From: Pseudomonas taiwanensis
GTDB taxonomy: Bacteria; Pseudomonadota; Gammaproteobacteria; Pseudomonadales; Pseudomonadaceae
Direction: 5' to 3'
NCBI RefSeq assembly: GCF_013393345.1
Contig: NZ_QJRF01000077.1
Span: 35,129-99,128, forward strand
DNA length: 64,000 nt
This document shows, piece by piece, positions 1-64,000 of the stretch. Both the position numbers and the translations under genes were made by a program. Each line of letters starts with the position of its first letter. Position 1 is the stretch's first letter. Under the pieces are notes generated by a model. That model was not told the origin of the DNA. It searched no databases and saw only the letters and a program-made list of their open reading frames with translations.

Positions 1-412
1 CGCCGGCAAGCCGGCTCCTACATACGCGTGCCGTCTTGGCCCCGTCCCTGTAGGAGCGAGCTTGCTCGCGAACCGCGACCCACCATTCGCCGGCAAGCCG
101 GCTCCTACATGCACGCGTCACCGCCCGGCCCCGTCCCTGTAGGAGAGAACTTACTCTCGAACCGGACCGACCATTCGCCGGCAAGCCGGCTCCTACATAC
201 GCGTGCCGTCTTGGCCCCGTCCCTGTAGGAGCGAGCTTGCTCGCGAACCGCGACCCACCATTCGCCGGCAAGCCGGCTCCTACATGCACGCGTCACCGCC
301 CGACCCCGTCCCTGTAGGAGCGAGCTTGCTCGCGAACCGGACCGACCATTCGCCGGCAAGCCGGCTCCTACATGCACGCGTCACCGCCCGGCCCCGTTCT
401 TGCTCGCGAAGC
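1..412. repeat. Tandem array of REP-type repeats, 87/88-bp period
   Basis: The motif CGCCGGCAAGCCGGCTCCTA starts at 1, 88, 176, 263 and 351, giving a period of 87 or 88 bases. Each unit pairs it with an opposed GTAGGAGCGAGCTTGCTCGC element, so every unit can fold as a hairpin. Alternate units differ in their linkers, so the array also has a dimer period of 175 bases. One unit (near 141-160) has a degenerate core in which the paired arms have changed together. These are Pseudomonas REP/BIME-like elements; I see no reading frame worth calling in them. Confidence 0.85.
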
Positions 413-422
413 GGGCGCCGGC

Positions 423-818
423 CTAGGGAATCAGCATCTGCACCTGACCGGGCATGACGATCTTGATCACCCCCGCCCAGCTGCACATGAGCGTGCTGTT
501 GGAATCCAGCGCCGGCATATTGCCCAGCAGCACAGTGGGTGCGCCGCCAGGAATCCAGGGCGCCGCCGTGGCCGGTATGCAGGGCATCGGGGTCAACACG
601 CCAAGGGCGGCAGCGGTGGCGGCCGCCACGGTGGGATTGGCCAGGCTCTGGCACATGCCGAAGGTGGGAATGTTCACCAGGGGGATGTGATCCATGATGT
701 TGGCCGCCGGCATTCCACCGGTCAGGGTGCGGTTTACCGGCAACACGTTCAGTACCGTCGGCGCTACACCGAAACTGCATTGCAGCGTCGCACCGCTGCA
801 CACCTGCGGACATCCCAT
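423..818 (-). CDS. DUF4280 / PAAR-like protein
   Basis: A 131-residue protein rich in Pro, Gly, Ala and Cys (Cys 3, 7 and 14), with repeated turns of the type found in DUF4280 (PAAR-like) proteins. That family caps or decorates VgrG spikes of type VI secretion and related contractile systems. The start at 818 is chosen because a strong GGAGGAGGG ribosome site lies just upstream; an in-frame ATG at 836 lies above that site. No vgrG, effector or immunity gene is adjacent: the gene stands alone between the REP array and the paa operon. The role in secretion is inferred from family only. Confidence 0.7.
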   Translation of the reverse strand: MGCPQVCSGATLQCSFGVAPTVLNVLPVNRTLTGGMPAANIMDHIPLVNIPTFGMCQSLANPTVAAATAAALGVLTPMPCIPATAAPWIPGGAPTVLLGNMPALDSNSTLMCSWAGVIKIVMPGQVQMLIP

Positions 819-956
819 GGCCCCACCCTCCTCCATTCGTCGCCTGAAACTCTAGACGAGCCTCCCGATTGTCGCCTGGCACGACAACCTTTCACATCGT
901 AACCAGTCACCTCAACCTTCCTGTATCACATCACGAGATACAGGATCGCGCGCATT

Positions 957-1060
957 CCCTGTGGGAGCGAATTCATTCGCGATGTGTGACCGCGAGCGCT
1001 CTGAAACGGGCATTACCTCCGAAAGCCAAGGGATATCGCGAAAGAATTCGCTCCTACAGG
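957..1060. repeat. Opposed REP pair upstream of paaA
   Basis: A GTGGGAGCGAATTCATTCGCG arm near 961 is answered by a CGCGAAAGAATTCGCTCCTAC arm ending near 1060. Together they form a large imperfect inverted repeat of the REP/BIME kind. With the promoter region that follows, it fills the gene-free stretch 819-1232. Confidence 0.6.
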
Positions 1061-1153
1061 TAAAGGGCTTTCGCCTGGCGCCTTATGCCAGAAGCACACC
1101 CTCGCCTTTCCCCAAAGCGATACAAAAACTCTATTCGATACACGTTTTAGTGT

Positions 1154-1182
1154 TTGATATTTGATTTCGTATCATTTAAAAA
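1154..1182 (+). promoter_or_regulatory. Candidate sigma-70 promoter of the paaABCDE operon
   Basis: TTGATA at 1154-1159 is separated by exactly 17 bases from TAAAAA at 1177-1182, in an AT-rich island about 50 bases before paaA. The surrounding 1136-1176 sequence holds short inverted pieces (for example CGATAC at 1136 and GTATC at 1169) that could be an operator. No recognised PaaX or PaaR site could be assigned with confidence. Confidence 0.45.
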
Positions 1183-1232
1183 TAGCGCCATGGCCAAGCC
1201 ACCCCACGAACCCTGCATGGCTGGAGAACGGC

Positions 1233-2225
1233 ATGTACGCACAATTGGTTGAGACCGGCGTGAAGCGCGTGAAAGCGCTGGAGGAGATGTCCTCCGAAGA
1301 ACGCGCCTTCCAGGAAAAGATCGACGCGGAGATCAAGATCGAAGCGAAGAACTGGATGCCGGACGCTTACCGGCAGACTCTGATCCGCCAGATTTCCCAG
1401 CACGCCCACTCCGAGATCGTCGGCATGCTGCCGGAAGGCAACTGGGTAACTCGCGCCCCGACCCTGAAACGCAAGCTGCAACTGATGGCCAAGATCCAGG
1501 ACGAAGCCGGCCACGGCCTCTACCTGTACAGCGCCATGGAAACCCTGGGCGCCGACCGCGACGCCGAGGTCGCCAAGCTGCACAGCGGCAAGGCCAAGTA
1601 CTCGAGCATCTTCAACTACCCGACCCTGAGCTGGGCTGACATGGGCGCCGTGGGCTGGCTGGTGGATGGCGCCGCCATCGTCAACCAGGTGGTGCTGCAG
1701 CGGACCTCCTATGGCCCCTACTCCCGCGCCATGATCCGCATCTGCAAGGAAGAATCCTTCCACCAGCGCCAGGGCTACGAAATCCTCCTGCACATGATGC
1801 GTCACGGCACCCAGGCCCAGAAGGACATGGTCCAGGACGCCATCAACCGCCTCTGGTGGCCGTCGCTGATGATGTTCGGCCCAAGCGACGCCGACTCCCC
1901 CAACAGCGCCCAGTCCATGGCCTGGAAGATCAAGCGCCAGAGCAACGACGAACTGCGTCAGCGCTTCATCGACCAGACCGTTCCGCAACTGGAACTGCTC
2001 GGCTGCACCGCCCCGGACCCGGACCTGAAGTGGAACGAGGAACGCGGCCACTACGACTTCGGCGACATCCAGTGGGAAGAGTTCTACGAAGTGCTCAAGG
2101 GCAACGGCCCGTGCAATGTCGAGCGCATCGCCACCCGCCGCAAGGCCATCGAAGACGGCGCCTGGGTCCGCGAAGCCGCTGTCGCCCATGCCCGCAAACA
2201 ACAACAGAAACGCGACGCCGCGTAA
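1233..2225 (+). CDS. paaA: 1,2-phenylacetyl-CoA epoxidase, catalytic subunit PaaA
   Basis: A 330-residue oxygenase subunit of the ring-1,2-phenylacetyl-CoA epoxidase, which converts phenylacetyl-CoA to its ring epoxide using O2 and electrons from PaaE. Two carboxylate-bridged di-iron ExxH motifs are visible, E91-A-G-H94 and E174-S-F-H177, the expected hallmark of PaaA. The start at 1233 follows a GGAGAACGGC ribosome site and gives the normal family length; the open frame reaches 24 codons further upstream without a better site. It is the first gene of a tight paaABCDE operon. Confidence 0.96.
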
Positions 2226-2248
2226 GCCGTCTCGAGGAGATAAGAATC

Positions 2249-2530
2249 ATGTCTGAGTGGACCCTTTTTGAAGTCTTCGTGCGCAGCAAGCACGGCCTGA
2301 ACCACAAGCATGTCGGCAGCGTGCATGCCGCCGATGCGCGCATGGCCATCGAGAACGCCCGCGAGCTGTACACCCGCCGCAATGAGGGCGTGAGCCTCTG
2401 GGTCGTGCCGTCCGCGCTGATCACCGCTTCCTCGCCGGACGAGAAAGAACCGCTGTTCGACCCGTCCCAGGACAAGGTCTACCGCCACGCCAGCTTCTAC
2501 GAGCTGCCGGCCGAAGTCGGCCACATGTGA
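2249..2530 (+). CDS. paaB: 1,2-phenylacetyl-CoA epoxidase, subunit PaaB
   Basis: A 93-residue small subunit beginning MSEWTLFEVF, the typical PaaB length and opening. PaaB is required for the PaaABCE epoxidase, bridging oxygenase heterodimers, and has no catalytic metal site. The ATG at 2249 follows a GAGGAGA ribosome site, 23 bases after the paaA stop. Its frame runs open far upstream through paaA, so the ribosome site decides the start. Confidence 0.95.
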   Translation: MSEWTLFEVFVRSKHGLNHKHVGSVHAADARMAIENARELYTRRNEGVSLWVVPSALITASSPDEKEPLFDPSQDKVYRHASFYELPAEVGHM

Positions 2531-2540
2531 GGCCGCTGCC

Positions 2541-3302
2541 ATGACTCAACGCGAAGACCTCATTCAATACCTGCTGCGCCTCGGCGACAGCGCCCTGATC
2601 CAGGGCCAGCGCCTGTGCGAATGGTGCGGCCACGCCCCGGCACTGGAAGAAGAGCTGGCGCTGATGAACGTCGGCCTCGACCTGGTGGGCCAGGCCCGCA
2701 ATTGGCTGGACTACGCCGCCGAACTGCTGGAAGACGGCCGTGACGCCGATCATCTGGCCTTCCGCCGTGATGAGCGCGCCTACCGCAACCTGCTGCTGGT
2801 GGAACAGCCCAACGGCGACTACGCCGTGACCATCACCAAGCAGTTCTTCTTCGACGCCTGGCACTTCCAGGTGCTGCACGGCCTCTCGCAGTCGAGTGAC
2901 GAGCGCGTTGCCGGCATCGCCGCCAAGGCTCTGAAGGAAGTCACCTATCACCTGCGCCGCTCCAGCGAGTGGGTCGAGCGTCTGGGCGACGGCACCGAGG
3001 AAAGCCACAAGCGCATGCTGGCGGCGATCAGTGATGTCTGGCGCTTCACCGTCGAGCTGGTGAACGGCGACGACGTGGAACAACGCCTGTTCGAGGCCGG
3101 CATTGCGCCGAACCCTGTGGAGATCGCCGCAGCCTGGAAGTCCAAGGTTGCCGACATCTTCGCCAGCGCCACCCTGCCGATGCCTGAGCCGGCCAGCTAC
3201 TTCTACCTGAACGGCCGCAAGGGCCTGCACACCGAGCACCTCGGTCTGCTGCTGGCCGAAATGCAATTCCTCCAGCGGGCCCACCCCGATGCGTCCTGGT
3301 GA
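2541..3302 (+). CDS. paaC: 1,2-phenylacetyl-CoA epoxidase, structural subunit PaaC
   Basis: A 253-residue ferritin-like protein that partners PaaA in the (PaaAC)2 oxygenase core. It resembles PaaA in fold but is known in the family to lack the di-iron ligands and to act structurally. It starts 10 bases after the paaB stop and overlaps paaD by 14 bases, which suggests translational coupling. Length and the opening MTQREDLIQYLLRLGD agree with the family. Confidence 0.95.
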   Translation: MTQREDLIQYLLRLGDSALIQGQRLCEWCGHAPALEEELALMNVGLDLVGQARNWLDYAAELLEDGRDADHLAFRRDERAYRNLLLVEQPNGDYAVTITKQFFFDAWHFQVLHGLSQSSDERVAGIAAKALKEVTYHLRRSSEWVERLGDGTEESHKRMLAAISDVWRFTVELVNGDDVEQRLFEAGIAPNPVEIAAAWKSKVADIFASATLPMPEPASYFYLNGRKGLHTEHLGLLLAEMQFLQRAHPDASW

Positions 3303-3822
3303 GCTGATTACCAGCGACCGTGGCGCCAGGCCCGGCGCGCCAGATGATCTGGCGCGCGCGTGGTCGGTGCTGGGCGAGGTGATGGACCCGGAAGTGCCGG
3401 TGGTCAGCGTGGTCGACCTCGGTATCGTCCGTGGCCTTGACTGGCAGGATGGCCACCTGCATGTGGTGGTCACCCCGACCTACTCCGGCTGCCCGGCCAC
3501 CGAAGTGATCGAGCACGACATCGAGCAGGCCCTGGAAGGTGCTGGCTTCACCGCGCCGAAACTGGAGCGCCGCCTGACGCCGGCCTGGACCACCGACTGG
3601 ATCAGCACCGACGGCCGCGAGCGCCTGCGCGCCTACGGCATCGCCCCGCCGGCCGGCAGCACCAGCAAGCGCAGCCTGATGGGCGACGCCGGCGATGTGT
3701 GTTGCCCGCAGTGCGGCAGCGCCCACACAGAACTGCTCAGCCAGTTCGGTTCCACGGCCTGCAAGGCTCTGTACCGCTGCATCGATTGCCGCGAGCCTTT
3801 CGACTATTTCAAGTGCATCTAG
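3289..3822 (+). CDS. paaD: Phenylacetate pathway Fe-S maturation protein PaaD (DUF59)
   Basis: A 177-residue protein with an N-terminal DUF59/MIP18 domain (about residues 20-105) and a C-terminal Cys cluster (C138, C139, C142, C158, C164, C167, C176) ending EPFDYFKC. This is the PaaD signature. PaaD is thought to help assemble the iron-sulfur cluster of the reductase PaaE; it is not part of the purified epoxidase. It overlaps paaC by 14 bases. After its stop there is an unusually long gap before paaE, filled by a structured repeat. Confidence 0.93.
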   Translation: MRPGELITSDRGARPGAPDDLARAWSVLGEVMDPEVPVVSVVDLGIVRGLDWQDGHLHVVVTPTYSGCPATEVIEHDIEQALEGAGFTAPKLERRLTPAWTTDWISTDGRERLRAYGIAPPAGSTSKRSLMGDAGDVCCPQCGSAHTELLSQFGSTACKALYRCIDCREPFDYFKCI

Positions 3823-3852
3823 GAGGACGAACACAAACTACTGCGCTCGGCC

Positions 3853-3948
3853 ATGCGTCGTTGGAAACAGCCTCGGAATGCTCATTTACAGACGTAAACT
3901 CCGCTTCCTCGGCTGCTTCCGCCTAGCCTGACCTTCGCTCGCGACGTT
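3853..3948 (+). repeat. Structured ~95-nt repeat, copy A (paaD-paaE gap)
   Basis: Nested inverted repeats: an outer CGTCG (3856-3860) with CGACG (3942-3946); GGAAACAGCC (3863-3872) with GGCTGCTTCC (3911-3920); CGGA (3874-3877) with TCCG (3900-3903); and a small TTTAC/GTAAA hairpin (3885-3898). A second copy lies at 37678-37773 on the other strand. Conserved blocks include TCGGAAT, CTCATT, CTCCGCTTCCTC and GCCTGACC. It sits inside the operon, in the same orientation as paaE. Confidence 0.8.
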
Positions 3949-3989
3949 TGTATTCGCCCTCCGCGCGGCAATGCCGCAGGAGAAGAACA

Positions 3990-5066
3990 ATGAGCAAGTT
4001 CCACAGCCTGAAGATCAAAGAAGTGCGCCCGGAAACCCGCGATGCGGTGTCCATCGCCTTCGACATTCCCGCCGACCTGACCGAGGCGTTCCGCTTCACT
4101 CAGGGCCAGCACCTGGTGATGCGCACCCAGATGGACGGTGAAGAAGTCCGCCGTTCCTACTCCATCTGCACCGGCGTCAATGACGGCGAGCTGCGGGTGG
4201 CGATCAAGCGCGTGGCCGGCGGCCGTTTCTCCGCCTTTGCCAATGAAAGCCTGAAAGCCGGCCAGAGCCTGGAAGTGATGCCGCCGTCCGGCCACTTCTT
4301 CGTCGAGCTGGATACCGCACGTCACGGCAACTACCTGGCAGTGGCAGCCGGCAGCGGCATCACGCCGATCCTGTCGATCATCAAGACCACCCTGGAAAGC
4401 GAGCCCCACAGCCGCTTCACCCTGATCTACGGCAACCGCTCCAGCGCTTCGGCACTGTTCCGCGAGCAGCTGGAAGACCTGAAGAACACCTACCTGCAAC
4501 GCCTGAATCTGATCTTCGTGTTCAGCCGCGAGCAGCAGGACGTTGACCTCTACAACGGCCGGATCGACGCCGACAAGTGCGGTCAGCTGTTCTCCCGCTG
4601 GATCGACGTCAAGGCCCTGGACGCCGCCTTCATCTGCGGCCCGCAGGCCATGACCGAAACCGTGCGCGATCAGCTCAAGGCCAACGGCATGTCCGCCGAG
4701 CGCATCCACTTCGAGCTGTTCGCCGCTGCCGGCAGCAGCGCCAAGCGTGAAGCCCGCGAAGCCGCCCGCGCCACTGACGGCGCCAGCAGCCAGGTCACCG
4801 TGATCAGCGATGGCCGCGAAATGACCTTCGAATTGCCGCGCAACAGCGTCAGCGTGCTCGACGCCGGCAACGCCCAGGGCATGGAACTGCCCTACTCCTG
4901 CAAGGCCGGCGTGTGCTCCACCTGCAAGTGCAAGGTGGTCGAAGGTGAGGTGGAAATGGACAGCAACTTCGCCCTGGAGGACTACGAAGTGGCCGCTGGC
5001 TACGTGCTGTCGTGCCAGACCTTCCCGATCAGCGAAAAAGTGGTCCTCGACTTCGACCAACTGTAA
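3990..5066 (+). CDS. paaE: 1,2-phenylacetyl-CoA epoxidase, reductase subunit PaaE
   Basis: A 358-residue NAD(P)H-dependent reductase that feeds electrons to the PaaA di-iron centre. It has an FAD-binding domain with the RSYS motif (55-58), an NAD(P)-binding domain around AAGSGITPILS, and a C-terminal plant-type [2Fe-2S] ferredoxin domain with Cys304, Cys309, Cys312 and Cys342. The start at 3990 follows CAGGAGAAGAACA, a good ribosome site; an in-frame upstream ATG at 3948 lacks one. Confidence 0.95.
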   Translation: MSKFHSLKIKEVRPETRDAVSIAFDIPADLTEAFRFTQGQHLVMRTQMDGEEVRRSYSICTGVNDGELRVAIKRVAGGRFSAFANESLKAGQSLEVMPPSGHFFVELDTARHGNYLAVAAGSGITPILSIIKTTLESEPHSRFTLIYGNRSSASALFREQLEDLKNTYLQRLNLIFVFSREQQDVDLYNGRIDADKCGQLFSRWIDVKALDAAFICGPQAMTETVRDQLKANGMSAERIHFELFAAAGSSAKREAREAARATDGASSQVTVISDGREMTFELPRNSVSVLDAGNAQGMELPYSCKAGVCSTCKCKVVEGEVEMDSNFALEDYEVAAGYVLSCQTFPISEKVVLDFDQL

Positions 5067-5075
5067 GCGACACCC

Positions 5076-5139
5076 GTAGGAGCGAGCTTGCTCGCGAAGC
5101 TTTTTGGCCGAACCCGTTCGCCAGCAAGCTGGCTCCTAC
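5076..5139. repeat. REP pair after paaE
   Basis: GTAGGAGCGAGCTTGCTCGC at 5076 and the opposed GCCAGCAAGCTGGCTCCTAC ending at 5139 form an inverted pair of REP elements between paaE and the DUF485 gene. It could stabilise the upstream message or attenuate readthrough. Confidence 0.75.
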
Positions 5140-5232
5140 AAGCAGCACCAGCAATACCCCCGTTCGACACAAGCAGCCTTGCCGTCGGCCGTTGAACGGG
5201 CGCCTCGACAATCACAAAAAGAGAGAGCAACC

Positions 5233-5538
5233 ATGACCCCGCAAGACCTCGATCGTATCCGGGAGAACCCGGACTTCATCCAGTTGGTCCGCCGCAAACA
5301 GCGCCTGACCTGGACGCTGACCGCCGCCATGCTGGTGATCTACTACGGCTTCGTGTTGCTGGTGGCCTTCGCACCCGGCGTGCTCGGCCAGTCCCTCAAT
5401 GGAGGCGTCACCAGCGTGGGCATGCTGGTGGGCGTGGTCATCATCCTGCTCTCCTTCGCGCTCACCGGCATCTACGTGAAGCGCACCAACGTCCTCGATC
5501 CGTTGAACGACAAGCTGAAACAGGAGAGCGGCCAATGA
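5233..5538 (+). CDS. DUF485 inner-membrane protein (YjcH family)
   Basis: A 101-residue protein with two predicted membrane segments (about residues 25-47 and 62-84) and a charged tail. DUF485 proteins are regularly encoded just before ActP-type solute:sodium symporters and are thought to be accessory to them; their exact role is not settled. The ATG at 5233 follows GAGAGAG. Its last four bases overlap the start of the transporter gene (ATGA), so the two are probably translationally coupled. Confidence 0.88.
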
Positions 5539-7181
5539 AAGCGCTCGCCTCCCTGCTGCTCGCTACCGGCCTGGTGGTCTCCCAGGGCGCCTTCGCGGCC
5601 GATGCCGCGGCCCGCCCGCTGAACTGGAACGCCATCTACATGTTCCTGGCGTTCGTGCTCTTCACCCTCGGCATCACCCGCTGGGCCGCACTGCGCACTC
5701 GCTCGGCCGCGGACTTCTACACCGCCGGCGGCGGCCTCACCGGCTTCCAGAACGGCCTCGCCATCGCGGGCGACATGATCAGCGCGGCGTCCTTCCTCGG
5801 CATTTCCGCGATGATGTTCATGAACGGCTACGACGGCCTCCTCTACGCCCTGGGCGTGCTCGCCGGCTGGCCGATCATCCTGTTCCTGATCGCCGAACGC
5901 CTGCGCAACCTCGGCAAGTACACCTTCGCCGACGTAGTGTCCTACCGCCTGCAGCAGAGCCCGATCCGCATTACCGCGGCGTTTGGCACGCTGACCGTGG
6001 CGCTGATGTACCTGGTGGCGCAGATGGTCGGCGCCGGCAAGCTGATCGAACTGCTGTTCGGCCTCTCGTACACCCAGGCCGTGATGCTGGTGGGCGTGCT
6101 GATGGTCTGCTATGTGACCTTCGGCGGCATGCTGGCCACCACCTGGGTGCAGATCATCAAGGCAGTGCTGCTGCTGTCCGGCACCACCTTCATGGCTTTC
6201 ATGGTGCTCAAGCATTTCGGCTTCAGCACCGAAGCCATGTTCTCCGCTGCTGCCTCCGTCCACGCCAAGGGTGCGGCCATCATGGCGCCGGGCGGCCTGC
6301 TGTCGAACCCCATCGACGCGATCTCCCTCGGCCTCGGCATGATGTTCGGCACCGCCGGCCTGCCGCACATCCTGATGCGTTTCTTCACCGTGAGCGACGC
6401 CAAGGAAGCCCGCAAATCGGTGTTCTACGCCACCGGCTTCATCGGCTACTTCTACCTGCTGCTGATCGTGGTCGGCTTCGGCTCCATCGTGATGGTTGGC
6501 ACCAATCCTGAGTTCCGCGACGCGGCCGGCGCCATCATCGGCGGCGGCAACATGGTTGCGGTGCACCTGTCCCACGCGGTCGGCGGCAGCCTGTTCCTTG
6601 GCTTCATCTCCGCCGTGGGCTTCGCCACCATCCTGGCGGTGGTGGCCGGCCTGGCCCTGTCCGGTGCCTCGGCGGTGTCCCACGATCTGTACGCCTGCGT
6701 GATCCGCAAGGGCAAGGCCAGCGAGCGTGAGGAAATGCGCGTCTCGCGTATCGCCACCCTCTGCATCGGCGTAATGGCGGTGATCCTCGGCCTGCTGTTC
6801 GAGTCGCAGAACATCGCCTTCCTCTCCGGCCTGGTGCTGGCCATCGCCGCCTCGGTCAACTTCCCGGTGCTGTTCCTCTCCATGTTCTGGAAAGGCCTGA
6901 CCACCCGGGGCGCCGTCGCCGGCAGCGTCGCCGGCCTGCTGTCCGCCATCGTCCTGCTAGTGTTGAGCCCCGCCGTCTGGGTCAACGTGCTGCATCACGA
7001 CACGGCGCTGTTCCCGTATTCCAATCCGGCGCTGTTCTCCATGGGCCTGGCCTTCTTCAGTGCTTGGCTGCTTTCGGTGACCGACGCCTCCGAGCGTGCC
7101 AAGGAAGAGCGCGGCCGTTACCTGGCTCAGTTCATTCGCTCCATGACCGGCATCGGCGCAGCCGCCGCCAGCCGCCACTGA
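5535..7181 (+). CDS. Solute:sodium symporter, ActP-like; likely phenylacetate permease (PaaL/PhaJ type)
   Basis: A 548-residue sodium:solute symporter with an N-terminal signal-like segment and about 13 hydrophobic helices. By sequence alone it would be called a cation/acetate symporter (ActP). Its position between paaE and paaZ, coupled to a DUF485 gene and followed by an OprD-type porin, matches the permease/porin pair PhaJ-PhaK (PaaL-PaaM) of Pseudomonas putida phenylacetate clusters. I therefore infer phenylacetate uptake; acetate remains possible. Confidence 0.85.
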
Positions 7182-7199
7182 GCCCAGAACGACCGGACG

Positions 7200-8450
7200 A
7201 TGGATACAAGAACAATGACCCAAAGCCGTACCACTGCGCCGCTCGTTGCGGCGCTCACCCTGCCCTTTGCCACCTCGGCGCTGGCGGGTTTCATCGAAGA
7301 CAGCAAGGGCAGCCTGGAGCTGCGTAACCACTACATCAATCGCGACTTCCGCCAGGACGGCGCCGCCCAGTCCAAGGCTGAGGAATGGGGCCAGGGCTTT
7401 ACCGCGCGCATCGAGTCGGGCTTCACCGAAGGCATCGTGGGCGTCGGCCTGGATGCCATCGGCGAACTGGGCGTGAAGCTGGATTCCAGTCGTGACCGCC
7501 GTGGCACCGGCCTGCTGCCGTTCGACCCGGCGACCAAAGAGCCGGTGGACGACTACAGCGAGCTGGGCCTGACGGCCAAACTGCGTGCGTCGAAAAGCGT
7601 CCTGCGCCTGGGCACCCTGCAGCCGCTGCTGCCAGTGGCCTCCTATAACGACACCCGCCTGCTCTCTTCCACATTCCAGGGCGGCATGCTGACCAGCCAG
7701 GAGCTGGCCGGCCTGACCTTCAACGGCGGCCGCCTGACCCGCACCAACCTGCGCGACTCCTCCGGCCGCGACGACATCGGTTTAGGTGCCGCCACCAGCG
7801 ATGCCTTCGACTTCGCCGGCGGCACTTATGCCATCAACCCGCAGCTGGCGGTGAGCTACTACTACGGCCTGCTGGACGAGATCTACCGCCAGCAGTTCGT
7901 CGGCCTGGTGCACACGCTACCGCTCTCCGGGGGCTTCAATCTGAAGAGCGACATCCGCTACTTCGACAGCCGAGGCGATGGCGTCGAGCGTGCGGGTGAG
8001 ATCGACAACCGCAACTTCAACGGCATGTTCAGCCTGGGCAAGGGCGCCCACCGGTTCAGCGCGGCGTTCCAGCGCATGTCCGGCGACAGCGCCTTCCCCT
8101 TCCTCAACGGCGGCGACCCTTACGTGGTCAACCTGGTGACTTTCAATACCTTCACCCGCGCCGAGGAAGACGCCTGGCAACTGCGCTACGACTACGACTT
8201 CGCCGCCCTCGGCATCCCGGGCCTGACCTTCATGACCCGCTACGTCGACGGCAGCAACGTCAAGACCGCGACCGGCGACGAAGGCGAAGAATGGGAACGC
8301 GACAGCGACCTCGCCTACGTGATCCAGAGCGGTCCGGTGAAGGGCCTCAGCCTGCGCTGGCGCAACGTCACCTTCAGGTCCGGCAACGGACTGAATACCG
8401 ATATCGATGAAAACCGCCTGATCCTCGGCTACACGCTGGCCCTCTGGTAA
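7200..8450 (+). CDS. OprD-family outer-membrane porin, likely phenylacetate channel (PaaM/PhaK type)
   Basis: A 416-residue porin with a Sec signal peptide ending near SALA and the OprD-family features GFIEDS near the mature N-terminus and alternating beta-strand pattern to the terminal aromatic residue (LALW). Pseudomonas OprD-type channels let specific small carboxylates or amino acids cross the outer membrane. Placement right after the symporter suggests it admits phenylacetate. An alternative ATG at 7215 would shorten the signal peptide by five residues; neither start has a strong ribosome site. Confidence 0.88.
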   Translation: MDTRTMTQSRTTAPLVAALTLPFATSALAGFIEDSKGSLELRNHYINRDFRQDGAAQSKAEEWGQGFTARIESGFTEGIVGVGLDAIGELGVKLDSSRDRRGTGLLPFDPATKEPVDDYSELGLTAKLRASKSVLRLGTLQPLLPVASYNDTRLLSSTFQGGMLTSQELAGLTFNGGRLTRTNLRDSSGRDDIGLGAATSDAFDFAGGTYAINPQLAVSYYYGLLDEIYRQQFVGLVHTLPLSGGFNLKSDIRYFDSRGDGVERAGEIDNRNFNGMFSLGKGAHRFSAAFQRMSGDSAFPFLNGGDPYVVNLVTFNTFTRAEEDAWQLRYDYDFAALGIPGLTFMTRYVDGSNVKTATGDEGEEWERDSDLAYVIQSGPVKGLSLRWRNVTFRSGNGLNTDIDENRLILGYTLALW

Positions 8451-8460
8451 GGCACCCAAC

Positions 8461-8517
8461 CTGTGGGGGCGGGCTTGCACGCGAACAACCGCGATTCGCG
8501 AGCAAGCTCGCTCCTAC
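8461..8517. repeat. REP pair before paaZ
   Basis: A degenerate GTGGGGGCGGGCTTGCACGCG arm and the opposed TCGCGAGCAAGCTCGCTCCTAC arm form an inverted repeat in the porin-paaZ gap. It is the same REP family as at 5076-5139. Confidence 0.65.
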
Positions 8518-8572
8518 GAACCAAGAATGAACGCCGATGCTCTGCGCCGGCCCCCTTCACGGAGATTTCCTC

Positions 8573-10633
8573 ATGAGTAACGCCCCCACGCTGCAAAGCT
8601 TCATCGGCGGCCGCTGGATCGGCCAACACGGTTCCCAGGCACTGCGCAGCGCCATCGACGGCAGCGACCTCTTCCGCACCCACGAGGAAGCCCTGGACTT
8701 CTCCGAAGCCGTAGAACATGGCCGCAAGCGCGGCATAGCCAGCCTCATGGCCATGGACTTCCAGCAACGCGCGGCACGCCTGAAAGCCCTGGCGCTGTAC
8801 CTGACCGAACACAAGGAACAGCTCTACACGATGTCCCGCCACAGCGGCGCCACCCGCGCCGACAGCTGGATCGACATCGAGGGCGGCGCTGCCACCCTGT
8901 TCAGCTATGCCGGCGTCGGCGCCCGTGAGCTGCCCTCCGGCAACATCGTCCACGAAGGCCCGGCCATGCCGCTGGGCAAGCAAGGCACCTTCGCCGGCAC
9001 CCACATCCTGGTGCCCCGTGGCGGCCTGGCCGTGCACATCAACGCCTTCAACTTCCCGATCTGGGGAATGCTGGAGAAGTTCGCCCCCAGCTTCCTCGCT
9101 GGCATGCCCTGCATCGTAAAACCGGCCACCGCTACCAGCTACCTGACCGAAGCCGCCGTACGCCTGATGCACGAGTCCGGCCTGCTCCCGGAAGGCAGCC
9201 TGCAACTGATCATCGGCAGCACCGGCGACCTGCTGGACCGCCTGCAAGGCCAGGACGTCGTGACCTTCACCGGTTCCGCCGACACCGCCGCCAAGCTGCG
9301 CGTGAACGCCAACCTGATTCGCAACTCCGTGCCCTTCAATGCTGAAGCGGACTCGCTGAACTGCGCCATCCTCGCCCCGGAAATCACCCCGGACGATCCG
9401 GAATTCGACCTCTTCGTCAAGGAAGTGGCCCGCGAGATGACCGTCAAGGCCGGCCAGAAGTGCACCGCCATCCGCCGCGCCATCGTTCCGTCCAAGCACA
9501 TCGACGCCGTGGCTGAACGCCTGCGTGATCGCCTATCCAAGGTGGTGGTCGGCGACCCGGCCGTGGAAGGCGTGAAGATGGGTGCCCTGGCATCCCATGC
9601 CCAGCAGGCCGACGTAGCCGAGCGCCTGGACGCCCTGCTTGCCAGCAGCGACCTGCTGTTCGGTGCCCGTGACGGTTTCGCCCCGCGCGGCGACGGCGTG
9701 AACGAAGGCGCCTTCTTCGCCCCGACCCTGCTTCGCTCCCGTGACCCGCACGCCGAAGGCGGCGCCCATGACATCGAGGCCTTCGGCCCGGTGAGCACCC
9801 TGATGGCCTACGACGACATCGACGAAGCCATCGCCCTGGCCGCCCGTGGCAAGGGCAGCCTGGTGGCCAGCCTGGTCACCAAGGACCCGGCCGTCGCCGC
9901 CCGCGTGGTACCGCAAGCCGCCGCCCTTCACGGCCGCCTGCACATCCTCGACCGCGAATCCGCCGCCGAATCCACCGGACACGGCTCGCCCCTGCCGGTA
10001 CTCAAACACGGCGGCCCCGGCCGCGCTGGTGGCGGTGAAGAACTGGGCGGCCTGCGCGCGGTGAAGCACTACCTGCAACGCGCCGCCGTCCAGGGTTCGC
10101 CCACCATGCTGGCCGCCGTCACCGGCGAATACGTGCGTGGCGCCAAGGTGGTCGAGACCGAAGTGCACCCGTTCCGCCGCTACTTCGACGAGCTGCAGGT
10201 CGGCGAGTCTCTGTTGACCCACCGTCGCACTGTCACCGAAGCCGACATCGTCAACTTCGGCTGCCTGTCGGGCGACCACTTCTACATGCACTTCGATGAG
10301 CTGGCCGCCAAGGAATCCCAGTTCGGCAAGCGCATCGCCCACGGCTACTTCGTGCTCTCCGCCGCCGCCGGCCTGTTCGTCTCCCCGGCCCCTGGCCCGG
10401 TACTGGCCAACTATGGCCTGGACAGCCTGCGCTTCATCACGCCAGTGGGCATTGGCGACACCATCCAGGCGCGCCTGACCTGCAAGCGCAAGATCGACCA
10501 GGGCAAGAAGAGCCCGAAGGGCGAGCCGCAAGGTGTGGTGGCCTGGGACGTGGAAGTCACCAACCAGAACGGTGAGCTGGTGGCCAGCTACGACATCCTG
10601 ACCCTGGTGCTGAAACGCCCCGAGGCTGTGTGA
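8573..10633 (+). CDS. paaZ: Oxepin-CoA hydrolase / 3-oxo-5,6-dehydrosuberyl-CoA semialdehyde dehydrogenase PaaZ
   Basis: A 686-residue bifunctional ring-opening enzyme. The N-terminal aldehyde dehydrogenase domain (about 1-525) has the predicted catalytic Cys297 in GQKC and Glu258 in NAEAD, equivalent to C295/E256 of the E. coli enzyme. The C-terminal MaoC-type hydratase domain (about 545-686) has GDHFYMH with Asp568 and His573. Both active sites look intact, so the protein should hydrolyse oxepin-CoA and oxidise the resulting aldehyde. It starts after GGAGATTTCCTC and is followed by a clear terminator. Confidence 0.95.
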
Positions 10634-10657
10634 ACCGAGTCGCTGCGTGAGTTTATG

Positions 10658-10683
10658 ACCGGCCTTAGGGCCGGTTTTTTTTT
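10658..10683 (+). terminator. Rho-independent terminator after paaZ
   Basis: ACCGGCC / GGCCGGT stem with a short loop, followed by a run of T residues, 25 bases after the paaZ stop. It closes the phenylacetate block. Confidence 0.9.
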
Positions 10684-10699
10684 GGCCTGTTCGGACCGT

Positions 10700-10963
10700 T
10701 GTAGATTGCGGAAGAGCGAAGCCCAACGATCCCCGGAAGTCCGCTGTTGGGCCTCGTTCCTCGGACCAACCTACGACGGGACTGCGTCCCGCTTGGCGAA
10801 TGAATTCGCCCCTACAAATGAGTGCCAGTACATCGCGTGCGGCCGTAGGTTGCGGCAGAGCGAAGCGAAGCCCAACGCGAGCTCCCCTCGTTGGGCCTCG
10901 CTCCTCGGACCAACCTACGGCGGGACTACGTCCCGCATAGCGAATGAATTCGCCCCCACAACA
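10700..10963. repeat. Two diverged copies of a composite GTAGGTTGG palindromic repeat
   Basis: Each copy has a GTAG(A/G)TTG(C/G)...GTTGGGC...CCAACCTAC palindrome followed by a GGGACT(A/G)CGTCCCGC hairpin and a GCGAATGAATTCGCCCC arm (near 10702-10816 and 10845-10963). The same GTAGGTTGG/CCAACCTAC family recurs at 16157-16551 and 35850-35960. No gene is visible in 10684-11107. Confidence 0.7.
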
Positions 10964-11107
10964 AAAGCCACACCGGCAGTCCCTGCTGATTCTGGCACGC
11001 AGCCTCAAGCCCTTGGCAAGCAGGCACAAGGCCAGCGCGCGGCAACTCCTTAGTATCCGGACGCAGAAACGCTCCGCTGCCAATTCCAAAAAGAAGGATG
11101 CCTCGCG

Positions 11108-12433
11108 ATGTTCCGGTCGAACCTGTTCCGACTCTCAACCCTGGCGCTGCTGGTAGGTGCCGCTACTCAGGCGGGTGCTTACGAGCTGTACGCCGACGAC
11201 GACACCCATCTGAATGCAACCCTGGAGGCCGTGTATGGCTTCTTCCACAGCCAGGAGAACTACGCCATCGCTGGCTCGAAGAGCGAGGGTTCGTCGTCCT
11301 GGCGCGAGGGTTATGCCAAGTACGGCATCAGTTTCGACCAGGGGCTGGCGGGGGCCGGCACCAGCTATGGCGCCTTCAACATGCTCAGCTCGGGCACCTG
11401 GGGTGACGGTGATGCGGCTGGCTTCACCGACGGCTCCGAGCGCACCACCAAGATCGAAGACGCCTACCTCGGCTGGCGTTCCGGCCAGCTGTTCGACGCT
11501 CTGGGCGAAGACGGCGTGGACTTCTCCTTCGGCCGCCAGAACCTGATGATCGGCGACGGCTTCCTCATCAACGGCGATGCCCTGAACCTCGGCAACGGCC
11601 TTGCCGATGGCGAGTTCAACCGCGGTGGCGCCTACTGGCTGGCTGCACGCAAGGCGTTCGACCAGACCGCCGTGCTGCGCCTCGGCGGCAAGGACGGCCT
11701 GCGCGGCGACCTGATGTGGCTGAAATCCGACAACCGCGCCCAGGCCAAGACCGAGATGGTGGTCGGAAACCTGGAGCATGTATCCGAAGCCGGCACCCTG
11801 GGCCTGACCGCGATCGACATCAGCGATGTCGACGAAGAATTCGCATCGCCCTTCCAGGCCGAGCGCGACGGCATGAAGACCTATAGCGTGCGCGGCCAAG
11901 GCAACGCCGGGGTGGAAAACCTGTTCCTCTCCGGTGAATACGCCTGGCAGGACAAGAAGGACGTCGACGACGAGAACGCCTGGTACCTGGAAGCCGGCTG
12001 GACCTTCTCCGATGTGGCCTGGAGTCCAAATGTCAGCTACCGCTACAGCCGCTTCTCGGAAGGTTACGACGCGCTGTTCACTGGCTTCAGCCGTGGCTAC
12101 GGCACCTGGTTCCAGGGTGAAGTGGCGGCCAACTACGCCGGCCCGTTCAACACCAACACCCAGGTCCACCACGTCGCCTTCAAGGTGTCGCCGCTGGAAA
12201 ACCTGAGCCTCGGCGCCCTGTGGTTCGACTTCAACACCCTGGACCGAGACCTGGGCAATACCGACGGCCGCGAACTGGATCTCTACGCCGAATGGGCGGT
12301 GAGCGACAACCTCATCGTCATGCCCCTGGTCGGTCTTTACAAACCTGACCGCAGCGCGGAAGAAGGCGGCACCCAGCTCGGCGGCGACGACAGCAACCTC
12401 TACAGCCAGTTGGTGTTCGTCACCGTCTTCTGA
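11108..12433 (+). CDS. Putative outer-membrane beta-barrel protein (alginate-export/AlgE-like)
   Basis: A 441-residue exported protein: the signal peptide ends near TQAGA (residue 24), then come alternating amphipathic strands with many aromatic residues and a terminal Phe, typical of an outer-membrane barrel. The overall pattern, including GRQNLMIGDGFLINGDALNLG, resembles alginate-export-domain barrels, but substrate and partners are unknown and there are no alginate genes nearby. A perfect 8-bp hairpin (12440-12459) without a T run follows it. Confidence 0.65.
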   Translation: MFRSNLFRLSTLALLVGAATQAGAYELYADDDTHLNATLEAVYGFFHSQENYAIAGSKSEGSSSWREGYAKYGISFDQGLAGAGTSYGAFNMLSSGTWGDGDAAGFTDGSERTTKIEDAYLGWRSGQLFDALGEDGVDFSFGRQNLMIGDGFLINGDALNLGNGLADGEFNRGGAYWLAARKAFDQTAVLRLGGKDGLRGDLMWLKSDNRAQAKTEMVVGNLEHVSEAGTLGLTAIDISDVDEEFASPFQAERDGMKTYSVRGQGNAGVENLFLSGEYAWQDKKDVDDENAWYLEAGWTFSDVAWSPNVSYRYSRFSEGYDALFTGFSRGYGTWFQGEVAANYAGPFNTNTQVHHVAFKVSPLENLSLGALWFDFNTLDRDLGNTDGRELDLYAEWAVSDNLIVMPLVGLYKPDRSAEEGGTQLGGDDSNLYSQLVFVTVF

Positions 12434-12478
12434 CCTTTCCGGGGCGGCAACGCCCCGGCCTCCCAAGCGATCGCGCCC

Positions 12479-14623
12479 ATGTCCAGCCCCAGCCTCAGCA
12501 TTCAAAGCAAGATCACCCTCCTGGCGAGCCTCTGCCTGATCCTGGTGGTTGGACTGCTGGTCGGCCTGTCGCTCTACCAGACCCGCGCCAGCACCGAACG
12601 GGTCAAGGATTCCAGCGGGCGCATGCTCGCCGAAGCCGCGCGCCTCAATCTGGAGGCTCAGGGCAGGGTCCAGGCCCTGCAGATCCAGCGCAGCTTCACC
12701 CGCACCCACGAATATGGCCTCGGACTGGCGCGGCACCTGCTCTACCTGCGCGAGCGTGCGGCACGCGGCGAGATCAGTGCGGAAACCCTGCGGGGCGAAC
12801 TGGCCGGGGAACTGCGCAAGGCCGTGGAGCAGCGTCCGGAGCTGCTCGGGCTGTTCCTGATTTTCCAGCCCGATGCCCTCGATGGTCGTGACGCCGAGTT
12901 CATAGGCCGCGGCGACCTCGGCAGCAACGACACCGGGCGCTTCGCGCTGTACTGGCTGCAAGCCAAGCCGGGCGAACTACAAGCCGTGCCGGGCGACGAG
13001 AAGCTGCTGGCCGATACCTCTCCCGGTCCAAGCGGCGCGCCCTTCAACGCCTTCTTCACCTGCCCGCGCGACAGCGGGCATCTGTGCTTGCTGGAGCCGT
13101 ACTTCGACGAATCTTCGGGCGCTCGCAGGCTGGTCACCAGCATCGCGTTCCCGCTGCTGGAAAATGGCAAGGTGCTGGCGGTTATCGGCCTCGATATCAG
13201 TCTCGACAGCCTGCAACAGGACGCGCTGACCAGCAGCCGTGAACTCTATGAGGGCAATGGCCGCGTCAGCATCATCAGCCCATCCGGCGTGGTCGCCGGC
13301 CATAGCCAGGATGCCGCCCAGCTGGGCAAGCGCCTACAGGCGGTGCTACCGGACCAGGCCACCGAAGTCCTCGATTTCCTCGGCCGTAGCGAGCCCCACG
13401 CCTTTATCGACAAGGGGCAGATCAGTGTGCTCGAACCCCTCTCTCCCATCGCCGGGGCCAAGCCCTGGGGCGTGCTGCTGGGCGTGCCGCAGCGGGTGCT
13501 GCTGGCGCCCGCCGAGGCGCTGAAAGTGCAAATGGATAACGAACGCCTGCAAAGCTCGGCACTGGAATTCATCCTCGGCTCCGTCGCGGCGCTGCTGGGC
13601 GTTGCCATGATCTGGCTGGCTGCCCGTGGTGTGACGCGTCCGTTGCTGCGACTGGCCGGCATGCTGGAAGACATCGCTGACGGTGAAGGCGACCTCACTC
13701 GCCGCCTGACCTACGCCCGCCGTGACGAACTGGGCCGCCTGGCGCTGGCCTTCAATCGCTTCCTCGACAAATTGCAACCCGTGATCGCCAAGGTCCAGGG
13801 TTTGGTGCGCGACGCCCGTGACACCGCAGACCAGTCGGCGGTGATCGCACGCCAGACCAGCGAAGGCATGCAGCAGCAGTTCCGTGAGATCGACCAGGTG
13901 GCCACTGCCCTTCACGAGATGTCCGCCACGGCCAACGCCTCGGCACAGAGTGCGGCCCAGGCCGCCGATGCCGCGCGTAACGCCGACCAGGCCAGTCGCG
14001 AAGGCCTGGAGGTGATCACCCGCACCACCAGCGCCATCCACGCCCAGGCGCGGGACATGAGCGAAGCCATGAGCCAGTTGCAGACGCTGGCCCAGAACAG
14101 CGAGCAGATCGGTTCGGTGCTGGAGGTGATTCTCTCCATCGCCGGGCAGACCAACCTCCTGGCACTGAATGCCGCCATCGAGGCCGCACGCGCTGGCGAC
14201 GCCGGGCGCGGTTTTGCCGTGGTGGCCGACGAGGTGCGCAGCCTGGCGCGGCGCACCCAGGATTCGGTGGAGGAAATCCGCCAGGTGATCGACAACCTGC
14301 AGAACGGCACCCGCGACGTGACCCAGGCCATGCACGGCAGCCACGGCCTGGCCCAGGAGAACGTGAGCCAGGTGCAACAGGCTGTGGCCGCCCTGGAGCG
14401 CATCAGCGATGCCGTCAACCTGATCACCGAGATGAACCTGCAGATTGCCAGTGCCGCCGAGGAACAGAGCAGCGTCGCAGACGAGATCAATCGCAACGTC
14501 GAAGCCATCCGAGACGTGACAGAATCGCTCTCCGGACAGGCCGATCAATCGGCCCAGGTCAGTCGCCAGCTCAACGAACTGGCCAACCATCAGCAGGGGC
14601 TGATGCAACAGTTTCGCGCCTAG
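12479..14623 (+). CDS. Methyl-accepting chemotaxis protein
   Basis: A 714-residue transmembrane chemoreceptor: first membrane helix about residues 12-32, a large periplasmic sensor of about 325 residues (probably double Cache/PDC), second helix about 362-382, a HAMP linker beginning VTRPLLRL, then the long signalling coiled coil with the conserved tip around residues 550-600 (TNLLALNAAIEAARAG). It should signal through CheA/CheW. The ligand cannot be read from sequence. The C-terminus (QQFRA) lacks an obvious CheR-tethering pentapeptide. Confidence 0.93.
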   Translation: MSSPSLSIQSKITLLASLCLILVVGLLVGLSLYQTRASTERVKDSSGRMLAEAARLNLEAQGRVQALQIQRSFTRTHEYGLGLARHLLYLRERAARGEISAETLRGELAGELRKAVEQRPELLGLFLIFQPDALDGRDAEFIGRGDLGSNDTGRFALYWLQAKPGELQAVPGDEKLLADTSPGPSGAPFNAFFTCPRDSGHLCLLEPYFDESSGARRLVTSIAFPLLENGKVLAVIGLDISLDSLQQDALTSSRELYEGNGRVSIISPSGVVAGHSQDAAQLGKRLQAVLPDQATEVLDFLGRSEPHAFIDKGQISVLEPLSPIAGAKPWGVLLGVPQRVLLAPAEALKVQMDNERLQSSALEFILGSVAALLGVAMIWLAARGVTRPLLRLAGMLEDIADGEGDLTRRLTYARRDELGRLALAFNRFLDKLQPVIAKVQGLVRDARDTADQSAVIARQTSEGMQQQFREIDQVATALHEMSATANASAQSAAQAADAARNADQASREGLEVITRTTSAIHAQARDMSEAMSQLQTLAQNSEQIGSVLEVILSIAGQTNLLALNAAIEAARAGDAGRGFAVVADEVRSLARRTQDSVEEIRQVIDNLQNGTRDVTQAMHGSHGLAQENVSQVQQAVAALERISDAVNLITEMNLQIASAAEEQSSVADEINRNVEAIRDVTESLSGQADQSAQVSRQLNELANHQQGLMQQFRA

Positions 14624-14803
14624 GGGTCCACAAGACTCAGGAGCGTCATCAGGCGACTTCGTCGCCACTCCCCGTCGCCACCGGCCTGAAGGGCTACCCG
14701 CCCCGACTGGTCGGTGGCTCCTGTCGCAACTTCTTCGCGAGTGTGACCGCGCCATGATCTGGCCGCGTCATCGAAGAAAACCTCCCTGCTCGCAGAAGTC
14801 CCC

Positions 14804-16033
14804 ATGCATCCACTTCGCAAAGCCCTGCATAACGAGTTGCACTCGCGGCCGTCGATCTATTTCCGTGATCCGGCTAACGTCTATCACTTCGCCTTTTCCG
14901 ACGCCGAGGACGTCTGCGACGCGCTGGTCGAGCGCCTCAACCAGACCGCCGACGCGCCACTGGCCAGCAATGGTTCCCAGGGCCTGCTGCGCATGGGCGA
15001 GAACACCCTGAAATGGGAACGCCATACCGAGTTCTTCACCCTCACCCTGGTGGTACCGCGCAACGCGGGCGATGACTTCTGGCCACCTCTGCCGGCAGCA
15101 CTGGAGAGCCTGGTGGCCGACCATCGCCACCTGCTGATCAATGCCGACCAGGTGCTGGTGGAGTCGGATACGAACTGGGCGGGCGACACCGCTGCGTACG
15201 GCTTCAAAGACCCATCCGGTTCCACCCTGGGCGGCGGCGATGCCATCGCCTGGTCGGACTTCCGTCTGAGCGAAGACGGCGTGAACCGCATCCTGCTGGT
15301 CAACCGCCGGCTCAATGCCTATCGCCTGGGCCGGATGATCCGCCGCCTGCTGGAAATCGAGACGTACCGCATGATGGCCTCGCTCACCCTGCCGGTTGCC
15401 CAGGCGGTGAGCGTGCAGTTGAAGGAATACGACAAGGAACTGGCCCGGCTTTCCGACCGCAACGCCGAGGGCAAAGGCAGCGCCAAGGAGCTGTCGACGG
15501 ATATCGCCGCCCTCTCCGCCCGCATCGTGCGCAGCACCGCCCGCACCCGCCAGCGCTTCAGCGCCACGGAGGCGTACGCGCAGATCGTCTTCGAGCGAAT
15601 CAATGAGCTACGCGAATCCCACATCGATGATTGCCAGCGCCTGGGGGTGTTCATCGAACGCCGTTTCCGTCCCACCGTGCGCTACTGCGCAGCCACCGAC
15701 CAGCGCCTCGTGCGCCTGGGCCAGAGCGTGGCCAACCTCAGTGACCTGCTGAGGGCACGGGTCAATGTGGAGGTGGAAGAACAGAACTCGGAGATCCTGC
15801 GCAGCCTGAACGCCCGCGCCGATACCCAGATCAAGATCCAGAAGGCGGTGGAAGGCCTGTCGATCATCGCCATCAGCTACTACCTGCTGAGTCTGTTCAA
15901 GCTGTTCTACGGCGGCCTGCACACCATCGGCCTGGACATATCACCGAAGACCGCGATTCTGGTGATGACGCCGGTGGTGATGCTGATCCTGGGCGCGATC
16001 GTCCTGCGGATCAGGAAGGCGAAGGGGCATTAG
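14804..16033 (+). CDS. DUF3422 family membrane-anchored protein
   Basis: A 409-residue protein matching the DUF3422 pattern: opens MHPLRKALHNELHSRPS, carries a central coiled-coil region (about 190-350), and ends with two membrane helices (about 348-370 and 383-402) and a basic tail. No biochemical function is established for the family. It stands alone between the chemoreceptor gene and a large repeat array; the ribosome site is weak. Confidence 0.85.
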   Translation: MHPLRKALHNELHSRPSIYFRDPANVYHFAFSDAEDVCDALVERLNQTADAPLASNGSQGLLRMGENTLKWERHTEFFTLTLVVPRNAGDDFWPPLPAALESLVADHRHLLINADQVLVESDTNWAGDTAAYGFKDPSGSTLGGGDAIAWSDFRLSEDGVNRILLVNRRLNAYRLGRMIRRLLEIETYRMMASLTLPVAQAVSVQLKEYDKELARLSDRNAEGKGSAKELSTDIAALSARIVRSTARTRQRFSATEAYAQIVFERINELRESHIDDCQRLGVFIERRFRPTVRYCAATDQRLVRLGQSVANLSDLLRARVNVEVEEQNSEILRSLNARADTQIKIQKAVEGLSIIAISYYLLSLFKLFYGGLHTIGLDISPKTAILVMTPVVMLILGAIVLRIRKAKGH

Positions 16034-16063
16034 TCTGGCGCCATCCGCGTCGTTCTGTAGGGT

Positions 16064-16141
16064 GGATGTCGCTCTTCACATCCACCGGGGATTTCCGGAT
16101 CCAGCACCGATGGTGGATCGATGAAGCGTGATCCACCCTAC
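16064..16141. repeat. GTAGGGTGGAT...ATCCACCCTAC inverted repeat
   Basis: A TGTAGGGTGGAT arm at 16064 and GATCCACCCTACA ending at 16141 flank an internal second pairing of ATCCACC/GGTGGAT. It is a palindromic intergenic repeat family distinct from the REP sequences, directly left of the tandem array. Confidence 0.7.
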
Positions 16142-16156
16142 ACACCACTCAAACCT

Positions 16157-16551
16157 CCCGTAGGTTGGTGTAGAGCGCAGCGAAACCCAACGATTCCCGG
16201 AAGTCCGCTGTTGGGCCTCGTTCCTCGGACCAACCTACGGCGGGACTGCCCGTAGGAGCTGGCTTGCCAGCGAATGGCCCCGTTTCGCTAGCAAGCTAGC
16301 TCCTACACCCGTAGGTTGGTGTAGAGCGCAGCGAAACCCAACGATTCCCGGAAGTCCGCTGTTGGGCCTCGTTCCTCGGATCAACCTACGGCGGGACTGC
16401 CCGTAGGAGCTGGCTTGCCAGCGAATGGCCCCGTTTCGCTAGCAAGCTAGCTCCTACACCCGTAGGTTGGTGTAGAGCGCAGCGAAACCCAACGATTCCC
16501 GGAAGTCCGCTGTTGGGCCCCGTTCCTCGGATCAACCTACGGCGGGACTAA
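16157..16551. repeat. Tandem composite repeat, 151-bp unit, about 2.6 copies
   Basis: Units begin CCCGTAGGTTGGTGTAGAGC at 16157, 16308 and 16459, exactly 151 bases apart, and are nearly identical (single changes such as GGACC/GGATC). Each full unit joins a GTAGGTTGG/CCAACCTAC palindrome to a REP pair (GTAGGAGCTGGCTTGCCAGC with GCTAGCAAGCTAGCTCCTAC). The third unit stops after its palindrome. The high identity indicates recent duplication. Confidence 0.9.
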
Positions 16552-16560
16552 ATCGCAGGC

Positions 16561-16588
16561 AAAAAAAGACCCGGCAATTTGCCGGGTC
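16561..16588 (-). terminator. Rho-independent terminator for the lipoate ligase-like gene
   Basis: GACCCGGC / GCCGGGTC stem; read on the minus strand it is followed by seven T residues (A run at 16561-16567). It lies about 190 bases beyond the stop of the minus-strand gene at 16777. Confidence 0.8.
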
Positions 16589-16684
16589 AATAACCGTGAT
16601 TAGCCTGATGAGGAGATAATCTGATGAGTCCGAAACTTGGGCTTGTCAGCTTATCCAGCTGGCCGCGAGGCCAGTGATTGGAAT

Positions 16685-16703
16685 AATAATGATTCTCATT
16701 TTT
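16685..16703. promoter_or_regulatory. Possible Fur box
   Basis: AATAATGATTCTCATTTTT matches 14 of 19 positions of the classical Fur-box consensus. It lies in the gene-free 16589-16776 stretch, which also holds a 17-codon open frame (ATG at 16624) after a GGAG site. No downstream gene on either strand is obviously served by it, so this may be chance in an AT-rich segment. Confidence 0.3.
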
Positions 16704-16776
16704 CAGTCAAGCGATATTCGATACCAAATGTGAATTACTTCTATTCACTGACGAATGGCCTCCCTCCTCGTCCTGC

Positions 16777-17487
16777 TCATTCCAGATTCAGCCCCGCTTC
16801 CGCCAGCGTCCGGCGATAGCAATCACGCAGTGAATCAAGCCGGCTCCACACCTGCCCCACGCATTCGTCCAAGGCGATATGGCTGCTGGCGCGGCAGAGA
16901 TTTTCCAGCTCGCAGCCCTGATAGAAGGCATTCACTACCTCGACCATGGGTTCGCGCTGGTTTTCCATCAGCACGGCGGCATGGGCCAGTACCACGTGCC
17001 GGCCATCGTCACGCCGGCGTCGCCAGCGCTGGGCGGTGCCGACCAGTTTGCGTTCCTCCAGGGTGACGTTGTAACGGCCGTCGCAGAACGCGCCGTCCAC
17101 CTCGCCCAGCCCGCCTTCCAGCCCCATGCCGGCGAGCCAGTCGAGCATCGGTTGGCAGAGTCGCAGGTAGGCGTTCTCGATCCGGGTCAGCTCGCTCTCA
17201 CGGGACGGCAGCGCGTAAACCAGCGCCACATTCAGAACCGCCGGCGATTGCGGCACCGGCTCGCCGCCGCTGTCACGCAAGGCGATCGGCCAGCCCAGCG
17301 CCTGGCACGCCGAACCGGCGGCGGCGAATCCGGCCAAGCGACTCATGCGCTGCGGCATGACCAGCGCAGCTTCCCGTGGTCGCCACAGGAGCAAGCCGCA
17401 CTCCCCTTCGCCCTGCTGGATGCGATCCAGCAGCTCGCGTTCCGCGTCCAGTCCTTCGCCTACCGCATAGTGTGAAACCTGATGCAT
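16777..17487 (-). CDS. Lipoate--protein ligase A family protein
   Basis: A 236-residue protein of the biotin/lipoyl ligase fold. The motif GRYNVTLEERKLVGTAQRW includes the conserved lysine (Lys147) that binds lipoyl-AMP in LplA-type ligases, and SPAVLNVALVY matches the preceding strand. It could attach scavenged lipoate or octanoate to lipoyl domains. No lipoyl enzyme genes are adjacent, so the physiological target is unknown. GGGAGGTGAG just before the ATG is a strong ribosome site. Confidence 0.82.
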   Translation of the reverse strand: MHQVSHYAVGEGLDAERELLDRIQQGEGECGLLLWRPREAALVMPQRMSRLAGFAAAGSACQALGWPIALRDSGGEPVPQSPAVLNVALVYALPSRESELTRIENAYLRLCQPMLDWLAGMGLEGGLGEVDGAFCDGRYNVTLEERKLVGTAQRWRRRRDDGRHVVLAHAAVLMENQREPMVEVVNAFYQGCELENLCRASSHIALDECVGQVWSRLDSLRDCYRRTLAEAGLNLE

Positions 17488-17811
17488 CTCACCTCCCGCA
17501 CAGTGTCAACTTTCCAGCGGCCTTCAAGCGCCAACGCTTTGCCGCGATAAGTCACTCATTCATTTGCACTTTTATACCGTTCGTATCCGTAGTTCAGCCG
17601 CCAGTCCGCCAAAGGCGGTTTTCACTCAGTTGAATGATGGCACTGCGGAATTGCCTCCTATAAGTTTGTTTCAACCTGTTTCAAAAAGCGCGATACAGGC
17701 TTCGACCGGAGATCACTACAGAGCCAATAAGGCCGACCGGTACGAGGTGCTTCTGAAGCAGTCAGAGCGATCGAAAATTCACCGTCAATCAAGCTGTGGA
17801 GGACCGCAGCC
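17488..17811. other. Divergent intergenic region, lipoate ligase-like / multicopper oxidase
   Basis: This 324-base stretch must hold promoters for both divergent genes. I see a CCGCCAAAGGCGG palindrome near 17604 and AT-rich segments near 17560-17580 and 17660-17690, but no promoter or copper-regulator (CueR/CopR) site that I can assign. No small gene is apparent. Confidence 0.5.
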
Positions 17812-19692
17812 GTGAATATCTCTCGCTTGCTGTACAGGGGAACCTCGCTTGTCGCCAGTAATGCCACCGGTGACAGCCACCAACAACCAGAACAACCCGC
17901 CAACACCAATCGCCGCTCGTTCCTCAAATGGTCCGCTGCCGCCAGCGCCCTGCCCCTTCTGCTCGCGGAAAGCGACAGTCAGGCCAAGGACAGTGACACC
18001 TCGGAAATCACCAGCCCGAGAACCACACCGTGGAAGGAATTCCTTCCCAACCAGATGAGTCCGCTGAACCCGGTCAGCGTGCTGCATGGCGCGGACGGCG
18101 TGCAGGTGGCCCCGCCTTCCGCAACCGCCGACGCAGAACACGGCGAATGCGGCCGCAAGCCGCACCAGCGCTATGACGAACTGGGCGTCAACCCGACGAT
18201 GTACGAAATCAACGTGGTGGAGCGCCCCTGGAAGGCTCACCCGGACCTGCCGGAAATCAAGGTCTGGAGCTACCGCGCGGCCGACTCCACCCCGGACAGT
18301 TTCAGCCCGATCATCTTTGCCCGTTACGGCCAGCCGGTGCTGTGCCGCTTCCACTGCAAGCTGCCCAAGGACCACGTCGGCGTCGGCGTTCCCTATATCT
18401 CCGTGCACCTGCACAACCTGCACTGCCCTTCGGAAAGTGACGGTTTTCCCGGCGACTTCTTCAGTGCCCAGAAGCAGGGCCTGACGATGGATTACAAGGG
18501 CGAGTACAAGGACCACTTCTACCCCAACGTCTACGCCGGCCTGGACGAGATGCAGAACGGCATCGGCGACTACCGTGAGGCCCTCGGCACGCTGTGGTTC
18601 CACGACCACACCTGGCAGGCCACCTCGCAGAACGTGGTGCGCGGGATGTTCGGCTTCTACGTCATCTTCGATCACCTGGATTCCGGCAACGAGAAGGACC
18701 CGAGCCCCGAAGCGCTGCGCCTGCCCAGCTTCCCGTACGACTACATGCTGAGCTTCAACGACATGCGCTTCGACTCGAAGGGCCAGCTGGTCTTCGACCG
18801 CTTCAGCCCCGACGGCACCCTCGGCGACAAGACCCTGGTCAACGGCAAGATCGAACCGGTGCTGCGGGTCGCCCGCCGCAAATACCGGCTGCGCCTGCTC
18901 AATGCCGGCCCGTCGCGCTTCTACGAATTCTATCTGCACGACAGCAAGGGCAAGGCACAGACCTTCACCTACATCGCCAACGACGGCAATCTGCTGCCCG
19001 CGCCCATCCGCAACATGGGCAAGGTGCACCTGGGCGTCGCCGAACGCGCGGACCTGGTGGTGGATTTCTCCAAGTACCCCATTGGCACCGAGCTGTTCCT
19101 CACCAACCGCCTGATCCAGGACACCACCAAGGGTCCGGACAAGGTCGACGGATCCGGCACCAAGGTGCTCAAGCTGCTGGTGGATCGCGATCCGCCGGAA
19201 CAGGACCTGAGCCAGGTGCCGGACGTGTTGCGGCCGCTGCGCCCGCTGTGCGACGAGGAGATCGAACGGGCCAAAGTGCGCCGCTGGGTGTTCGACCGCA
19301 AAGGCGGCGAATGGGCCGTCAACGGGAAGCCGGAAAACATCCTCGACACCAGCGCCAAGATCGACAAGGGCGAGTGCGAGATCTGGGAGCTGGTCAACGA
19401 AAGTGGCGGCTGGCAGCACCCGGTGCATATCCACTTCGAGGAGGGCCGCATCCTCAGCAAGACGGTCAACGGCATACCCGTGGCCATTCCGGAACACGAG
19501 CGAGGACGCAAGGACGTCTACGTGCTCGGCAAGAACGAGGCGGTCAGGGTGTTCCTGCGCTTCCGCGACTTCACCGGCAAGTACGTCATGCACTGCCACA
19601 ACGTGATCCATGAGGACCACGGCATGATGATGCGCTGGGACATCGAGGACGACACGCCACCCGAAGCGCCCGCCGAGTGCGGCGTCAGCTGA
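17812..19692 (+). CDS. Tat-exported multicopper oxidase
   Basis: A 626-residue multicopper oxidase with an N-terminal twin-arginine signal (NRRSFLKWSA, about residues 33-42). All four copper motifs are present: HLH (199-201), HDH (264-266), HPVHIH (536-541) and HCHNVIH...GM (594-605, with type-1 ligands Cys595, His600 and probable axial Met605). It is close in layout to CotA/bilirubin-oxidase-like enzymes; the substrate (phenolic, metal ion or other) is unknown. A GTG start after GTGGAGGACC is used. It is followed by a SCO-type gene, suggesting paired copper handling. Confidence 0.88.
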   Translation: MNISRLLYRGTSLVASNATGDSHQQPEQPANTNRRSFLKWSAAASALPLLLAESDSQAKDSDTSEITSPRTTPWKEFLPNQMSPLNPVSVLHGADGVQVAPPSATADAEHGECGRKPHQRYDELGVNPTMYEINVVERPWKAHPDLPEIKVWSYRAADSTPDSFSPIIFARYGQPVLCRFHCKLPKDHVGVGVPYISVHLHNLHCPSESDGFPGDFFSAQKQGLTMDYKGEYKDHFYPNVYAGLDEMQNGIGDYREALGTLWFHDHTWQATSQNVVRGMFGFYVIFDHLDSGNEKDPSPEALRLPSFPYDYMLSFNDMRFDSKGQLVFDRFSPDGTLGDKTLVNGKIEPVLRVARRKYRLRLLNAGPSRFYEFYLHDSKGKAQTFTYIANDGNLLPAPIRNMGKVHLGVAERADLVVDFSKYPIGTELFLTNRLIQDTTKGPDKVDGSGTKVLKLLVDRDPPEQDLSQVPDVLRPLRPLCDEEIERAKVRRWVFDRKGGEWAVNGKPENILDTSAKIDKGECEIWELVNESGGWQHPVHIHFEEGRILSKTVNGIPVAIPEHERGRKDVYVLGKNEAVRVFLRFRDFTGKYVMHCHNVIHEDHGMMMRWDIEDDTPPEAPAECGVS

Positions 19693-19728
19693 GCCAAAGC
19701 CAACCTTGATCGTGACTGGAGATGCCAG

Positions 19729-20397
19729 ATGAACACTCGCAGAAACCTGCTGTTCGGCGCCGGTGTGGCTGCCGCAGGCGTGGCCGCGCTGGGCGCCGGC
19801 CTGGTGGGCCGCAACTGGGCCGCCCCGGAACCCGAGTACGCGGAGGGCGACAGCTTCGGCGCCCGTTACTTCCCAAACCTCACGCTCTACACGCACCTGG
19901 GCAAACGCGTGAAGCTCTACGACGACCTCATGCGCGACAAGGTGGTGGCCTTCAACATGATGTACACGATGTGCGGCGGCCTTTGCCCCACCATGACCGC
20001 CAACCTGCGCGGCACCCAGAAGCTGCTGGGCGACCGCGCCGGGAAGAATGTCTTCATGTACTCCATCACCCTGCAACCGGAGCTGGATACGCCGGAAATC
20101 CTCAGGGAGTACGCCGAGTCCCACCATGTCGGTCCGGGCTGGCTATTCCTCACCGGCGACCCAACGGACCTGGAGAAGCTGCGGCGCAAGCTGGGTTTCT
20201 TCGATCCGGACCCGGTGGTCGACGCCGACCGCACCACCCATATCCGCATGGTGCGGATCGGCAACGACCGATATGACCAGTGGACCATGGCCTCGGCCCG
20301 CTCTCAGCCTGAGCAGTTGGTGGCGGCGATCAACATGGTGGACCGGTCGGTGGACTTCACTTCGCACAATGGGAAGGATGCGAGCTTGCCGGCTTGA
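19729..20397 (+). CDS. SCO1/SenC family copper-binding protein
   Basis: A 222-residue thioredoxin-fold protein with an N-terminal RR-containing export segment and the SCO copper site: CxxxC at Cys82/Cys86 (MCGGLCP) and candidate ligand His171. SCO proteins deliver copper or reduce thiols during assembly of copper enzymes. Lying 36 bases after the multicopper oxidase, this one probably supports metallation of that oxidase rather than cytochrome oxidase; that partner choice is inference from position. Confidence 0.85.
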   Translation: MNTRRNLLFGAGVAAAGVAALGAGLVGRNWAAPEPEYAEGDSFGARYFPNLTLYTHLGKRVKLYDDLMRDKVVAFNMMYTMCGGLCPTMTANLRGTQKLLGDRAGKNVFMYSITLQPELDTPEILREYAESHHVGPGWLFLTGDPTDLEKLRRKLGFFDPDPVVDADRTTHIRMVRIGNDRYDQWTMASARSQPEQLVAAINMVDRSVDFTSHNGKDASLPA

Positions 20398-20424
20398 GGG
20401 TGAGGCTCGTCGGTCGACATACAT

Positions 20425-20519
20425 TGTGGGGGCGATTTCAATCGCTGAGCAGGCCGAAGGCCTGCCAGGGAGCCAAGGGCAGCTGCGCTGCCCTTAGCGA
20501 ATGAATTCGCCCCCACAAA
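20425..20519. repeat. Dispersed 95-bp palindromic repeat, copy 1
   Basis: Ends GTGGGGGCGATTTCAATCGC and GCGAATGAATTCGCCCCCAC are inverted; the middle carries GCAGGCCGAAGGCCTGCC and GGGCAGCTGCGCTGCCC hairpins. Near-identical copies are at 21435-21529 and 33844-33941. Confidence 0.85.
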
Positions 20520-20533
20520 GGAATGGCCCGACT

Positions 20534-21283
20534 TCAGGAAATCCGCCCCAAATTCACCACCAACGGCCAGCTCACCCGGCGGGTGCTGGCCGGGTCGCCC
20601 CAGGCCTGCTGGAAGCGTTCGCGCAGCGGGTCGAGGGGGTCGGTACCGTGGGCAGATTTGTAGGTGCCCACGGCCGACCAGCTTTCCAGGTAACCCAGCA
20701 GCCGCGCCAGATCCCATTCGGCATCCAGGGTGAAGGGCGGCACCTCGATGCGTTCGAAGGGGAACGGCAAGGTGCGGTAGCCCTGCTCCACGTGCCGGCG
20801 CTCTTCGGCCCAGTAGCTGCCGAGGATGTCGTTGTAGAGGTGACTGACCAATGCATCCACTTCGGGCGTGATCGTCGTGAGGTTGTAGGAGATCACCGCC
20901 AGCAACCCGCCCGGCCGGCTCACGCGGCGCACTTCCGCGTAGAAGCGCTCCAGGTCGAACCAGTGCAGCGCTTGCGCCACCAGGGTCAGGGAGACACTGG
21001 CGTCGGCCAGCGAGGTCTGCTCCGCCGGCTCGCAGCGGTAGTCGATATTGGCCGCCGGCTCGGCCTTGGCCAGTTGCTGCGCGCTCACATCGGTCCCCAC
21101 CACGCGCTGGAAATGCCGCGCGAGGTCGACGGTCGCCTGGCCGGAACCGCAACCGCAATCCCAGGCGAGGGCAAGGTCCGGTGCCTGCTGGCTGAGCCAG
21201 GTGATCAGGGCGGGATCGTAGGTGGGACGATTGGCGCGGTAGGCGTCGGAGTTGCGGGTGAAGAGCGCACTGGTGTCGGACAT
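20534..21283 (-). CDS. Class I SAM-dependent methyltransferase
   Basis: A 249-residue methyltransferase with the SAM-binding motif WDCGCGSGQATVDLA (about residues 42-56) and the motif pattern ALHWFDLERFYAEVRRVSRPGG of UbiE/Methyltransf_11-like enzymes. The substrate is unknown; relatives are often annotated as trans-aconitate-like or generic methyltransferases. It is bracketed by two copies of the same 95-bp repeat (20425 and 21435). The ATG at 21283 is preferred over one 13 codons upstream because homologous openings start near SALFTRNSDAYRANRP. Confidence 0.82.
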   Translation of the reverse strand: MSDTSALFTRNSDAYRANRPTYDPALITWLSQQAPDLALAWDCGCGSGQATVDLARHFQRVVGTDVSAQQLAKAEPAANIDYRCEPAEQTSLADASVSLTLVAQALHWFDLERFYAEVRRVSRPGGLLAVISYNLTTITPEVDALVSHLYNDILGSYWAEERRHVEQGYRTLPFPFERIEVPPFTLDAEWDLARLLGYLESWSAVGTYKSAHGTDPLDPLRERFQQAWGDPASTRRVSWPLVVNLGRIS

Positions 21284-21434
21284 GGCAGGAAATCCGCTTC
21301 GGGTCGCTGGGGTTGCCAGCATAGCGCGCGATCAAGACACCCTGCGAAGGTTTCACCGCCCTCCCTCACCCCCGGCCCCTCTCCCGAAGGGAGAGGGGAG
21401 CAAAGCGCGCAGGCACCAAGTCCTGTGCACCTCC

Positions 21435-21529
21435 TGTGGGGGCGATTTCAATCGCTGAGCAGGCCGAAGGCCTGCCGGAAGAGCTGGGGCAGCTGCGCTG
21501 CCCTTAGCGAATGAATTCGCCCCCACAAA
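21435..21529. repeat. Dispersed 95-bp palindromic repeat, copy 2
   Basis: Nearly identical to 20425-20519, with the changes confined mainly to the linker after GGCCTGCC. Together the two copies flank the methyltransferase gene in direct orientation. Confidence 0.85.
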
Positions 21530-21547
21530 TGAAGAGCAGTCCCTGCC

Positions 21548-22705
21548 TCATTTCACAATGGCCAGCTCGAACGAGCCCTGGTCCGCGTGCTCATGCACCT
21601 GCATGCCCGCCTCGCTCAGGGCCAGGTCCTGCAGGGGGCGCTTGAAGGGTTTGTTGTCCAGGGTCTGCAGGCTGCGGTCTTCATCGGTGGTCAGCAGCAG
21701 CACATAGCGTTCGCCCTGATTGGCGCGGACCTGCACGGTGCCTTCGATGAAGGCATAGCGGTACCAGGTTTCACCGTGGAGCTGGTAGATCGCATCGCTC
21801 ACCAATCGCGTGGGCCGTTTGGCCTCGTCGAGGAACAGCAGCGAGGGATAGACCACCTGGCGATTGGCGAAGCTGCGGATGCGCAAGCCGTAACTGTGCT
21901 GCGAGCGCGGCAGCTTGAGGGCGCTGTAGTAGCTGCGGCCCATGGGGAAGTCGAAGCTTGGCGAGAGGTTGTTCAGCTCCTCGTAACGCGGCTCCTCGAC
22001 CGAGACTTCGGTGAAGGCGGCATCCGCCAACTGGCCACAGCAGCGGTCCACCAGGCTCTGGTAAAGCGCCTCGCCCTGCTCTTCGCTGCCCTCCAGCAGG
22101 GCCTTCATGGCGGCGGTGGGCTGCCCGTCCAGTGAGGGCAACAGCGCGGCCTTGCGCTTGAACTCCATCTCGCGGGCTTCGGTGTAGGCGACGGGACCGG
22201 GGCGCGCATCATCCCCATCCGTCTCCTTGCCTCGCGCCGGCACCGGAGAGTTATGGGTGCGGCCCTGCTCGTCGACCCAGGTGAAGTACGCCGGCCCCTG
22301 TTCCGGGCGGGAGTAGCCACGGCCTTCGAGGACGTCCGAGTCGACGTACTCCTCCGAGCGCTGGCCGTTGGGTAGCACGAAGTCGCGCTGTCCCGAATCC
22401 ACCTGACCGGCCGCGTAGAAGCTGTTCTGCAGGTTGCCGCTGGCATCCACCCAGGTGAAATAGCGCCGCTTGCTTTCTCCGGCCTTGGCGCTGCCGGGCC
22501 ACTGGGCGTCGTCGCTGTCCTTCAGGCGTGCCTGGTCGCTCTGGACGACGCGCCTGGCCGCCTGACGCTGCTGTTCGCTGTAGCGACTGTCGACGAAGGT
22601 GTTGTGCACCCGCCCCTGATCGTCGATCCAGGTGAGGTAGCGGCCGCTGCTGGCCTGGGCGGTGCCGGCGAGGGTCAGGGCGATGAGCAGGATGGGCGCT
22701 TTCAT
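21548..22705 (-). CDS. MalM-like periplasmic protein with three N-terminal TW(I/V)D repeats
   Basis: A 385-residue exported protein (signal peptide ending near AQA, residue 18). Its N-terminal half holds three repeats of the form Y(L/F)TW(I/V)D-x-x-G-x-x-(H/Q)N(T/S), reminiscent of DUF4124 modules. The C-terminal part (about 225-385) looks like the MalM beta-sandwich (SYGLRIRSF, VVYPSLLFLDE). It is the last gene of the DUF6160-C39-barrel-FadL cluster, its start overlapping the FadL-like stop by one base. An envelope role is likely; the partner is unknown. Confidence 0.7.
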   Translation of the reverse strand: MKAPILLIALTLAGTAQASSGRYLTWIDDQGRVHNTFVDSRYSEQQRQAARRVVQSDQARLKDSDDAQWPGSAKAGESKRRYFTWVDASGNLQNSFYAAGQVDSGQRDFVLPNGQRSEEYVDSDVLEGRGYSRPEQGPAYFTWVDEQGRTHNSPVPARGKETDGDDARPGPVAYTEAREMEFKRKAALLPSLDGQPTAAMKALLEGSEEQGEALYQSLVDRCCGQLADAAFTEVSVEEPRYEELNNLSPSFDFPMGRSYYSALKLPRSQHSYGLRIRSFANRQVVYPSLLFLDEAKRPTRLVSDAIYQLHGETWYRYAFIEGTVQVRANQGERYVLLLTTDEDRSLQTLDNKPFKRPLQDLALSEAGMQVHEHADQGSFELAIVK

Positions 22706-24297
22706 CAGAAGGTCGTCTGGTAGGTCAGGGCCAGGATGTACGCCTTCACCGAAGTCGAGACGTTCTGGCCGGCGTAGGGGTTGTAGACCAGGTTGTCGAT
22801 ACCGCTGCAGTTGAGGTTGCAGCTGGTATCGGCCTTGGTGCTCTGCTTGGTGGTGAAGTAGTTGAAGCCGATGTCGATGTTGGTGTCCTTGTCCCAGCGG
22901 TACCCCAGGCCCAGGCCGTACAGGTGGGCGTCGCCGATGGGTGCGAGCACGTCGGCCTTGTCATCCGGAATGGCCGAGGGGCGCCATTCGTAGCCGGCGC
23001 GCACGGCCAGGCGGTCGGTCCACTGGTACTGCATGCCGAGTGCCCAGCTCCAAGTGTCGCGGTAGCCACGGTCGAGGATGATGCTGCGGTCGGTGGCATT
23101 GCCGCCGCCGAAGTTCTTGGCGATGCGCAGCAGGTCCAGCTCGCGGTCGAATTCGATCTCGAACTCGTTCCAGTCGCTATAGCCGCTCCACTTCAAGTCG
23201 AAGTTGAACTGCCAGCGGTCGAAGGGAACGATCTTGATGCCGGTGGAGAAGTTGTCCGGGTAGGTCATGTCCAATGACGCGTTGCCCTGCTCTTCGTCGA
23301 CGTTGCCGAGGGGAAACAGCGGGCTCAACACCTGGCCGAACAGCGAGGACTGCATGCCGGACCAGAAGCCCTGCCAGTCCTTGCTGTAGTCGACCCGGTA
23401 CTTGCCCTGCAGGTGCATGCGCGCCTCGCTCTGGTAGGTGGCGCCCCAGGCGAACCAGTCAGTGGGTTCCCAGAGGAAGCCGATGTTCCAGGTGGGCGAC
23501 AGCGACTGCTGAAGGTCCAGGTCCATGTTGGCCAGCGTGTCGAACGGGCCGATCTTGCCGCCGCAGACGTTGATGATCCCGGAGACGACTTCGCCCATTC
23601 CCGGCAGGCAGAGGAACTCGTTGAACAGCCGGGTCAGACCGGTCAGGAAGCCGGGGTTGCGGAAGTCCTGGTTGAGTGCCATCGCCTGGTGGGAGAAGCC
23701 GATGGACAGGCCCACCGCCAGTTCGTCGTTCATCTGGTAGCCGACCGAGGGCGAGAAGTAGGTGATGCGCTGCAAGGCGACTTCACGCCCCTGGTAGCGC
23801 GCCGGATCGCTGTCGGAATCCCGCGAGTAACCCAGTGCCATGGGCGCGTAGACGTTGGTGGCGAAGGTGAACTTGGAGCCCGGTGGATTGATCGAGAGAC
23901 CCGCCAGCGGTGCGAACAGCACCGGCACTTCGGTCATGCCGCCCATGCCCGGCAGGTACATGGCTGGCGTAAGCGTGCGGCTGCTGGAGTTCGCCACCGG
24001 GTCGTCGTCGTAACCGAGGAAGCCGTAGTCCTCGGGGGCTTCGAACTTGGCGCGGATGTCCATCACGCCGGTGAGGAACTTCACCGTGGTCTGGCGGCCC
24101 TTGAGCTTGGTCAGTGCGGCCGGGTTGTAGTGCACGGCGTCGATCCCGGAGGAATCGGCGGTAATGGCATTGGCCATGGCCATCGCCTTGGGGTTGCCGA
24201 TGGTCAGGTCGTTGGCCAGTTGGGCCTGGGCCAGGCCCGCCCAGCACAGGCCGACCCCGGCGATCGCCCGCGCAAGCGGCGAAAGGTGCGTGCTCAT
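22705..24297 (-). CDS. OmpP1/FadL family outer-membrane protein
   Basis: A 530-residue barrel with a signal peptide ending AQAQ and the FadL-family opening in which an N-terminal plug precedes many strands (GNPKAMAMANA, DAVHYNPAALTKLKG). It ends in an aromatic residue (QTTF). FadL proteins import hydrophobic compounds through a lateral gate. In this cluster, with a C39 peptidase and a DUF6160 protein, a role in exporting or anchoring the small secreted protein is an alternative. Paired Cys residues in NLNC/SCNL near the C-terminus are unusual for the family. Confidence 0.8.
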   Translation of the reverse strand: MSTHLSPLARAIAGVGLCWAGLAQAQLANDLTIGNPKAMAMANAITADSSGIDAVHYNPAALTKLKGRQTTVKFLTGVMDIRAKFEAPEDYGFLGYDDDPVANSSSRTLTPAMYLPGMGGMTEVPVLFAPLAGLSINPPGSKFTFATNVYAPMALGYSRDSDSDPARYQGREVALQRITYFSPSVGYQMNDELAVGLSIGFSHQAMALNQDFRNPGFLTGLTRLFNEFLCLPGMGEVVSGIINVCGGKIGPFDTLANMDLDLQQSLSPTWNIGFLWEPTDWFAWGATYQSEARMHLQGKYRVDYSKDWQGFWSGMQSSLFGQVLSPLFPLGNVDEEQGNASLDMTYPDNFSTGIKIVPFDRWQFNFDLKWSGYSDWNEFEIEFDRELDLLRIAKNFGGGNATDRSIILDRGYRDTWSWALGMQYQWTDRLAVRAGYEWRPSAIPDDKADVLAPIGDAHLYGLGLGYRWDKDTNIDIGFNYFTTKQSTKADTSCNLNCSGIDNLVYNPYAGQNVSTSVKAYILALTYQTTF

Positions 24298-24315
24298 GAG
24301 GTGATCTCTCGCCGG

Positions 24316-25320
24316 TTACTGGGCCTTGAGGCCTTTGATGTCGAGGGGCACGGAGAGCCCCAGGAGTACGTCCGGCGAGTCCTCGGTCATGCCGAAGCCG
24401 GCGTTGACGTTGATGATGTAGTCCGGCGACGTTCGCAGGCCGAGGGAGAAGTTCATGATCGAACTGGTCTGTTCGGTGCCCTCCAGGTTGGCGGTCTCGA
24501 ACTTGTAGGTCGGCTTGGTCGTGTAGGCCATCTGATAGGAGGTGGCCAGGGACACGTCGTAGGACAGCGCATAGGCGAAGCCCATGCTGAAGTTGAGGGT
24601 GTCGCCCGGTTCCACGTCTTCCAGGATGCGCCCGCCGCGCATCTGGTGAATGTCATGCACCGGCATGTTGTAGGTGTACCCCACCGAACCGAACAGCACG
24701 ACCGGGTCAATCACGTAGGACATGTTGGCGCCGACGCCCAGGCTGTAGTAGCCGTTGCCAGTGGAGAGGTCGTTCTCGCTGTTGATGTCGTATGGGCTTT
24801 CCCCGGTGGGCAGGCCCAGGGTGGCAAAGAGCGTGGTGACCGGGCGGCCACGGGTCGAGGCCCAGGGCTGCCAGCGCAGGGAGGCGGAGATGTCGCCGAG
24901 GCTGTAGACGTTCAGGTCGCGCTCGGTGTCGTACTTGGCGACGAAGGGCAGGCGCACGCTGAAGGTCAGGTTGTCCCACACGCCGTAGTCGAAGGTGAAG
25001 GAGTTGGTGAAGGTGTGCTGGGCCTCGCTCTGGCTGAGCACGCTGTAGACGTTGCTGCCGGTGCGGAAGGTTTCGATCTGGGTATCGCGCACCAGCGAAT
25101 AGTCGAAGCCGTAGGTGAGCGTGCGCTCGCCTTTCTTCAGCAGCGTGTAGCTCTTCTCGGAGGCCTGGAACACCTCTTCCAGCGCCTTGGCGCTGTCGGC
25201 GTCGTCTTCCTTCTTGCTCAGCGCGTCACGCGCCTCGTCCACCGAGCTCTCCTCGGCGTGCAGCGGCAGACTGGTACAGAGCACCAGCATGGCCAGCCAT
25301 GCGTATTCCCTTGGTCCCAT
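24316..25320 (-). CDS. Putative outer-membrane transporter (meta-pathway phenol degradation-like barrel)
   Basis: A 334-residue exported protein: signal peptide to about residue 22 (PLHA), a short charged alpha-helical segment (about 25-60), then a predicted beta-barrel of about 12 strands. The pattern resembles the Phenol_MetA_deg/SphA-like barrel family. It lies 18 bases before the FadL-like gene and after the C39 peptidase gene, all on the same strand. Function unknown; an envelope channel is the best reading. Confidence 0.65.
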   Translation of the reverse strand: MGPREYAWLAMLVLCTSLPLHAEESSVDEARDALSKKEDDADSAKALEEVFQASEKSYTLLKKGERTLTYGFDYSLVRDTQIETFRTGSNVYSVLSQSEAQHTFTNSFTFDYGVWDNLTFSVRLPFVAKYDTERDLNVYSLGDISASLRWQPWASTRGRPVTTLFATLGLPTGESPYDINSENDLSTGNGYYSLGVGANMSYVIDPVVLFGSVGYTYNMPVHDIHQMRGGRILEDVEPGDTLNFSMGFAYALSYDVSLATSYQMAYTTKPTYKFETANLEGTEQTSSIMNFSLGLRTSPDYIINVNAGFGMTEDSPDVLLGLSVPLDIKGLKAQ

Positions 25321-25357
25321 GGTGCTATCCCCAGGTCTTTCTTGTTATGAGCGGGTG

Positions 25358-26119
25358 TCACTTGCGGCGGATGTAGCGGATGTCGCCCCCCGAACCCAGT
25401 TCGTCGATTTCGTTCTGGGTGAACTTGGTGATCTGCGGAAACTCCTTGAACGCCAGCAGGCTGACGATGCGGTCATCCACCAGGCGCAGGTCGCGCTCGG
25501 TGAGGGCCATGGCGTTTTGCGGTTCGTTGCCCGAGGGGAAGATCACGAAGAGGACGTTCTGGTCCCAGATTTCTTCGAAACGGGCACGGGTGAAACTGAT
25601 GTTGCCGAGTGCGGGGTCGGCGACGAATACGTGGTCGTTGTAGACGTCGCGCACCACCACGAAATGCTTGAAGCCGCCGTAGTGGATCGGAACGATGGCC
25701 GGGTGCTCCAGGGCGTCGAGGTCGCCGAACTCGGCACGGAAGCCGCCACTCTTGTAGCCCAGGGCACCGACGAAGCGCTTCATGTCCAGCAGCGAAAAGC
25801 CACGGCGCTCGACGATCTTGTCGGCCTCGCCGTAGCGCAGCAGGCCTTCCATCACCTGGCGTTCTTCCAGGTTGCGGCCCAGGTAGTAGTCCAGCAGGCT
25901 GGTCAGCGCCGCGGAGCCGCAGCTGTAGTCGTAGGCCTGGCGGATGACGTTGCGGAATTGCAGCTGGCTCATCGGCTCGACGACCGCCGTTTCACGGTAC
26001 GGGCCATTGGGCGAGAGCGGCTGGCTGATGTTCACCGCGCCTTGCGGTTGCGGCTTGGTGTCCACCGTCTGGGTGAAGCCGAACAGACCGAGCAAACTGC
26101 CAATCAGGATTTCGATCAT
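25358..26119 (-). CDS. C39 family peptidase
   Basis: A 253-residue papain-like C39 peptidase domain with an intact triad: Cys67 in YDYSCGSAA, His152 in GGFKHFVVV and Asp168 in FVADPALG. The first 20 residues form a membrane or signal segment, so it should act in the envelope. No ABC transporter domain is fused, unlike bacteriocin exporters; free C39 peptidases of this kind occur in the fap amyloid operon (FapD) and similar surface-protein clusters. The DUF6160 protein just upstream is the obvious candidate substrate, by inference. Confidence 0.82.
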   Translation of the reverse strand: MIEILIGSLLGLFGFTQTVDTKPQPQGAVNISQPLSPNGPYRETAVVEPMSQLQFRNVIRQAYDYSCGSAALTSLLDYYLGRNLEERQVMEGLLRYGEADKIVERRGFSLLDMKRFVGALGYKSGGFRAEFGDLDALEHPAIVPIHYGGFKHFVVVRDVYNDHVFVADPALGNISFTRARFEEIWDQNVLFVIFPSGNEPQNAMALTERDLRLVDDRIVSLLAFKEFPQITKFTQNEIDELGSGGDIRYIRRK

Positions 26120-26150
26120 TGCCGTTCCGACTACTCGACTCTTTTCGCGG

Positions 26151-26186
26151 GGAAAGGCCTCGCCGACCAGGTCGGCGAGGCTTTCC
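26151..26186 (-). terminator. Strong hairpin between the DUF6160 and C39 genes (attenuator-like)
   Basis: GGAAAGGCCTCGCCGACC pairs with GGTCGGCGAGGCTTTCC across one base, with a single bulge. There is no T run, so it is more likely an mRNA-stabilising or partial attenuator hairpin that raises expression of the first gene over the rest. Confidence 0.55.
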
Positions 26187-26209
26187 GGGTTACAGGATCA
26201 ACGCAGCTG

Positions 26210-26662
26210 TCAGTGACCCCAGACCTTCAGGGTGGAGCCGGACATGTTCATGTTGTTGACGGCCAGCGAGCCGATGCTGGCAGCACTGGAGTCGCCGACG
26301 CGGATGGCGCCAACCGAGAGCTGGCCGGTGATGGACGGCAGGCTGATCTGCAGCTTGTCGCTGCCACCGGCGCCACCGTCGATCACGTCGATCTTCAGCG
26401 GGTCGCTGTCGAGGATGTCGAAGCCGGTGAAGGACACGGTTTCCAGACGCAGGGTACCGGCGGTGGTGGTGCTGCCGGAGGTTTCGGAGTCGGTGTAGAC
26501 GATGCTGCCGATGGAGCCGTTGAAGCTACCGGAGATGCTGATGCCGTCCTGACCGGTCACGCCGGACAGAGCGGAATCGTCCATGGCCTTGAGGTCGGCC
26601 TGAGCCATGAACGGAGCAGCGAGCACAGCAGCGGCCAGAGCCAGTTGTTTGAAGCTTTTCAT
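26210..26662 (-). CDS. DUF6160 family secreted protein (FilA-like)
   Basis: A 150-residue protein with a clear signal peptide (cleavage after AQA, residue 22) followed by MDDSALSGVTGQDGISI, the hallmark of DUF6160. The remainder is Gly/Ser/Thr/Asp-rich alternating strands with no Cys. Acinetobacter FilA proteins share this opening and are encoded with other surface proteins. The ATG at 26662 follows TTGGAGATAAAAAGA; a TTG five codons upstream is less likely. First gene of the cluster, followed by a strong hairpin, suggesting high expression. Confidence 0.75.
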   Translation of the reverse strand: MKSFKQLALAAAVLAAPFMAQADLKAMDDSALSGVTGQDGISISGSFNGSIGSIVYTDSETSGSTTTAGTLRLETVSFTGFDILDSDPLKIDVIDGGAGGSDKLQISLPSITGQLSVGAIRVGDSSAASIGSLAVNNMNMSGSTLKVWGH

Positions 26663-26892
26663 TCTTTTTATCTCCAAAGTTCACAGGTGGGTTGCCCCCG
26701 GGGCCTGCCGTCGACTCCTGTCATCGGCAGTTGGACCGGCTGACGCCGATCTCCTGGCCGGACGCTGCTTCCTTAGTCGCATCCGGCGAGGATTCGTGAA
26801 GCACCATGCTTCTCGACCTGGGAACAAAACTACTGAGCCCCTCCCCCGCTGCCAGCCCATCCAAGGGATGGAGGGGCGGCGGGACTCCCACC
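26663..26892 (-). promoter_or_regulatory. Leader/promoter region of the DUF6160 cluster, with palindrome
   Basis: 230 bases between the LuxR gene and the DUF6160 gene. GAAGCACCATGCTTC at 26798-26812 is a perfect 6-bp inverted repeat that could bind a regulator. A long G/C-rich hairpin near 26836-26882 could end the regulator transcript. No promoter was assigned. Confidence 0.4.
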
Positions 26893-29604
26893 TCAGGCCT
26901 CGCTCAACAGGCCCAGGCTCTTGCCCTTCAACACGGCCTGGGTACGGCTGCGTACCCCCAACTTCGCGAACAGGTTGTGCAGATGCCACTTGATGGTGGC
27001 CTCTGACAGGTGCACCGCCTGGGCGATATCGCGGTTGGAAAGACCCGCCGCGACATACCGCAGGATTTCCCGCTCACGATGGCTAACGTCTTGATTTTCA
27101 TCGAAAGTTTCAGGATCTACGGCCAGCCGGCGGCATTGCTCGCGCAGGCTTTCAGCCACGCCTTGCCAGGCGCCGGCGCGCTTCGGTTCGGCCGCACGCC
27201 AGGCATCCCAGAGCGGTAGCAGCCAGAGCGCGTCGTCCTGGAACAGCCGGCGGTAACCACGGTTCCAGGCCTCTTCCAGGGTGTTCTGGAACAGGGCGAA
27301 GGCCTTCTCGCTGTTACCTTTGCGCCAATACGCCACAGAAAGTAACAGCGACAGGCGCAGGCGACGGTCACGCTGGTGCTCATCCTGTTGCCGTGCGAGG
27401 CAATTCTCCAGGCTCGCCTGGGCGCGCTCGGGGCGGCGTTCGGTCAGCGCCAGGCGCGCTTCGGTCAGGGCCAGCACCGTGTGGGCATCGGAGTAGCGCG
27501 CCAACGGCAGCACCGCGAGGTGCTGCTGCAGTTGCAGGCAGATGCGCTCCGCTTCATTGGGCCGGCGCAGCCAGAGCAGGAACTGCACCTTGCAGGCCAT
27601 GCCGTGGGCGAAGACCCGTTCGTAGCCCGCGCCCTGCAGGCCAGCCAACCATTCGTCGAGCTGGACCAGCGCCTGCTCCGGCTCGCCGGCGAAAAAGCGC
27701 GCCCGCGCCATCACCAACTGGCCGCGGCTGATCAGCTCCACGGGTGTCGCCACATCGCGCCAGGTGGTCGCCAGGGGCAATTCGGCGAGGATCGCGGCTT
27801 GGCGATCCTGCTCATAAAGAAGGTCGGCATAGGCCAGGGCCAGCGGCCCGCCTACCCGGCTGCGCCGGCCGAACACCCGTTCCACCCGGGCGCGGGCGGT
27901 TTCAGCGATGGCGCGGCCGCGTTCCAGTTCGCCGCTCTCCTTGCAGATCAGTGCTTCGATCAGGCTGGTCATGACATGCAGGTATTCGCTGTCCACCAGC
28001 TTCAGGTTGTCGCGGGCAACGGCGATGGCCTTGGCGGCTTCGCCGAACTCCCCCATCAGCGCGTAGGCCGCCGCCTGCACACAGGCCAGGCTCGCGCGAA
28101 ACACCGGCTGGTTGTCCGGGACCATGGAGAGCCACTGGCGGGCGACCTTGAGGCAGGCCTCCAGTTTGTCCTGGTAGAGCATCACCAGGGCCTTGAGCAC
28201 CTGGGAGGCAGCCAGCAGTTCGCCGAGACCAAAGTGGATCACCTTGCCGCGCCCCTGCAGCAGGCGCGTGCTGACTTCCTCGATCAGCGCCTCGGACTCG
28301 GCGAAGCGCTGTTCGAATGCCAGCTGCCAGGCATAGAAGATCTGGAACACCGGGTGTTCGCGGATGACCTCGGCGGGCACCCCCTTGAGCATCGAAAGGA
28401 TGCCGTAGACCCGGTTGCCGGCAATCAGTCGCGCGCCCTGACGCTCCAGCATCTGGGCGGCGAAGGCGAAATCCCGGCCACGCAGGGCGTACTTGATGGC
28501 CCGATCCGGCATGTCGTGCCCTTCGCACCAGCGCGCCGCTGCATGCAGCAGGGTTGCCGAATCGGTCTGGCGCGCCAGACGGCCCTGGAGGAATTCGGCG
28601 AACAGATGGTGATAGCGGAACCACTCGCCCTGCTCGTCCAGGGGAATGATGAAGAGCTGCTCGCGCTGCAGGCGCATCAGCATGTCGAGTCCGTCGCGGC
28701 GACCGGTCAGTGCATTGCAGAGGTCGGCGCAGAACTCGTCGAGCACCGAGGTCTGGTCAAGGAACTGCTGCAACGGTTGCGGCAGGCTTTCGAGCACGTC
28801 TTCGGTCAGGTAGTCGGCGATGTTGCGCTCGGTGCCACTGAGGCTGGCAAGGAACGCGGCGCGGTCGGGATGCCGGGTGAGCGCCAGGCTCGCCAGGTGC
28901 AGAGCGGTGATCCAGCCTTCGGTGCGGGTGTGCAGCAGGCGCACTTCGTCGCTGGCCAGCGGCAGCTGGCGCACCTCGCGGAAATAGGCCTCGGTTTCGT
29001 CGAGGCTGAGGCGCAGGTCTTCGGCTTTCAGCAGCAGCGATTCCGCCTCGCTGAACAACAGCCGCGGCGTGAAGCGGGTGCTGCTGACCAGGTGGACATT
29101 GGCCGGCAGGTTCTCGATCAGGTAGCGCGCGCCCTGGTCGAGGGCGGCATGGCGGATGCGGTGGAAGTCGTCGAGCATGAGGTAGAGGTCGCCCTCGATG
29201 CGTTGCAGGTCGCCGACGAAGGCATCGATCACCGCTTCGATGGGCCAGTTCATGTCCCCCTGCAGAAGGCCGACGGTATTGCCGCCGAAGCCGGGCAATG
29301 TGGCATCCACCGCAGCGACCAGGTATTGCAGCAGGCGCTGCGGCTCGCTGTCGGCCTCATCGCAGGACAACCAGGCGACGTGCGCGCCATCGGCCTGGAG
29401 GTGCTGGCGGAACAGGCTGAGCACCGTGCTCTTGCCGAACCCGGCCGGAGCGCTGAGGACCAGTACGCGGCGATTCCGTGCACCGCGCAGGCGCTGGATC
29501 AGGGCGCGGCGCGGCAGCACCGGTCGGCCACCGGCATCGGCCGGGAACAGCTTGGTGCGCAGCAAGGGAATCTGGTGCGGGCGTGACAGGCAGAGGTCGG
29601 TCAT
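26893..29604 (-). CDS. MalT-like ATP-dependent LuxR-family regulator (first of tandem pair)
   Basis: A 903-residue LAL-type regulator: N-terminal STAND ATPase with P-loop GFGKST (55-60), a long TPR-like helical middle, and a C-terminal LuxR helix-turn-helix (about 839-903, SHREREILRYVAAGLSNRDI). Such proteins bind an inducer and ATP, oligomerise and activate transcription. It overlaps the upstream regulator gene by four bases (ATGA) and is followed by the DUF6160 cluster on the same strand, its likely target. The inducer is unknown; no maltose genes are near. Confidence 0.9.
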   Translation of the reverse strand: MTDLCLSRPHQIPLLRTKLFPADAGGRPVLPRRALIQRLRGARNRRVLVLSAPAGFGKSTVLSLFRQHLQADGAHVAWLSCDEADSEPQRLLQYLVAAVDATLPGFGGNTVGLLQGDMNWPIEAVIDAFVGDLQRIEGDLYLMLDDFHRIRHAALDQGARYLIENLPANVHLVSSTRFTPRLLFSEAESLLLKAEDLRLSLDETEAYFREVRQLPLASDEVRLLHTRTEGWITALHLASLALTRHPDRAAFLASLSGTERNIADYLTEDVLESLPQPLQQFLDQTSVLDEFCADLCNALTGRRDGLDMLMRLQREQLFIIPLDEQGEWFRYHHLFAEFLQGRLARQTDSATLLHAAARWCEGHDMPDRAIKYALRGRDFAFAAQMLERQGARLIAGNRVYGILSMLKGVPAEVIREHPVFQIFYAWQLAFEQRFAESEALIEEVSTRLLQGRGKVIHFGLGELLAASQVLKALVMLYQDKLEACLKVARQWLSMVPDNQPVFRASLACVQAAAYALMGEFGEAAKAIAVARDNLKLVDSEYLHVMTSLIEALICKESGELERGRAIAETARARVERVFGRRSRVGGPLALAYADLLYEQDRQAAILAELPLATTWRDVATPVELISRGQLVMARARFFAGEPEQALVQLDEWLAGLQGAGYERVFAHGMACKVQFLLWLRRPNEAERICLQLQQHLAVLPLARYSDAHTVLALTEARLALTERRPERAQASLENCLARQQDEHQRDRRLRLSLLLSVAYWRKGNSEKAFALFQNTLEEAWNRGYRRLFQDDALWLLPLWDAWRAAEPKRAGAWQGVAESLREQCRRLAVDPETFDENQDVSHREREILRYVAAGLSNRDIAQAVHLSEATIKWHLHNLFAKLGVRSRTQAVLKGKSLGLLSEA

Positions 29605-32381
29605 GGTTCGAGCAGCCCCAGCTCGCGGGCACGCCGGATCGCCTGGGTCCGGTTACGCACCTTGAGCTTTTCGTAGATGTTGTGCAGGTGCCATTTGACA
29701 GTCCCCAGCGCCAGGGCCAACTGCTGTCCGATCTCCTCGTTGGACATGCCCTTGGCGGCCAGGCAGACCACCTCGCGCTCGCGGTCGGTGAGTCCTTCTT
29801 CGAGCACATCCAGGGATTTGCGTGCGTCGTTGCCGGGCCAGGACGCCAGCAGGTCGCGAATGAAACCTTGCAGGGCGGGCTGACGCTCGGCCGCTTCCAG
29901 TTGCTGGAGCAGTTGGCGGATGGCCTCGCCCTCTTCTATGAACAGGCTGCGTACGCCTTCCCGTTCGGCACAGAGCAGGCACTGCACCAGCAGGCTCTGG
30001 GCACGTTCCTGATAACCCAGGCGCTGGTAGCTGAGGGCGGCCAGCAGGTCCAGGCGCAGGCGTTGCATGCCATGCCAGTTGGTCTGGAGTTTGCCGCGCA
30101 GCTGGGTGATCTCGTGCAGGGCCTCGCTGAAGTGGCCCCGCGCCTGCTGCAGGCGAACGCGAATCAGCCCCTGTACCCAGAGCGCCGAGTTGGCGCCGTG
30201 CTGGGTGCCGCCGCCATTGGCCAGCTTGTTCCAGTCCACGCCCTTGAAGCGTTGTTCTGCACGTTTGATGCGATCCGTACCGGGCTCCTGGAGCATCAGC
30301 GAGATTTCGTCCGCCACTGCTCGCGCATAGAAGCGCCAGGATTGGTTGCGCGCAGCGAGGTTCTGCATCAGCACCAGGGTCGCCTGCGCTTCCTTCGGCT
30401 TGTCCTGCATGCGTTGGATGCGCGCGAGGAAAAGCATGCCCTGGGCATAGATGTCGATCGGCCGGATGACGTCGATATGGGTCAGCGCGGCGCCGAGGCG
30501 CTCCTCCAGTCCATCGAGGCGCCCCTGCTGGTATGCGATCAGGGACTCGACTATGACCGGCAGCGCCATGGCGCGGGACTTCTCACCCAGATGAGGAATG
30601 ACTTGCGCGCGCATCTGGTCGAAGAGCATCTGTGCCTGCCGCACCTGCCCCTGCTCCAGGGCGAGGAGAATTTCGACGTTGGCCAGTTGCATGTCCAGGT
30701 AACGGCCTTGGAGGAAATGGTTGCGCTGCTGCGCCAGGGAAAGCAGGCGGCGCGCCTGATCCGGCTGGGCGAGGGTCACCAGCGCCATGGCGCCGATCAC
30801 CAGGATGGCGACTTCGAGGAAGGCCTGGTTGCGCCCGAGCTGCGCCTCCACCCTGCGGGCGATGGTGACGCAGAGTTCGAGGTCGTCCTTCTGCAGGGCG
30901 AGGGCCGCCTTCACCGCCAGGGTGGCCAGGTACTTGTCGCTGATCTGCGCCTCGGCGCGGGTACCACCCCAGCGGGCCAGCAACTCGTCGAGCATCTGGT
31001 TGGCTTCCGGCAGGGCCATCTCGGTTGCGCGGTTCCAGACATCCGCCAGGATCAGGGTCGGGTAACGCGCGGCGATGTCGTCCGGCACCTTCTGCCGCCA
31101 GCGGTAGATCTTGTTCAGTTGGCCGCGGTTGATCAGCTCCAGGCCGCAGCCATCCACCAGCGCAGCCAGCATGTCCGGGTCCTCGGCCAGGCTGGCGTGC
31201 TCGATGGCGAGGTTCTGCATGTGGTGGTTGGTGAACCACAGACTGGCGTTGAAGTGCAGCTGTTTCAGGCGTTCCGGGTCATGGGTCTTGAGGCGACCGC
31301 GCAGGAAATCGGCGAACAGGTGGTGGAAACGGTACCACTGGCGCTCGCGATCCAGTGGAAGGAGGAACAGCTGCATGGTTTCCAGCCGCTCCAGCAAGGC
31401 CTGGCCGTCCTGCCGTCCCGTCAGCGCGTTGGCCAGGTCGCCACTGAGCTGGCTGGCGACACCGAGGGCCAAGAGGGCGTCCTGCAGATCGGCGGACAGC
31501 TGTTCGAAAACACTGGCCAGCAGGTATTGGCCTACGGTGGCCTGGTCACTGCCCAGGCATTCCATCTGCTCGGTGGCTTGAGGCTGGTGGCGCAGCCACA
31601 GGCTCGCCAGCTGCACCCCAATCGCCCACCCTTCGGTATGGCTATGCAGGGCGGCCAGTACGGCATCATCCAGTTGCAGGCCGGTACGGGCCAGGTAGTC
31701 GCGGGTTTCCTCGACGGACAGGCGCAACTCGTCGAGCCCGATCTCCAGCAACCAGCCCTTGGCCCGCAAGGTGGCCAGGCTCAGCGGCGGCAGGGAGCGG
31801 CTGCCGATGGCCAGGGTGAAGCTGGCGGGGGCCAGGCGCACCAGGCGACCGAGGGCGGTGAAGAGTTCCGGGTCCTTGAGCAGGTGCAGGTCGTCCAGCA
31901 CCAATAGGAGCGGACCATTGTGCCGGGCGAGGTCAACCAGCAGGCTTTCCAGCACGGCGTTGACCGGCACCTGCATGGTGTTGTGCAGGTAGCCCCGGGC
32001 GTAGTCGCCGACTCCGGGCACGGCTTCGCCGAGGGTCTTGATCAGTTGCTGGAAGAATCGCGCGGGGTCGTCATCCTCGCTCTCCAGCGAGAACCAGGCC
32101 ACCGCGCTGCCGGCGGCGCGACGCTGCTCGGTCAGGGCCGCAAGGGCGGTGGTCTTGCCGAACCCGGCGGGTGCCGAGAACAGCAGGAGGCGTGCATGAG
32201 GATGGGCGGCCAGTGCCGCCTGAACCTGGGGTCTGGGCAGATAATCGGCAGATGCCTGGGGTGTCACGAGTTTGGAGCGCTGGCGGCTACCGGCTGCGGG
32301 GTTGAGAACTGCGTCCACTGCCTGAATCCCTGTGTCGTTATCGTTGTGGTTCGGAGGTACATCTCCGTGGGATTGGTACAT
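29601..32381 (-). CDS. MalT-like ATP-dependent LuxR-family regulator (second of tandem pair)
   Basis: A 926-residue paralogue of its neighbour with the same architecture: P-loop GFGKTT (73-78), helical repeats, and a C-terminal LuxR domain (about 862-926, LTDREREVVCLAAKGMSNEEI). The N-terminus is about 18 residues longer. The stop overlaps the next regulator's start (ATGA), so the two are co-translated and may form a hetero-oligomer or a cascade. The start lacks a strong ribosome site; transcription probably begins in the 102-base gap shared with pabB. Confidence 0.9.
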   Translation of the reverse strand: MYQSHGDVPPNHNDNDTGIQAVDAVLNPAAGSRQRSKLVTPQASADYLPRPQVQAALAAHPHARLLLFSAPAGFGKTTALAALTEQRRAAGSAVAWFSLESEDDDPARFFQQLIKTLGEAVPGVGDYARGYLHNTMQVPVNAVLESLLVDLARHNGPLLLVLDDLHLLKDPELFTALGRLVRLAPASFTLAIGSRSLPPLSLATLRAKGWLLEIGLDELRLSVEETRDYLARTGLQLDDAVLAALHSHTEGWAIGVQLASLWLRHQPQATEQMECLGSDQATVGQYLLASVFEQLSADLQDALLALGVASQLSGDLANALTGRQDGQALLERLETMQLFLLPLDRERQWYRFHHLFADFLRGRLKTHDPERLKQLHFNASLWFTNHHMQNLAIEHASLAEDPDMLAALVDGCGLELINRGQLNKIYRWRQKVPDDIAARYPTLILADVWNRATEMALPEANQMLDELLARWGGTRAEAQISDKYLATLAVKAALALQKDDLELCVTIARRVEAQLGRNQAFLEVAILVIGAMALVTLAQPDQARRLLSLAQQRNHFLQGRYLDMQLANVEILLALEQGQVRQAQMLFDQMRAQVIPHLGEKSRAMALPVIVESLIAYQQGRLDGLEERLGAALTHIDVIRPIDIYAQGMLFLARIQRMQDKPKEAQATLVLMQNLAARNQSWRFYARAVADEISLMLQEPGTDRIKRAEQRFKGVDWNKLANGGGTQHGANSALWVQGLIRVRLQQARGHFSEALHEITQLRGKLQTNWHGMQRLRLDLLAALSYQRLGYQERAQSLLVQCLLCAEREGVRSLFIEEGEAIRQLLQQLEAAERQPALQGFIRDLLASWPGNDARKSLDVLEEGLTDREREVVCLAAKGMSNEEIGQQLALALGTVKWHLHNIYEKLKVRNRTQAIRRARELGLLEP

Positions 32382-32483
32382 AAGTATCAGAATGTTTTTC
32401 CTACGTAAACGTCAGAAAAGGCTCTAGGATCGCCACTACAGGCAGACTAGAATCCGCTCCTGCATTCAGCCCCTGCCGCCCCC

Positions 32484-33833
32484 ATGCCTGACTGTCATTT
32501 GCACGCACTTCCCTATCAGGAATCTCCCTGCGAACGCTTCGCCCGCATCCGCCAGGCGCCTGGCGCCGTGCTGCTGGACGCTGGCCGCCCGGTCGCCGAG
32601 CGTGGACGCTATGACCTATTCAGCGCTTGGCCATTGGCAGCATTTGCAGCTTCTCCGGGCGAATCGGCCAACGACTTCGCCCAGCGCCTGCGGAAGGCTC
32701 TGGCCAGCCTCGGCGAGGCGAGCCTGCCCGCTGGAATCGAGTTGCCGTTCGTCGGCGGCCTGATCGGTTACCTGTCCTATGACTTCGGTCGCAGGGTGGA
32801 ACAACTGCCGGAACAAGCCGTCGACGACCTGAATTTGCCCGACGCCCGACTCGGCCTCTATGCCTGGGCGCTGGTCAGCGATCACCAGTTGCGCACCAGC
32901 CAGCTGGTGTTCCATCCGAGCCTCGCGCAAGCCGAACGCGCTCGCCTGATTGCCCTGTTCAACGAGCCTGCCGAACCGGCGACCACTCCGTTCCACCTGC
33001 TGGCGCCCTTCCGCGCCAACCTGGACCAGGAGCAGTACCGCAACGCCATCGAACAGGTGCAGGCCTATATCCAGGCCGGCGACTGTTATCAGGTGAATTT
33101 CACCCAGCGCTTCCAGGCTCCTTGCGAAGGCGATCCGTGGTCGGCCTACCAGGCATTGCGCGCGGCCTGCCCAACCCCATTCGCCGGCTATCAGGCGCTG
33201 GACGATGGCGGTGCCATCCTCAGTCTGTCGCCGGAGCGCTTCATCAAGGTCAGCCAGGGCATGGTGGAAACCCGCCCGATCAAGGGCACCCGACCGCGCG
33301 GCCAGACGCCGGCGGAAGACCGCGCACAGGCCGAGGAGCTGCTGGCCAGCCACAAGGACCGCGCCGAGAACCTGATGATCGTCGACCTGCTGCGCAATGA
33401 CCTGGGACGCAGCTGTGCCATCGGTTCGGTGAGAGTGCCGGAGTTGTTCGCCCTGGAGAGCTACCCCAACGTGCACCACCTGGTCAGCGCCATCACTGGC
33501 CGCCTGGCCGACGACAAGGACGCGCTGGACCTGATTACCGGCAGCTTCCCCGGCGGTTCCATCACCGGCGCGCCGAAGATCCGCGCCATGCAGATCATCG
33601 ACGAGCTGGAACCTACGCGACGCTCGATCTACTGCGGGTCCCTGCTCTATCTGGATGTTCGCGGCGAGCTGGACAGCTCCATCGCCATCCGCACCGTGCT
33701 GGTGAAGGACGGGCAGGCCAGTTGCTGGGGCGGCGGTGGCATCGTCGCCGACTCCGACTGGCAGGAGGAGTACCGCGAGTCCATCACCAAGGTGAAGGTG
33801 TTGATGCAGGCGTTGGAGGGGATGGGGAAGTGA
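32484..33833 (+). CDS. pabB: Aminodeoxychorismate synthase component I
   Basis: A 449-residue chorismate-utilising enzyme making 4-amino-4-deoxychorismate for folate synthesis, with ammonia from PabA. PIKGTRPRG carries Lys267, the residue matching the catalytic lysine of PabB, and the C-terminal GGGGIVADSDWQEEYRES block is present. It is divergent from the LuxR pair. Its neighbourhood with thrH, cysH and cysB is, as I recall it, the standard Pseudomonas order. Confidence 0.93.
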   Translation: MPDCHLHALPYQESPCERFARIRQAPGAVLLDAGRPVAERGRYDLFSAWPLAAFAASPGESANDFAQRLRKALASLGEASLPAGIELPFVGGLIGYLSYDFGRRVEQLPEQAVDDLNLPDARLGLYAWALVSDHQLRTSQLVFHPSLAQAERARLIALFNEPAEPATTPFHLLAPFRANLDQEQYRNAIEQVQAYIQAGDCYQVNFTQRFQAPCEGDPWSAYQALRAACPTPFAGYQALDDGGAILSLSPERFIKVSQGMVETRPIKGTRPRGQTPAEDRAQAEELLASHKDRAENLMIVDLLRNDLGRSCAIGSVRVPELFALESYPNVHHLVSAITGRLADDKDALDLITGSFPGGSITGAPKIRAMQIIDELEPTRRSIYCGSLLYLDVRGELDSSIAIRTVLVKDGQASCWGGGGIVADSDWQEEYRESITKVKVLMQALEGMGK

Positions 33834-33843
33834 ACCGTTCACC

Positions 33844-33941
33844 TGTGGGGGCGATTTCAATCGCTATGCAGGCCGAAGGCCTGCCCCTTTAACAACCTGG
33901 GGCAGCTTCGCTCCCCTTAGCGAATGAATTCGCCCCCACAA
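33844..33941. repeat. Dispersed 95-bp palindromic repeat, copy 3
   Basis: Same terminal arms as at 20425 and 21435; the central linker is different and the hairpin reads GGGCAGCTTCGCTCCCC. It begins 10 bases after the pabB stop. Confidence 0.85.
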
Positions 33942-33972
33942 GGATTCATAGATCCCTTCTGCCAACAAAAAT

Positions 33973-34000
33973 GAAAAAGCCCGCTTTCGCGGGCTTTTTC
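33973..34000. terminator. Bidirectional terminator between pabB and thrH
   Basis: GAAAAAGCCCGC and GCGGGCTTTTTC form a perfect 12-bp stem with loop TTTC, with T runs on both strands. It serves the convergent pabB and thrH genes. Confidence 0.92.
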
Positions 34001-34011
34001 ATGGGCGGGGC

Positions 34012-34629
34012 TCAGAGGCTCAACGGGCGGTTGGAGGCCTTGATGAACTCGCGCTTGAGGTCTTCGTAGGTATGCACCGCCGGGAACTGCGGGAACTCGC
34101 GGATCACGTTTTCCGGCGCATGGAACAGGATGCCGGCATGGGCTTCGCTGAGCATGGTGGTGTCGTTGTAGGAGTCGCCGGCCGCGATCACGCGGTAGTA
34201 GAGGCTCTTGAAGGCGAGCACGGACTGGCGCTTCGGGTCTTTCTGGCGCAGCTGGTAGTCCACCACACGATCGGTATCGTCGGTGATCAGGCGGTGGCAC
34301 AGCAGCGTCGGGAAGCCCAGTTGGCGCATCAGCGGCTGGGAGAACTCGTAGAAGGTGTCGGAGAGGATGACGACCTGGAAGCGCTCACGCAGCCAGTCGA
34401 CGAATTCGACGGCGCCTTCCAGCGGCTTCAGGGTGGCGATCACTTCCTGGATATCGGAAAGCTTCAGGCCGTGCTCGTCGAGGATGCGCAGGCGCTGCTT
34501 CATCAGCACGTCGTAGTCCGGGATGTCCCGGGTGGTCGCCTTCAGCGCTTCGATTCCGGTTTTTTCCGCGAAAGCGATCCAGATTTCCGGAACCAGTACA
34601 CCTTCAAGGTCGAGACAGGCGATTTCCAC
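34012..34629 (-). CDS. thrH: Phosphoserine phosphatase / phosphoserine:homoserine phosphotransferase ThrH
   Basis: A 205-residue HAD-superfamily enzyme beginning with GTG (VEIACLDLEG, read as Met), which gives the exact ThrH length. The HAD motif is DLEG near the N-terminus, with LSDTFYEF and AAGDSYND further on. ThrH dephosphorylates phosphoserine and can pass the phosphate to homoserine, linking serine and threonine synthesis. An ATG 28 codons upstream would add an unsupported extension. Confidence 0.92.
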   Translation of the reverse strand: MEIACLDLEGVLVPEIWIAFAEKTGIEALKATTRDIPDYDVLMKQRLRILDEHGLKLSDIQEVIATLKPLEGAVEFVDWLRERFQVVILSDTFYEFSQPLMRQLGFPTLLCHRLITDDTDRVVDYQLRQKDPKRQSVLAFKSLYYRVIAAGDSYNDTTMLSEAHAGILFHAPENVIREFPQFPAVHTYEDLKREFIKASNRPLSL

Positions 34630-34821
34630 GAGCAAATTCCCCGCATGGCTTTTGATTGGAGGCGGCACTCTAACGACTCGACCGGGACCGTGCAACGCGG
34701 CACTTATACCCAAACATCACAGTGGTACTTCCTGTTGGTTATTTAGGGGCATAACTCCCCCTTTGTTAATATGCGCGCCATAGAGCGCGCCCAGCGCCAC
34801 CCCTAAAAGGAAGCCTGCCTG

Positions 34822-35556
34822 ATGAGCCACCCCTTCGACGTCGCCGAACTCGCGACGGCTTACGCCAGCAAGTCCCCCCAGGACATTCTCAAGCTCGCCT
34901 TCGAGCATTTCGGCGACGACCTGTGGATTTCCTTCAGTGGCGCCGAGGACGTCGTCCTGGTCGACATGGCCTGGAAGCTGAACAAGAACGTCAAGGTGTT
35001 CAGCCTGGATACCGGCCGCCTGCATCCGGAAACCTACCGTTTCATCGAGCAGGTCCGTGAGCACTACGGCATTGCCATCGAGGTGCTGTCGCCGGACCCG
35101 CGCCTGCTGGAACCCTTCGTCAAGGAAAAGGGCCTGTTCAGCTTCTTCAAGGATGGCCATGGCGAATGCTGCGGCATCCGCAAGATCGAACCGCTGCGCC
35201 GCAAGCTCTCTACCGTGACGGCCTGGGCCACCGGCCAGCGCCGCGACCAGAGCCCGGGCACCCGTTCCCAGGTGGCCGTGCTGGAAGTGGATGGCGCCTT
35301 CTCCACTCCAGACAAACCGCTGTACAAGTTCAACCCGCTGGCGCAGATGAGCAGCGAAGAAGTCTGGGCCTATATCCGCATGCTGGAGATCCCTTACAAC
35401 CCACTGCACGAGCGCGGTTTCATCAGCATCGGCTGCGAGCCCTGCACTCGTCCGGTGCTGCCGAACCAGCACGAACGCGAAGGCCGCTGGTGGTGGGAGG
35501 AAGCCACCCAGAAGGAATGCGGCTTGCACGCCGGCAACCTGATCAGCAAGGCCTGA
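34822..35556 (+). CDS. cysH: Adenylyl-sulfate (APS) reductase, CysH
   Basis: A 244-residue assimilatory reductase that converts APS to sulfite in sulfate assimilation. It carries the paired cysteines of the [4Fe-4S] APS-reductase class, Cys116-Cys117 and Cys205/Cys208, plus the catalytic Cys233 in KECGLH. That class uses APS rather than PAPS. The ATG follows an AAAGGAAGCC site. The downstream small redox gene and the divergent-facing regulator gene cysB fit a cysteine-biosynthesis neighbourhood. Confidence 0.95.
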
Positions 35557-35559
35557 GCC

Positions 35560-35853
35560 ATGCGCATCACCCTGGTCAAGAAAGTCCTCGCCGATGGCCA
35601 GGATTGCCGCAAATGCCGGGATGTGATGGAACGCCTGGAGCGCGGCGGCCACCTGCAGCGGATCGACCGTATCCTGGTGGCCGACGAGCGCAACCCGGGC
35701 AGCGCCGGCTGGATGGCGGCGCAGCACTACGGCGTGGACACCGCGCCGTTCTTCGTGGTGCGACATGATGATGGCCGCGAACAGGTTTACACCGTCTTCC
35801 TGGCCTTTGTCCGCGATGTGCTGCAGGCCTCCGCCTCCGATCAATCGTCGTAG
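35560..35853 (+). CDS. Small thioredoxin-fold-like protein with CxxC, downstream of cysH
   Basis: A 97-residue protein starting four bases after the cysH stop, so almost certainly co-transcribed. Cys16 and Cys19 (DCRKC) form a CxxC motif, followed by helix-strand elements including APFFVVRHDDGREQVY, like glutaredoxin/thioredoxin folds. It may be an electron donor or partner for APS reductase, but that is inference from coupling; the family is uncharacterised as far as I know. Confidence 0.78.
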   Translation: MRITLVKKVLADGQDCRKCRDVMERLERGGHLQRIDRILVADERNPGSAGWMAAQHYGVDTAPFFVVRHDDGREQVYTVFLAFVRDVLQASASDQSS

Positions 35854-35960
35854 GTTGCAGCCAAAGCGTTGGGCTTCGCGGAGCTCAGCCCAACCTACGA
35901 GACCTCTCGGAATGCCGGTAGATTGTGGGAGAGCGAAGCGAAACCCAACAGCTCCCAGCC
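35850..35960. repeat. Fragments of the GTAGGTTGG palindromic repeat
   Basis: CGTAGGTTGCAGCC...CAACCTACGA at 35850-35902 is a short form of the family at 10700 and 16157; a second half-copy (GTAGATTGTGGGAGAGCGAAGC) follows at about 35920. Confidence 0.6.
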
Positions 35961-35985
35961 TCATGATTCATAGGCACCGCCCATA

Positions 35986-36013
35986 AAAAAGCCCGGCATC
36001 CGCCGGGCTTTTT
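35986..36013. terminator. Bidirectional terminator between the cysH operon and cysB
   Basis: AAAAAGCCCGGC and GCCGGGCTTTTT pair around an ATCC loop, with T runs on both strands; it serves convergent genes. Confidence 0.92.
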
Positions 36014-36026
36014 CTTGCCGTATCCC

Positions 36027-37010
<984 letters not shown>

Positions 37011-37120
37011 TCAAAGCGATTACGCCGCAGGATGTCGGCGGCGTTTATAACCATATTAATGGTTTGCTGAATAAAACTAGACGTTTTTTTGCGCTTTGCA
37101 CAACCAGCGACCAGCGGTGA

Positions 37121-37621
37121 TCAGAAGTCGTTGTGTCCGCGATGCTGGAGCATCGGCACCAGGTACACCGGCACCTCGGAAAGCTGCACCAATCTGGCAG
37201 CCGTACGACCCAGCGGTGTATCCAGCGAAGTCCCGTGGCTGTGGCTTCCTACGACGAGGAGGTCCACGGACAGCTTCTGCACTTCTTCGAGAATGACCAG
37301 TGGCGGGTCCCCCTGGACCACCCGCACCGCGCGGATCATGTCCAGATCCTGGACGGCCTCGCCCATCTCATCGCGAAATCCTTCCAGCACCCGCTGCTCG
37401 ATACTCGACATCACGGTGCCCAGCCCCTTGGCCCGCAGCTCCTTCAGGGTGTCGTCGTCCAGATAGGTTTGCAGCACCGATTCGGCGAACAGCCCGAGGG
37501 GCTCCACCGCATGGACTACATACAGTTGGGCGTTGTAGGCGCGAGCGAGAGACAGGGCGTGTTGCAGAACATATGGGGCATAGAGACCGAGGTCCGTGGC
37601 ATAGAGAATGGAGCGAATCAT
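37121..37621 (-). CDS. Universal stress protein (UspA domain)
   Basis: A 166-residue single-domain UspA protein: opening IRSILYATDLG, and the nucleotide-binding segment VVGSHSHGTSLDTPLGRTA of the ATP-binding subfamily. Likely a stress-responsive protein; a specific role is not readable. A copy of the structured repeat lies about 55 bases before the start codon, in the gene's own orientation, and may form its leader. Confidence 0.9.
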   Translation of the reverse strand: MIRSILYATDLGLYAPYVLQHALSLARAYNAQLYVVHAVEPLGLFAESVLQTYLDDDTLKELRAKGLGTVMSSIEQRVLEGFRDEMGEAVQDLDMIRAVRVVQGDPPLVILEEVQKLSVDLLVVGSHSHGTSLDTPLGRTAARLVQLSEVPVYLVPMLQHRGHNDF

Positions 37622-37677
37622 GAGGCCTCCTACCGCCTTGCATGGCTGGCCTCACCAGAGCTTAGGTTCTGTACGAA

Positions 37678-37773
37678 AAGTCGTCGAGCGATGGTCAGGC
37701 GAGGAAAAAATCGCTGAGGAAGCGGAGTTAACGAGCTGTTAATGAGTATTCCGAAGCGATTTTTGACGACGCA
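37678..37773 (-). repeat. Structured ~95-nt repeat, copy B (upstream of usp gene)
   Basis: Same element as at 3853-3948, read on the minus strand. Stems: GTCGTC (37680-37685) with GACGAC (37765-37770); AAAAATCGCT (37706-37715) with AGCGATTTTT (37755-37764); TTAAC (37728-37732) with GTTAA (37738-37742). The middle stem is mostly different from copy A (GGAAACAGCC/GGCTGCTTCC) yet still pairs, while the unpaired blocks are conserved. Confidence 0.8.
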
Positions 37774-37809
37774 TCGCCGATGCGCAGGCAATTCTGGCGC
37801 AGAACCTGG

Positions 37810-38715
37810 TCACAACTGCGATTCGTTGCTCACGCCATGCGGCACGTGCCCGGTAGCCACAACATCACGGGCTTTTTCGCAGTGCCCGGCCTGATCGTCG
37901 AAGAACACATCCGCGCCGAAGGTCTCGAGGATGGCGGCCTTTTCCAGCCCGCCGAGGAAGAAGGATTCGTCCAGCCGGATATCCCAATCGCGAAGGGTAC
38001 GGATGACCCGTTCATGTGCCGGTGCGGAGCGCGCGGTTACCAGCGCCGTGCGAATCGGGCAGGCCTCCGGCGGGAACTCCTGCTGCAGCCGGTTAAGCGC
38101 CGAAAGGAAAGGTTTGAAGGGCCCACCGTCCAGCGGTTCGCGCGCCGAATCGCGCTCGTGGGCCTGGAAGGCCTCGAGGCCGCCAGTCTGGTAGATGCGC
38201 TCCGAATGGTCGGAAAACAGCACCGCGTCGCCGTCGAAAGCAATCCGCAGCTCGTTGCTCGCGGCGCGGCGCGGTCCTCCAGAGAGGATGGTGGCTGCGG
38301 CGTATCCGGTTTGCAGGGCGCGACGCACGTCTTCGGCATGGGTAGACAGGAACAGGTGACAGCCAAAGGCGCGCAGATACGGCTCAGGACTGCGGCCCCC
38401 GACAAAGGCGGCGCGGGAGATGCCGAGGCCGTAGTGCTGGATGGAGTTGAACGCCCGCAGGCCAGTGTCAGCGCTGTTGCGCGACACCAGGATGACCTCC
38501 ACTCGCTGGTGGCCCAGTTGCTCGTTCAAGCCAAGCAGCTTCTCCACCAGCGGATAGGCATCCCCAGGAGCGAGCACTTCATCTTCATGGTCGATCTGGT
38601 ATTGGCGGTAGGCCTCTATGCCTTCCGCCTCGTAGACCCGGTGGCTTTCGTCGAGGTCGAACAGCGCCCGCGAAGAGATTGCCAATACCAGCTTGTCACC
38701 CAGCCCCTTGCCCAT
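37810..38715 (-). CDS. 5'-nucleotidase (cytosolic NT5C1-like family)
   Basis: A 301-residue protein of the bacterial/animal cytosolic 5'-nucleotidase family: opening LVLAISSRALFDLDESHRVY with the HAD-like nucleophile region, and FDGDAVLFSD and FFDDQAGHCEKA as later acidic motifs. It should release nucleosides from nucleoside monophosphates. Followed on the same strand by the usp gene after a 188-base gap that contains the structured repeat. Confidence 0.85.
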   Translation of the reverse strand: MGKGLGDKLVLAISSRALFDLDESHRVYEAEGIEAYRQYQIDHEDEVLAPGDAYPLVEKLLGLNEQLGHQRVEVILVSRNSADTGLRAFNSIQHYGLGISRAAFVGGRSPEPYLRAFGCHLFLSTHAEDVRRALQTGYAAATILSGGPRRAASNELRIAFDGDAVLFSDHSERIYQTGGLEAFQAHERDSAREPLDGGPFKPFLSALNRLQQEFPPEACPIRTALVTARSAPAHERVIRTLRDWDIRLDESFFLGGLEKAAILETFGADVFFDDQAGHCEKARDVVATGHVPHGVSNESQL

Positions 38716-38727
38716 GAAGGTCCGCCC

Positions 38728-39681
38728 TCAGCCCTGATTGCGTGCGTCGATGAAGCGTAGCGCCTGATAGAGCGCACGGATACGCGGCATCTCGAAGCCG
38801 ATGGCTGCAGCCGCCGCCAGAGGGGCTTCATAGATGGCACCGAGTTCAAGCGGGCGCTTCTGTGCGAAGTCGTGGTACATGCTCGGCAGGTAGTCGGGCA
38901 TGCGATCGGTGGAAGCCAGCAGCTTTGCAGCGAAGTTATCCGGAATGCGATGCCCGATGGCGGTCGCCGCGTCTACCACTTCCTGCATGATCGCCTGGAT
39001 CAGTTCCCGCGTATCGGCGTTGCCCATGAGCGCAGTGGTGCCGGCATCCAGGAGCACCGACAAGCCGTTGTAGGGCACGTTCCACACCAGCTTTTGCCAG
39101 CGTGCCTGGTCCAGGTTGGCGACCGCCGCGGAATCGATACCGGCAGCCTTGAACAGACCAGAGCCCTCCTCCGTCAGCGCCTGACGTTCAGCGTCGCCAA
39201 CTGCCGGACCAGAGTGATAACCGAGGTTCACCGCACCCAGGGACTGGTGCTCGATCACGCCTGGCGCCGAGCGGTGGACGCAGATGTAGCAGAGACCGCC
39301 AAGCAGATGCAGCGAGCTTGGCAGCAGCCGACGGAGTTCGTCCTCCACCGCCAGGCCGTTCTGCAGCAGCACCACTTTCGCGCCCGGTGCAGCAGCCTGG
39401 GCAATGGCCGGCGAGAGCGCGGCATTGCTGGTGGTCTTGGCACCTACCAGCAGCCAGTCGCAAGGCGGCATGTCAGCGGCATCACGGTAGGCCTGGACAG
39501 GGAACAGCGCCTGGGCGCCGTGCACCGCACTGTTCAGTTGGAGGCCGCGCGCGGCGACGGCGTCGTATTCGCTGCGCAGCAGGAAGTGCACATCAAAGCC
39601 GGCACGCGCCAGCATCACACCATAAAAGCCGCCAATGGCGCCGGTACCGATGATGCCGATACGCGGTTTGCTCGTACTCAT
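38728..39681 (-). CDS. 2-dehydropantoate 2-reductase family protein
   Basis: A 317-residue NADP-dependent dehydrogenase with an N-terminal Rossmann motif GIIGTGAIGGFYG and the ketopantoate-reductase C-terminal helical domain (KLVWNVPYNGLSVLLDAGT). The family makes pantoate for coenzyme A, but Pseudomonas genomes often hold more than one member and this may not be the main PanE. It lies 12 bases before the 5'-nucleotidase gene and its start abuts the stop of the thioredoxin-like gene. Confidence 0.85.
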   Translation of the reverse strand: MSTSKPRIGIIGTGAIGGFYGVMLARAGFDVHFLLRSEYDAVAARGLQLNSAVHGAQALFPVQAYRDAADMPPCDWLLVGAKTTSNAALSPAIAQAAAPGAKVVLLQNGLAVEDELRRLLPSSLHLLGGLCYICVHRSAPGVIEHQSLGAVNLGYHSGPAVGDAERQALTEEGSGLFKAAGIDSAAVANLDQARWQKLVWNVPYNGLSVLLDAGTTALMGNADTRELIQAIMQEVVDAATAIGHRIPDNFAAKLLASTDRMPDYLPSMYHDFAQKRPLELGAIYEAPLAAAAAIGFEMPRIRALYQALRFIDARNQG

Positions 39682-40068
39682 TTAAGGAAGCTCCTCTGCC
39701 GGCCGGGCCAAGGCCCGTTCCAGGGACTTTGTCAGATCGTCGCGCCGCAGGCTGGAGTGCAGCGCGCCATGGAAGTTGCCATCTTGAACCACGAATAACG
39801 CAGGCAGGTGGAATACCTCATAGCGCTCGACCAGCCCACCATTATTGCCGGCATCGATCCAGCACAATCGGTCCACCGGCAGGCCGGCTCCCGGCAGATG
39901 CCCGCGAGCCCAGCGACAACTGGCGCAGCCGATACTGGTGAATATCACCAGTGAAGTGCCGGGCAGGTCGAGCAGGCGGCGATCGGCATCGAGGTCAGTC
40001 AGTTCCACCTCGGGCACTATAGTGTCTGGTGCGATGCCGGGTTCGAGGCATCTGGAGTTCGCGGTCAT
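39682..40068 (-). CDS. Thioredoxin-like protein
   Basis: A 128-residue protein with a CxxC site (Cys48-A-S-Cys51) in FTSIGCASCRWAR and later HLPALFVVQDG with the cis-Pro typical of thioredoxin folds. No signal peptide is visible, so probably cytoplasmic. Its ATG overlaps the divergent PilZ gene's ATG by two bases, and its ribosome site (AGGAATTGACGC) lies inside the PilZ coding sequence. Confidence 0.75.
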   Translation of the reverse strand: MTANSRCLEPGIAPDTIVPEVELTDLDADRRLLDLPGTSLVIFTSIGCASCRWARGHLPGAGLPVDRLCWIDAGNNGGLVERYEVFHLPALFVVQDGNFHGALHSSLRRDDLTKSLERALARPAEELP

Positions 40069-40477
40069 GCGTCAATTCCTGCGTCACCCCACGGAGATGC
40101 CCGTGGAGCTGGTTCCGCGCAAGGGCAGGCACATGCCCCCGCAGCGGCTGCACGATATCAGCCTGGGTGGGGTGGCATGCAACTCCGTCCGGGCGTTCCG
40201 GCGCGGCACCTCCATCGAACTGTGCATCCCGCTGCTGGGCGACCAGGCACGCTTTTCCGGGACCGTCGCCTGGTGCCGCAAGCAGGTCGACGACTACATG
40301 ATCGGCATCGCGTTCACCGATGAAGAAAACATGTTCCGCGCACGCATGGTCGAGCAGATCTGCCTGATCGAACAGTACCGCAAGCAGCGCGAGGAGACGG
40401 TTGGCCATGCCCTGGCGCCGGAAGAGGTGGCGCAGGAATGGATCACCCTGCACGCGGCCGACTTCGCCCCCGTCTGA
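40067..40477 (+). CDS. PilZ-domain protein
   Basis: A 136-residue single-domain PilZ protein with both c-di-GMP-binding motifs: RxxxR (Arg2 to Arg6) and DxSxxG (Asp30, Ser32, Gly35, in HDISLGGVA). It should bind c-di-GMP; the output (motility, polysaccharide or other) is unknown. ATG at 40067 follows GGAGTTCGCGGTC. Because the RxxxR motif starts at residue 2, the start is tightly constrained. Confidence 0.88.
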   Translation: MRQFLRHPTEMPVELVPRKGRHMPPQRLHDISLGGVACNSVRAFRRGTSIELCIPLLGDQARFSGTVAWCRKQVDDYMIGIAFTDEENMFRARMVEQICLIEQYRKQREETVGHALAPEEVAQEWITLHAADFAPV

Positions 40478-40644
40478 ATTCGTGCAAATTCCACGTTCGG
40501 CGCATGCATTCGCCATTGTCGAGGTTACGTGGAAAGCGTTAAGGTTCCCGTCCCCGCCGCGTTTTTACTGCTGTGCTCTCCGCCAAACGGGGATCGCTGG
40601 CGGCCTGCACCCGTGACCTGACGACCTGAACGATGAAAAGCACG

Positions 40645-41718
40645 ATGGCTGATTTACAGATCGACGACCTTAACGTTGCCTCCAACGAGACCCTGATCAC
40701 GCCGGAGCAGTTGAAGCGCGAAATTCCGCTGACCGATGAAGCCCTGGGCACCGTAGCCAATGGCCGCCAGGTGGTCCGCAATATTCTCGATGGCAAGGAC
40801 CATCGCCTGTTCGTGGTCGTGGGCCCCTGCTCCATTCACGACATCAAGGCCGCTCACGAGTATGCCGACCGCCTGAAGGTCCTCGCCGCTGAAGTGTCCG
40901 ATACCCTCTTCCTGGTGATGCGCGTGTACTTCGAGAAGCCGCGCACCACCGTCGGCTGGAAAGGCCTGATCAACGACCCGTACCTCGACGACTCCTTCAA
41001 GATCCAGGACGGCCTGCACATCGGCCGCCAGCTGCTACGCGACCTGGCCGAAAAGGGCCTGCCCACCGCCACCGAAGCCCTGGACCCGATCTCCCCGCAA
41101 TACCTGCAGGACCTGATCAGCTGGTCGGCCATCGGCGCCCGCACCACCGAATCCCAGACTCACCGCGAAATGGCTTCCGGCCTTTCGTCGGCGGTCGGTT
41201 TCAAGAACGGCACCGACGGCAGCCTGACCGTAGCGATCAACGCCCTGCAATCGGTTTCCAGCCCGCACCGTTTCCTCGGCATCAACCAGGAAGGTGGCGT
41301 GTCCATCGTCACCACCAAGGGCAACGCCTATGGCCACGTGGTTCTGCGTGGCGGCAACGGCAAGCCGAACTATGACTCGGTCAGCGTCGCCATCTGCGAA
41401 CAGGAACTGACCAAGGCGCGCATTCGCCCGAACATCATGGTCGATTGCAGCCACGCCAACTCCAACAAGGACCCTGCCCTGCAGCCGCTGGTGATGGACA
41501 ACGTCGCCAACCAGATCCTCGAAGGCAACAACTCCATCGTCGGCCTGATGGTGGAAAGCCACCTGGGCTGGGGCAGCCAGTCGATCCCGAAAGACCTCGA
41601 CCAGCTGAAGTACGGCGTGTCCATCACCGACGCCTGCATCGACTGGGAAGCCACCGAGAAAGCCCTGCGCAGCATGCACGCCAAGCTCAAGGACGTGTTG
41701 CCCAAGCGCCAGCGCTGA
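40645..41718 (+). CDS. Class I DAHP synthase (3-deoxy-7-phosphoheptulonate synthase)
   Basis: A 357-residue DAHP synthase of the AroFGH class, which joins phosphoenolpyruvate and erythrose 4-phosphate in the first shikimate step. VVVGPCSIHD, ATEALDPISPQY, GARTTESQTHR and MVDCSHANSNK are all intact. The allosteric specificity (Tyr, Phe or Trp) cannot be assigned from reading alone. ATG at 40645 gives the usual opening MADLQIDDLNVAS; an ATG four codons earlier is possible. Terminator follows. Confidence 0.93.
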   Translation: MADLQIDDLNVASNETLITPEQLKREIPLTDEALGTVANGRQVVRNILDGKDHRLFVVVGPCSIHDIKAAHEYADRLKVLAAEVSDTLFLVMRVYFEKPRTTVGWKGLINDPYLDDSFKIQDGLHIGRQLLRDLAEKGLPTATEALDPISPQYLQDLISWSAIGARTTESQTHREMASGLSSAVGFKNGTDGSLTVAINALQSVSSPHRFLGINQEGGVSIVTTKGNAYGHVVLRGGNGKPNYDSVSVAICEQELTKARIRPNIMVDCSHANSNKDPALQPLVMDNVANQILEGNNSIVGLMVESHLGWGSQSIPKDLDQLKYGVSITDACIDWEATEKALRSMHAKLKDVLPKRQR

Positions 41719-41734
41719 TCGAAAGCTGGAAACG

Positions 41735-41763
41735 AAAACGCCGGGCAATTGCCCGGCGTTTTT
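41735..41763 (+). terminator. Terminator after the DAHP synthase gene
   Basis: AAAACGCCGGGC / GCCCGGCGTTTT stem with AATT loop and flanking T run; it can also act on the convergent minus-strand gene. Confidence 0.92.
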
Positions 41764-41777
41764 CTTTGCGCATAAGC

Positions 41778-42062
41778 TCAGCCGTTGCGCTGGGCCTGAC
41801 GCTGACGTCGCTCGATATAGCGTTCGACGTAGGAGCAGGATGGGATCACGGTGTAGCCGTGGTCCTCGGCATATTCCAGGGCCGACTCGGTCAATGCTGC
41901 GGCAATCCCGCGGCCGCGCAGGACGTTTGGCACGAAAGTGCGATAGATGTCCAACGTCTGTTTACCCAGGTCCATATAGGCCAGGTATGCACGATGACCT
42001 TCCACGGTGGTCTCGAACTGATGACCAGCCTGGTCATGGTGGATGGACAATGCCTCGCTCAT
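41778..42062 (-). CDS. GNAT-like N-acetyltransferase (YjdJ type)
   Basis: A 94-residue small acetyltransferase-fold protein with the acetyl-CoA loop RGRGIAAALTE and the C-terminal motif VIPSCSYVERYI typical of the short YjdJ/GtnA-like GNAT family. The substrate is unknown. ATG at 42062 follows GAGGAGTAGTG. It lies 18 bases after the DUF945-like gene on the same strand. Confidence 0.82.
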   Translation of the reverse strand: MSEALSIHHDQAGHQFETTVEGHRAYLAYMDLGKQTLDIYRTFVPNVLRGRGIAAALTESALEYAEDHGYTVIPSCSYVERYIERRQRQAQRNG

Positions 42063-42080
42063 CACTACTCCTCTGAGGAT

Positions 42081-43355
42081 CTAAAACCTTACGCGTACCT
42101 TATCGATCTTTTCCAACCGAAGGAACATTTCTGCCGTGCCGGAACCGAACTGCACGCTGAGGTACGCCTTCCCGTTCTCCACCTTGTGTAATACACCCTG
42201 GTAATAGGCGCCATCGAAGGTGATGAACTGCAGTCGCTTGCCGGCATATCCCGGCAGGTCGGCAACATTGACGAACTCATACTGCTGCACGGCACGTCCG
42301 TCGCCATCGTTTTCCGGTTCTGCGGTGACCTTCTCCATTGCAACTTGCTCGTTGCGCGCAGCCGAGGGGTCAACCCAGCTGAATTCGACCGGCTGGACCA
42401 GCTCCTGGTTCACCAATACCGCCGGACGCAGCATGGCAACCACATCCTTGGCCTCGAAGAACTGCAGGCCATCCCACGCCATGCCTTCGCTCGGGGTGAG
42501 TTCGACGCGTAGCGACTGCGGGTCCTTCAGGTAACGTCCATAAGCATCCAGCATCGACTGCCCGAGGGCGACCTTCTGGCTCCGCAGTGCGGTATCGAAC
42601 TGCTGAACCGCGCCCTTCAGGTACTGGTCCGGCGTCTGACCAAGCTTACCGGCGCAGAACTGCTGCACCTTGCGCTGGTACTGGTTGTCATTCAACTCGA
42701 AGATCACGCTGGAGAGTTGCGGCGGATTGACCCGCAGGTCGCCCGGCTTCTCCGACATGTTAGACAACGACAGGCTGAGACGCACCTCGCCCATGTCCCG
42801 GGTATCGGAAGTCAGGTTCAGGTTGAGCTTCTGCGCGCCCGGCTGGAACAGGTAGGAGAACTCGACGTCGGACTCGAGGGTGCGATAGCCCATCTCCAGC
42901 AGTTCGTCAGTGCCGATATTGCGCACCGTGCCGCACGCCACTTCGCTCATTGCGGTGAATACACTGCGCTCGGCGGGCGTGTTGTACAGCTGCTGCATGA
43001 ACGGCCCGTGCACTTCCAGCGCCATGCCCTTCAGGCTGAGCGCCATCTGCTCGGGAAACTTGCCCTCGGCAAGCCGTTCCTTGAAGCTGAGGAGTTCGCG
43101 CAAGCTCTTGAACTTCAGTTCAGCCTGCTGCACATGCAGGCTATCTCCCATGACCGGGACGCGAAGTTGAAGGTTCTCGAGGCCAACCCGGCCATCGAAG
43201 GAAGAAGTAATGCCGCCATAGGTGATATCCACCATCGGTGACAACTTGCTGATTGCGTCATCCATGATCGATCTGACCGACCACCAAAGTGACAACTTGA
43301 TGATCAACCCCACGGCCAGAACCGAGAGCACTCCCCACTTGAGAATCTTCGACAT
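42081..43355 (-). CDS. DUF945-like inner-membrane-anchored protein
   Basis: A 424-residue protein with one N-terminal membrane anchor (about residues 6-25) and a long periplasmic part rich in beta strands, of the DUF945/YdgA-like kind. Two short segments (MGDSLHVQQAELKFKS and LELNLT-type strands) recall the repetitive AsmA-like architecture. No function is assigned. It is probably co-transcribed with the small acetyltransferase gene. Confidence 0.6.
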   Translation of the reverse strand: MSKILKWGVLSVLAVGLIIKLSLWWSVRSIMDDAISKLSPMVDITYGGITSSFDGRVGLENLQLRVPVMGDSLHVQQAELKFKSLRELLSFKERLAEGKFPEQMALSLKGMALEVHGPFMQQLYNTPAERSVFTAMSEVACGTVRNIGTDELLEMGYRTLESDVEFSYLFQPGAQKLNLNLTSDTRDMGEVRLSLSLSNMSEKPGDLRVNPPQLSSVIFELNDNQYQRKVQQFCAGKLGQTPDQYLKGAVQQFDTALRSQKVALGQSMLDAYGRYLKDPQSLRVELTPSEGMAWDGLQFFEAKDVVAMLRPAVLVNQELVQPVEFSWVDPSAARNEQVAMEKVTAEPENDGDGRAVQQYEFVNVADLPGYAGKRLQFITFDGAYYQGVLHKVENGKAYLSVQFGSGTAEMFLRLEKIDKVRVRF

Positions 43356-43806
43356 AGTGACGTCCTTGAAGTCTGCGCTTCGCTACGGATATCGGAAGCC
43401 GTGCAAGCTTATCAGCGGCCCACAGGCACTACTACGGCCGCTCTTTGTATAGAGAGTGATAATTCACGGTTCTCTGAAAAAGTTCCCTTTTCAATGCACG
43501 ATTTGCGCACGAATGCCCTTGCCCTGGCTCGAGGTAACGCTTGTCAGATTATGGGAGGGAAAGGGCCCAGAGTGCCGGGCAGGGCCTACACTTGGAATTT
43601 CGACTGATCAAAGAACAATCAGCCTGACCGTTTTTTGATCAGCGACCTCGTTAGTTGCTCGTGAACTAGCCGGCAAGCTGAAAAAAATGTGCCTGCCTTG
43701 CACAAGGTCAGTTTACTTACTACAAGTTATGGGTAGTATGTACGCCGGCTAATTTCCCAAGCTCGGGGAATTGCTTTATGGAAATGTCCACCTTAAGGGG
43801 AACACG
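43356..43806. other. 451-base intergenic region upstream of oprI
   Basis: No credible gene is seen. It must hold the oprI promoter; the AT-rich segment 43690-43745 (TTGCAC near 43697 and TACTTACTACAAG after it) is the best candidate. Perfect 9-base inverted arms CTGATCAAA (43604-43612) and TTTGATCAG (43634-43642) lie farther up, separated by 21 bases, and could be an operator, a small RNA hairpin or an old terminator. Confidence 0.55.
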
Positions 43807-44058
43807 ATGAACAACGTTCTGAAATTCTCTGCTCTGGCTCTGGCCGCAGTTCTGGCCACCGGTTGCAGCAGCGTATCCAAAGAAACCGAAGCTCGTCTGA
43901 CTGCGACTGAAGACGCAGCTGCTCGCGCTCAAGCCCGTGCTGACGAAGCCTACCGCAAGGCTGACGAAGCTCTGGCCGCCGCTCAGAAAGCCCAGCAGAC
44001 CGCTGACGAGGCTAACGAGCGCGCCCTGCGTATGCTGGAAAAAGCCAGCCGCAAGTAA
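43807..44058 (+). CDS. oprI: Major outer-membrane lipoprotein OprI
   Basis: An 83-residue murein lipoprotein: signal peptide ending in the lipobox ATGC (lipidated Cys near residue 19), then an Ala/Lys/Glu-rich heptad coiled coil ending in a C-terminal Arg-Lys for attachment to peptidoglycan. OprI is among the most abundant Pseudomonas proteins and a genus marker. AAGGGGAACACG precedes the ATG. A strong terminator follows, and the next gene, an L,D-transpeptidase, faces it. Confidence 0.95.
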
Positions 44059-44076
44059 TAGCTCTCGGGCTATAGA

Positions 44077-44107
44077 GCCGATCCAGTTCGCTGGGTCGGC
44101 TTTTTTA
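44077..44107 (+). terminator. Terminator of oprI
   Basis: GCCGATCCAG / CTGGGTCGGC stem with TTCG tetraloop followed by TTTTTTATT. Confidence 0.92.
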
Positions 44108-44175
44108 TTGCCCGCACTTTCCCCCCTTCTGTTCCGAGTTACTTTCAATCGCCGCTGCATCGCCAATTCACGGGC

Positions 44176-44212
44176 AAAAGAAAAGCCCGCTGGCGAATCG
44201 CTCAGCGGGCTT
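44176..44212 (-). terminator. Terminator of the L,D-transpeptidase gene
   Basis: AGCGGGCTT / AAGCCCGCT stem; read on the minus strand a T-rich run follows (A-rich 44176-44184 on the plus strand). Confidence 0.85.
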
Positions 44213-44230
44213 CCTTGAAACGACCGGCGC

Positions 44231-45193
44231 TTACAGCTCGGTATTGGGGATAGTGGCCGCAACCGCCGAGTTGGGCTCGGCGATTTCTACCGGCAGGCCG
44301 TCCTCGGCCGCGACTACTTCGCGCACCACATCCCAATCCAGGCGGATGGTGTTGACCAACTCTTCGCGCTTGAGCAGCGCATTGATCACGGCAGTGTGCT
44401 TGTCCACTACGGACGGATCACCATGATCATCCAGCGGGGCATGAGCTTCCAGGTAGACCTTGCCGCCGCTCACGCCGAACTTGTAGGGCTCGTTGATGAT
44501 GCGCACCGGAGTGCCCACCGGCGCCATGGCGGCCAGCGCCAGAACGTTGTTGTTCAGCATGCGGAAGCAACCATGACTGACGCGCATGCCAATACCGAAC
44601 TTCTTGTTCGAGCCATGAATCAGGTAGCCCGGTACGCCCAGCTTGAACTTGAACGGGCCCAGGGGATTGTCAGGACCCGGCGGCACTACGCTAGGAAGCG
44701 GATCGCCATCAGCTGCATGCTCTTCGCGGATCGACTTCGGCGGATACCAGGCCGGGTTGGAGGTCTTGGCGGTAATGGTGGTGTGCGCAATCGGCGAGCC
44801 CCAGCCTTCACGACCGATACCCAGCGGATACGTATGCACCACGTTCTGCCCTTTCGGGAAGTAGTACATCCGGTATTCGGCAAGGTTGATGACGATGCCT
44901 TCGCGCGGCCCGGCCGGGAGGATATAGCGGGTCGGCAGGATGACCTCGGTGCCCGCGCCGGGAAGCCAGGGATCGACGCCAGGGTTGGCGGCGACCATCT
45001 CCAGGTAACCCAGGTCATTGGCTACACCGATATCGGCGAAGGTGTCTTCGTACTTGGCCTTGATTACCTGGACCTGGCCGACAATATCTTCGCCGGGCGG
45101 CGGCAGGGGTAGCTCAAGGGCTACGACAGGGCCCGCCACCAGCAGGGACGCTAACGACAGGGAGCGGGCGACGGCTGTAAAGCGCGGCAACAT
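44231..45193 (-). CDS. L,D-transpeptidase (ErfK/YbiS/YcfS/YnhG family)
   Basis: A 320-residue exported enzyme: signal peptide to about residue 25, a LysM-like segment (about 40-85), and a YkuD catalytic domain with HGS...GMRVSHGCFRM where Cys209 is the nucleophile. Such enzymes attach Lpp-type lipoproteins to peptidoglycan or form 3-3 crosslinks. Being next to oprI and convergent with it, it is the natural candidate for anchoring OprI. The start at 45193 is preferred to upstream in-frame codons because it places a proper signal peptide first. Confidence 0.9.
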   Translation of the reverse strand: MLPRFTAVARSLSLASLLVAGPVVALELPLPPPGEDIVGQVQVIKAKYEDTFADIGVANDLGYLEMVAANPGVDPWLPGAGTEVILPTRYILPAGPREGIVINLAEYRMYYFPKGQNVVHTYPLGIGREGWGSPIAHTTITAKTSNPAWYPPKSIREEHAADGDPLPSVVPPGPDNPLGPFKFKLGVPGYLIHGSNKKFGIGMRVSHGCFRMLNNNVLALAAMAPVGTPVRIINEPYKFGVSGGKVYLEAHAPLDDHGDPSVVDKHTAVINALLKREELVNTIRLDWDVVREVVAAEDGLPVEIAEPNSAVAATIPNTEL

Positions 45194-45266
45194 CCGGGAA
45201 TCCTTGGCAAATTGACTGATTAAAAGACTCAGAATTCTACACCGGCGCGCGCCGCGCCGGGAGCCC

Positions 45267-45548
45267 TCAGGCCTCCGACCAGACCGAGTGCTGCCCCTTG
45301 CGGTGTGCATCGAGGGTGGAACGGCAGTTGGAGCACAGTCGCCGATCACGCAGCAACTCCTGTTCCAGGCTACTCCAGCGCGGCTGCGCTGGCAGCAAAC
45401 CGCCGCAAAGAGTCCGATCCGCGAAGCCGTCCAGTTCAAGCTGTCGCGCCACCAGGTGCAGGCGAATCTCGCGGCAAGCGAACAGGTCGAGTTGCTCGTC
45501 GGGCTCAATGACTTTGTAGCCAAACAGGGACCAGGCGGGGCGCGGCAT
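45267..45548 (-). CDS. Small conserved hypothetical protein with CxxC
   Basis: A 93-residue protein beginning MPRPAWSLFGYKVIEPDEQLDLFACREI, ending with LCSNCRSTLDAHRKG (CxxC). It looks like a small metal-binding or regulatory protein, but I do not recognise a family. Placement between the transpeptidase and tesA genes matches, from memory, the P. aeruginosa order. Confidence 0.6.
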   Translation of the reverse strand: MPRPAWSLFGYKVIEPDEQLDLFACREIRLHLVARQLELDGFADRTLCGGLLPAQPRWSSLEQELLRDRRLCSNCRSTLDAHRKGQHSVWSEA

Positions 45549-45604
45549 GGAGGACTCCAGGGAGGGTGCGCAACATTAGCCGAAAGCGAGCCCCGGGAAA
45601 AGCG

Positions 45605-46210
45605 TCAGAGCATGGGTTCCAGCGTCGGCCAGAGGTTGTCCAGCAGCCGTGGCTGGGCCTGCGCGCGAGGGTGAAGGCCATCGGCCTGCATCATTTCAGG
45701 CACGCCCCCGACCCCGTCGAGGAAGAAGGGCACCAGCGGCACCTGTTTTTCCGCTGCCAGGCTGTTATAGACATTGGCGAATGCCGTCGTATAGCGCGCG
45801 CCGTAGTTGGGCGGTAGACGCATACCGAGCAGCAGCACGGAAGCACCCTGCGCCTTGGCGCTGTCGATCATGGCGGCAAGATTCTGTTGCAATTGCGCAG
45901 GTGGCTGACCACGCAGTCCATCGTTGCCGCCAAGCTCTATGATCACCAGCTCCGGCTTGTGCTCGGCCAGGAGCGCCGGCAGCCTGGACAGCCCGCCAGC
46001 ACTGGTGTCACCGCTGATGGAGGCATTCACCACACGCTGTTCGTAGCCCTTTTCCGCAAGGCGTTTTTCCAGCAGCGAGACCCATCCCTGGCTGGATTCC
46101 AGCCCGAAAGCAGCGCTGATACTATCGCCGACGACCAGCACGGTCCCCGCCATGGCCTCCTGCGCCAACAGCAACAGTGACAGGCAGCCGCCCAACAACC
46201 AGGCACGCAT
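45605..46210 (-). CDS. tesA: Multifunctional periplasmic acyl-CoA thioesterase/lysophospholipase TesA
   Basis: A 201-residue SGNH hydrolase: signal peptide ending AMAG, catalytic GDS with Ser30, then LGGNDGL and the late DGLHP block containing Asp/His. TesA hydrolyses acyl-CoA, aryl esters and lysophospholipids in the periplasm. GGAGAATCCA precedes the ATG at 46210; that site overlaps the start of the divergent ABC gene. An ATG four codons upstream (46222) is possible. Confidence 0.93.
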   Translation of the reverse strand: MRAWLLGGCLSLLLLAQEAMAGTVLVVGDSISAAFGLESSQGWVSLLEKRLAEKGYEQRVVNASISGDTSAGGLSRLPALLAEHKPELVIIELGGNDGLRGQPPAQLQQNLAAMIDSAKAQGASVLLLGMRLPPNYGARYTTAFANVYNSLAAEKQVPLVPFFLDGVGGVPEMMQADGLHPRAQAQPRLLDNLWPTLEPML

Positions 46211-46220
46211 TGGATTCTCC

Positions 46221-46904
46221 ATGAGCGCAAGCATTCTCGATGCGCGGAACCTTAGCAAAGTGGTTCCCAGCGCGGAAGGCGAGCTGACCATCCTGCACGA
46301 CCTCTCCTTCGACCTCGGCAAGGGCGACAGTCTGGCCATCGTCGGCAGCTCCGGGTCCGGCAAATCCACCCTCCTCGGCCTGCTCGCCGGGCTCGACCTG
46401 CCCAGCGCCGGCGAGGTGCACCTGGCAGGGCGCGCCCTGTCGAGCCTGGACGAAGACCAGCGGGCCCGGGTGCGCGCCGAGCATGTTGGCTTCGTCTTCC
46501 AGTCATTCCAGTTGCTGGACAACCTCAACGCCCTGGAAAACGTCATGCTGCCGCTGGAACTGGAAGGCAACCGCGATGCGCGCTCACGTGCTCGCCACCT
46601 GCTCGAACGGGTCGGACTGGGTCAGCGCCTCAGCCATTACCCGCGCCAGCTCTCCGGTGGTGAACAGCAACGCGTCGCCATTGCCCGCGCCTTTGCCGCC
46701 GAACCCGATGTGCTGTTCGCCGACGAGCCCACCGGCAACCTCGACAGCCACACCGGCGAGCGCATCAGCGATCTGCTGTTCCAACTCAACCAGGAGCGCG
46801 GCACCACCCTTGTGCTGGTGACGCACGACGAACGCCTCGCGCATCGCTGCCGCCGCCTTATCCGCCTCGAAGGCGGCCGCCTGGTCGAACAGGTGGAGCC
46901 CTGA
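46221..46904 (+). CDS. ABC transporter ATP-binding protein (YbbA-like)
   Basis: A 227-residue LolD/MacB-type ATPase: Walker A GSSGSGKST, signature LSGGEQQRVAIARA, Walker B VLFADEPTGNLD and the switch histidine in VLVTHDE. It pairs with the permease directly downstream, with which it overlaps by one base. The tesA / ybbA-ybbP divergent layout is also that of E. coli. The substrate is unknown; MacB-type systems act as mechanotransmitters rather than channels. Confidence 0.92.
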   Translation: MSASILDARNLSKVVPSAEGELTILHDLSFDLGKGDSLAIVGSSGSGKSTLLGLLAGLDLPSAGEVHLAGRALSSLDEDQRARVRAEHVGFVFQSFQLLDNLNALENVMLPLELEGNRDARSRARHLLERVGLGQRLSHYPRQLSGGEQQRVAIARAFAAEPDVLFADEPTGNLDSHTGERISDLLFQLNQERGTTLVLVTHDERLAHRCRRLIRLEGGRLVEQVEP

Positions 46905-49408
46905 TGCGACGCCTGCCACTCGCTCGCCTGCTGACGATGGCCGCCCGCCAACTGTGGCGCGATGCCCACAGCGGCGAATTGCGGGTGCTGTTCTTCTCCC
47001 TGCTGGTTGCCGTCGCCGCCAGCAGTGCGATCGGCTACTTCAGCGCCCGCCTGAATGGCGCCATGCTGCTGCGTGCCACGGAATTCCTCGGTGCCGATCT
47101 CCTGCTCAGCGGCTCGTCACCGGCCAGCGCCGGTCAAGTCGAAAGCGGCATCCGGCTGGGCCTGAAACATGCCAGCGCGGTGGAATTCTCCAGCGTTATC
47201 GCCACCGACAACGGTATCCAGCTCTCCAGCGTCAAGGCCGCCGACGCAGCCTATCCGCTGCGCGGCGAATTGAAGAGCGCCGCACAGCCCTATGGCGAGG
47301 AAACCACCGGTAGCGGCCCGAAAGCGGGCGAAGCCTGGGCAGAAGCGAGGCTGTTCGCAACGCTGAACCTCAAGCCCGGCGACAGTATCGATGTCGGGCA
47401 GAAAACCCTGCGCCTGACGCGCGTGCTCACCTATGAACCCGACCGTGCAGGTGACTTCTACAGTCTTACCCCACGGGTACTGATCAGCCTGGATGACCTC
47501 GATGCCACCGGCATCGTGCAACCCGGCAGCCGGGTGCGTTACCGGGAACTGTGGAGGGGTTCGAATGAAGCGCTGGCGCAATACCGGATGGAGGTTGAAC
47601 CCGGCCTGGCAGCGCACCAGCGCCTGGAAGATGCCAGGCAAGGCAACCGCCAGATCGGTGGCGCCCTTGGTCGCGCCGAGCGCTACCTGAACCTCGCCAG
47701 CCTCGCCGCCGTATTGCTCGCCGGTGTCGCCGTGGCGCTGTCTGCGGCCCGATTCGCCGCACGTCGTTACGACGCCAGCGCCCTGCTGCGTTGCCTTGGC
47801 CTGTCCCGCCGCGAAGCCCTCCTTCTATTTGGTCTGCAGCTGGCTCTGCTGGGGTTGCTTGCCAGTGCACTGGGCGCCCTGCTCGGCTGGCTGGCGCAGG
47901 TCGTGCTGTTCGAATTGCTGGGCGGACTCCTGCCTGCAGTAATTCCTGACGGCGGCCTGGTACCCGCGTTGGCCGGGATCGCCACCGGCCTGCTCGCCCT
48001 GGCCGGTTTCGCCCTGCCGCCGCTGGCCGCGCTAGGCCGGGTGCCACCCTTGCGCGTCCTGCGCCGCGATCTGCTACCGCTGCCACCAAGTGCCTGGCTT
48101 ATATATGGAGCGGCATTGCTGGCCCTCGGCCTGATCATGTGGCGACTGAGCCTGGACCTGAAATTGACGCTCGCCCTGCTCGGTGGCGGCCTGATCGCGG
48201 CCCTGCTGCTGGGCGGCCTGCTGCTGGCCGGATTGAAGGGACTGCGCAAGGCCCTGGCCAACGCCACCCTGCCCTGGCGACTCGGCCTTGGCCAACTGCT
48301 GCGCCACCCATTGGCGGCAGCCGGCCAGTCCCTCGCCTTTGGCCTGATTCTGCTGGCCATGGCGCTGATCGCATTGCTTCGGGGCGAACTGCTGGACACC
48401 TGGCAGAACCAGCTACCCGAGAACGCGCCCAACCATTTCGCCCTGAACGTGCTGCCGGCGGAGAAAGACGCCTTCGCCAGCCGCCTCGCCAGCCTGTCGC
48501 CACATCCTTCGCCGCTTTATCCGGTAGTGCCCGGCCGGCTCACGGCCATTAACGGAGAAGCGGTACGCCAACTGGTGAGCAAGGACTCCCAGGGCGAACG
48601 CGCCGTGCAGCGCGACCTCAGCCTGACCTGGTCCGCCGAGCTCCCCGGCGATAATCGCCTGGTAGCCGGGCACTGGTGGAGCGACCTGGACAAATCCGCC
48701 CTGCCGGGCGTTTCGGTCGAATCCAAACTTGCCGAAAGCCTTGGCCTCAAGCTGGGCGACAAGCTCAGCTTCAGCGTCGGTGGCCTGCAACGCGACGCCG
48801 AAGTGACCAGCCTGCGCGAGGTGGATTGGGACAACTTCCAGCCGAACTTCTACATGATCTTCGCGCCGGACACCCTGTCCGACCTTCCCGTCACCTATCT
48901 CACCAGCTTCTATCTGCCGCCACGCCATGACCGCGATCTGGTGGAACTGTCCCGTGCCTTCCCGGCGGTGACCCTGCTGCAGGTGGAAGCCATCCTCGCG
49001 CAGCTGCGCAGCATCCTCGCCCAGGTCACCCTGGCAGTGGAGTTCGTGCTGCTTTTCGTCCTCGCGGCCGGTATGGCCGTACTGTTCGCCGGGCTGCAAT
49101 CCACGCTGGACGAGCGCATCCGCCAAGGCGCCCTACTGCGCGCCTTGGGCGCCGAGCGCCAGTTGCTGCTGAAAGCCCGTCGTGCGGAGTTCGCCCTGCT
49201 CGGCGCCTGCAGCGGCCTGCTCGCTGCACTGGGCTGCGAACTGGTCAGCGCCCTGCTCTATCGCTTCGCCTTCGACCTGGATTGGCAACCCCATCCCTGG
49301 CTGCTCCTGCTGCCATTGCTAGGTGCCCTGCTCGTGGGTTCGGCAGGCGTGATGGGGACGCGTCGCGCGCTCAACGCCAGCCCACTGACGGTCCTGCGCG
49401 AAGCTTGA
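46904..49408 (+). CDS. FtsX-like ABC transporter permease (YbbP-like)
   Basis: An 834-residue permease with ten predicted membrane helices: one near residue 30, then a group at about 260-530 and a C-terminal group at about 700-830, with two large periplasmic domains. This is the YbbP layout (two FtsX domains), larger than LolC or MacB. It works with the ATPase upstream; a function in the envelope (lipid or lipoprotein-related) is inferred from family only. Confidence 0.92.
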
Positions 49409-49442
49409 TAGGCTTCGCCTTCCAGAACCCCGCAGGACCGCC

Positions 49443-49610
49443 ATGAGCCGTTATCGCCCGCCCCGCACCGCCGGAACCCCTCTGATCACCCCGGAAGGCG
49501 AGGCCCGACTGCGCGCCGAGCTTCATGAGCTTTGGCACGTACGCCGCCCCAAGGTCACGCAAGCCGTGAGTGAAGCGGCTGCCCAGGGCGACCGCTCCGA
49601 GAACGCCGAA
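49443..49610 (+). pseudogene. greB: Truncated resident greB, 56 codons left
   Basis: The opening [20 protein letters not shown] and the coiled-coil tip QGDRSENAE (Asp50, Glu53 aligned with the catalytic acids) are a normal GreB N-terminus. After codon 56 the reading becomes NELCPQGTY and stops at 49640, where the family expects YTYGKK and a further 100 or so residues. The RNA-polymerase-binding C-terminal domain is missing and I do not find it elsewhere in the window. The break at about 49611 marks the left edge of foreign DNA. Confidence 0.88.
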
Positions 49611-49701
49611 AATGAGTTGTGCCCCCAGGGCACATACTAAAAAGCGAAAAATTATTAATAATCAATATATTACAAATAGTACGCATACCAGAATCTTCGT
49701 A
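49611..49701. other. AT-rich left junction of the accessory insert
   Basis: Base composition falls sharply here: TTATTAATAATC and ATATATTAC-like runs replace GC-rich coding sequence. A small TGTGCCC...GGGCACA palindrome (49618-49635) sits next to the break and may be part of an attachment or element end. No integrase gene is seen in the window. Confidence 0.5.
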
Positions 49702-50175
49702 CTATTTCTCGTATTCGATGACGTTGATCCACCAGCAGGCTTCGCCGTGGGGCGTGCGCACGATGGCCTCATCACCCACTTCCTTCTTGAGAAGCGCCCT
49801 CGCCATTGGCGAGTCGATTGAGATGTAGTCCTTGCGACCGTAGATCTCGTCATAACCGACGATGCGGAACCGCTTCACCTCCCCCTCTTCATTTTCGATC
49901 TCCACCCAAGCGCCAAAAAAGACACGGCCTTCCTGCTCAGGGGCGTACTCGACGACCCGCATGTCTTCCAAGCGCTTGCGCAGGTAGCGAACACGGCGAT
50001 CTATCTCTCGCAGCAGCTTCTTGTTGTACTGGTAGTCCGCATTCTCACTGCGATCCCCAAGGGAGGCGGCCCAAGCCACCTTTTGGGTGATTTCCGGGCG
50101 ATAGACCCTCCACAGGTGATCCAACTCCCCTTTTAATGCTTCATGGCCTTGCTTCGTGATCAGATTCGTACTCAA
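49702..50175 (-). CDS. greB: Transcription elongation factor GreB, insert-borne
   Basis: A 157-residue complete GreB much closer to the enterobacterial form (LITKQGHEALKGELDHLW, SLGDRSENADYQYNKK, ISIDSPMARALLKKEVGD) than the truncated resident copy. Catalytic tip residues Asp41 and Glu44 are present and the C-terminal FKBP-like domain is intact. The start is a TTG at 50175, set by CACAGGAGCGTTCG and by family alignment. GreB rescues backtracked RNA polymerase by stimulating transcript cleavage. It may replace the gene it helped to destroy. Confidence 0.92.
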   Translation of the reverse strand: MSTNLITKQGHEALKGELDHLWRVYRPEITQKVAWAASLGDRSENADYQYNKKLLREIDRRVRYLRKRLEDMRVVEYAPEQEGRVFFGAWVEIENEEGEVKRFRIVGYDEIYGRKDYISIDSPMARALLKKEVGDEAIVRTPHGEACWWINVIEYEK

Positions 50176-50325
50176 ACGAACGCTCCTGTGACTGTTACCT
50201 ACTGACGCCACACCACTCTCTCCGGGCGGTTCTGAAGGAACACTGACGACAGGCCACCGATCGGCCAGCGCTCTCAGCCGCCCGGGCGATTTAGGTATGC
50301 CTCAACGTCAGCGCCCGACTGAAAT

Positions 50326-50613
50326 CTAGATACCCTCTACGCCCAGAGCCCTCAGGTCGCGCTTCAGGATGATCAGAAGGTCGTCGACTGGCATGCAGTC
50401 CTTAATCAAATAGCTGGCAGCCAAAAGGCTAACGGGGTGGATCTGCAGCGACCTGCTAAGGTCATCCAACTTTTCTAAAGTCGGTGATTGAAGCCCCCGC
50501 TCAAGGGCACTCAAGTAAGTTCTGCCGCTTACTTCTGAGAAATCTTCCTGGGTCTTGCCTGCAACCTTCCTCGCCTGCCGGAGGATGAGCCCGAATGCTG
50601 TGTTCAGTTCCAT
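50326..50613 (-). CDS. XRE-family helix-turn-helix regulator
   Basis: A 95-residue protein beginning MELNTAFGLILRQARKVAGKTQEDFSE, with a Cro/CI-type helix-turn-helix (about residues 8-62: SGRTYLSALERGLQSPTLEKL) and a short C-terminal dimerisation-like tail. It is divergent from the 145-residue unknown gene and its ATG lies 86 bases from that gene, with a perfect palindrome between; it probably represses one or both. Confidence 0.85.
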   Translation of the reverse strand: MELNTAFGLILRQARKVAGKTQEDFSEVSGRTYLSALERGLQSPTLEKLDDLSRSLQIHPVSLLAASYLIKDCMPVDDLLIILKRDLRALGVEGI

Positions 50614-50641
50614 TTGCCATATCCGCAAAAGGAACGATAAA

Positions 50642-50651
50642 GCGCTAGCGC
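50642..50651. promoter_or_regulatory. Candidate operator palindrome between XRE gene and divergent gene
   Basis: GCGCTAGCGC is a perfect 10-base palindrome flanked by TAAAG and CTTTA in inverted order (50637-50660), in the 86-base divergent region. TATGAT at 50671-50676 is a possible -10 element for the rightward gene. Confidence 0.5.
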
Positions 50652-50699
50652 ACACTTTAAGGCTACACGTTATGATGTGCATTTTAGGAGGAAGCCGAC

Positions 50700-51137
50700 A
50701 TGTTCATGACCTTCGAGCACGCAGAGATCCCCGTCGGCGCCCTCATCAAAGGCGGCCATTCCTGGCGATACGTCGAGTACCTCACGTCCTTTCCGTATTT
50801 CCATGTGGATGCACTCGATCGAGAAGAGGATTCGACCCGTCCCACTGTTTTGCTCATCTACAGCGTGTGTGATCTTCTCGAATTGGCAGCGGCCGGCCCC
50901 CATGGCTGGGACCTCAGGGAGGTTCAGTTGGTCAGCCCCGGACACATAAACGGTACCGGTCATTGGAAAATGGACGCTCTCGAGGCAATCTCAGTGTCAG
51001 ACCACGGCAAGCGGAAATGCTATGCCTACCACCTCGAATCGGGTGTTACGTACTACGAGAATGCCTATTCGGCGGGAGTTCCACGGGAGCAATGGCGAAC
51101 CGTCTATCCAGCCGTGGCTGACAACAAACTGGGCTAA
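50700..51137 (+). CDS. Hypothetical protein, 145 residues
   Basis: I do not recognise this protein. It starts after an excellent TTTTAGGAGGAAGCCGAC ribosome site and reads through a compact, soluble-looking sequence rich in His, Tyr and Trp, with an N-terminal strand-like part (ALIKGGHSWRYVEYLTS) and no membrane segment, signal peptide or repeat. Divergent from the XRE regulator. A regulated accessory function is plausible; no toxin or antitoxin fold is evident. Confidence 0.7.
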   Translation: MFMTFEHAEIPVGALIKGGHSWRYVEYLTSFPYFHVDALDREEDSTRPTVLLIYSVCDLLELAAAGPHGWDLREVQLVSPGHINGTGHWKMDALEAISVSDHGKRKCYAYHLESGVTYYENAYSAGVPREQWRTVYPAVADNKLG

Positions 51138-51184
51138 ATAGCCCGTTGGTGATAGAGACCGTAGCACCAGGAGGAGTTGCGCCC

Positions 51185-51344
51185 ATGACCGTCCCTTATG
51201 AGCGCACACGTGCCGTGATCCACGGCCCATCGATTTCTTGAGAACCTCGCCCGAGGCACAGGCCAAAGTGAGGAAATGCGGAGGGAAGCTACGGATCCGC
51301 TGCGCCATATCCTGCGTGAAGGACGCATAGAAGACGAGCTGTAG
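51185..51344 (+). pseudogene. Frameshifted, shortened BPSL0761-family gene
   Basis: ATGACCGTCCCTTATGAGCG starts like the intact copy at 51597 (MT-x-PxERTRAV), then a frame change near 51215-51220 brings a stop (PSIS). In the shifted frame the text continues AHRFLENLARGTGQSEEMRREA, PLRHI, LREGRIEDEL and then TAG, matching the family but lacking about ten central residues. An old degenerate paralogue. Confidence 0.75.
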
Positions 51345-51596
51345 GCCAAAAACGGCGGCGATGACCCGTTTTTTTGTTCCATGCCTATCTGATCCGATCC
51401 GCCATGGCGCATCAAGGACGTTGTTCGATCAAGCATTGGTGCATTTGCCAGAGGCGTGTTGACGGCGCTGGATCAGCCAAATAACATCCGTTTAGACCAT
51501 AACCCCCACGCCTCGGGCGGGATGTTTCCCGCACTGCGCACCAGGGGGTTTGTTTTTTGGCTGATGAAAAACGAATCGTTAAGAGGAGGTTGTCAC

Positions 51597-51905
51597 ATGA
51601 CGATGCCTCATGAGCGAACCCGCGCAGTCATACAAACCCACGAGTTCTTGAAGCAGTTAGAACGGGACTTGTCGGTAAGCGAAGAAATGCGCGGCATGGC
51701 TAACCAGTTGCTGCGGCATTACCCCACTCGCGCTGAAGTGCTTTTGCAAGGACTGATCGAGGAAAAGCTCCCAGCAACGCTTGGTATCTCCCCATTTTTT
51801 GCTTCAACCCCCACTTACCGCCCCACTAGCTGCCCTTCGGATGGCCACTTGTGGGGTAGGCTCTGCAGCAAATTGGCAGCCATCCTACTGGACTGTCAAA
51901 AATGA
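51597..51905 (+). CDS. BPSL0761-family protein
   Basis: A 102-residue protein opening MTMPHERTRAVIQTHEFLKQL with LLRHYPTRAEVL in the middle, the pattern of the BPSL0761 family of small proteins found on Burkholderia/Pseudomonas accessory islands. The function is unknown. AGGAGGTTGTCAC is a strong ribosome site. The last 35 residues (after FFAST) look unlike the conserved part and may be a new 3' end. Two broken copies lie on either side (51185 and 55084). Confidence 0.75.
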   Translation: MTMPHERTRAVIQTHEFLKQLERDLSVSEEMRGMANQLLRHYPTRAEVLLQGLIEEKLPATLGISPFFASTPTYRPTSCPSDGHLWGRLCSKLAAILLDCQK

Positions 51906-52041
51906 CTGACCTCATAACGCCCACTGGCGGCCTAATGCCGGTAGGAGGGATCGCACCTCCCGAGGTGTTCCATGTCGCCGCAACGCGGAGCAGGGGCTAA
52001 GCTCCGACAATCTGACCGGGTTGGAGGCGCTGGTAGGGTCT

Positions 52042-52849
52042 ATGGACCGCTTAGACTTGCTGAGGTCAGTCACGGAACTGGTGCTTTCGGCTGGAAAACT
52101 ATTGATTGCAGAGTGGGCCCGCCAAGGCGGGCCGAGAGGTCATGGCGATAAGGCAGAAGTCGACGCCGAAATCGAAGCAGAGCTGCGTCGAGGCCTTCTG
52201 GCACTTCTGGATTGCGACTTCTGGGGCGAGGAAACCGGGAGTCGCCTCACCGATCACAAGTACTGCTGGGTCGTCGATCCCAATGACGGCACCAGTGACT
52301 TCCTGTTGAGCAGAAAAGGCTCAGCTGTCTCAGTCGGTCTTTTACGCAACGCTATCCCCATTCTGGGCGTGGTCTACGCACCGGTCACCCCCCGCCCTTG
52401 GCCCCGACTGCATCTCCTGGGCAGAGGGGCTTGGCGGTGTCATTCGAAACGGCCAAATAAGACAGGCCCGACTGGATCAGCTCGATTTAAGCCCTGGCAG
52501 CCAAGTGCTGGTGAGCACCGCCGCTGCCAAAAGGCCAGAACTCAATGCTGAACTCTGTGCACCTGCCGAATTCATTCCAATGCCGAGCATCGCCTACCGC
52601 CTTGCCCGTGTAGCCGCGGGCGACGCGGTCGCAGGCGCGTCCCTTGTCCCGGTGTCGGCACATGATGTCGTTGGAGCTCATGCGTTGCTGATCGGAGCTC
52701 GCGGCGCGTTGCTCGACCAGGATGGACTTCCCATCACGTACGAATCTGAGACACGGATGGCGAGGGCATCCTCAAGGTGCTTTGGCGGTGCCCTAAAGGC
52801 ATGTCGGGAGCTCGCCCGGAGAGACTGGGACAGGCTGTTCACTTTGTGA
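52042..52849 (+). pseudogene. CysQ / inositol-monophosphatase-like gene with a frameshift
   Basis: The first frame encodes WVVDPNDGTSDFL, the metal-binding motif of the FIG superfamily, with FWGEETG before it: a 3'(2'),5'-bisphosphate nucleotidase-like protein. At about 52388-52411 the frame shifts by one base: the second frame picks up with PDCISWAEGLGG and continues to a normal C-terminal domain (YRLARVAAGDA, SAHDVVGAHAL) ending at 52849. The shift lies near a run of six C residues. Either a pseudogene, a slippage-controlled gene, or a sequence error. Confidence 0.8.
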
Positions 52850-53148
52850 GGCCCCTCATCACCAGCGACCTCGCTCCGCGCCTCTTGCTTTGTTAGCTCC
52901 CGGTCAGCAGCTGTCAACTCGTTGTTTTCTGGAAATCGGTTATCAGCTTCCGATCAGGGCAGAGAATGTGAAATTAAATGTGAAGTTAAATTCCGGTTGG
53001 GCGCCCGAAAGGCTCGCGACAGAGCCGTCCCTTAATCTAGTGAAATGTGACGAACGACTGACAACTCAGTCAGTGGCTGATGGGTGGCTTTCAGCGATAC
53101 CAGCAGCCCCTCCTGACCGTTAGCTATTGTTTGCCACCGACTGCATTC
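52850..53148. other. AT-rich spacer left of the insertion sequence
   Basis: No gene is seen. It holds a tandem 12-base repeat AATGTGAAATTA / AATGTGAAGTTA at 52965-52988 and an ATCGG...CCGAT inverted pair near 52936. The far right end runs into the left inverted repeat of the IS. Confidence 0.5.
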
Positions 53149-54828
53149 GGCCCAGACCGTGTAAAAACATTGGCATCGACCTTGCTGAGATTTGATGGAG
53201 TCAAACTCAGCAGGGCTAGCCATGAAGCGTTTCATCCAGGGAGAACATCGAGGCCAAAGCACACTGCTGCCCGAGAGCCTGGATGACTACGTCGCGGACA
53301 CCAATCCGGTGCGGGTGGTCGATGTGTTCGTCGATGAACTCGACCTCGGCCGACTCGGTTTTGACGGGGTTGTCCCCGCAGAAACCGGTCGGCCTGCCTA
53401 CCATCCTGCCGTCCTGCTGAAGATCTACATCTACGGCTACCTCAACCGCATCCAGTCCAGTCGCCGCCTCGAGCGCGAGGCACAACGCAACGTCGAGCTG
53501 ATGTGGCTGACCGGGCGCCTGATGCCGGACTTCAAGACCATCGCCAACTTCCGCAAGGACAACGGCAAAGCCATTCGCGGTGTCTGCCGACAGTTCGTTG
53601 TGCTGTGCCAGCAGCTCGGTCTGTTCGCCGAGGCGCTGGTGGCCATCGACGGCAGCAAGTTCAAGGCGGTCAACAATCGTGACCGCAACTTCACCAGCGC
53701 CAAGCTGCAACGGCGGATGGAGGAAATCGAATCCAGCATCAGCCGCTACCTAACCGCCCTGGACACTGCCGATCGGCAGGAGCCGACGGTGGCGCAGGCC
53801 AAGGCCGAACGCCTGCACAACAAGATCGCGGCGCTGAAAGCCAAGATGCAGGAACTCCAGGCCATCGAGACCCAGCTTGAGGCCACCCCAGACAAGCAGA
53901 TCTCCCTGACCGATCCCGATGCCCGTACGATGAAGACGCGCGGCAGCGGAATAGTTGGCTACAACGTGCAGGCGGCAGTCGATACGAAGCATCACCTGAT
54001 CGTGACGCACGCAGTCACCAACGACGGCGTCGACCGCGACCAACTGAGTGCCATGGCCACGCAGGCGCGGGAAGCCATGGGCGTCGAGGAACTCTCAGTG
54101 GTCGCCGACCGGGGCTATTTCAAGAGCGAGGAAATCCTCGCTTGCCACGAAGCTGGCATCACCGCTTTCGTGCCCAAGACGCTGACGTCGGGAGCAACAG
54201 CGGCCGGCCGCTTTGGCAAAGGTGATTTCATCTATGACGGAGCCAAGAACGAGTACCGCTGCCCGGCAGGGCAAAGCCTGACCTGGCGCTACTCAAGCGT
54301 CGAGAAAGGGCTGAAGATGCACCGTTACTGGAGTTCGAGCTGCCAAGGGTGTGCGTTGAAGGAGCACTGCACACCCAGTTCAGAGCGTCGGGTGAGTCGC
54401 TGGGAACATGAGTCAGTGCTCGACGCGATGCAGTCCCGCCTGGATCAGGCACCGGAGATGATGCGCATCCGCCGCCAGACGGTGGAGCACCCGTTCGGCA
54501 CGTTGAAGGCCTGGATGGGCGCCACTCATTTCCTCACCAAGACGCTCGACCGGGTGAGCACGGAAATGAGCCTGCATGTGCTCGCCTACAACTTCAAACG
54601 GGTGCTGAACCTGCTGGGCAATAGTGCGCTGATGGCGGCGATGAAGGCCTGAAACCCCTTTGGGCGGCCCGCTGAACTCGTCGCTCAGCATCGCGGAAGC
54701 GACAATTGCACCGAATCAGCCAAATGCCTCGGATCGACACGCCAGGCGCCCACAAGGCCGCTGGGCGCCGCTAAAACCATCCAAATCCAGCTATCCATCA
54801 CCCGCTTCGTTTTGACACGGCCTGGGCC
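53149..54828 (+). mobile_element. IS1182-family insertion sequence
   Basis: The transposase gene is bracketed by inverted ends: GGCCCAGACCGTGTAAAAAC (53149-53168) and GTTTTGACACGGCCTGGGCC (54809-54828), which match at 18 of 20 positions. Outer flanks also show weaker similarity, so the true ends may lie a few bases outside these limits. No target duplication could be fixed by reading. Confidence 0.75.
53222..54652 (+). CDS. IS1182-family transposase
   Basis: A 476-residue DDE transposase with the IS1182 opening (FIQGEHRGQSTLLPESLDDYV), AIDGSKFKAVN for the first Asp, VADRGYFKSEE for the second, and the C-terminal RRQTVEHPFGTLKAWMG containing the Glu. The N-terminal InsF-like helical domain, a central coiled coil and a CxxC zinc-like patch (SCQGCALKEHC) are intact. 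The element should be active if its ends are. Confidence 0.93.
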   Translation: MKRFIQGEHRGQSTLLPESLDDYVADTNPVRVVDVFVDELDLGRLGFDGVVPAETGRPAYHPAVLLKIYIYGYLNRIQSSRRLEREAQRNVELMWLTGRLMPDFKTIANFRKDNGKAIRGVCRQFVVLCQQLGLFAEALVAIDGSKFKAVNNRDRNFTSAKLQRRMEEIESSISRYLTALDTADRQEPTVAQAKAERLHNKIAALKAKMQELQAIETQLEATPDKQISLTDPDARTMKTRGSGIVGYNVQAAVDTKHHLIVTHAVTNDGVDRDQLSAMATQAREAMGVEELSVVADRGYFKSEEILACHEAGITAFVPKTLTSGATAAGRFGKGDFIYDGAKNEYRCPAGQSLTWRYSSVEKGLKMHRYWSSSCQGCALKEHCTPSSERRVSRWEHESVLDAMQSRLDQAPEMMRIRRQTVEHPFGTLKAWMGATHFLTKTLDRVSTEMSLHVLAYNFKRVLNLLGNSALMAAMKA

Positions 54829-55083
54829 AGAAGCGGACGGTCTGTTCTCTATATAAAGCCGTCCCCTTTCCCAGTAATTTGGGCGTCACTGCTTAAAAAC
54901 CGGAAAAAGCTCAGCCGTCCTAATCGAAAAACCAGGAGGGCTGGGAGTGGCTTCGGCGATACCTACCAGAGTTATGCTGATGGTACAGGAGCAGCTTTCA
55001 GGTTCACCTGGGCTTCAAAGATGAGCAGATCCCTCTAACCGTTCGCCTTGCCCATAGCCGTCTCTGGTTCGCGGCTCCTGGGT
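54829..55083. other. Spacer right of the insertion sequence
   Basis: No gene recognised. Contains CTCTATATAAAGCCGTCCCC near 54845 and ATCGAAAAACCAGGAGGG near 54921. Parts (GGCTTCGGCGATACC near 54952) resemble sequence left of the IS (GGCTTTCAGCGATACC near 53089), perhaps an older duplication. Confidence 0.45.
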
Positions 55084-55205
55084 CTGGCCTGCCCACGAGT
55101 TCTTGAAGCAGCTAGAACAGGACTTATCGGTCAGCGAAGAAATGCGCGGCAAGGCCAACCACTTGCTGCGGCACTTTTCCAGTCGGGGTGACGTACTGTT
55201 GCACG
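55084..55205 (+). pseudogene. Third BPSL0761-family copy, truncated at both ends
   Basis: CCACGAGTTCTTGAAGCAGCTAGAAC... reads HEFLKQLEQDLSVSEEMRGKANHLLRHF, about 80 percent identical to the intact copy at 51597 but starting at its residue 15 and ending abruptly at the 3' end of the crotonase gene. The junction at about 55205 is likely the right edge of one piece of the accessory insert. Confidence 0.8.
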
Positions 55206-55973
55206 TCAGTGCCCTTTCCATACAGGCACCCGCTTCTCCGCAAAAGCCAACGCCCCTTCAAGAGCATCAGCGCTGCTGAAAACCGTGGGGATCGACGCCT
55301 TCAGTGCCGGCCTTGTTGCTTCAACACCTTGCTGCGCGCACGACCACATCAGCCGCTTGGTCGTCAAAACCCCGAGCGGGCTATTGGATGCGATTCGCTG
55401 CGCCAGCTCCAACGCCGCTTCAAGCACCCTGGCAGGCTCTACCACGCGGTTGACCAGCCCGAGTTGAACAAGCTTGTCCGCTTCCATCAGCTCCCCTGTC
55501 AGCCCCAGCTCCAGAGCGATGGCCAAGGGAATTCGTGCAGGCAGCAGGACGCCACTGCCTGCCGGGAATAAACCGTACTTTACTTCCGGAAGCCCAAACT
55601 TTGCGTTGTTCGCCACCACTACCAGGTCACAAGCGAGGACCAGCTCGAAACCTCCTGCAACCGCCGTCGCATTGACCGCCGCAATTACGGGCTTGGAATA
55701 GCGCCCCTCCAGGAATGACTCGAAGCAGGAAGTCGATCGCGATCCCTGCATGGAAGGAGCCTCGGCAAAGGCTTTCAAGTCCATTCCAGCGCAGAAGGCC
55801 TTGTCACCGGCGGCGGACAGCACCACGACCCGAACCTCCTCGCTCGCCTCGACTTCCTCAAGGGCGCAGGACAGTTCCTCCATCAGCTCCGGGTTGAGGG
55901 CATTACGCTGCGCTGGTCGGTTAAGAGTCAGAATCTCGACGACACCTTCGCGGCGTCGCAGTAGAACGGACAT
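55206..55973 (-). CDS. Enoyl-CoA hydratase/isomerase family protein (crotonase 1)
   Basis: A 255-residue crotonase with oxyanion-hole segments AFCAGMDLKAF and VAGGFELVLACD, and KYGLFPAGSG where typical hydratases carry the second catalytic Glu (here PEVKYG supplies an acid). It should hydrate or isomerise an enoyl-CoA; the exact substrate is unknown. Third gene of a minus-strand operon with crotonase 2 and the SDR. Its stop abuts the truncated BPSL0761 copy. Confidence 0.88.
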   Translation of the reverse strand: MSVLLRRREGVVEILTLNRPAQRNALNPELMEELSCALEEVEASEEVRVVVLSAAGDKAFCAGMDLKAFAEAPSMQGSRSTSCFESFLEGRYSKPVIAAVNATAVAGGFELVLACDLVVVANNAKFGLPEVKYGLFPAGSGVLLPARIPLAIALELGLTGELMEADKLVQLGLVNRVVEPARVLEAALELAQRIASNSPLGVLTTKRLMWSCAQQGVEATRPALKASIPTVFSSADALEGALAFAEKRVPVWKGH

Positions 55974-55983
55974 TCAAACGCTC

Positions 55984-56727
55984 CTATTTGTTGAGGAAGG
56001 CATCGAATGCAGCCTGGGCCTCATCCGATGCGCAGCAGGACAGGAATTCTCGCTCTTCGGCAGTCATAACGGCGTCCAACTCGGTGCGCCCATGACTTGC
56101 CAGCAGTGCCTTGGTCTTCCTCAACGCCTGGACAGGCAGTCGGGCCAGCGCCTCGCCGCGTCTAATGGCCACCCCCAGCGCCCCGCCCTCCTCGACCACT
56201 TCGTTGATCAAGCCAATCTCCCGCGCAAGGTCAGCCAGGAAAGGTTCGCCAAAGAACAACAGGTTGCTCGCCACCTTGCTGCCCGAGAGCCGTGGCAACA
56301 AATAGGTAGCACCACCCTCGGGACACAATCCCAGTCCCACGAAGGGCAGGCGGAAGGTGCTGCCCTTGCCGGCATAGGCCAGGTCGCAATGCAGCAACAA
56401 GGTCGTGCCGATTCCGATGGCATAGCCTTCGACCGCCGCGATCACCGGCTTGGACAGTCCGGAGAGAATGCGCAGGAAGTCGATGCCCGGCACGGACGCT
56501 GCGTCCTTCAACAGGCGGAAGTCCGCCAGATCGTTTCCAGCCGTGAAGTGCTTGCCCTCACCGCTCAGCACTATGACTCTGATGGCGTCGTCCTGGTCAG
56601 CCGCCAGCAATGCCGCCCCCAGTTGCGAGTAGGTCGCCACGTCCAGCGCATTACGCCGCTCGGGGCGGTTGATGGTGATCTGACAGACCCCATCCGCCGG
56701 CTGCATGACCAGGACTCCGCCGCCCAT
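55984..56727 (-). CDS. Enoyl-CoA hydratase/isomerase family protein (crotonase 2)
   Basis: A 247-residue crotonase with FTAGNDLADF and IGIGTTLLLHCD at the oxyanion hole and GLCPEGGATYLLPR, which has the Glu typical of PaaG/enoyl-CoA isomerase-like members. It is distinct from crotonase 1 (about one-third similar by eye). It lies 10 bases before crotonase 1 and overlaps the SDR stop by one base, so the three are one operon. Confidence 0.88.
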   Translation of the reverse strand: MGGGVLVMQPADGVCQITINRPERRNALDVATYSQLGAALLAADQDDAIRVIVLSGEGKHFTAGNDLADFRLLKDAASVPGIDFLRILSGLSKPVIAAVEGYAIGIGTTLLLHCDLAYAGKGSTFRLPFVGLGLCPEGGATYLLPRLSGSKVASNLLFFGEPFLADLAREIGLINEVVEEGGALGVAIRRGEALARLPVQALRKTKALLASHGRTELDAVMTAEEREFLSCCASDEAQAAFDAFLNK

Positions 56728-57422
56728 CAGGACAGTCCCACCACAGGGATCACCGCACCGTGGATGGCGCTAGCGCGTTCGGAGGCGAGGAAAGTGATCA
56801 CGTCCGCCAGTTGGCGAGTGGACACCCACTTGCTGGCGTCCGCGTCCGGCATGTCTCCACGGTTCGCCGGCGTGTCGATGATGCTGGGCGCAACGGCGTT
56901 CACATTAATTCCCCGCTCCCGCAGCTCCTGGGCCATGGACTCGGTAATACGCGCCACAACGCTTTTGGAAGCACAGTAGGCGCCCATGCTTCCTTTGCCG
57001 CTACTGGCGGAAGCCGCCGAAACGTTGACGATCTTGCCGCGGCCGGCCGCCAGCATGCCCGGCACTACAGCCCGGCAGGCATTCAGGGTGGTAGACACGT
57101 TCATATCCATCATGCGCTCCCACACGGCAGCATCGGCGTCGTGCACATCCACACCCATGGCAAAACCGCCGGCGATATTGCAGAGCACTGCCGCAGGACC
57201 ATGGACTTCCACGGCACCGCCCAGTGCCGCCAGGGTCGCTGCGCCATCGGTCAGATCGGCCACCAGGAAATGCAGGGTTCCGGTCACCCCTTCATAGGCC
57301 GAGCGCAGGACTGCTTCGTTGCAATCAACCAGCAGCAGCGGATGGCCTTCCTCGATGAAGGCATGGGCAACCGCGCGCCCGAGGGCACCGGCGGCACCCG
57401 TAACCACGACCAGACTGGACAT
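56727..57422 (-). CDS. Short-chain dehydrogenase/reductase
   Basis: A 231-residue classical SDR: TGAAGALGRAV (nucleotide binding), NIAGG, and the catalytic Ser with YCASK (Tyr and Lys; Tyr followed by Cys is a little unusual). Probably oxidises a hydroxyacyl-CoA or steroid-like hydroxyl in the pathway, by context. First gene of the minus operon; it starts 26 bases downstream of a perfect palindromic operator candidate. Confidence 0.9.
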   Translation of the reverse strand: MSSLVVVTGAAGALGRAVAHAFIEEGHPLLLVDCNEAVLRSAYEGVTGTLHFLVADLTDGAATLAALGGAVEVHGPAAVLCNIAGGFAMGVDVHDADAAVWERMMDMNVSTTLNACRAVVPGMLAAGRGKIVNVSAASASSGKGSMGAYCASKSVVARITESMAQELRERGINVNAVAPSIIDTPANRGDMPDADASKWVSTRQLADVITFLASERASAIHGAVIPVVGLS

Positions 57423-57447
57423 TCATGAACCTCCTTACGCCATATAT

Positions 57448-57466
57448 AGCTGACCTATAGTCAGCT
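57448..57466. promoter_or_regulatory. Perfect palindrome (TetR-type operator candidate)
   Basis: AGCTGAC CTATA GTCAGCT has perfect 7-base arms and sits 26 bases before the SDR start. This is typical size and placement for a TetR- or FadR-type repressor site controlling an acyl-CoA operon. Confidence 0.65.
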
Positions 57467-57545
57467 TGATTATTCCCCTCGCAGAGTGCCTGAAGCACAG
57501 CACGCGCAGGGGATACCGATCATTCAGACTCAGCTCGAAGAACGC

Positions 57546-57587
57546 TTGCCTTGGAAGGAACTATACAATAAAAATAACATTGTGTTA
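57546..57587 (+). promoter_or_regulatory. Candidate promoter and second palindrome for the plus operon
   Basis: TTGCCT at 57546 lies 17 bases before TAAAAA (57569-57574). TAACATTGTGTTA (57575-57587) follows as a perfect 5-base inverted repeat with a 3-base centre. It may serve the DUF35-acyl-CoA dehydrogenase operon. Confidence 0.4.
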
Positions 57588-57675
57588 GTTTTAATCCCAA
57601 GCGAGCGAGCCATAGAAGGCTGGGCGGAACCTGACGCATGATGCAAGGCAACGCCAACGCCCCCTGGAGAACCCC

Positions 57676-58083
57676 ATGAGCACTGCTTCGAACCGAATCC
57701 TTCCCGAGCTGGACGACTTGAACCGCTTCTTCTGGACTAGCGGCGCAGATGGCCAGTTGCGCTTCCTGCGCTGCGCCGATTGCCGCTTCTGGCTGCACCC
57801 GCCGGGAATCGTCTGCCCCAAATGCCTCAGTCGGAACCTCGCCCCCGAGACCGTATCGGGCCTGGGCACCATCGAAGCCCTCACCGTCAACCACCAACCC
57901 TGGAGTCCGGGCCAGGAAGTGCCCTATGCCGTCGCCATCGTCAGTCTCGACGAGCAGCAAGGTCTGCAACTGACGACCAACATTGTTGGCTGCCCTCCCG
58001 AATCGGCCTTTATTGGCCAACGGGTGAAGGTGGTCTTCGAGGCGGCGGAGGACGTGTACCTCCCCCTCTTCACTCCAGCCTGA
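57676..58083 (+). CDS. DUF35 Zn-ribbon/OB-fold protein
   Basis: A 135-residue DUF35 protein: an N-terminal rubredoxin-like zinc ribbon (Cys33, Cys36, Cys47, Cys50) followed by an OB fold. DUF35 proteins pair with thiolase-like or MaoC-like enzymes in steroid, polyketide and fatty-acid pathways and often supply acyl-CoA binding. First gene of the plus operon. The partial thiolase at the window edge is its likely partner. CTGGAGAACCCC precedes the ATG. Confidence 0.9.
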   Translation: MSTASNRILPELDDLNRFFWTSGADGQLRFLRCADCRFWLHPPGIVCPKCLSRNLAPETVSGLGTIEALTVNHQPWSPGQEVPYAVAIVSLDEQQGLQLTTNIVGCPPESAFIGQRVKVVFEAAEDVYLPLFTPA

Positions 58084-58093
58084 GAGAGTCCGC

Positions 58094-59200
58094 ATGCAAG
58101 CCGATCACGCTGAAGACCTCGCCAGCATCCGCGAACAGGCCCGACGCCTGCTCCAGGACCAGGCGACACCCGAGCACCTGAAATCACTGCTCAACGACCC
58201 TGGCAGCTTCGACCAGCTGCTTTGGCGCCATGCCGTCGAGCAGGGCTGGCTGTCCGTGGCCATACCGGAAAGTGCCGGGGGTCTGGGACTCGGCTGGAGC
58301 GGTCTTGCCGTGATCTGCGAAGAGCTGGGCCGTCTCACCGGCTCCCTGCCCCTGATTCCTAATACCCTTGCCGTCCATGCTTTGCTCAGGGCCGGCCTGG
58401 ATGATCATCAGGAACTGATTGACGCCTTGGCCAACGGTGCCGCCATTGCCAGCCTGGCCCTGGCCGACCCGTCCGAAAGCGGCCTTTGCGGCAGCAGCTC
58501 AGCCCAGGTGCGCAATGGTCGTATCAACGGCGAGAAGGCCCTGGCTGCTTTTGCTGCCGTCGCCGACATTGCGCTTGTTCAGGCCGGCAATGAACGCGGC
58601 AATGGACTCTACCTCGTGCGTCTGGACCAGCCGGGCGTGCAGCGTCGCTTGGTAGAAGGCTTCGATAACTCCCGTGCAACGGCGATTCTCCAGTTCATCC
58701 AGGCGGAGGTCACCCCTCTCGGCGGCGCCGAACTGATTGGCGAAATCGGCAATCTTGCCGCCCTGGCCACTGCCTTCGAACAGATTGGCGGCACTCAGGC
58801 CTGCCTCGACATGGCCTGCGACTACGCTCGCGAACGCCGCGCCTTTGGCCAGCCTATCGGTGGTTTCCAGGGCATCAAACACAAGCTGGCGGAAATCTAC
58901 TGCCTGCTGGAAATCGCCCGCGGTTGCGCTAGCGACGCCCTGGATGCGTGGGATCAACAGCTGCCTACGAGACAGCAGCTGACCTCCGCCGCGCGCATTG
59001 CCGCCATTCGCGCCTACAACCTGGCCGCCCAGGAGAACCTCCACGTGCACGGCGGCATGGGCGTGACCTGGGAAGCCATGCCCCACCACTTCTACCGGCG
59101 CTCTCGCAGCCTGGCCCTGGAACTGGGCAGCCTCGCCTACTGGCGTGAACGCCTCTTGGCTGATCTTGGACTCGAATCCGCAACCGCGCTGGTGGGGTGA
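58094..59200 (+). CDS. Acyl-CoA dehydrogenase family protein, pair 1 first subunit
   Basis: A 368-residue acyl-CoA dehydrogenase-like flavoprotein. The C-terminal NLHVHGGMGVTWEAM block, which contacts FAD in the family, is present, but the usual (A/G)GTxE(I/L) block near the C-terminus is not seen. The N-terminal helical domain is short. Directly followed by another ACAD gene with the opposite pattern, so it may be half of a heteromeric enzyme. Six-base gap to the next gene. Confidence 0.88.
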   Translation: MQADHAEDLASIREQARRLLQDQATPEHLKSLLNDPGSFDQLLWRHAVEQGWLSVAIPESAGGLGLGWSGLAVICEELGRLTGSLPLIPNTLAVHALLRAGLDDHQELIDALANGAAIASLALADPSESGLCGSSSAQVRNGRINGEKALAAFAAVADIALVQAGNERGNGLYLVRLDQPGVQRRLVEGFDNSRATAILQFIQAEVTPLGGAELIGEIGNLAALATAFEQIGGTQACLDMACDYARERRAFGQPIGGFQGIKHKLAEIYCLLEIARGCASDALDAWDQQLPTRQQLTSAARIAAIRAYNLAAQENLHVHGGMGVTWEAMPHHFYRRSRSLALELGSLAYWRERLLADLGLESATALVG

Positions 59201-59205
59201 ACAAC

Positions 59206-60408
59206 ATGAATCATGAACTCAAGCTCTACCGCGAACGCGCCCGGGCCTGGCTAGCCGAGCACGCCCCCCGTTACTCGGGCCAGGCCCGTCACGGCCTGCC
59301 CTTCGAAGATGACCTGGCCCTGGCCCGTGCCTGGCAGGCCCACAAAGTCCACCATGGCTACGGTTGCATCACCCTGCCCCGCGAGTACGGTGGCGCAGGT
59401 GGTAGCGAGCTGGAAAAGGTCATCTTCTGCGAAGAAGAAATGCGCTATGACCTGCCCCTGGTCTACTTCAGTATCAGCCTGAACAATCCGTTGCCGATCT
59501 TCCTGCGCTATGCGCCGGACGCGTGGAAACAGAAACTGGGGCCGGCCACCGTGCGCGGTGAACTAATCTGGTGCCAGTTGTTCTCAGAGCCCTCGGCTGG
59601 TTCCGACCTCGCCTCCCTGCGTCTGAAAGCCGTGCCTACGGAAGGTGGCTGGCTGCTCAGTGGCCAGAAAGTCTGGACCAGTTGGGCGCAGATTGCCGAC
59701 TGGGGAGTGGTGGTCGCCCGTACTGACCCTAGCCTGCCTAAGCACGCCGGCCTCACCTACTTCTTCCTCGATATGAAGTCGCCGGGCATCACCGTCCAGC
59801 CAATTCACCGCCTGGGCGAGGAAAAGGATCTCAACGAGGTCTTTTTCGATGAAGTCTTCGTCCCTGACGAGCAACGCCTGGGTGAGATCAACGGCGGCTT
59901 CAAGGTGGCGGTCGAGACGCTGATGATCGAACGCTACGCCGTCACCGACGAGTCCGGTTACGGCCCCACCCTGGAAAACTTCGTCGACCTGGCTGGCAAT
60001 GCCCGTCTCAACGGCCGGCCAGCGCTGGAAGACGGCGAAGTACGCGCGCGCATCGCCGAAGTCTTCGTAGAGCGCCAAGGCTTGCGTGCCATCCACCGTC
60101 GCGCCCTTGAAGCCTTCGCTCGCGGTCAGGCTCCCGGACCGGAGGGCGCTATCCGTAAGCTGCTGCTGGGGCGCACCCGACAGTCACTGGGTGCCATGGC
60201 CATGGACATGCTGGGCGCCAATGGTGCGCAACTCGCCGCTCACGGGCATGCGGTAACTGACTTCGCGCGCGCCTGGCTGGATCCCAGTCTGCGCATTGCC
60301 GGCGGAACCGACGAGCTGCTGCTCAACACCCTGGCTGAAAGGGTCCTGGGCTTGCCCCAAGACCACCGACCGGACAAGGGCATCCCCTTCAACGCCGCGC
60401 CCAAGTGA
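59206..60408 (+). CDS. Acyl-CoA dehydrogenase family protein, pair 1 second subunit
   Basis: A 400-residue acyl-CoA dehydrogenase-like protein carrying WCQLFSEPSAGSDLASL (FAD site), KVWTSWAQIADW and the C-terminal RIAGGTDELLLN block. It lacks the HGGxGVT block of its neighbour. The ATG at 59206 is chosen over a GTG at 59197. With its neighbour it resembles the two-subunit dehydrogenases of steroid side-chain degradation, by motif complementarity. Confidence 0.9.
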   Translation: MNHELKLYRERARAWLAEHAPRYSGQARHGLPFEDDLALARAWQAHKVHHGYGCITLPREYGGAGGSELEKVIFCEEEMRYDLPLVYFSISLNNPLPIFLRYAPDAWKQKLGPATVRGELIWCQLFSEPSAGSDLASLRLKAVPTEGGWLLSGQKVWTSWAQIADWGVVVARTDPSLPKHAGLTYFFLDMKSPGITVQPIHRLGEEKDLNEVFFDEVFVPDEQRLGEINGGFKVAVETLMIERYAVTDESGYGPTLENFVDLAGNARLNGRPALEDGEVRARIAEVFVERQGLRAIHRRALEAFARGQAPGPEGAIRKLLLGRTRQSLGAMAMDMLGANGAQLAAHGHAVTDFARAWLDPSLRIAGGTDELLLNTLAERVLGLPQDHRPDKGIPFNAAPK

Positions 60409-60512
60409 GGCCACGCCACGGCTGATCTGTGCGCCGCCCCACCGGGCGGCGCATGCGACTCCCGCTAATAACAGGAGCGGAACCACCGCTCGCAGCAAAC
60501 AGGACTGAACCC

Positions 60513-61712
60513 ATGCATTTCACACTGGATCAGGAAGACGAAAACTTCCGCCAGGAGGTCCGCGCCTTTCTCAAGGACAACCTCCCGACAGAGTTGGCTG
60601 AGCGCAACCGCCGTGGCTACCACCCGTTGCGCGAGGACATCCGTCAATGGACGAAGATCCTCAACCGACAGGGCTGGTCCGGCGCCAACTGGCCCAAACA
60701 CTGGGGCGGCACTGGCTGGTCGCCGGTACGCCAGTTTATCTTCGATGAAGAATGCTTCCTCGCCGGCGCACCGCCGGTGGATACCGCCGGGTTCAAGATG
60801 ATCGGCCCGGTGATCATGACCTTCGGCAGCGAAGCCATGAAACAGGAGTATGGCCCTCGCATCCTCAATGGCGATGTGTACTGGGGCCAGGGCTTCTCCG
60901 AGCCCAACGCAGGTTCTGACCTGGGCTCGCTCAGCACCCGTGCCGACCGCGTCGGCGACGAATACGTGATCAACGGCCGCAAGATCTGGACGTCCTTCGT
61001 CGAGACCGCGGAAATGATCTTCGTCCTGGTGAAAACCGACCCCGAGGCCCGTCAACGCGGCATTTCCATGATTCTGGTGGACCGCCAGGCACCCGGTGTG
61101 ACCATCCGCCCGATCCACGACATTGGCGAGAGCCATAGCCTCAACGAAGTCTTCTTCGACGATGTTCGGGTGCCGCTGACGAACCTGGTAGGCGAGGAAG
61201 GCAAGGGTTGGACCTACGCCAAGTTCCTTCTGGAGAACGAGCGCGCCTTCAGTGCCGAGTGGCCGCGCAACAATGCCAACCTGGCGCGCCTGCGTAAGTT
61301 CCTCAACCTGAAGCAGGCCGATGGCCAGCGCCTGATCGACCGCCCTGGCTTCGCCACTCGCCTGGCGCAACTGGAAACCGACCTCCTGGCCCTGCGTTGG
61401 CTGAGCCTACGTGCCCTGCACGAAAAGGCCGGCGGTCAGAGCCGGCTGCCGGTGGGCTCGCTGCTGAAGATCCGCGGCTCGGAACTGCTGCAGAAGATCG
61501 GTGAGCTGCAAGTCGAAGCGCTTGGCTGCTACGCCGGCTACGTCTATCCCGACCCGCTGGGCGACGCCACCCTTGAGGAAGCCTGGGCCCCAGGCCCGGA
61601 CTACGCGCCCGGCATCATGGCCGACTACTTCTATCGCCGCGCCACCACCATCTACGGCGGGGCCAACGAGGTCCAGCGCACCATCATCGCCCGTTCATTC
61701 CTGGAGCTCTGA
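60513..61712 (+). CDS. Acyl-CoA dehydrogenase family protein, pair 2 first subunit
   Basis: A 399-residue acyl-CoA dehydrogenase-like protein: GQGFSEPNAGSDLGSL, KIWTSFVETAEMIF and C-terminal TIYGGANEVQRTIIA. It starts at MHFTLDQEDENFRQEVRAFL; the frame is open upstream without a good site. The 104-base gap from the previous gene could hold an internal promoter. Pairs with the next gene as the GGANE-type member. Confidence 0.9.
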   Translation: MHFTLDQEDENFRQEVRAFLKDNLPTELAERNRRGYHPLREDIRQWTKILNRQGWSGANWPKHWGGTGWSPVRQFIFDEECFLAGAPPVDTAGFKMIGPVIMTFGSEAMKQEYGPRILNGDVYWGQGFSEPNAGSDLGSLSTRADRVGDEYVINGRKIWTSFVETAEMIFVLVKTDPEARQRGISMILVDRQAPGVTIRPIHDIGESHSLNEVFFDDVRVPLTNLVGEEGKGWTYAKFLLENERAFSAEWPRNNANLARLRKFLNLKQADGQRLIDRPGFATRLAQLETDLLALRWLSLRALHEKAGGQSRLPVGSLLKIRGSELLQKIGELQVEALGCYAGYVYPDPLGDATLEEAWAPGPDYAPGIMADYFYRRATTIYGGANEVQRTIIARSFLEL

Positions 61713-61715
61713 ACC

Positions 61716-62858
61716 ATGGATTTCCAACTCAACGAAGAACAGAGCATGTTGCAGGACAGCGTCCGCCGCTTTATGGAGGACAACTGCGCATTCGACAAGC
61801 GCGCCTCGGTGGTCGACAAAGGCTCCTTCGATTCAAGTCACTGGCAACAACTGGCCGACTTGGGACTGCTGGGGCTGACGGTGCCGGAGGAGTTCGGCGG
61901 GATGAACTGCTCGGCAGTGGAGTCCGCCCTGGTGATGGAAGAGATCGGCCGCGTACTCTGCGTGGAACCCTACTGGGCTGTAGCAGTTTTGGCCGCTCAG
62001 ACCCTGATCGCCACCCGTGACGCAAAGGCCGCGCCGTTGCTCCAGGCTCTCTGCCTAGGCGAAGTGCTGCCGGTACTGGCCCATGAGGAAGCCGAAGCGC
62101 GGGGCAACACAGCCCGAGTGCAGACCAGAGCCACCGCCATCGCTGGTGACCGTTGGCACCTCAATGGTGAGAAGGTCGCGGTGGTCGCCGGAAACGTCGC
62201 CGAACTGCTGATCGTCTCCGCACGCACCAGCGGCAACCAGGACGACGAGCAAGGCATTAGCCTCTTCCTGGTGGATCCGAAGGCTCCGGGTGTGGAGCGT
62301 CGAGACGTGCGCCTGATCGACAATCGCTGGGCAAGCCACATCTACCTGCGCGACGTGGAAGTCAGCCAGAAGAACCTGCTGGGCGTCGCCGGCCTCGGCC
62401 TGGCCGCCCTGCGCCACGGCATCGAGCAGGCCACGGTTGCACTCTGTGCCGAAGCCGTTGGCGTCATGGAGCGTTCTCTCTGGATCACCCGCGACTACCT
62501 GAAGATCCGCAAGCAGTTCGGCCAACTGCTGGGCGACTTCCAGAGCCTGCAGCACCGCATGAGCGAGATGCTGATCGAGCTGGAACTGTCCCGCGGGATG
62601 CTGCACTACGCACTATCCAGCCTGGACAAAGGCTCGGCCGAACGCGCCCGCGCGCTGTCGGCGGCCAAAGCCCATATCGGCAAGAGCGGTCACTTCGTCT
62701 GCGGCCAGTCCATCCAGTTGCACGGCGGTATCGGGGTCACCGAGGAGTACGTAATTGGCCACTACTTCAAGCGCATGACCCTGATCAATAGCGCCCTGGG
62801 AAGCAGCATGCATCACTTCGAGCAGCTGGCGGCTCAAGAGAAATCAGCCGTCGCCTGA
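61716..62858 (+). CDS. Acyl-CoA dehydrogenase family protein, pair 2 second subunit
   Basis: A 380-residue acyl-CoA dehydrogenase-like protein with the IQLHGGIGVTEEYVIGHYFKR block (FAD contact) but no GGTxE block. It starts three bases after the upstream stop, so the two are coupled. Together the pair again shows complementary motifs. Last gene of the operon; a terminator follows. Confidence 0.9.
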   Translation: MDFQLNEEQSMLQDSVRRFMEDNCAFDKRASVVDKGSFDSSHWQQLADLGLLGLTVPEEFGGMNCSAVESALVMEEIGRVLCVEPYWAVAVLAAQTLIATRDAKAAPLLQALCLGEVLPVLAHEEAEARGNTARVQTRATAIAGDRWHLNGEKVAVVAGNVAELLIVSARTSGNQDDEQGISLFLVDPKAPGVERRDVRLIDNRWASHIYLRDVEVSQKNLLGVAGLGLAALRHGIEQATVALCAEAVGVMERSLWITRDYLKIRKQFGQLLGDFQSLQHRMSEMLIELELSRGMLHYALSSLDKGSAERARALSAAKAHIGKSGHFVCGQSIQLHGGIGVTEEYVIGHYFKRMTLINSALGSSMHHFEQLAAQEKSAVA

Positions 62859-62937
62859 GCACGAGTGGAAGCCCGGGCGTCGATTGCTGTCCGGGCACAT
62901 CGGGCACCCTCCAACGCCGTTGGAGGGTGTTCCTTCA

Positions 62938-62978
62938 CAAGGCATGCTCGGGCTCGTCCGGCCATGCCTTGTTTTTTT
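62938..62978 (+). terminator. Terminator of the acyl-CoA dehydrogenase operon
   Basis: CAAGGCATG and CATGCCTTG form a stem around a 16-base loop, followed by a run of seven T residues. A second hairpin, CCCTCCAACGCCGTTGGAGGG, lies just upstream at about 62907-62927. Confidence 0.85.
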
Positions 62979-63042
62979 GCGGGGAACAAGCAGGCCCTCG
63001 CTCTACTTATCGAAGCATCGCCGAGAGCGACGTCTGCACTGC

Positions 63043-63777
63043 TCAAGCAAACCGGCGCAACACCTCGGCCAGCAACTCTGGATGGGACACAAAAGGCTCG
63101 TGAGGCGTATCGATCTCTACCACCTCCTCACACCCCAGCCGCTCGGCAAAGCGCCGCTGCCAGAGTGGTGGCAGGATATCGTCACGTAAGGTCAGGACGT
63201 AGCTCGCCACTATCCCGACCTCCCGGTAACCCCGCCTCGACACAGGCTCGAATTGAGCCGCGGGTGGCGTTTGGTCTTGACTGACTTCGCTGAGCAGCCA
63301 TTCGAGCTGTGCCGGACTGAGATCCCGACCGAAGATAGCGACACTAAGCGCCTCGGGTGACGTGGCCGCCAGATCAACCGGCCAACCCACCTGCTCCGGA
63401 TTGTCTCCCTGCCGTCCCGTCCCCAACATCTCCATGATGGTCTGGCCTTCTTTCGGCACGGCCGTGGTCAGGTAGGCCAGACGCGAGAAGAGCGAGGGGT
63501 CCTCCACAGCCATCATCGGCAGCAGCACACCTGCAATGGAGTGACCGACCAGGACGCCACCGCACACTCCGAGGGCTCGAAGCTCGTCATTCAGCTCCCG
63601 AGTGATGGAGGTCAGCGTCGCGTCCTGCGGATCGCGATGACGCTTGCGCCCACAGCCTGGCATATCCAGCAGGATAATACGGTCGAAGTTATGACCACCC
63701 GCACACAGCGTTGCGATCAGAGGCTCCCAGCACCAGGAACCATGCTGACCGCCGTGGAGGAAGATCAAGTCTGCCAT
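63043..63777 (-). CDS. Alpha/beta hydrolase
   Basis: A 244-residue hydrolase of the methyl-esterase/hydroxynitrile-lyase-like group: FLHGGQHGSWCW near the N-terminus, nucleophile Ser80 in GHSIAG, and a late His226 in TPHEPFVSHP. A thioester or lactone substrate fits the acyl-CoA cluster but is not shown by sequence. Transcribed from the same strand as the thiolase upstream of it. Confidence 0.85.
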   Translation of the reverse strand: MADLIFLHGGQHGSWCWEPLIATLCAGGHNFDRIILLDMPGCGRKRHRDPQDATLTSITRELNDELRALGVCGGVLVGHSIAGVLLPMMAVEDPSLFSRLAYLTTAVPKEGQTIMEMLGTGRQGDNPEQVGWPVDLAATSPEALSVAIFGRDLSPAQLEWLLSEVSQDQTPPAAQFEPVSRRGYREVGIVASYVLTLRDDILPPLWQRRFAERLGCEEVVEIDTPHEPFVSHPELLAEVLRRFA

Positions 63778-63855
63778 TCTGGGTTTCCTTCTCGCCTAGA
63801 AATGAACATGGCCGGACATCCCATTTCCAGGATGTCCGGCCATTCATTCAAGCAA

Positions 63856-64000
63856 TCAGCCGTAGACTTCGAACAGCCCGGCTGCGCCCATTCCGCCGCC
63901 CACGCACATGGTTACCACCACGTAGCGCACACCACGACGTCGGCCTTCCAGAAGCGCGCTGCCCACCAGGCGCGAACCGGTCATGCCGAAAGGATGACCA
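63856..64000 (-). CDS. Thiolase family protein, C-terminal end only
   Basis: The last 47 codons of a thiolase run off the right edge. The ending [18 protein letters not shown], followed by [19 protein letters not shown] and AAGLFEVYG, contains the HP-GMTG and final Cys/Gly (MCVGGGMG) active-site blocks of thiolases. It should cleave or form a beta-ketoacyl-CoA and fits the DUF35 and acyl-CoA dehydrogenase genes. Confidence 0.92.

Follow-up and report, generated by a model that had tools for sequence, protein, structure and literature searches.

Why would a bacterium carry a broken copy of a conserved gene with a complete, differently related version of the same gene right beside it? This question is raised by a stretch of 64,000 nucleotides from Pseudomonas taiwanensis, referred to below as the window, in which greB is interrupted and a second greB lies just beyond the break on the other strand. 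The first-pass annotation of the window proposed that foreign DNA starting at about position 49611 had cut the resident greB after codon 56, and that an element which replaces the gene it breaks could use a conserved target without harm.

The resident greB persists as a 5′ stub of codons 1–56 (49443..49610, plus strand), downstream of an ABC-transporter permease gene (46904..49408, plus strand) that flanks the greB site here and in related genomes. The open reading frame of the stub continues into the insert as far as a stop at 49638–49640 in the ORF listing, while the Pfam domain GreA_GreB_N is only partly present, covering model positions 2–44 of 71. A comparison with relatives agreed with the proposed break. 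The gene is intact and full-length in all 17 other genomes examined from the genus, and seven related greB loci align without interruption across the break site, so that the insertion into this otherwise conserved locus is precise. On the window's own contig, C70, the alignment leaps from C70:84737/84738 (window 49609/49610) to C70:236532/236534. The missing 3′ half of greB, which the first-pass annotation suggested looking for farther to the right, was therefore recovered on the same contig beyond the window, about 151.8 kb from the stub. The insert measures 151,793 bases if it is cut at 84739–236531, and it extends past the window to C70:236531, which would be window position 201403. The break at codon 56/57 falls inside the stretch coding for a conserved 10-residue motif.

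The second greB (49702..50211, minus strand) is complete, and its stop codon lies 91 bases inside the break. Its start is the GTG at 50211 or, more likely, a TTG near 50175. The encoded protein scores 255.5 bits against the GreB model TIGR01461 (cut-off 171). Both Pfam Gre domains are present and the acidic tip motif GDRSENADYQYNKK is kept in the alignment with E. coli GreB (2p4v), features from which the copy is predicted to be a GreB transcript-cleavage factor. A search of the contigs of this genome with GreA_GreB_N found three places, namely the stub, the greB of the insert and one on contig C21 that is taken to be greA; the greB of the insert is the sole intact greB of the genome. The two versions also belong to separate lineages, as had been supposed. 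In a 64-row GreB tree, which includes 7 of the 30 type-A residents and in which bootstrap values had yet to converge and several branches are long, the lineage of the resident (type A) is one side of a branch with 100/100 support, and the copy on the insert belongs to the E. coli-like lineage (type B).

The nature of the insert is indicated by three genes beside its far junction, outside the window. They are adjacent on the minus strand and form one operon: gmtX (C70:230100-230819), gmtZ (C70:230668-234705) and gmtY (C70:235061-236404), which score 190.8, 647.1 and 468.3 bits against the NCBIfam models NF040692, NF047926 and NF040693 (cut-offs 40, 600 and 340). As GmtY, GmtZ and GmtX each exceed the curated cut-off, the insert is a Gamma-Mobile-Trio (GMT) island. 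The Pfam domains Phage_integrase, Integrase_2 and INT_rpt are found across GmtY and GmtZ, with Integrase_2 and INT_rpt in GmtZ, and no Pfam domain was found in GmtX. A recombinase operon thus adjoins the far junction, where the first-pass annotation had advised searching for one. GMT islands were reportedly described by Mahata et al. in 2024; their operon of GmtY, GmtZ and GmtX beside one end is matched here, and related islands carry defence genes.

The left end of the island (49611..49701) was delimited by aligning 12 left ends. About six bases that vary are followed there by an inverted-repeat end (TTGTGCCCCC...CATACTA) and by inner repeats (AATAGTAcgcATACC...CGTACTATTT); the pattern AATAGTANNNATAC has a single occurrence in the genome, at this end. 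With the 12 left ends and 9 right ends set side by side, TAA immediately precedes the greB continuation TAC in 8 of the 9 right ends, and the left ends show an inverted copy after about six bases (best in G074, TTAAGAACCCC) followed by CATACTA-like repeats that are exact in 9 of 12. Inverted repeats resembling TTAGAACCCC are present at both ends, the left copy being imperfect in the window's own island. The six left-end bases read TACACC at locus L037 and TACCAG in genome G267, as in the target spacer of the host itself. In G244, where the element is sited elsewhere, they read TACACC, the spacer of type-A greB. These variable bases behave like a coupling sequence. Because the trio of G267 lies on the stub side, the island may insert in either orientation, judging from this one arrangement. 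The nine islands measured range from 18.8 to 151.8 kb.

Beyond the second greB lie a gene for a small helix-turn-helix protein (50326..50682, minus strand; Pfam HTH_3), recurrent on related islands, and, divergent from it, a gene for a 145-aa protein of unknown family (50700..51137, plus strand) with no Pfam or NCBIfam match. The pair occurs on five greB islands (window, G185, G126, G074 and G670; L166, L169, L174, L236) and is perhaps regulatory or toxin-antitoxin-like. An IS transposase (Pfam DUF772 / DDE) is encoded inside the island at 53192..54652 on the plus strand and is not its mover. ORFs and Pfam matches from 55206 to the window's end at 64000 (enoyl-CoA hydratase, acyl-CoA-type genes) mark the start of a large catabolic cargo. 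About 150 kb, from window position 55206 to approximately C70:220000, is mostly catabolic (acyl-CoA, CoA-ligase and dehydrogenase-like ORFs), unlike the defence cargo of the island's relatives. A PD-Lambda-1-like candidate defence protein is encoded beside the window's trio (C70:226959-228401; L125:2959-4401). On related greB islands, defence genes are close to the replacing greB (L007:114-4795, L075:598-3907); the greB island of S. stutzeri CLN100 carries PglZ and BrxL (BREX), and that of Pseudomonas sp. PSB18 carries PtuA and PtuB (Septu).

We searched 298 Pseudomonadaceae genomes with the full type-A GreB and followed up 20 by match number and score. At least nine of the 298, the window's genome being counted among them, have greB split at codon 56/57 (G000, G074, G085, G126, G185, G237, G254, G267 and G281). 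In line with the replacement idea, each of the nine has a second, intact greB on the side of the insert; both greB halves share one contig in six of them. In the per-genome table of all 298, no genome had a split-level best score without a better, complete greB. The greB of G145 lacks its first 29 codons (it starts at residue 30) and is accompanied by no second greB; its break point is different and perhaps no more than the edge of a contig. No GreB match was obtained for three of the 298 genomes, and a few had GreA-level matches only. Such a GreA-level match is all that was seen in G246, whose assembly is almost complete (80 contigs, contamination 5) and from which greB may be missing.

The same arrangement is found farther away. 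G409, which belongs to another gammaproteobacterial family and was found via GmtY, has a split greB, gmtYZX and an island of 18.8 kb, in which greB lies six bases after gmtX. A search seeded with the island greB gave further split loci in G665, G666, G667, G668 and G670, which do not amount to a test because they were found by carrying this type of greB. G669 shows a complete greB together with a 3′ half, but a 5′ stub was not seen. In G254, G267, G666 and G667 the interrupted resident gene is of type B, so the element takes either GreB lineage. Given this recurrence in other bacteria, there appears to be one family of mobile elements that, on landing, exchanges a conserved gene, greB, for a version of its own.

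These data also bear on the possibility that the two greBs are one resident gene rearranged by local duplication or by an assembly error. The draft assembly of 77 contigs would leave room for it, but the two copies are of different lineages, the same junction is present in independent genomes, including the single-contig assemblies G074 and G126, and both flanks lie on one contig here. We give this explanation practically no credence, and the break is not a sequence slip.

A GmtY above cut-off was present in 20 of the 298 genomes, at 21 loci, of which nine belong to the greB clade and twelve do not. In a GmtY tree of 30 rows (two of them identical plasmid proteins, and with the clade members lacking a usable GmtY, G281, G665, G666, G667 and G669, left out), the 15 greB-bearing rows, including G244, whose greB and GmtY are on different contigs, make up one side of a branch with 100/100 support. 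No greB was seen on the 15 other elements of this tree, nor in the stretches read around the twelve GmtY loci of other clades. Eleven of the genomes with such loci have one GreB besides GreA, and in the twelfth, G254, there is a greB island at another place; the one GreB of G052 resembles type B and is encoded on a different contig. In the other clades, where examined, gmtX is followed by VPA1267-type or unrelated genes. Carrying greB characterises a single GMT clade, which also targets the gene; neither behaviour was seen in the other GMT clades covered here.

The position of greB on the islands varies: at the left end, after gmtX, or 0.8–20 kb inside. It follows gmtX by 4–30 bases in G074, G085, G254, G409 and four plasmids, two from Pseudomonas and two from Halomonas (pAFM-PA19-3158, pNY8896-DIM, pTHAF12_a and pTHAF12_b), and by about 0.3 kb in G267, G666 and G667. 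It sits beside the left end, convergent with the stub, in the window, G185, G126 and G670, and in G244 as judged by the end motif; the greB of G254 is after gmtX and also near the left end. Elsewhere inside the island is where it lies in G237, G281, G665 and G668.

A relative of GmtY is present in 135 plasmid records; in the matches listed, identity above 39% was found only in the four greB plasmids, and no greB followed gmtX in five other such plasmids. The plasmid collection holds 25 GreB records, of which only those four are also among the GmtY matches listed; no GMT gene was found within 9 kb of the greB on an Acinetobacter cumulans plasmid. G254 and the P. aeruginosa plasmid pAFM-PA19-3158 have almost the same GmtY, and their element ends agree as far as the junction (L248, L177), which suggests recent movement between this plasmid and the G254 chromosome. 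On all four plasmids the element is sited outside greB. G244 has a clade GmtY at a non-greB site, an intact resident greB and an island-type greB on another contig. Because of G244, carriage of greB needs no broken greB at that moment, and the notion that the element carries greB only when it sits in greB is too strong, being ruled out by G244 and the plasmids.

It might be argued that the foreign greB is cargo captured by chance, with no role in tolerating the insertion, since its place on the island varies and since plasmids and G244, in which the target is not greB, have it too. Chance capture does not sit well with a second greB in nine of nine split genomes, with a single 100/100 GmtY branch parting the 15 rows with greB from the 15 without it, or with the joining of greB to the recombination operon in several elements. 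The island copies are all type B, yet they are scattered in the GreB tree, with six label changes of which at least three are forced by well-supported branches. Those of G254, G409, G074 and G085 stand apart from the Pseudomonas type-B group, and that of G000 is near G185 in an unresolved fork. Because of this scatter, the island greBs were acquired or exchanged more than once, which suggests that the gene has been regained or swapped and still kept. We consider chance capture quite unlikely.

The operon-like link to gmtX and the retention of greB on plasmids could also mean that the island GreB serves the element, for example in transcription through its genes or ends, and that landing in greB disposes of a competing homologue; a similar argument, interference between two divergent proteins, has been made for recA (PMC4405046). 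Against such a service role, other GMT clades manage without greB, and the copy retains the ordinary GreB motif and domains. This explanation, too, appears unlikely to us.

The breadth of the replacement behaviour can be narrowed as well. Replacement as a rule for all GMT islands was discarded, as it is not borne out by the stretches covered at four loci of another clade. In that clade (G224, G083, G186 and G222), GmtY is beside a truncated gene ending PVTNGCSWNS/KCTFCD, which we take to be radical-SAM-like, and the start of this PVTNGCSWN(S/K)CTFCD gene is the shared target in the four genomes (L219, L220, L221, L223). Within the 11.8–20 kb covered per locus, its last 40 residues did not turn up a second time. 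A class-wide GmtY search placed 3 of 369 genomes above cut-off, too few to survey GMT targets.

What happens when such an island decays? In the search seeded with the island greB, the permease is present at 72 of 80 loci, with the type-B greB convergent to it in 65 and codirectional in 7. Most of the convergent type-B greBs are bare, 13–142 bases from the permease, with no relic. In G264, the type-A stub survives in decayed form along with the foreign greB and an element end that can still be recognised; neither a greB 3′ half nor a GmtY above cut-off was found there. Locus L060 (Pseudomonas sp. GM48) retains the first codons of the stub with the target region, the same element end and the foreign greB, and the greB 3′ half was not found in this genome. 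As far as sequence can tell, these relics show that the element placed the foreign greB there, and these two genomes indicate that the replacement can become permanent. At L041, a 26-base match to the start of the gene is a weak sign only. A further relic may be present in G199, where the 3′ part of a type-B greB lies close to a complete type-B copy. Judged by best score alone, one large genus of the sample appears to comprise 56 type-A, 43 type-B and 4 split genomes. The two clear relics raise the prospect that type B may have spread through islands in general. The first-pass annotation held that its reading would suffer if the second GreB also occurred at this site in genomes without the insert. 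None of the 17 congeners has it there, but many other Pseudomonas do, as their only greB beside the permease, and two of these cases carry relics.

We believe it very probable that the GMT island of about 151.8 kb inserted at codon 56/57 of greB, inactivated the gene and supplies its own complete greB. In the proposed mechanism, site-specific integration of the tyrosine-recombinase type at codon 56/57, presumably performed by the gmtYZX trio, would inactivate the resident greB. As the island lineage carries a complete greB, the cell would be left with a GreB, the foreign one, and a conserved coding target would thereby become usable in many hosts. Later decay or imprecise loss of the island would leave the island greB as the only greB. 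The island copy is presumably expressed and would restore GreB function, which might be the reason for its being kept, and it would spare the host harm. As greB is dispensable in E. coli, the benefit of replacement is possibly small. A broader proposal is that this GMT clade is built to take over greB, carrying it as a fourth operon gene or adjacent to an end, breaking either lineage and leaving its copy on decay, and that part of today's Pseudomonas inherited their only greB in this way; here we find ourselves evenly divided.

Protective recoding of the target in the island greB, which would confer immunity, was also considered. In 17 of the 18 island greBs (G669 left out), the GCC Ala codon at the target site occurs in 2 of 17, versus 31 of 40 type-B residents (Fisher 5e-6). 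Measured against the 4.6 expected from each gene's codon use, the 2 of 17 gives P = 0.10, and this candidate was rejected as not significant against the genes' own codon use.

No paper linking greB to GMT was found among the open-access titles and abstracts searched, a scope outside which the main GMT paper falls. The closest precedent is the recA mobile element (RME) of Vibrio cholerae S24, a genomic island of 32.8 kb (Rapa et al. 2014, PMC4405046). Like the greB island, the RME interrupts a conserved gene at one site and has a complete divergent copy of the target gene near one end, a phage-type integrase near the other and inverted repeats at its ends; its excision as a circle and its targeting have been demonstrated, and either orientation is possible (PMC4405046). 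Its target is recA and not greB, it was described from one element, and the portion of that account used here gives no clade-wide rule, operon linkage or relics, unlike the greB elements (PMC4405046). New with respect to the RME are the second target gene, the dedicated GMT clade, the operon linkage, the hits on both GreB lineages, the plasmid copies and the relics.

GInts have several tyrosine-recombinase genes at one end, in a ginABCD operon (Bardaji et al. 2017, PMC5385486). They share with the greB island the multi-recombinase end, the short AT-rich other end and site-specific insertion, but in the part of the source used here survival of their target is suggested to come from insertion near a gene end or from an outward promoter, whereas the greB island brings a replacement copy (PMC5385486). 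The trio of the greB island meets the GMT models, while GInts have ginABCD. SEs, with the core genes IntA, Tfp, IntB and Srap, resemble the greB island in having several recombination genes and site specificity. Their 6-bp footprint is comparable to the approximately six variable left-end bases, the sole likeness at the junction, and a replacement gene, unlike in the greB island, is not mentioned in what we drew from the SE source.

Mobile elements usually avoid harm by inserting in tRNA genes, at the ends of genes or between genes. The element described here repeatedly interrupts a conserved gene at its middle and supplies a substitute, which turns "replace what you break" from a single curiosity into a testable strategy of a family of elements. 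The GmtY of the greB clade is a simple genomic flag for islands with phage defence, catabolic and other cargo. Replacement of this kind would also explain how one lineage can acquire, at the native locus, the core transcription factor of another, and it is a warning that greB, as well as recA, can be misleading as a marker of vertical descent.
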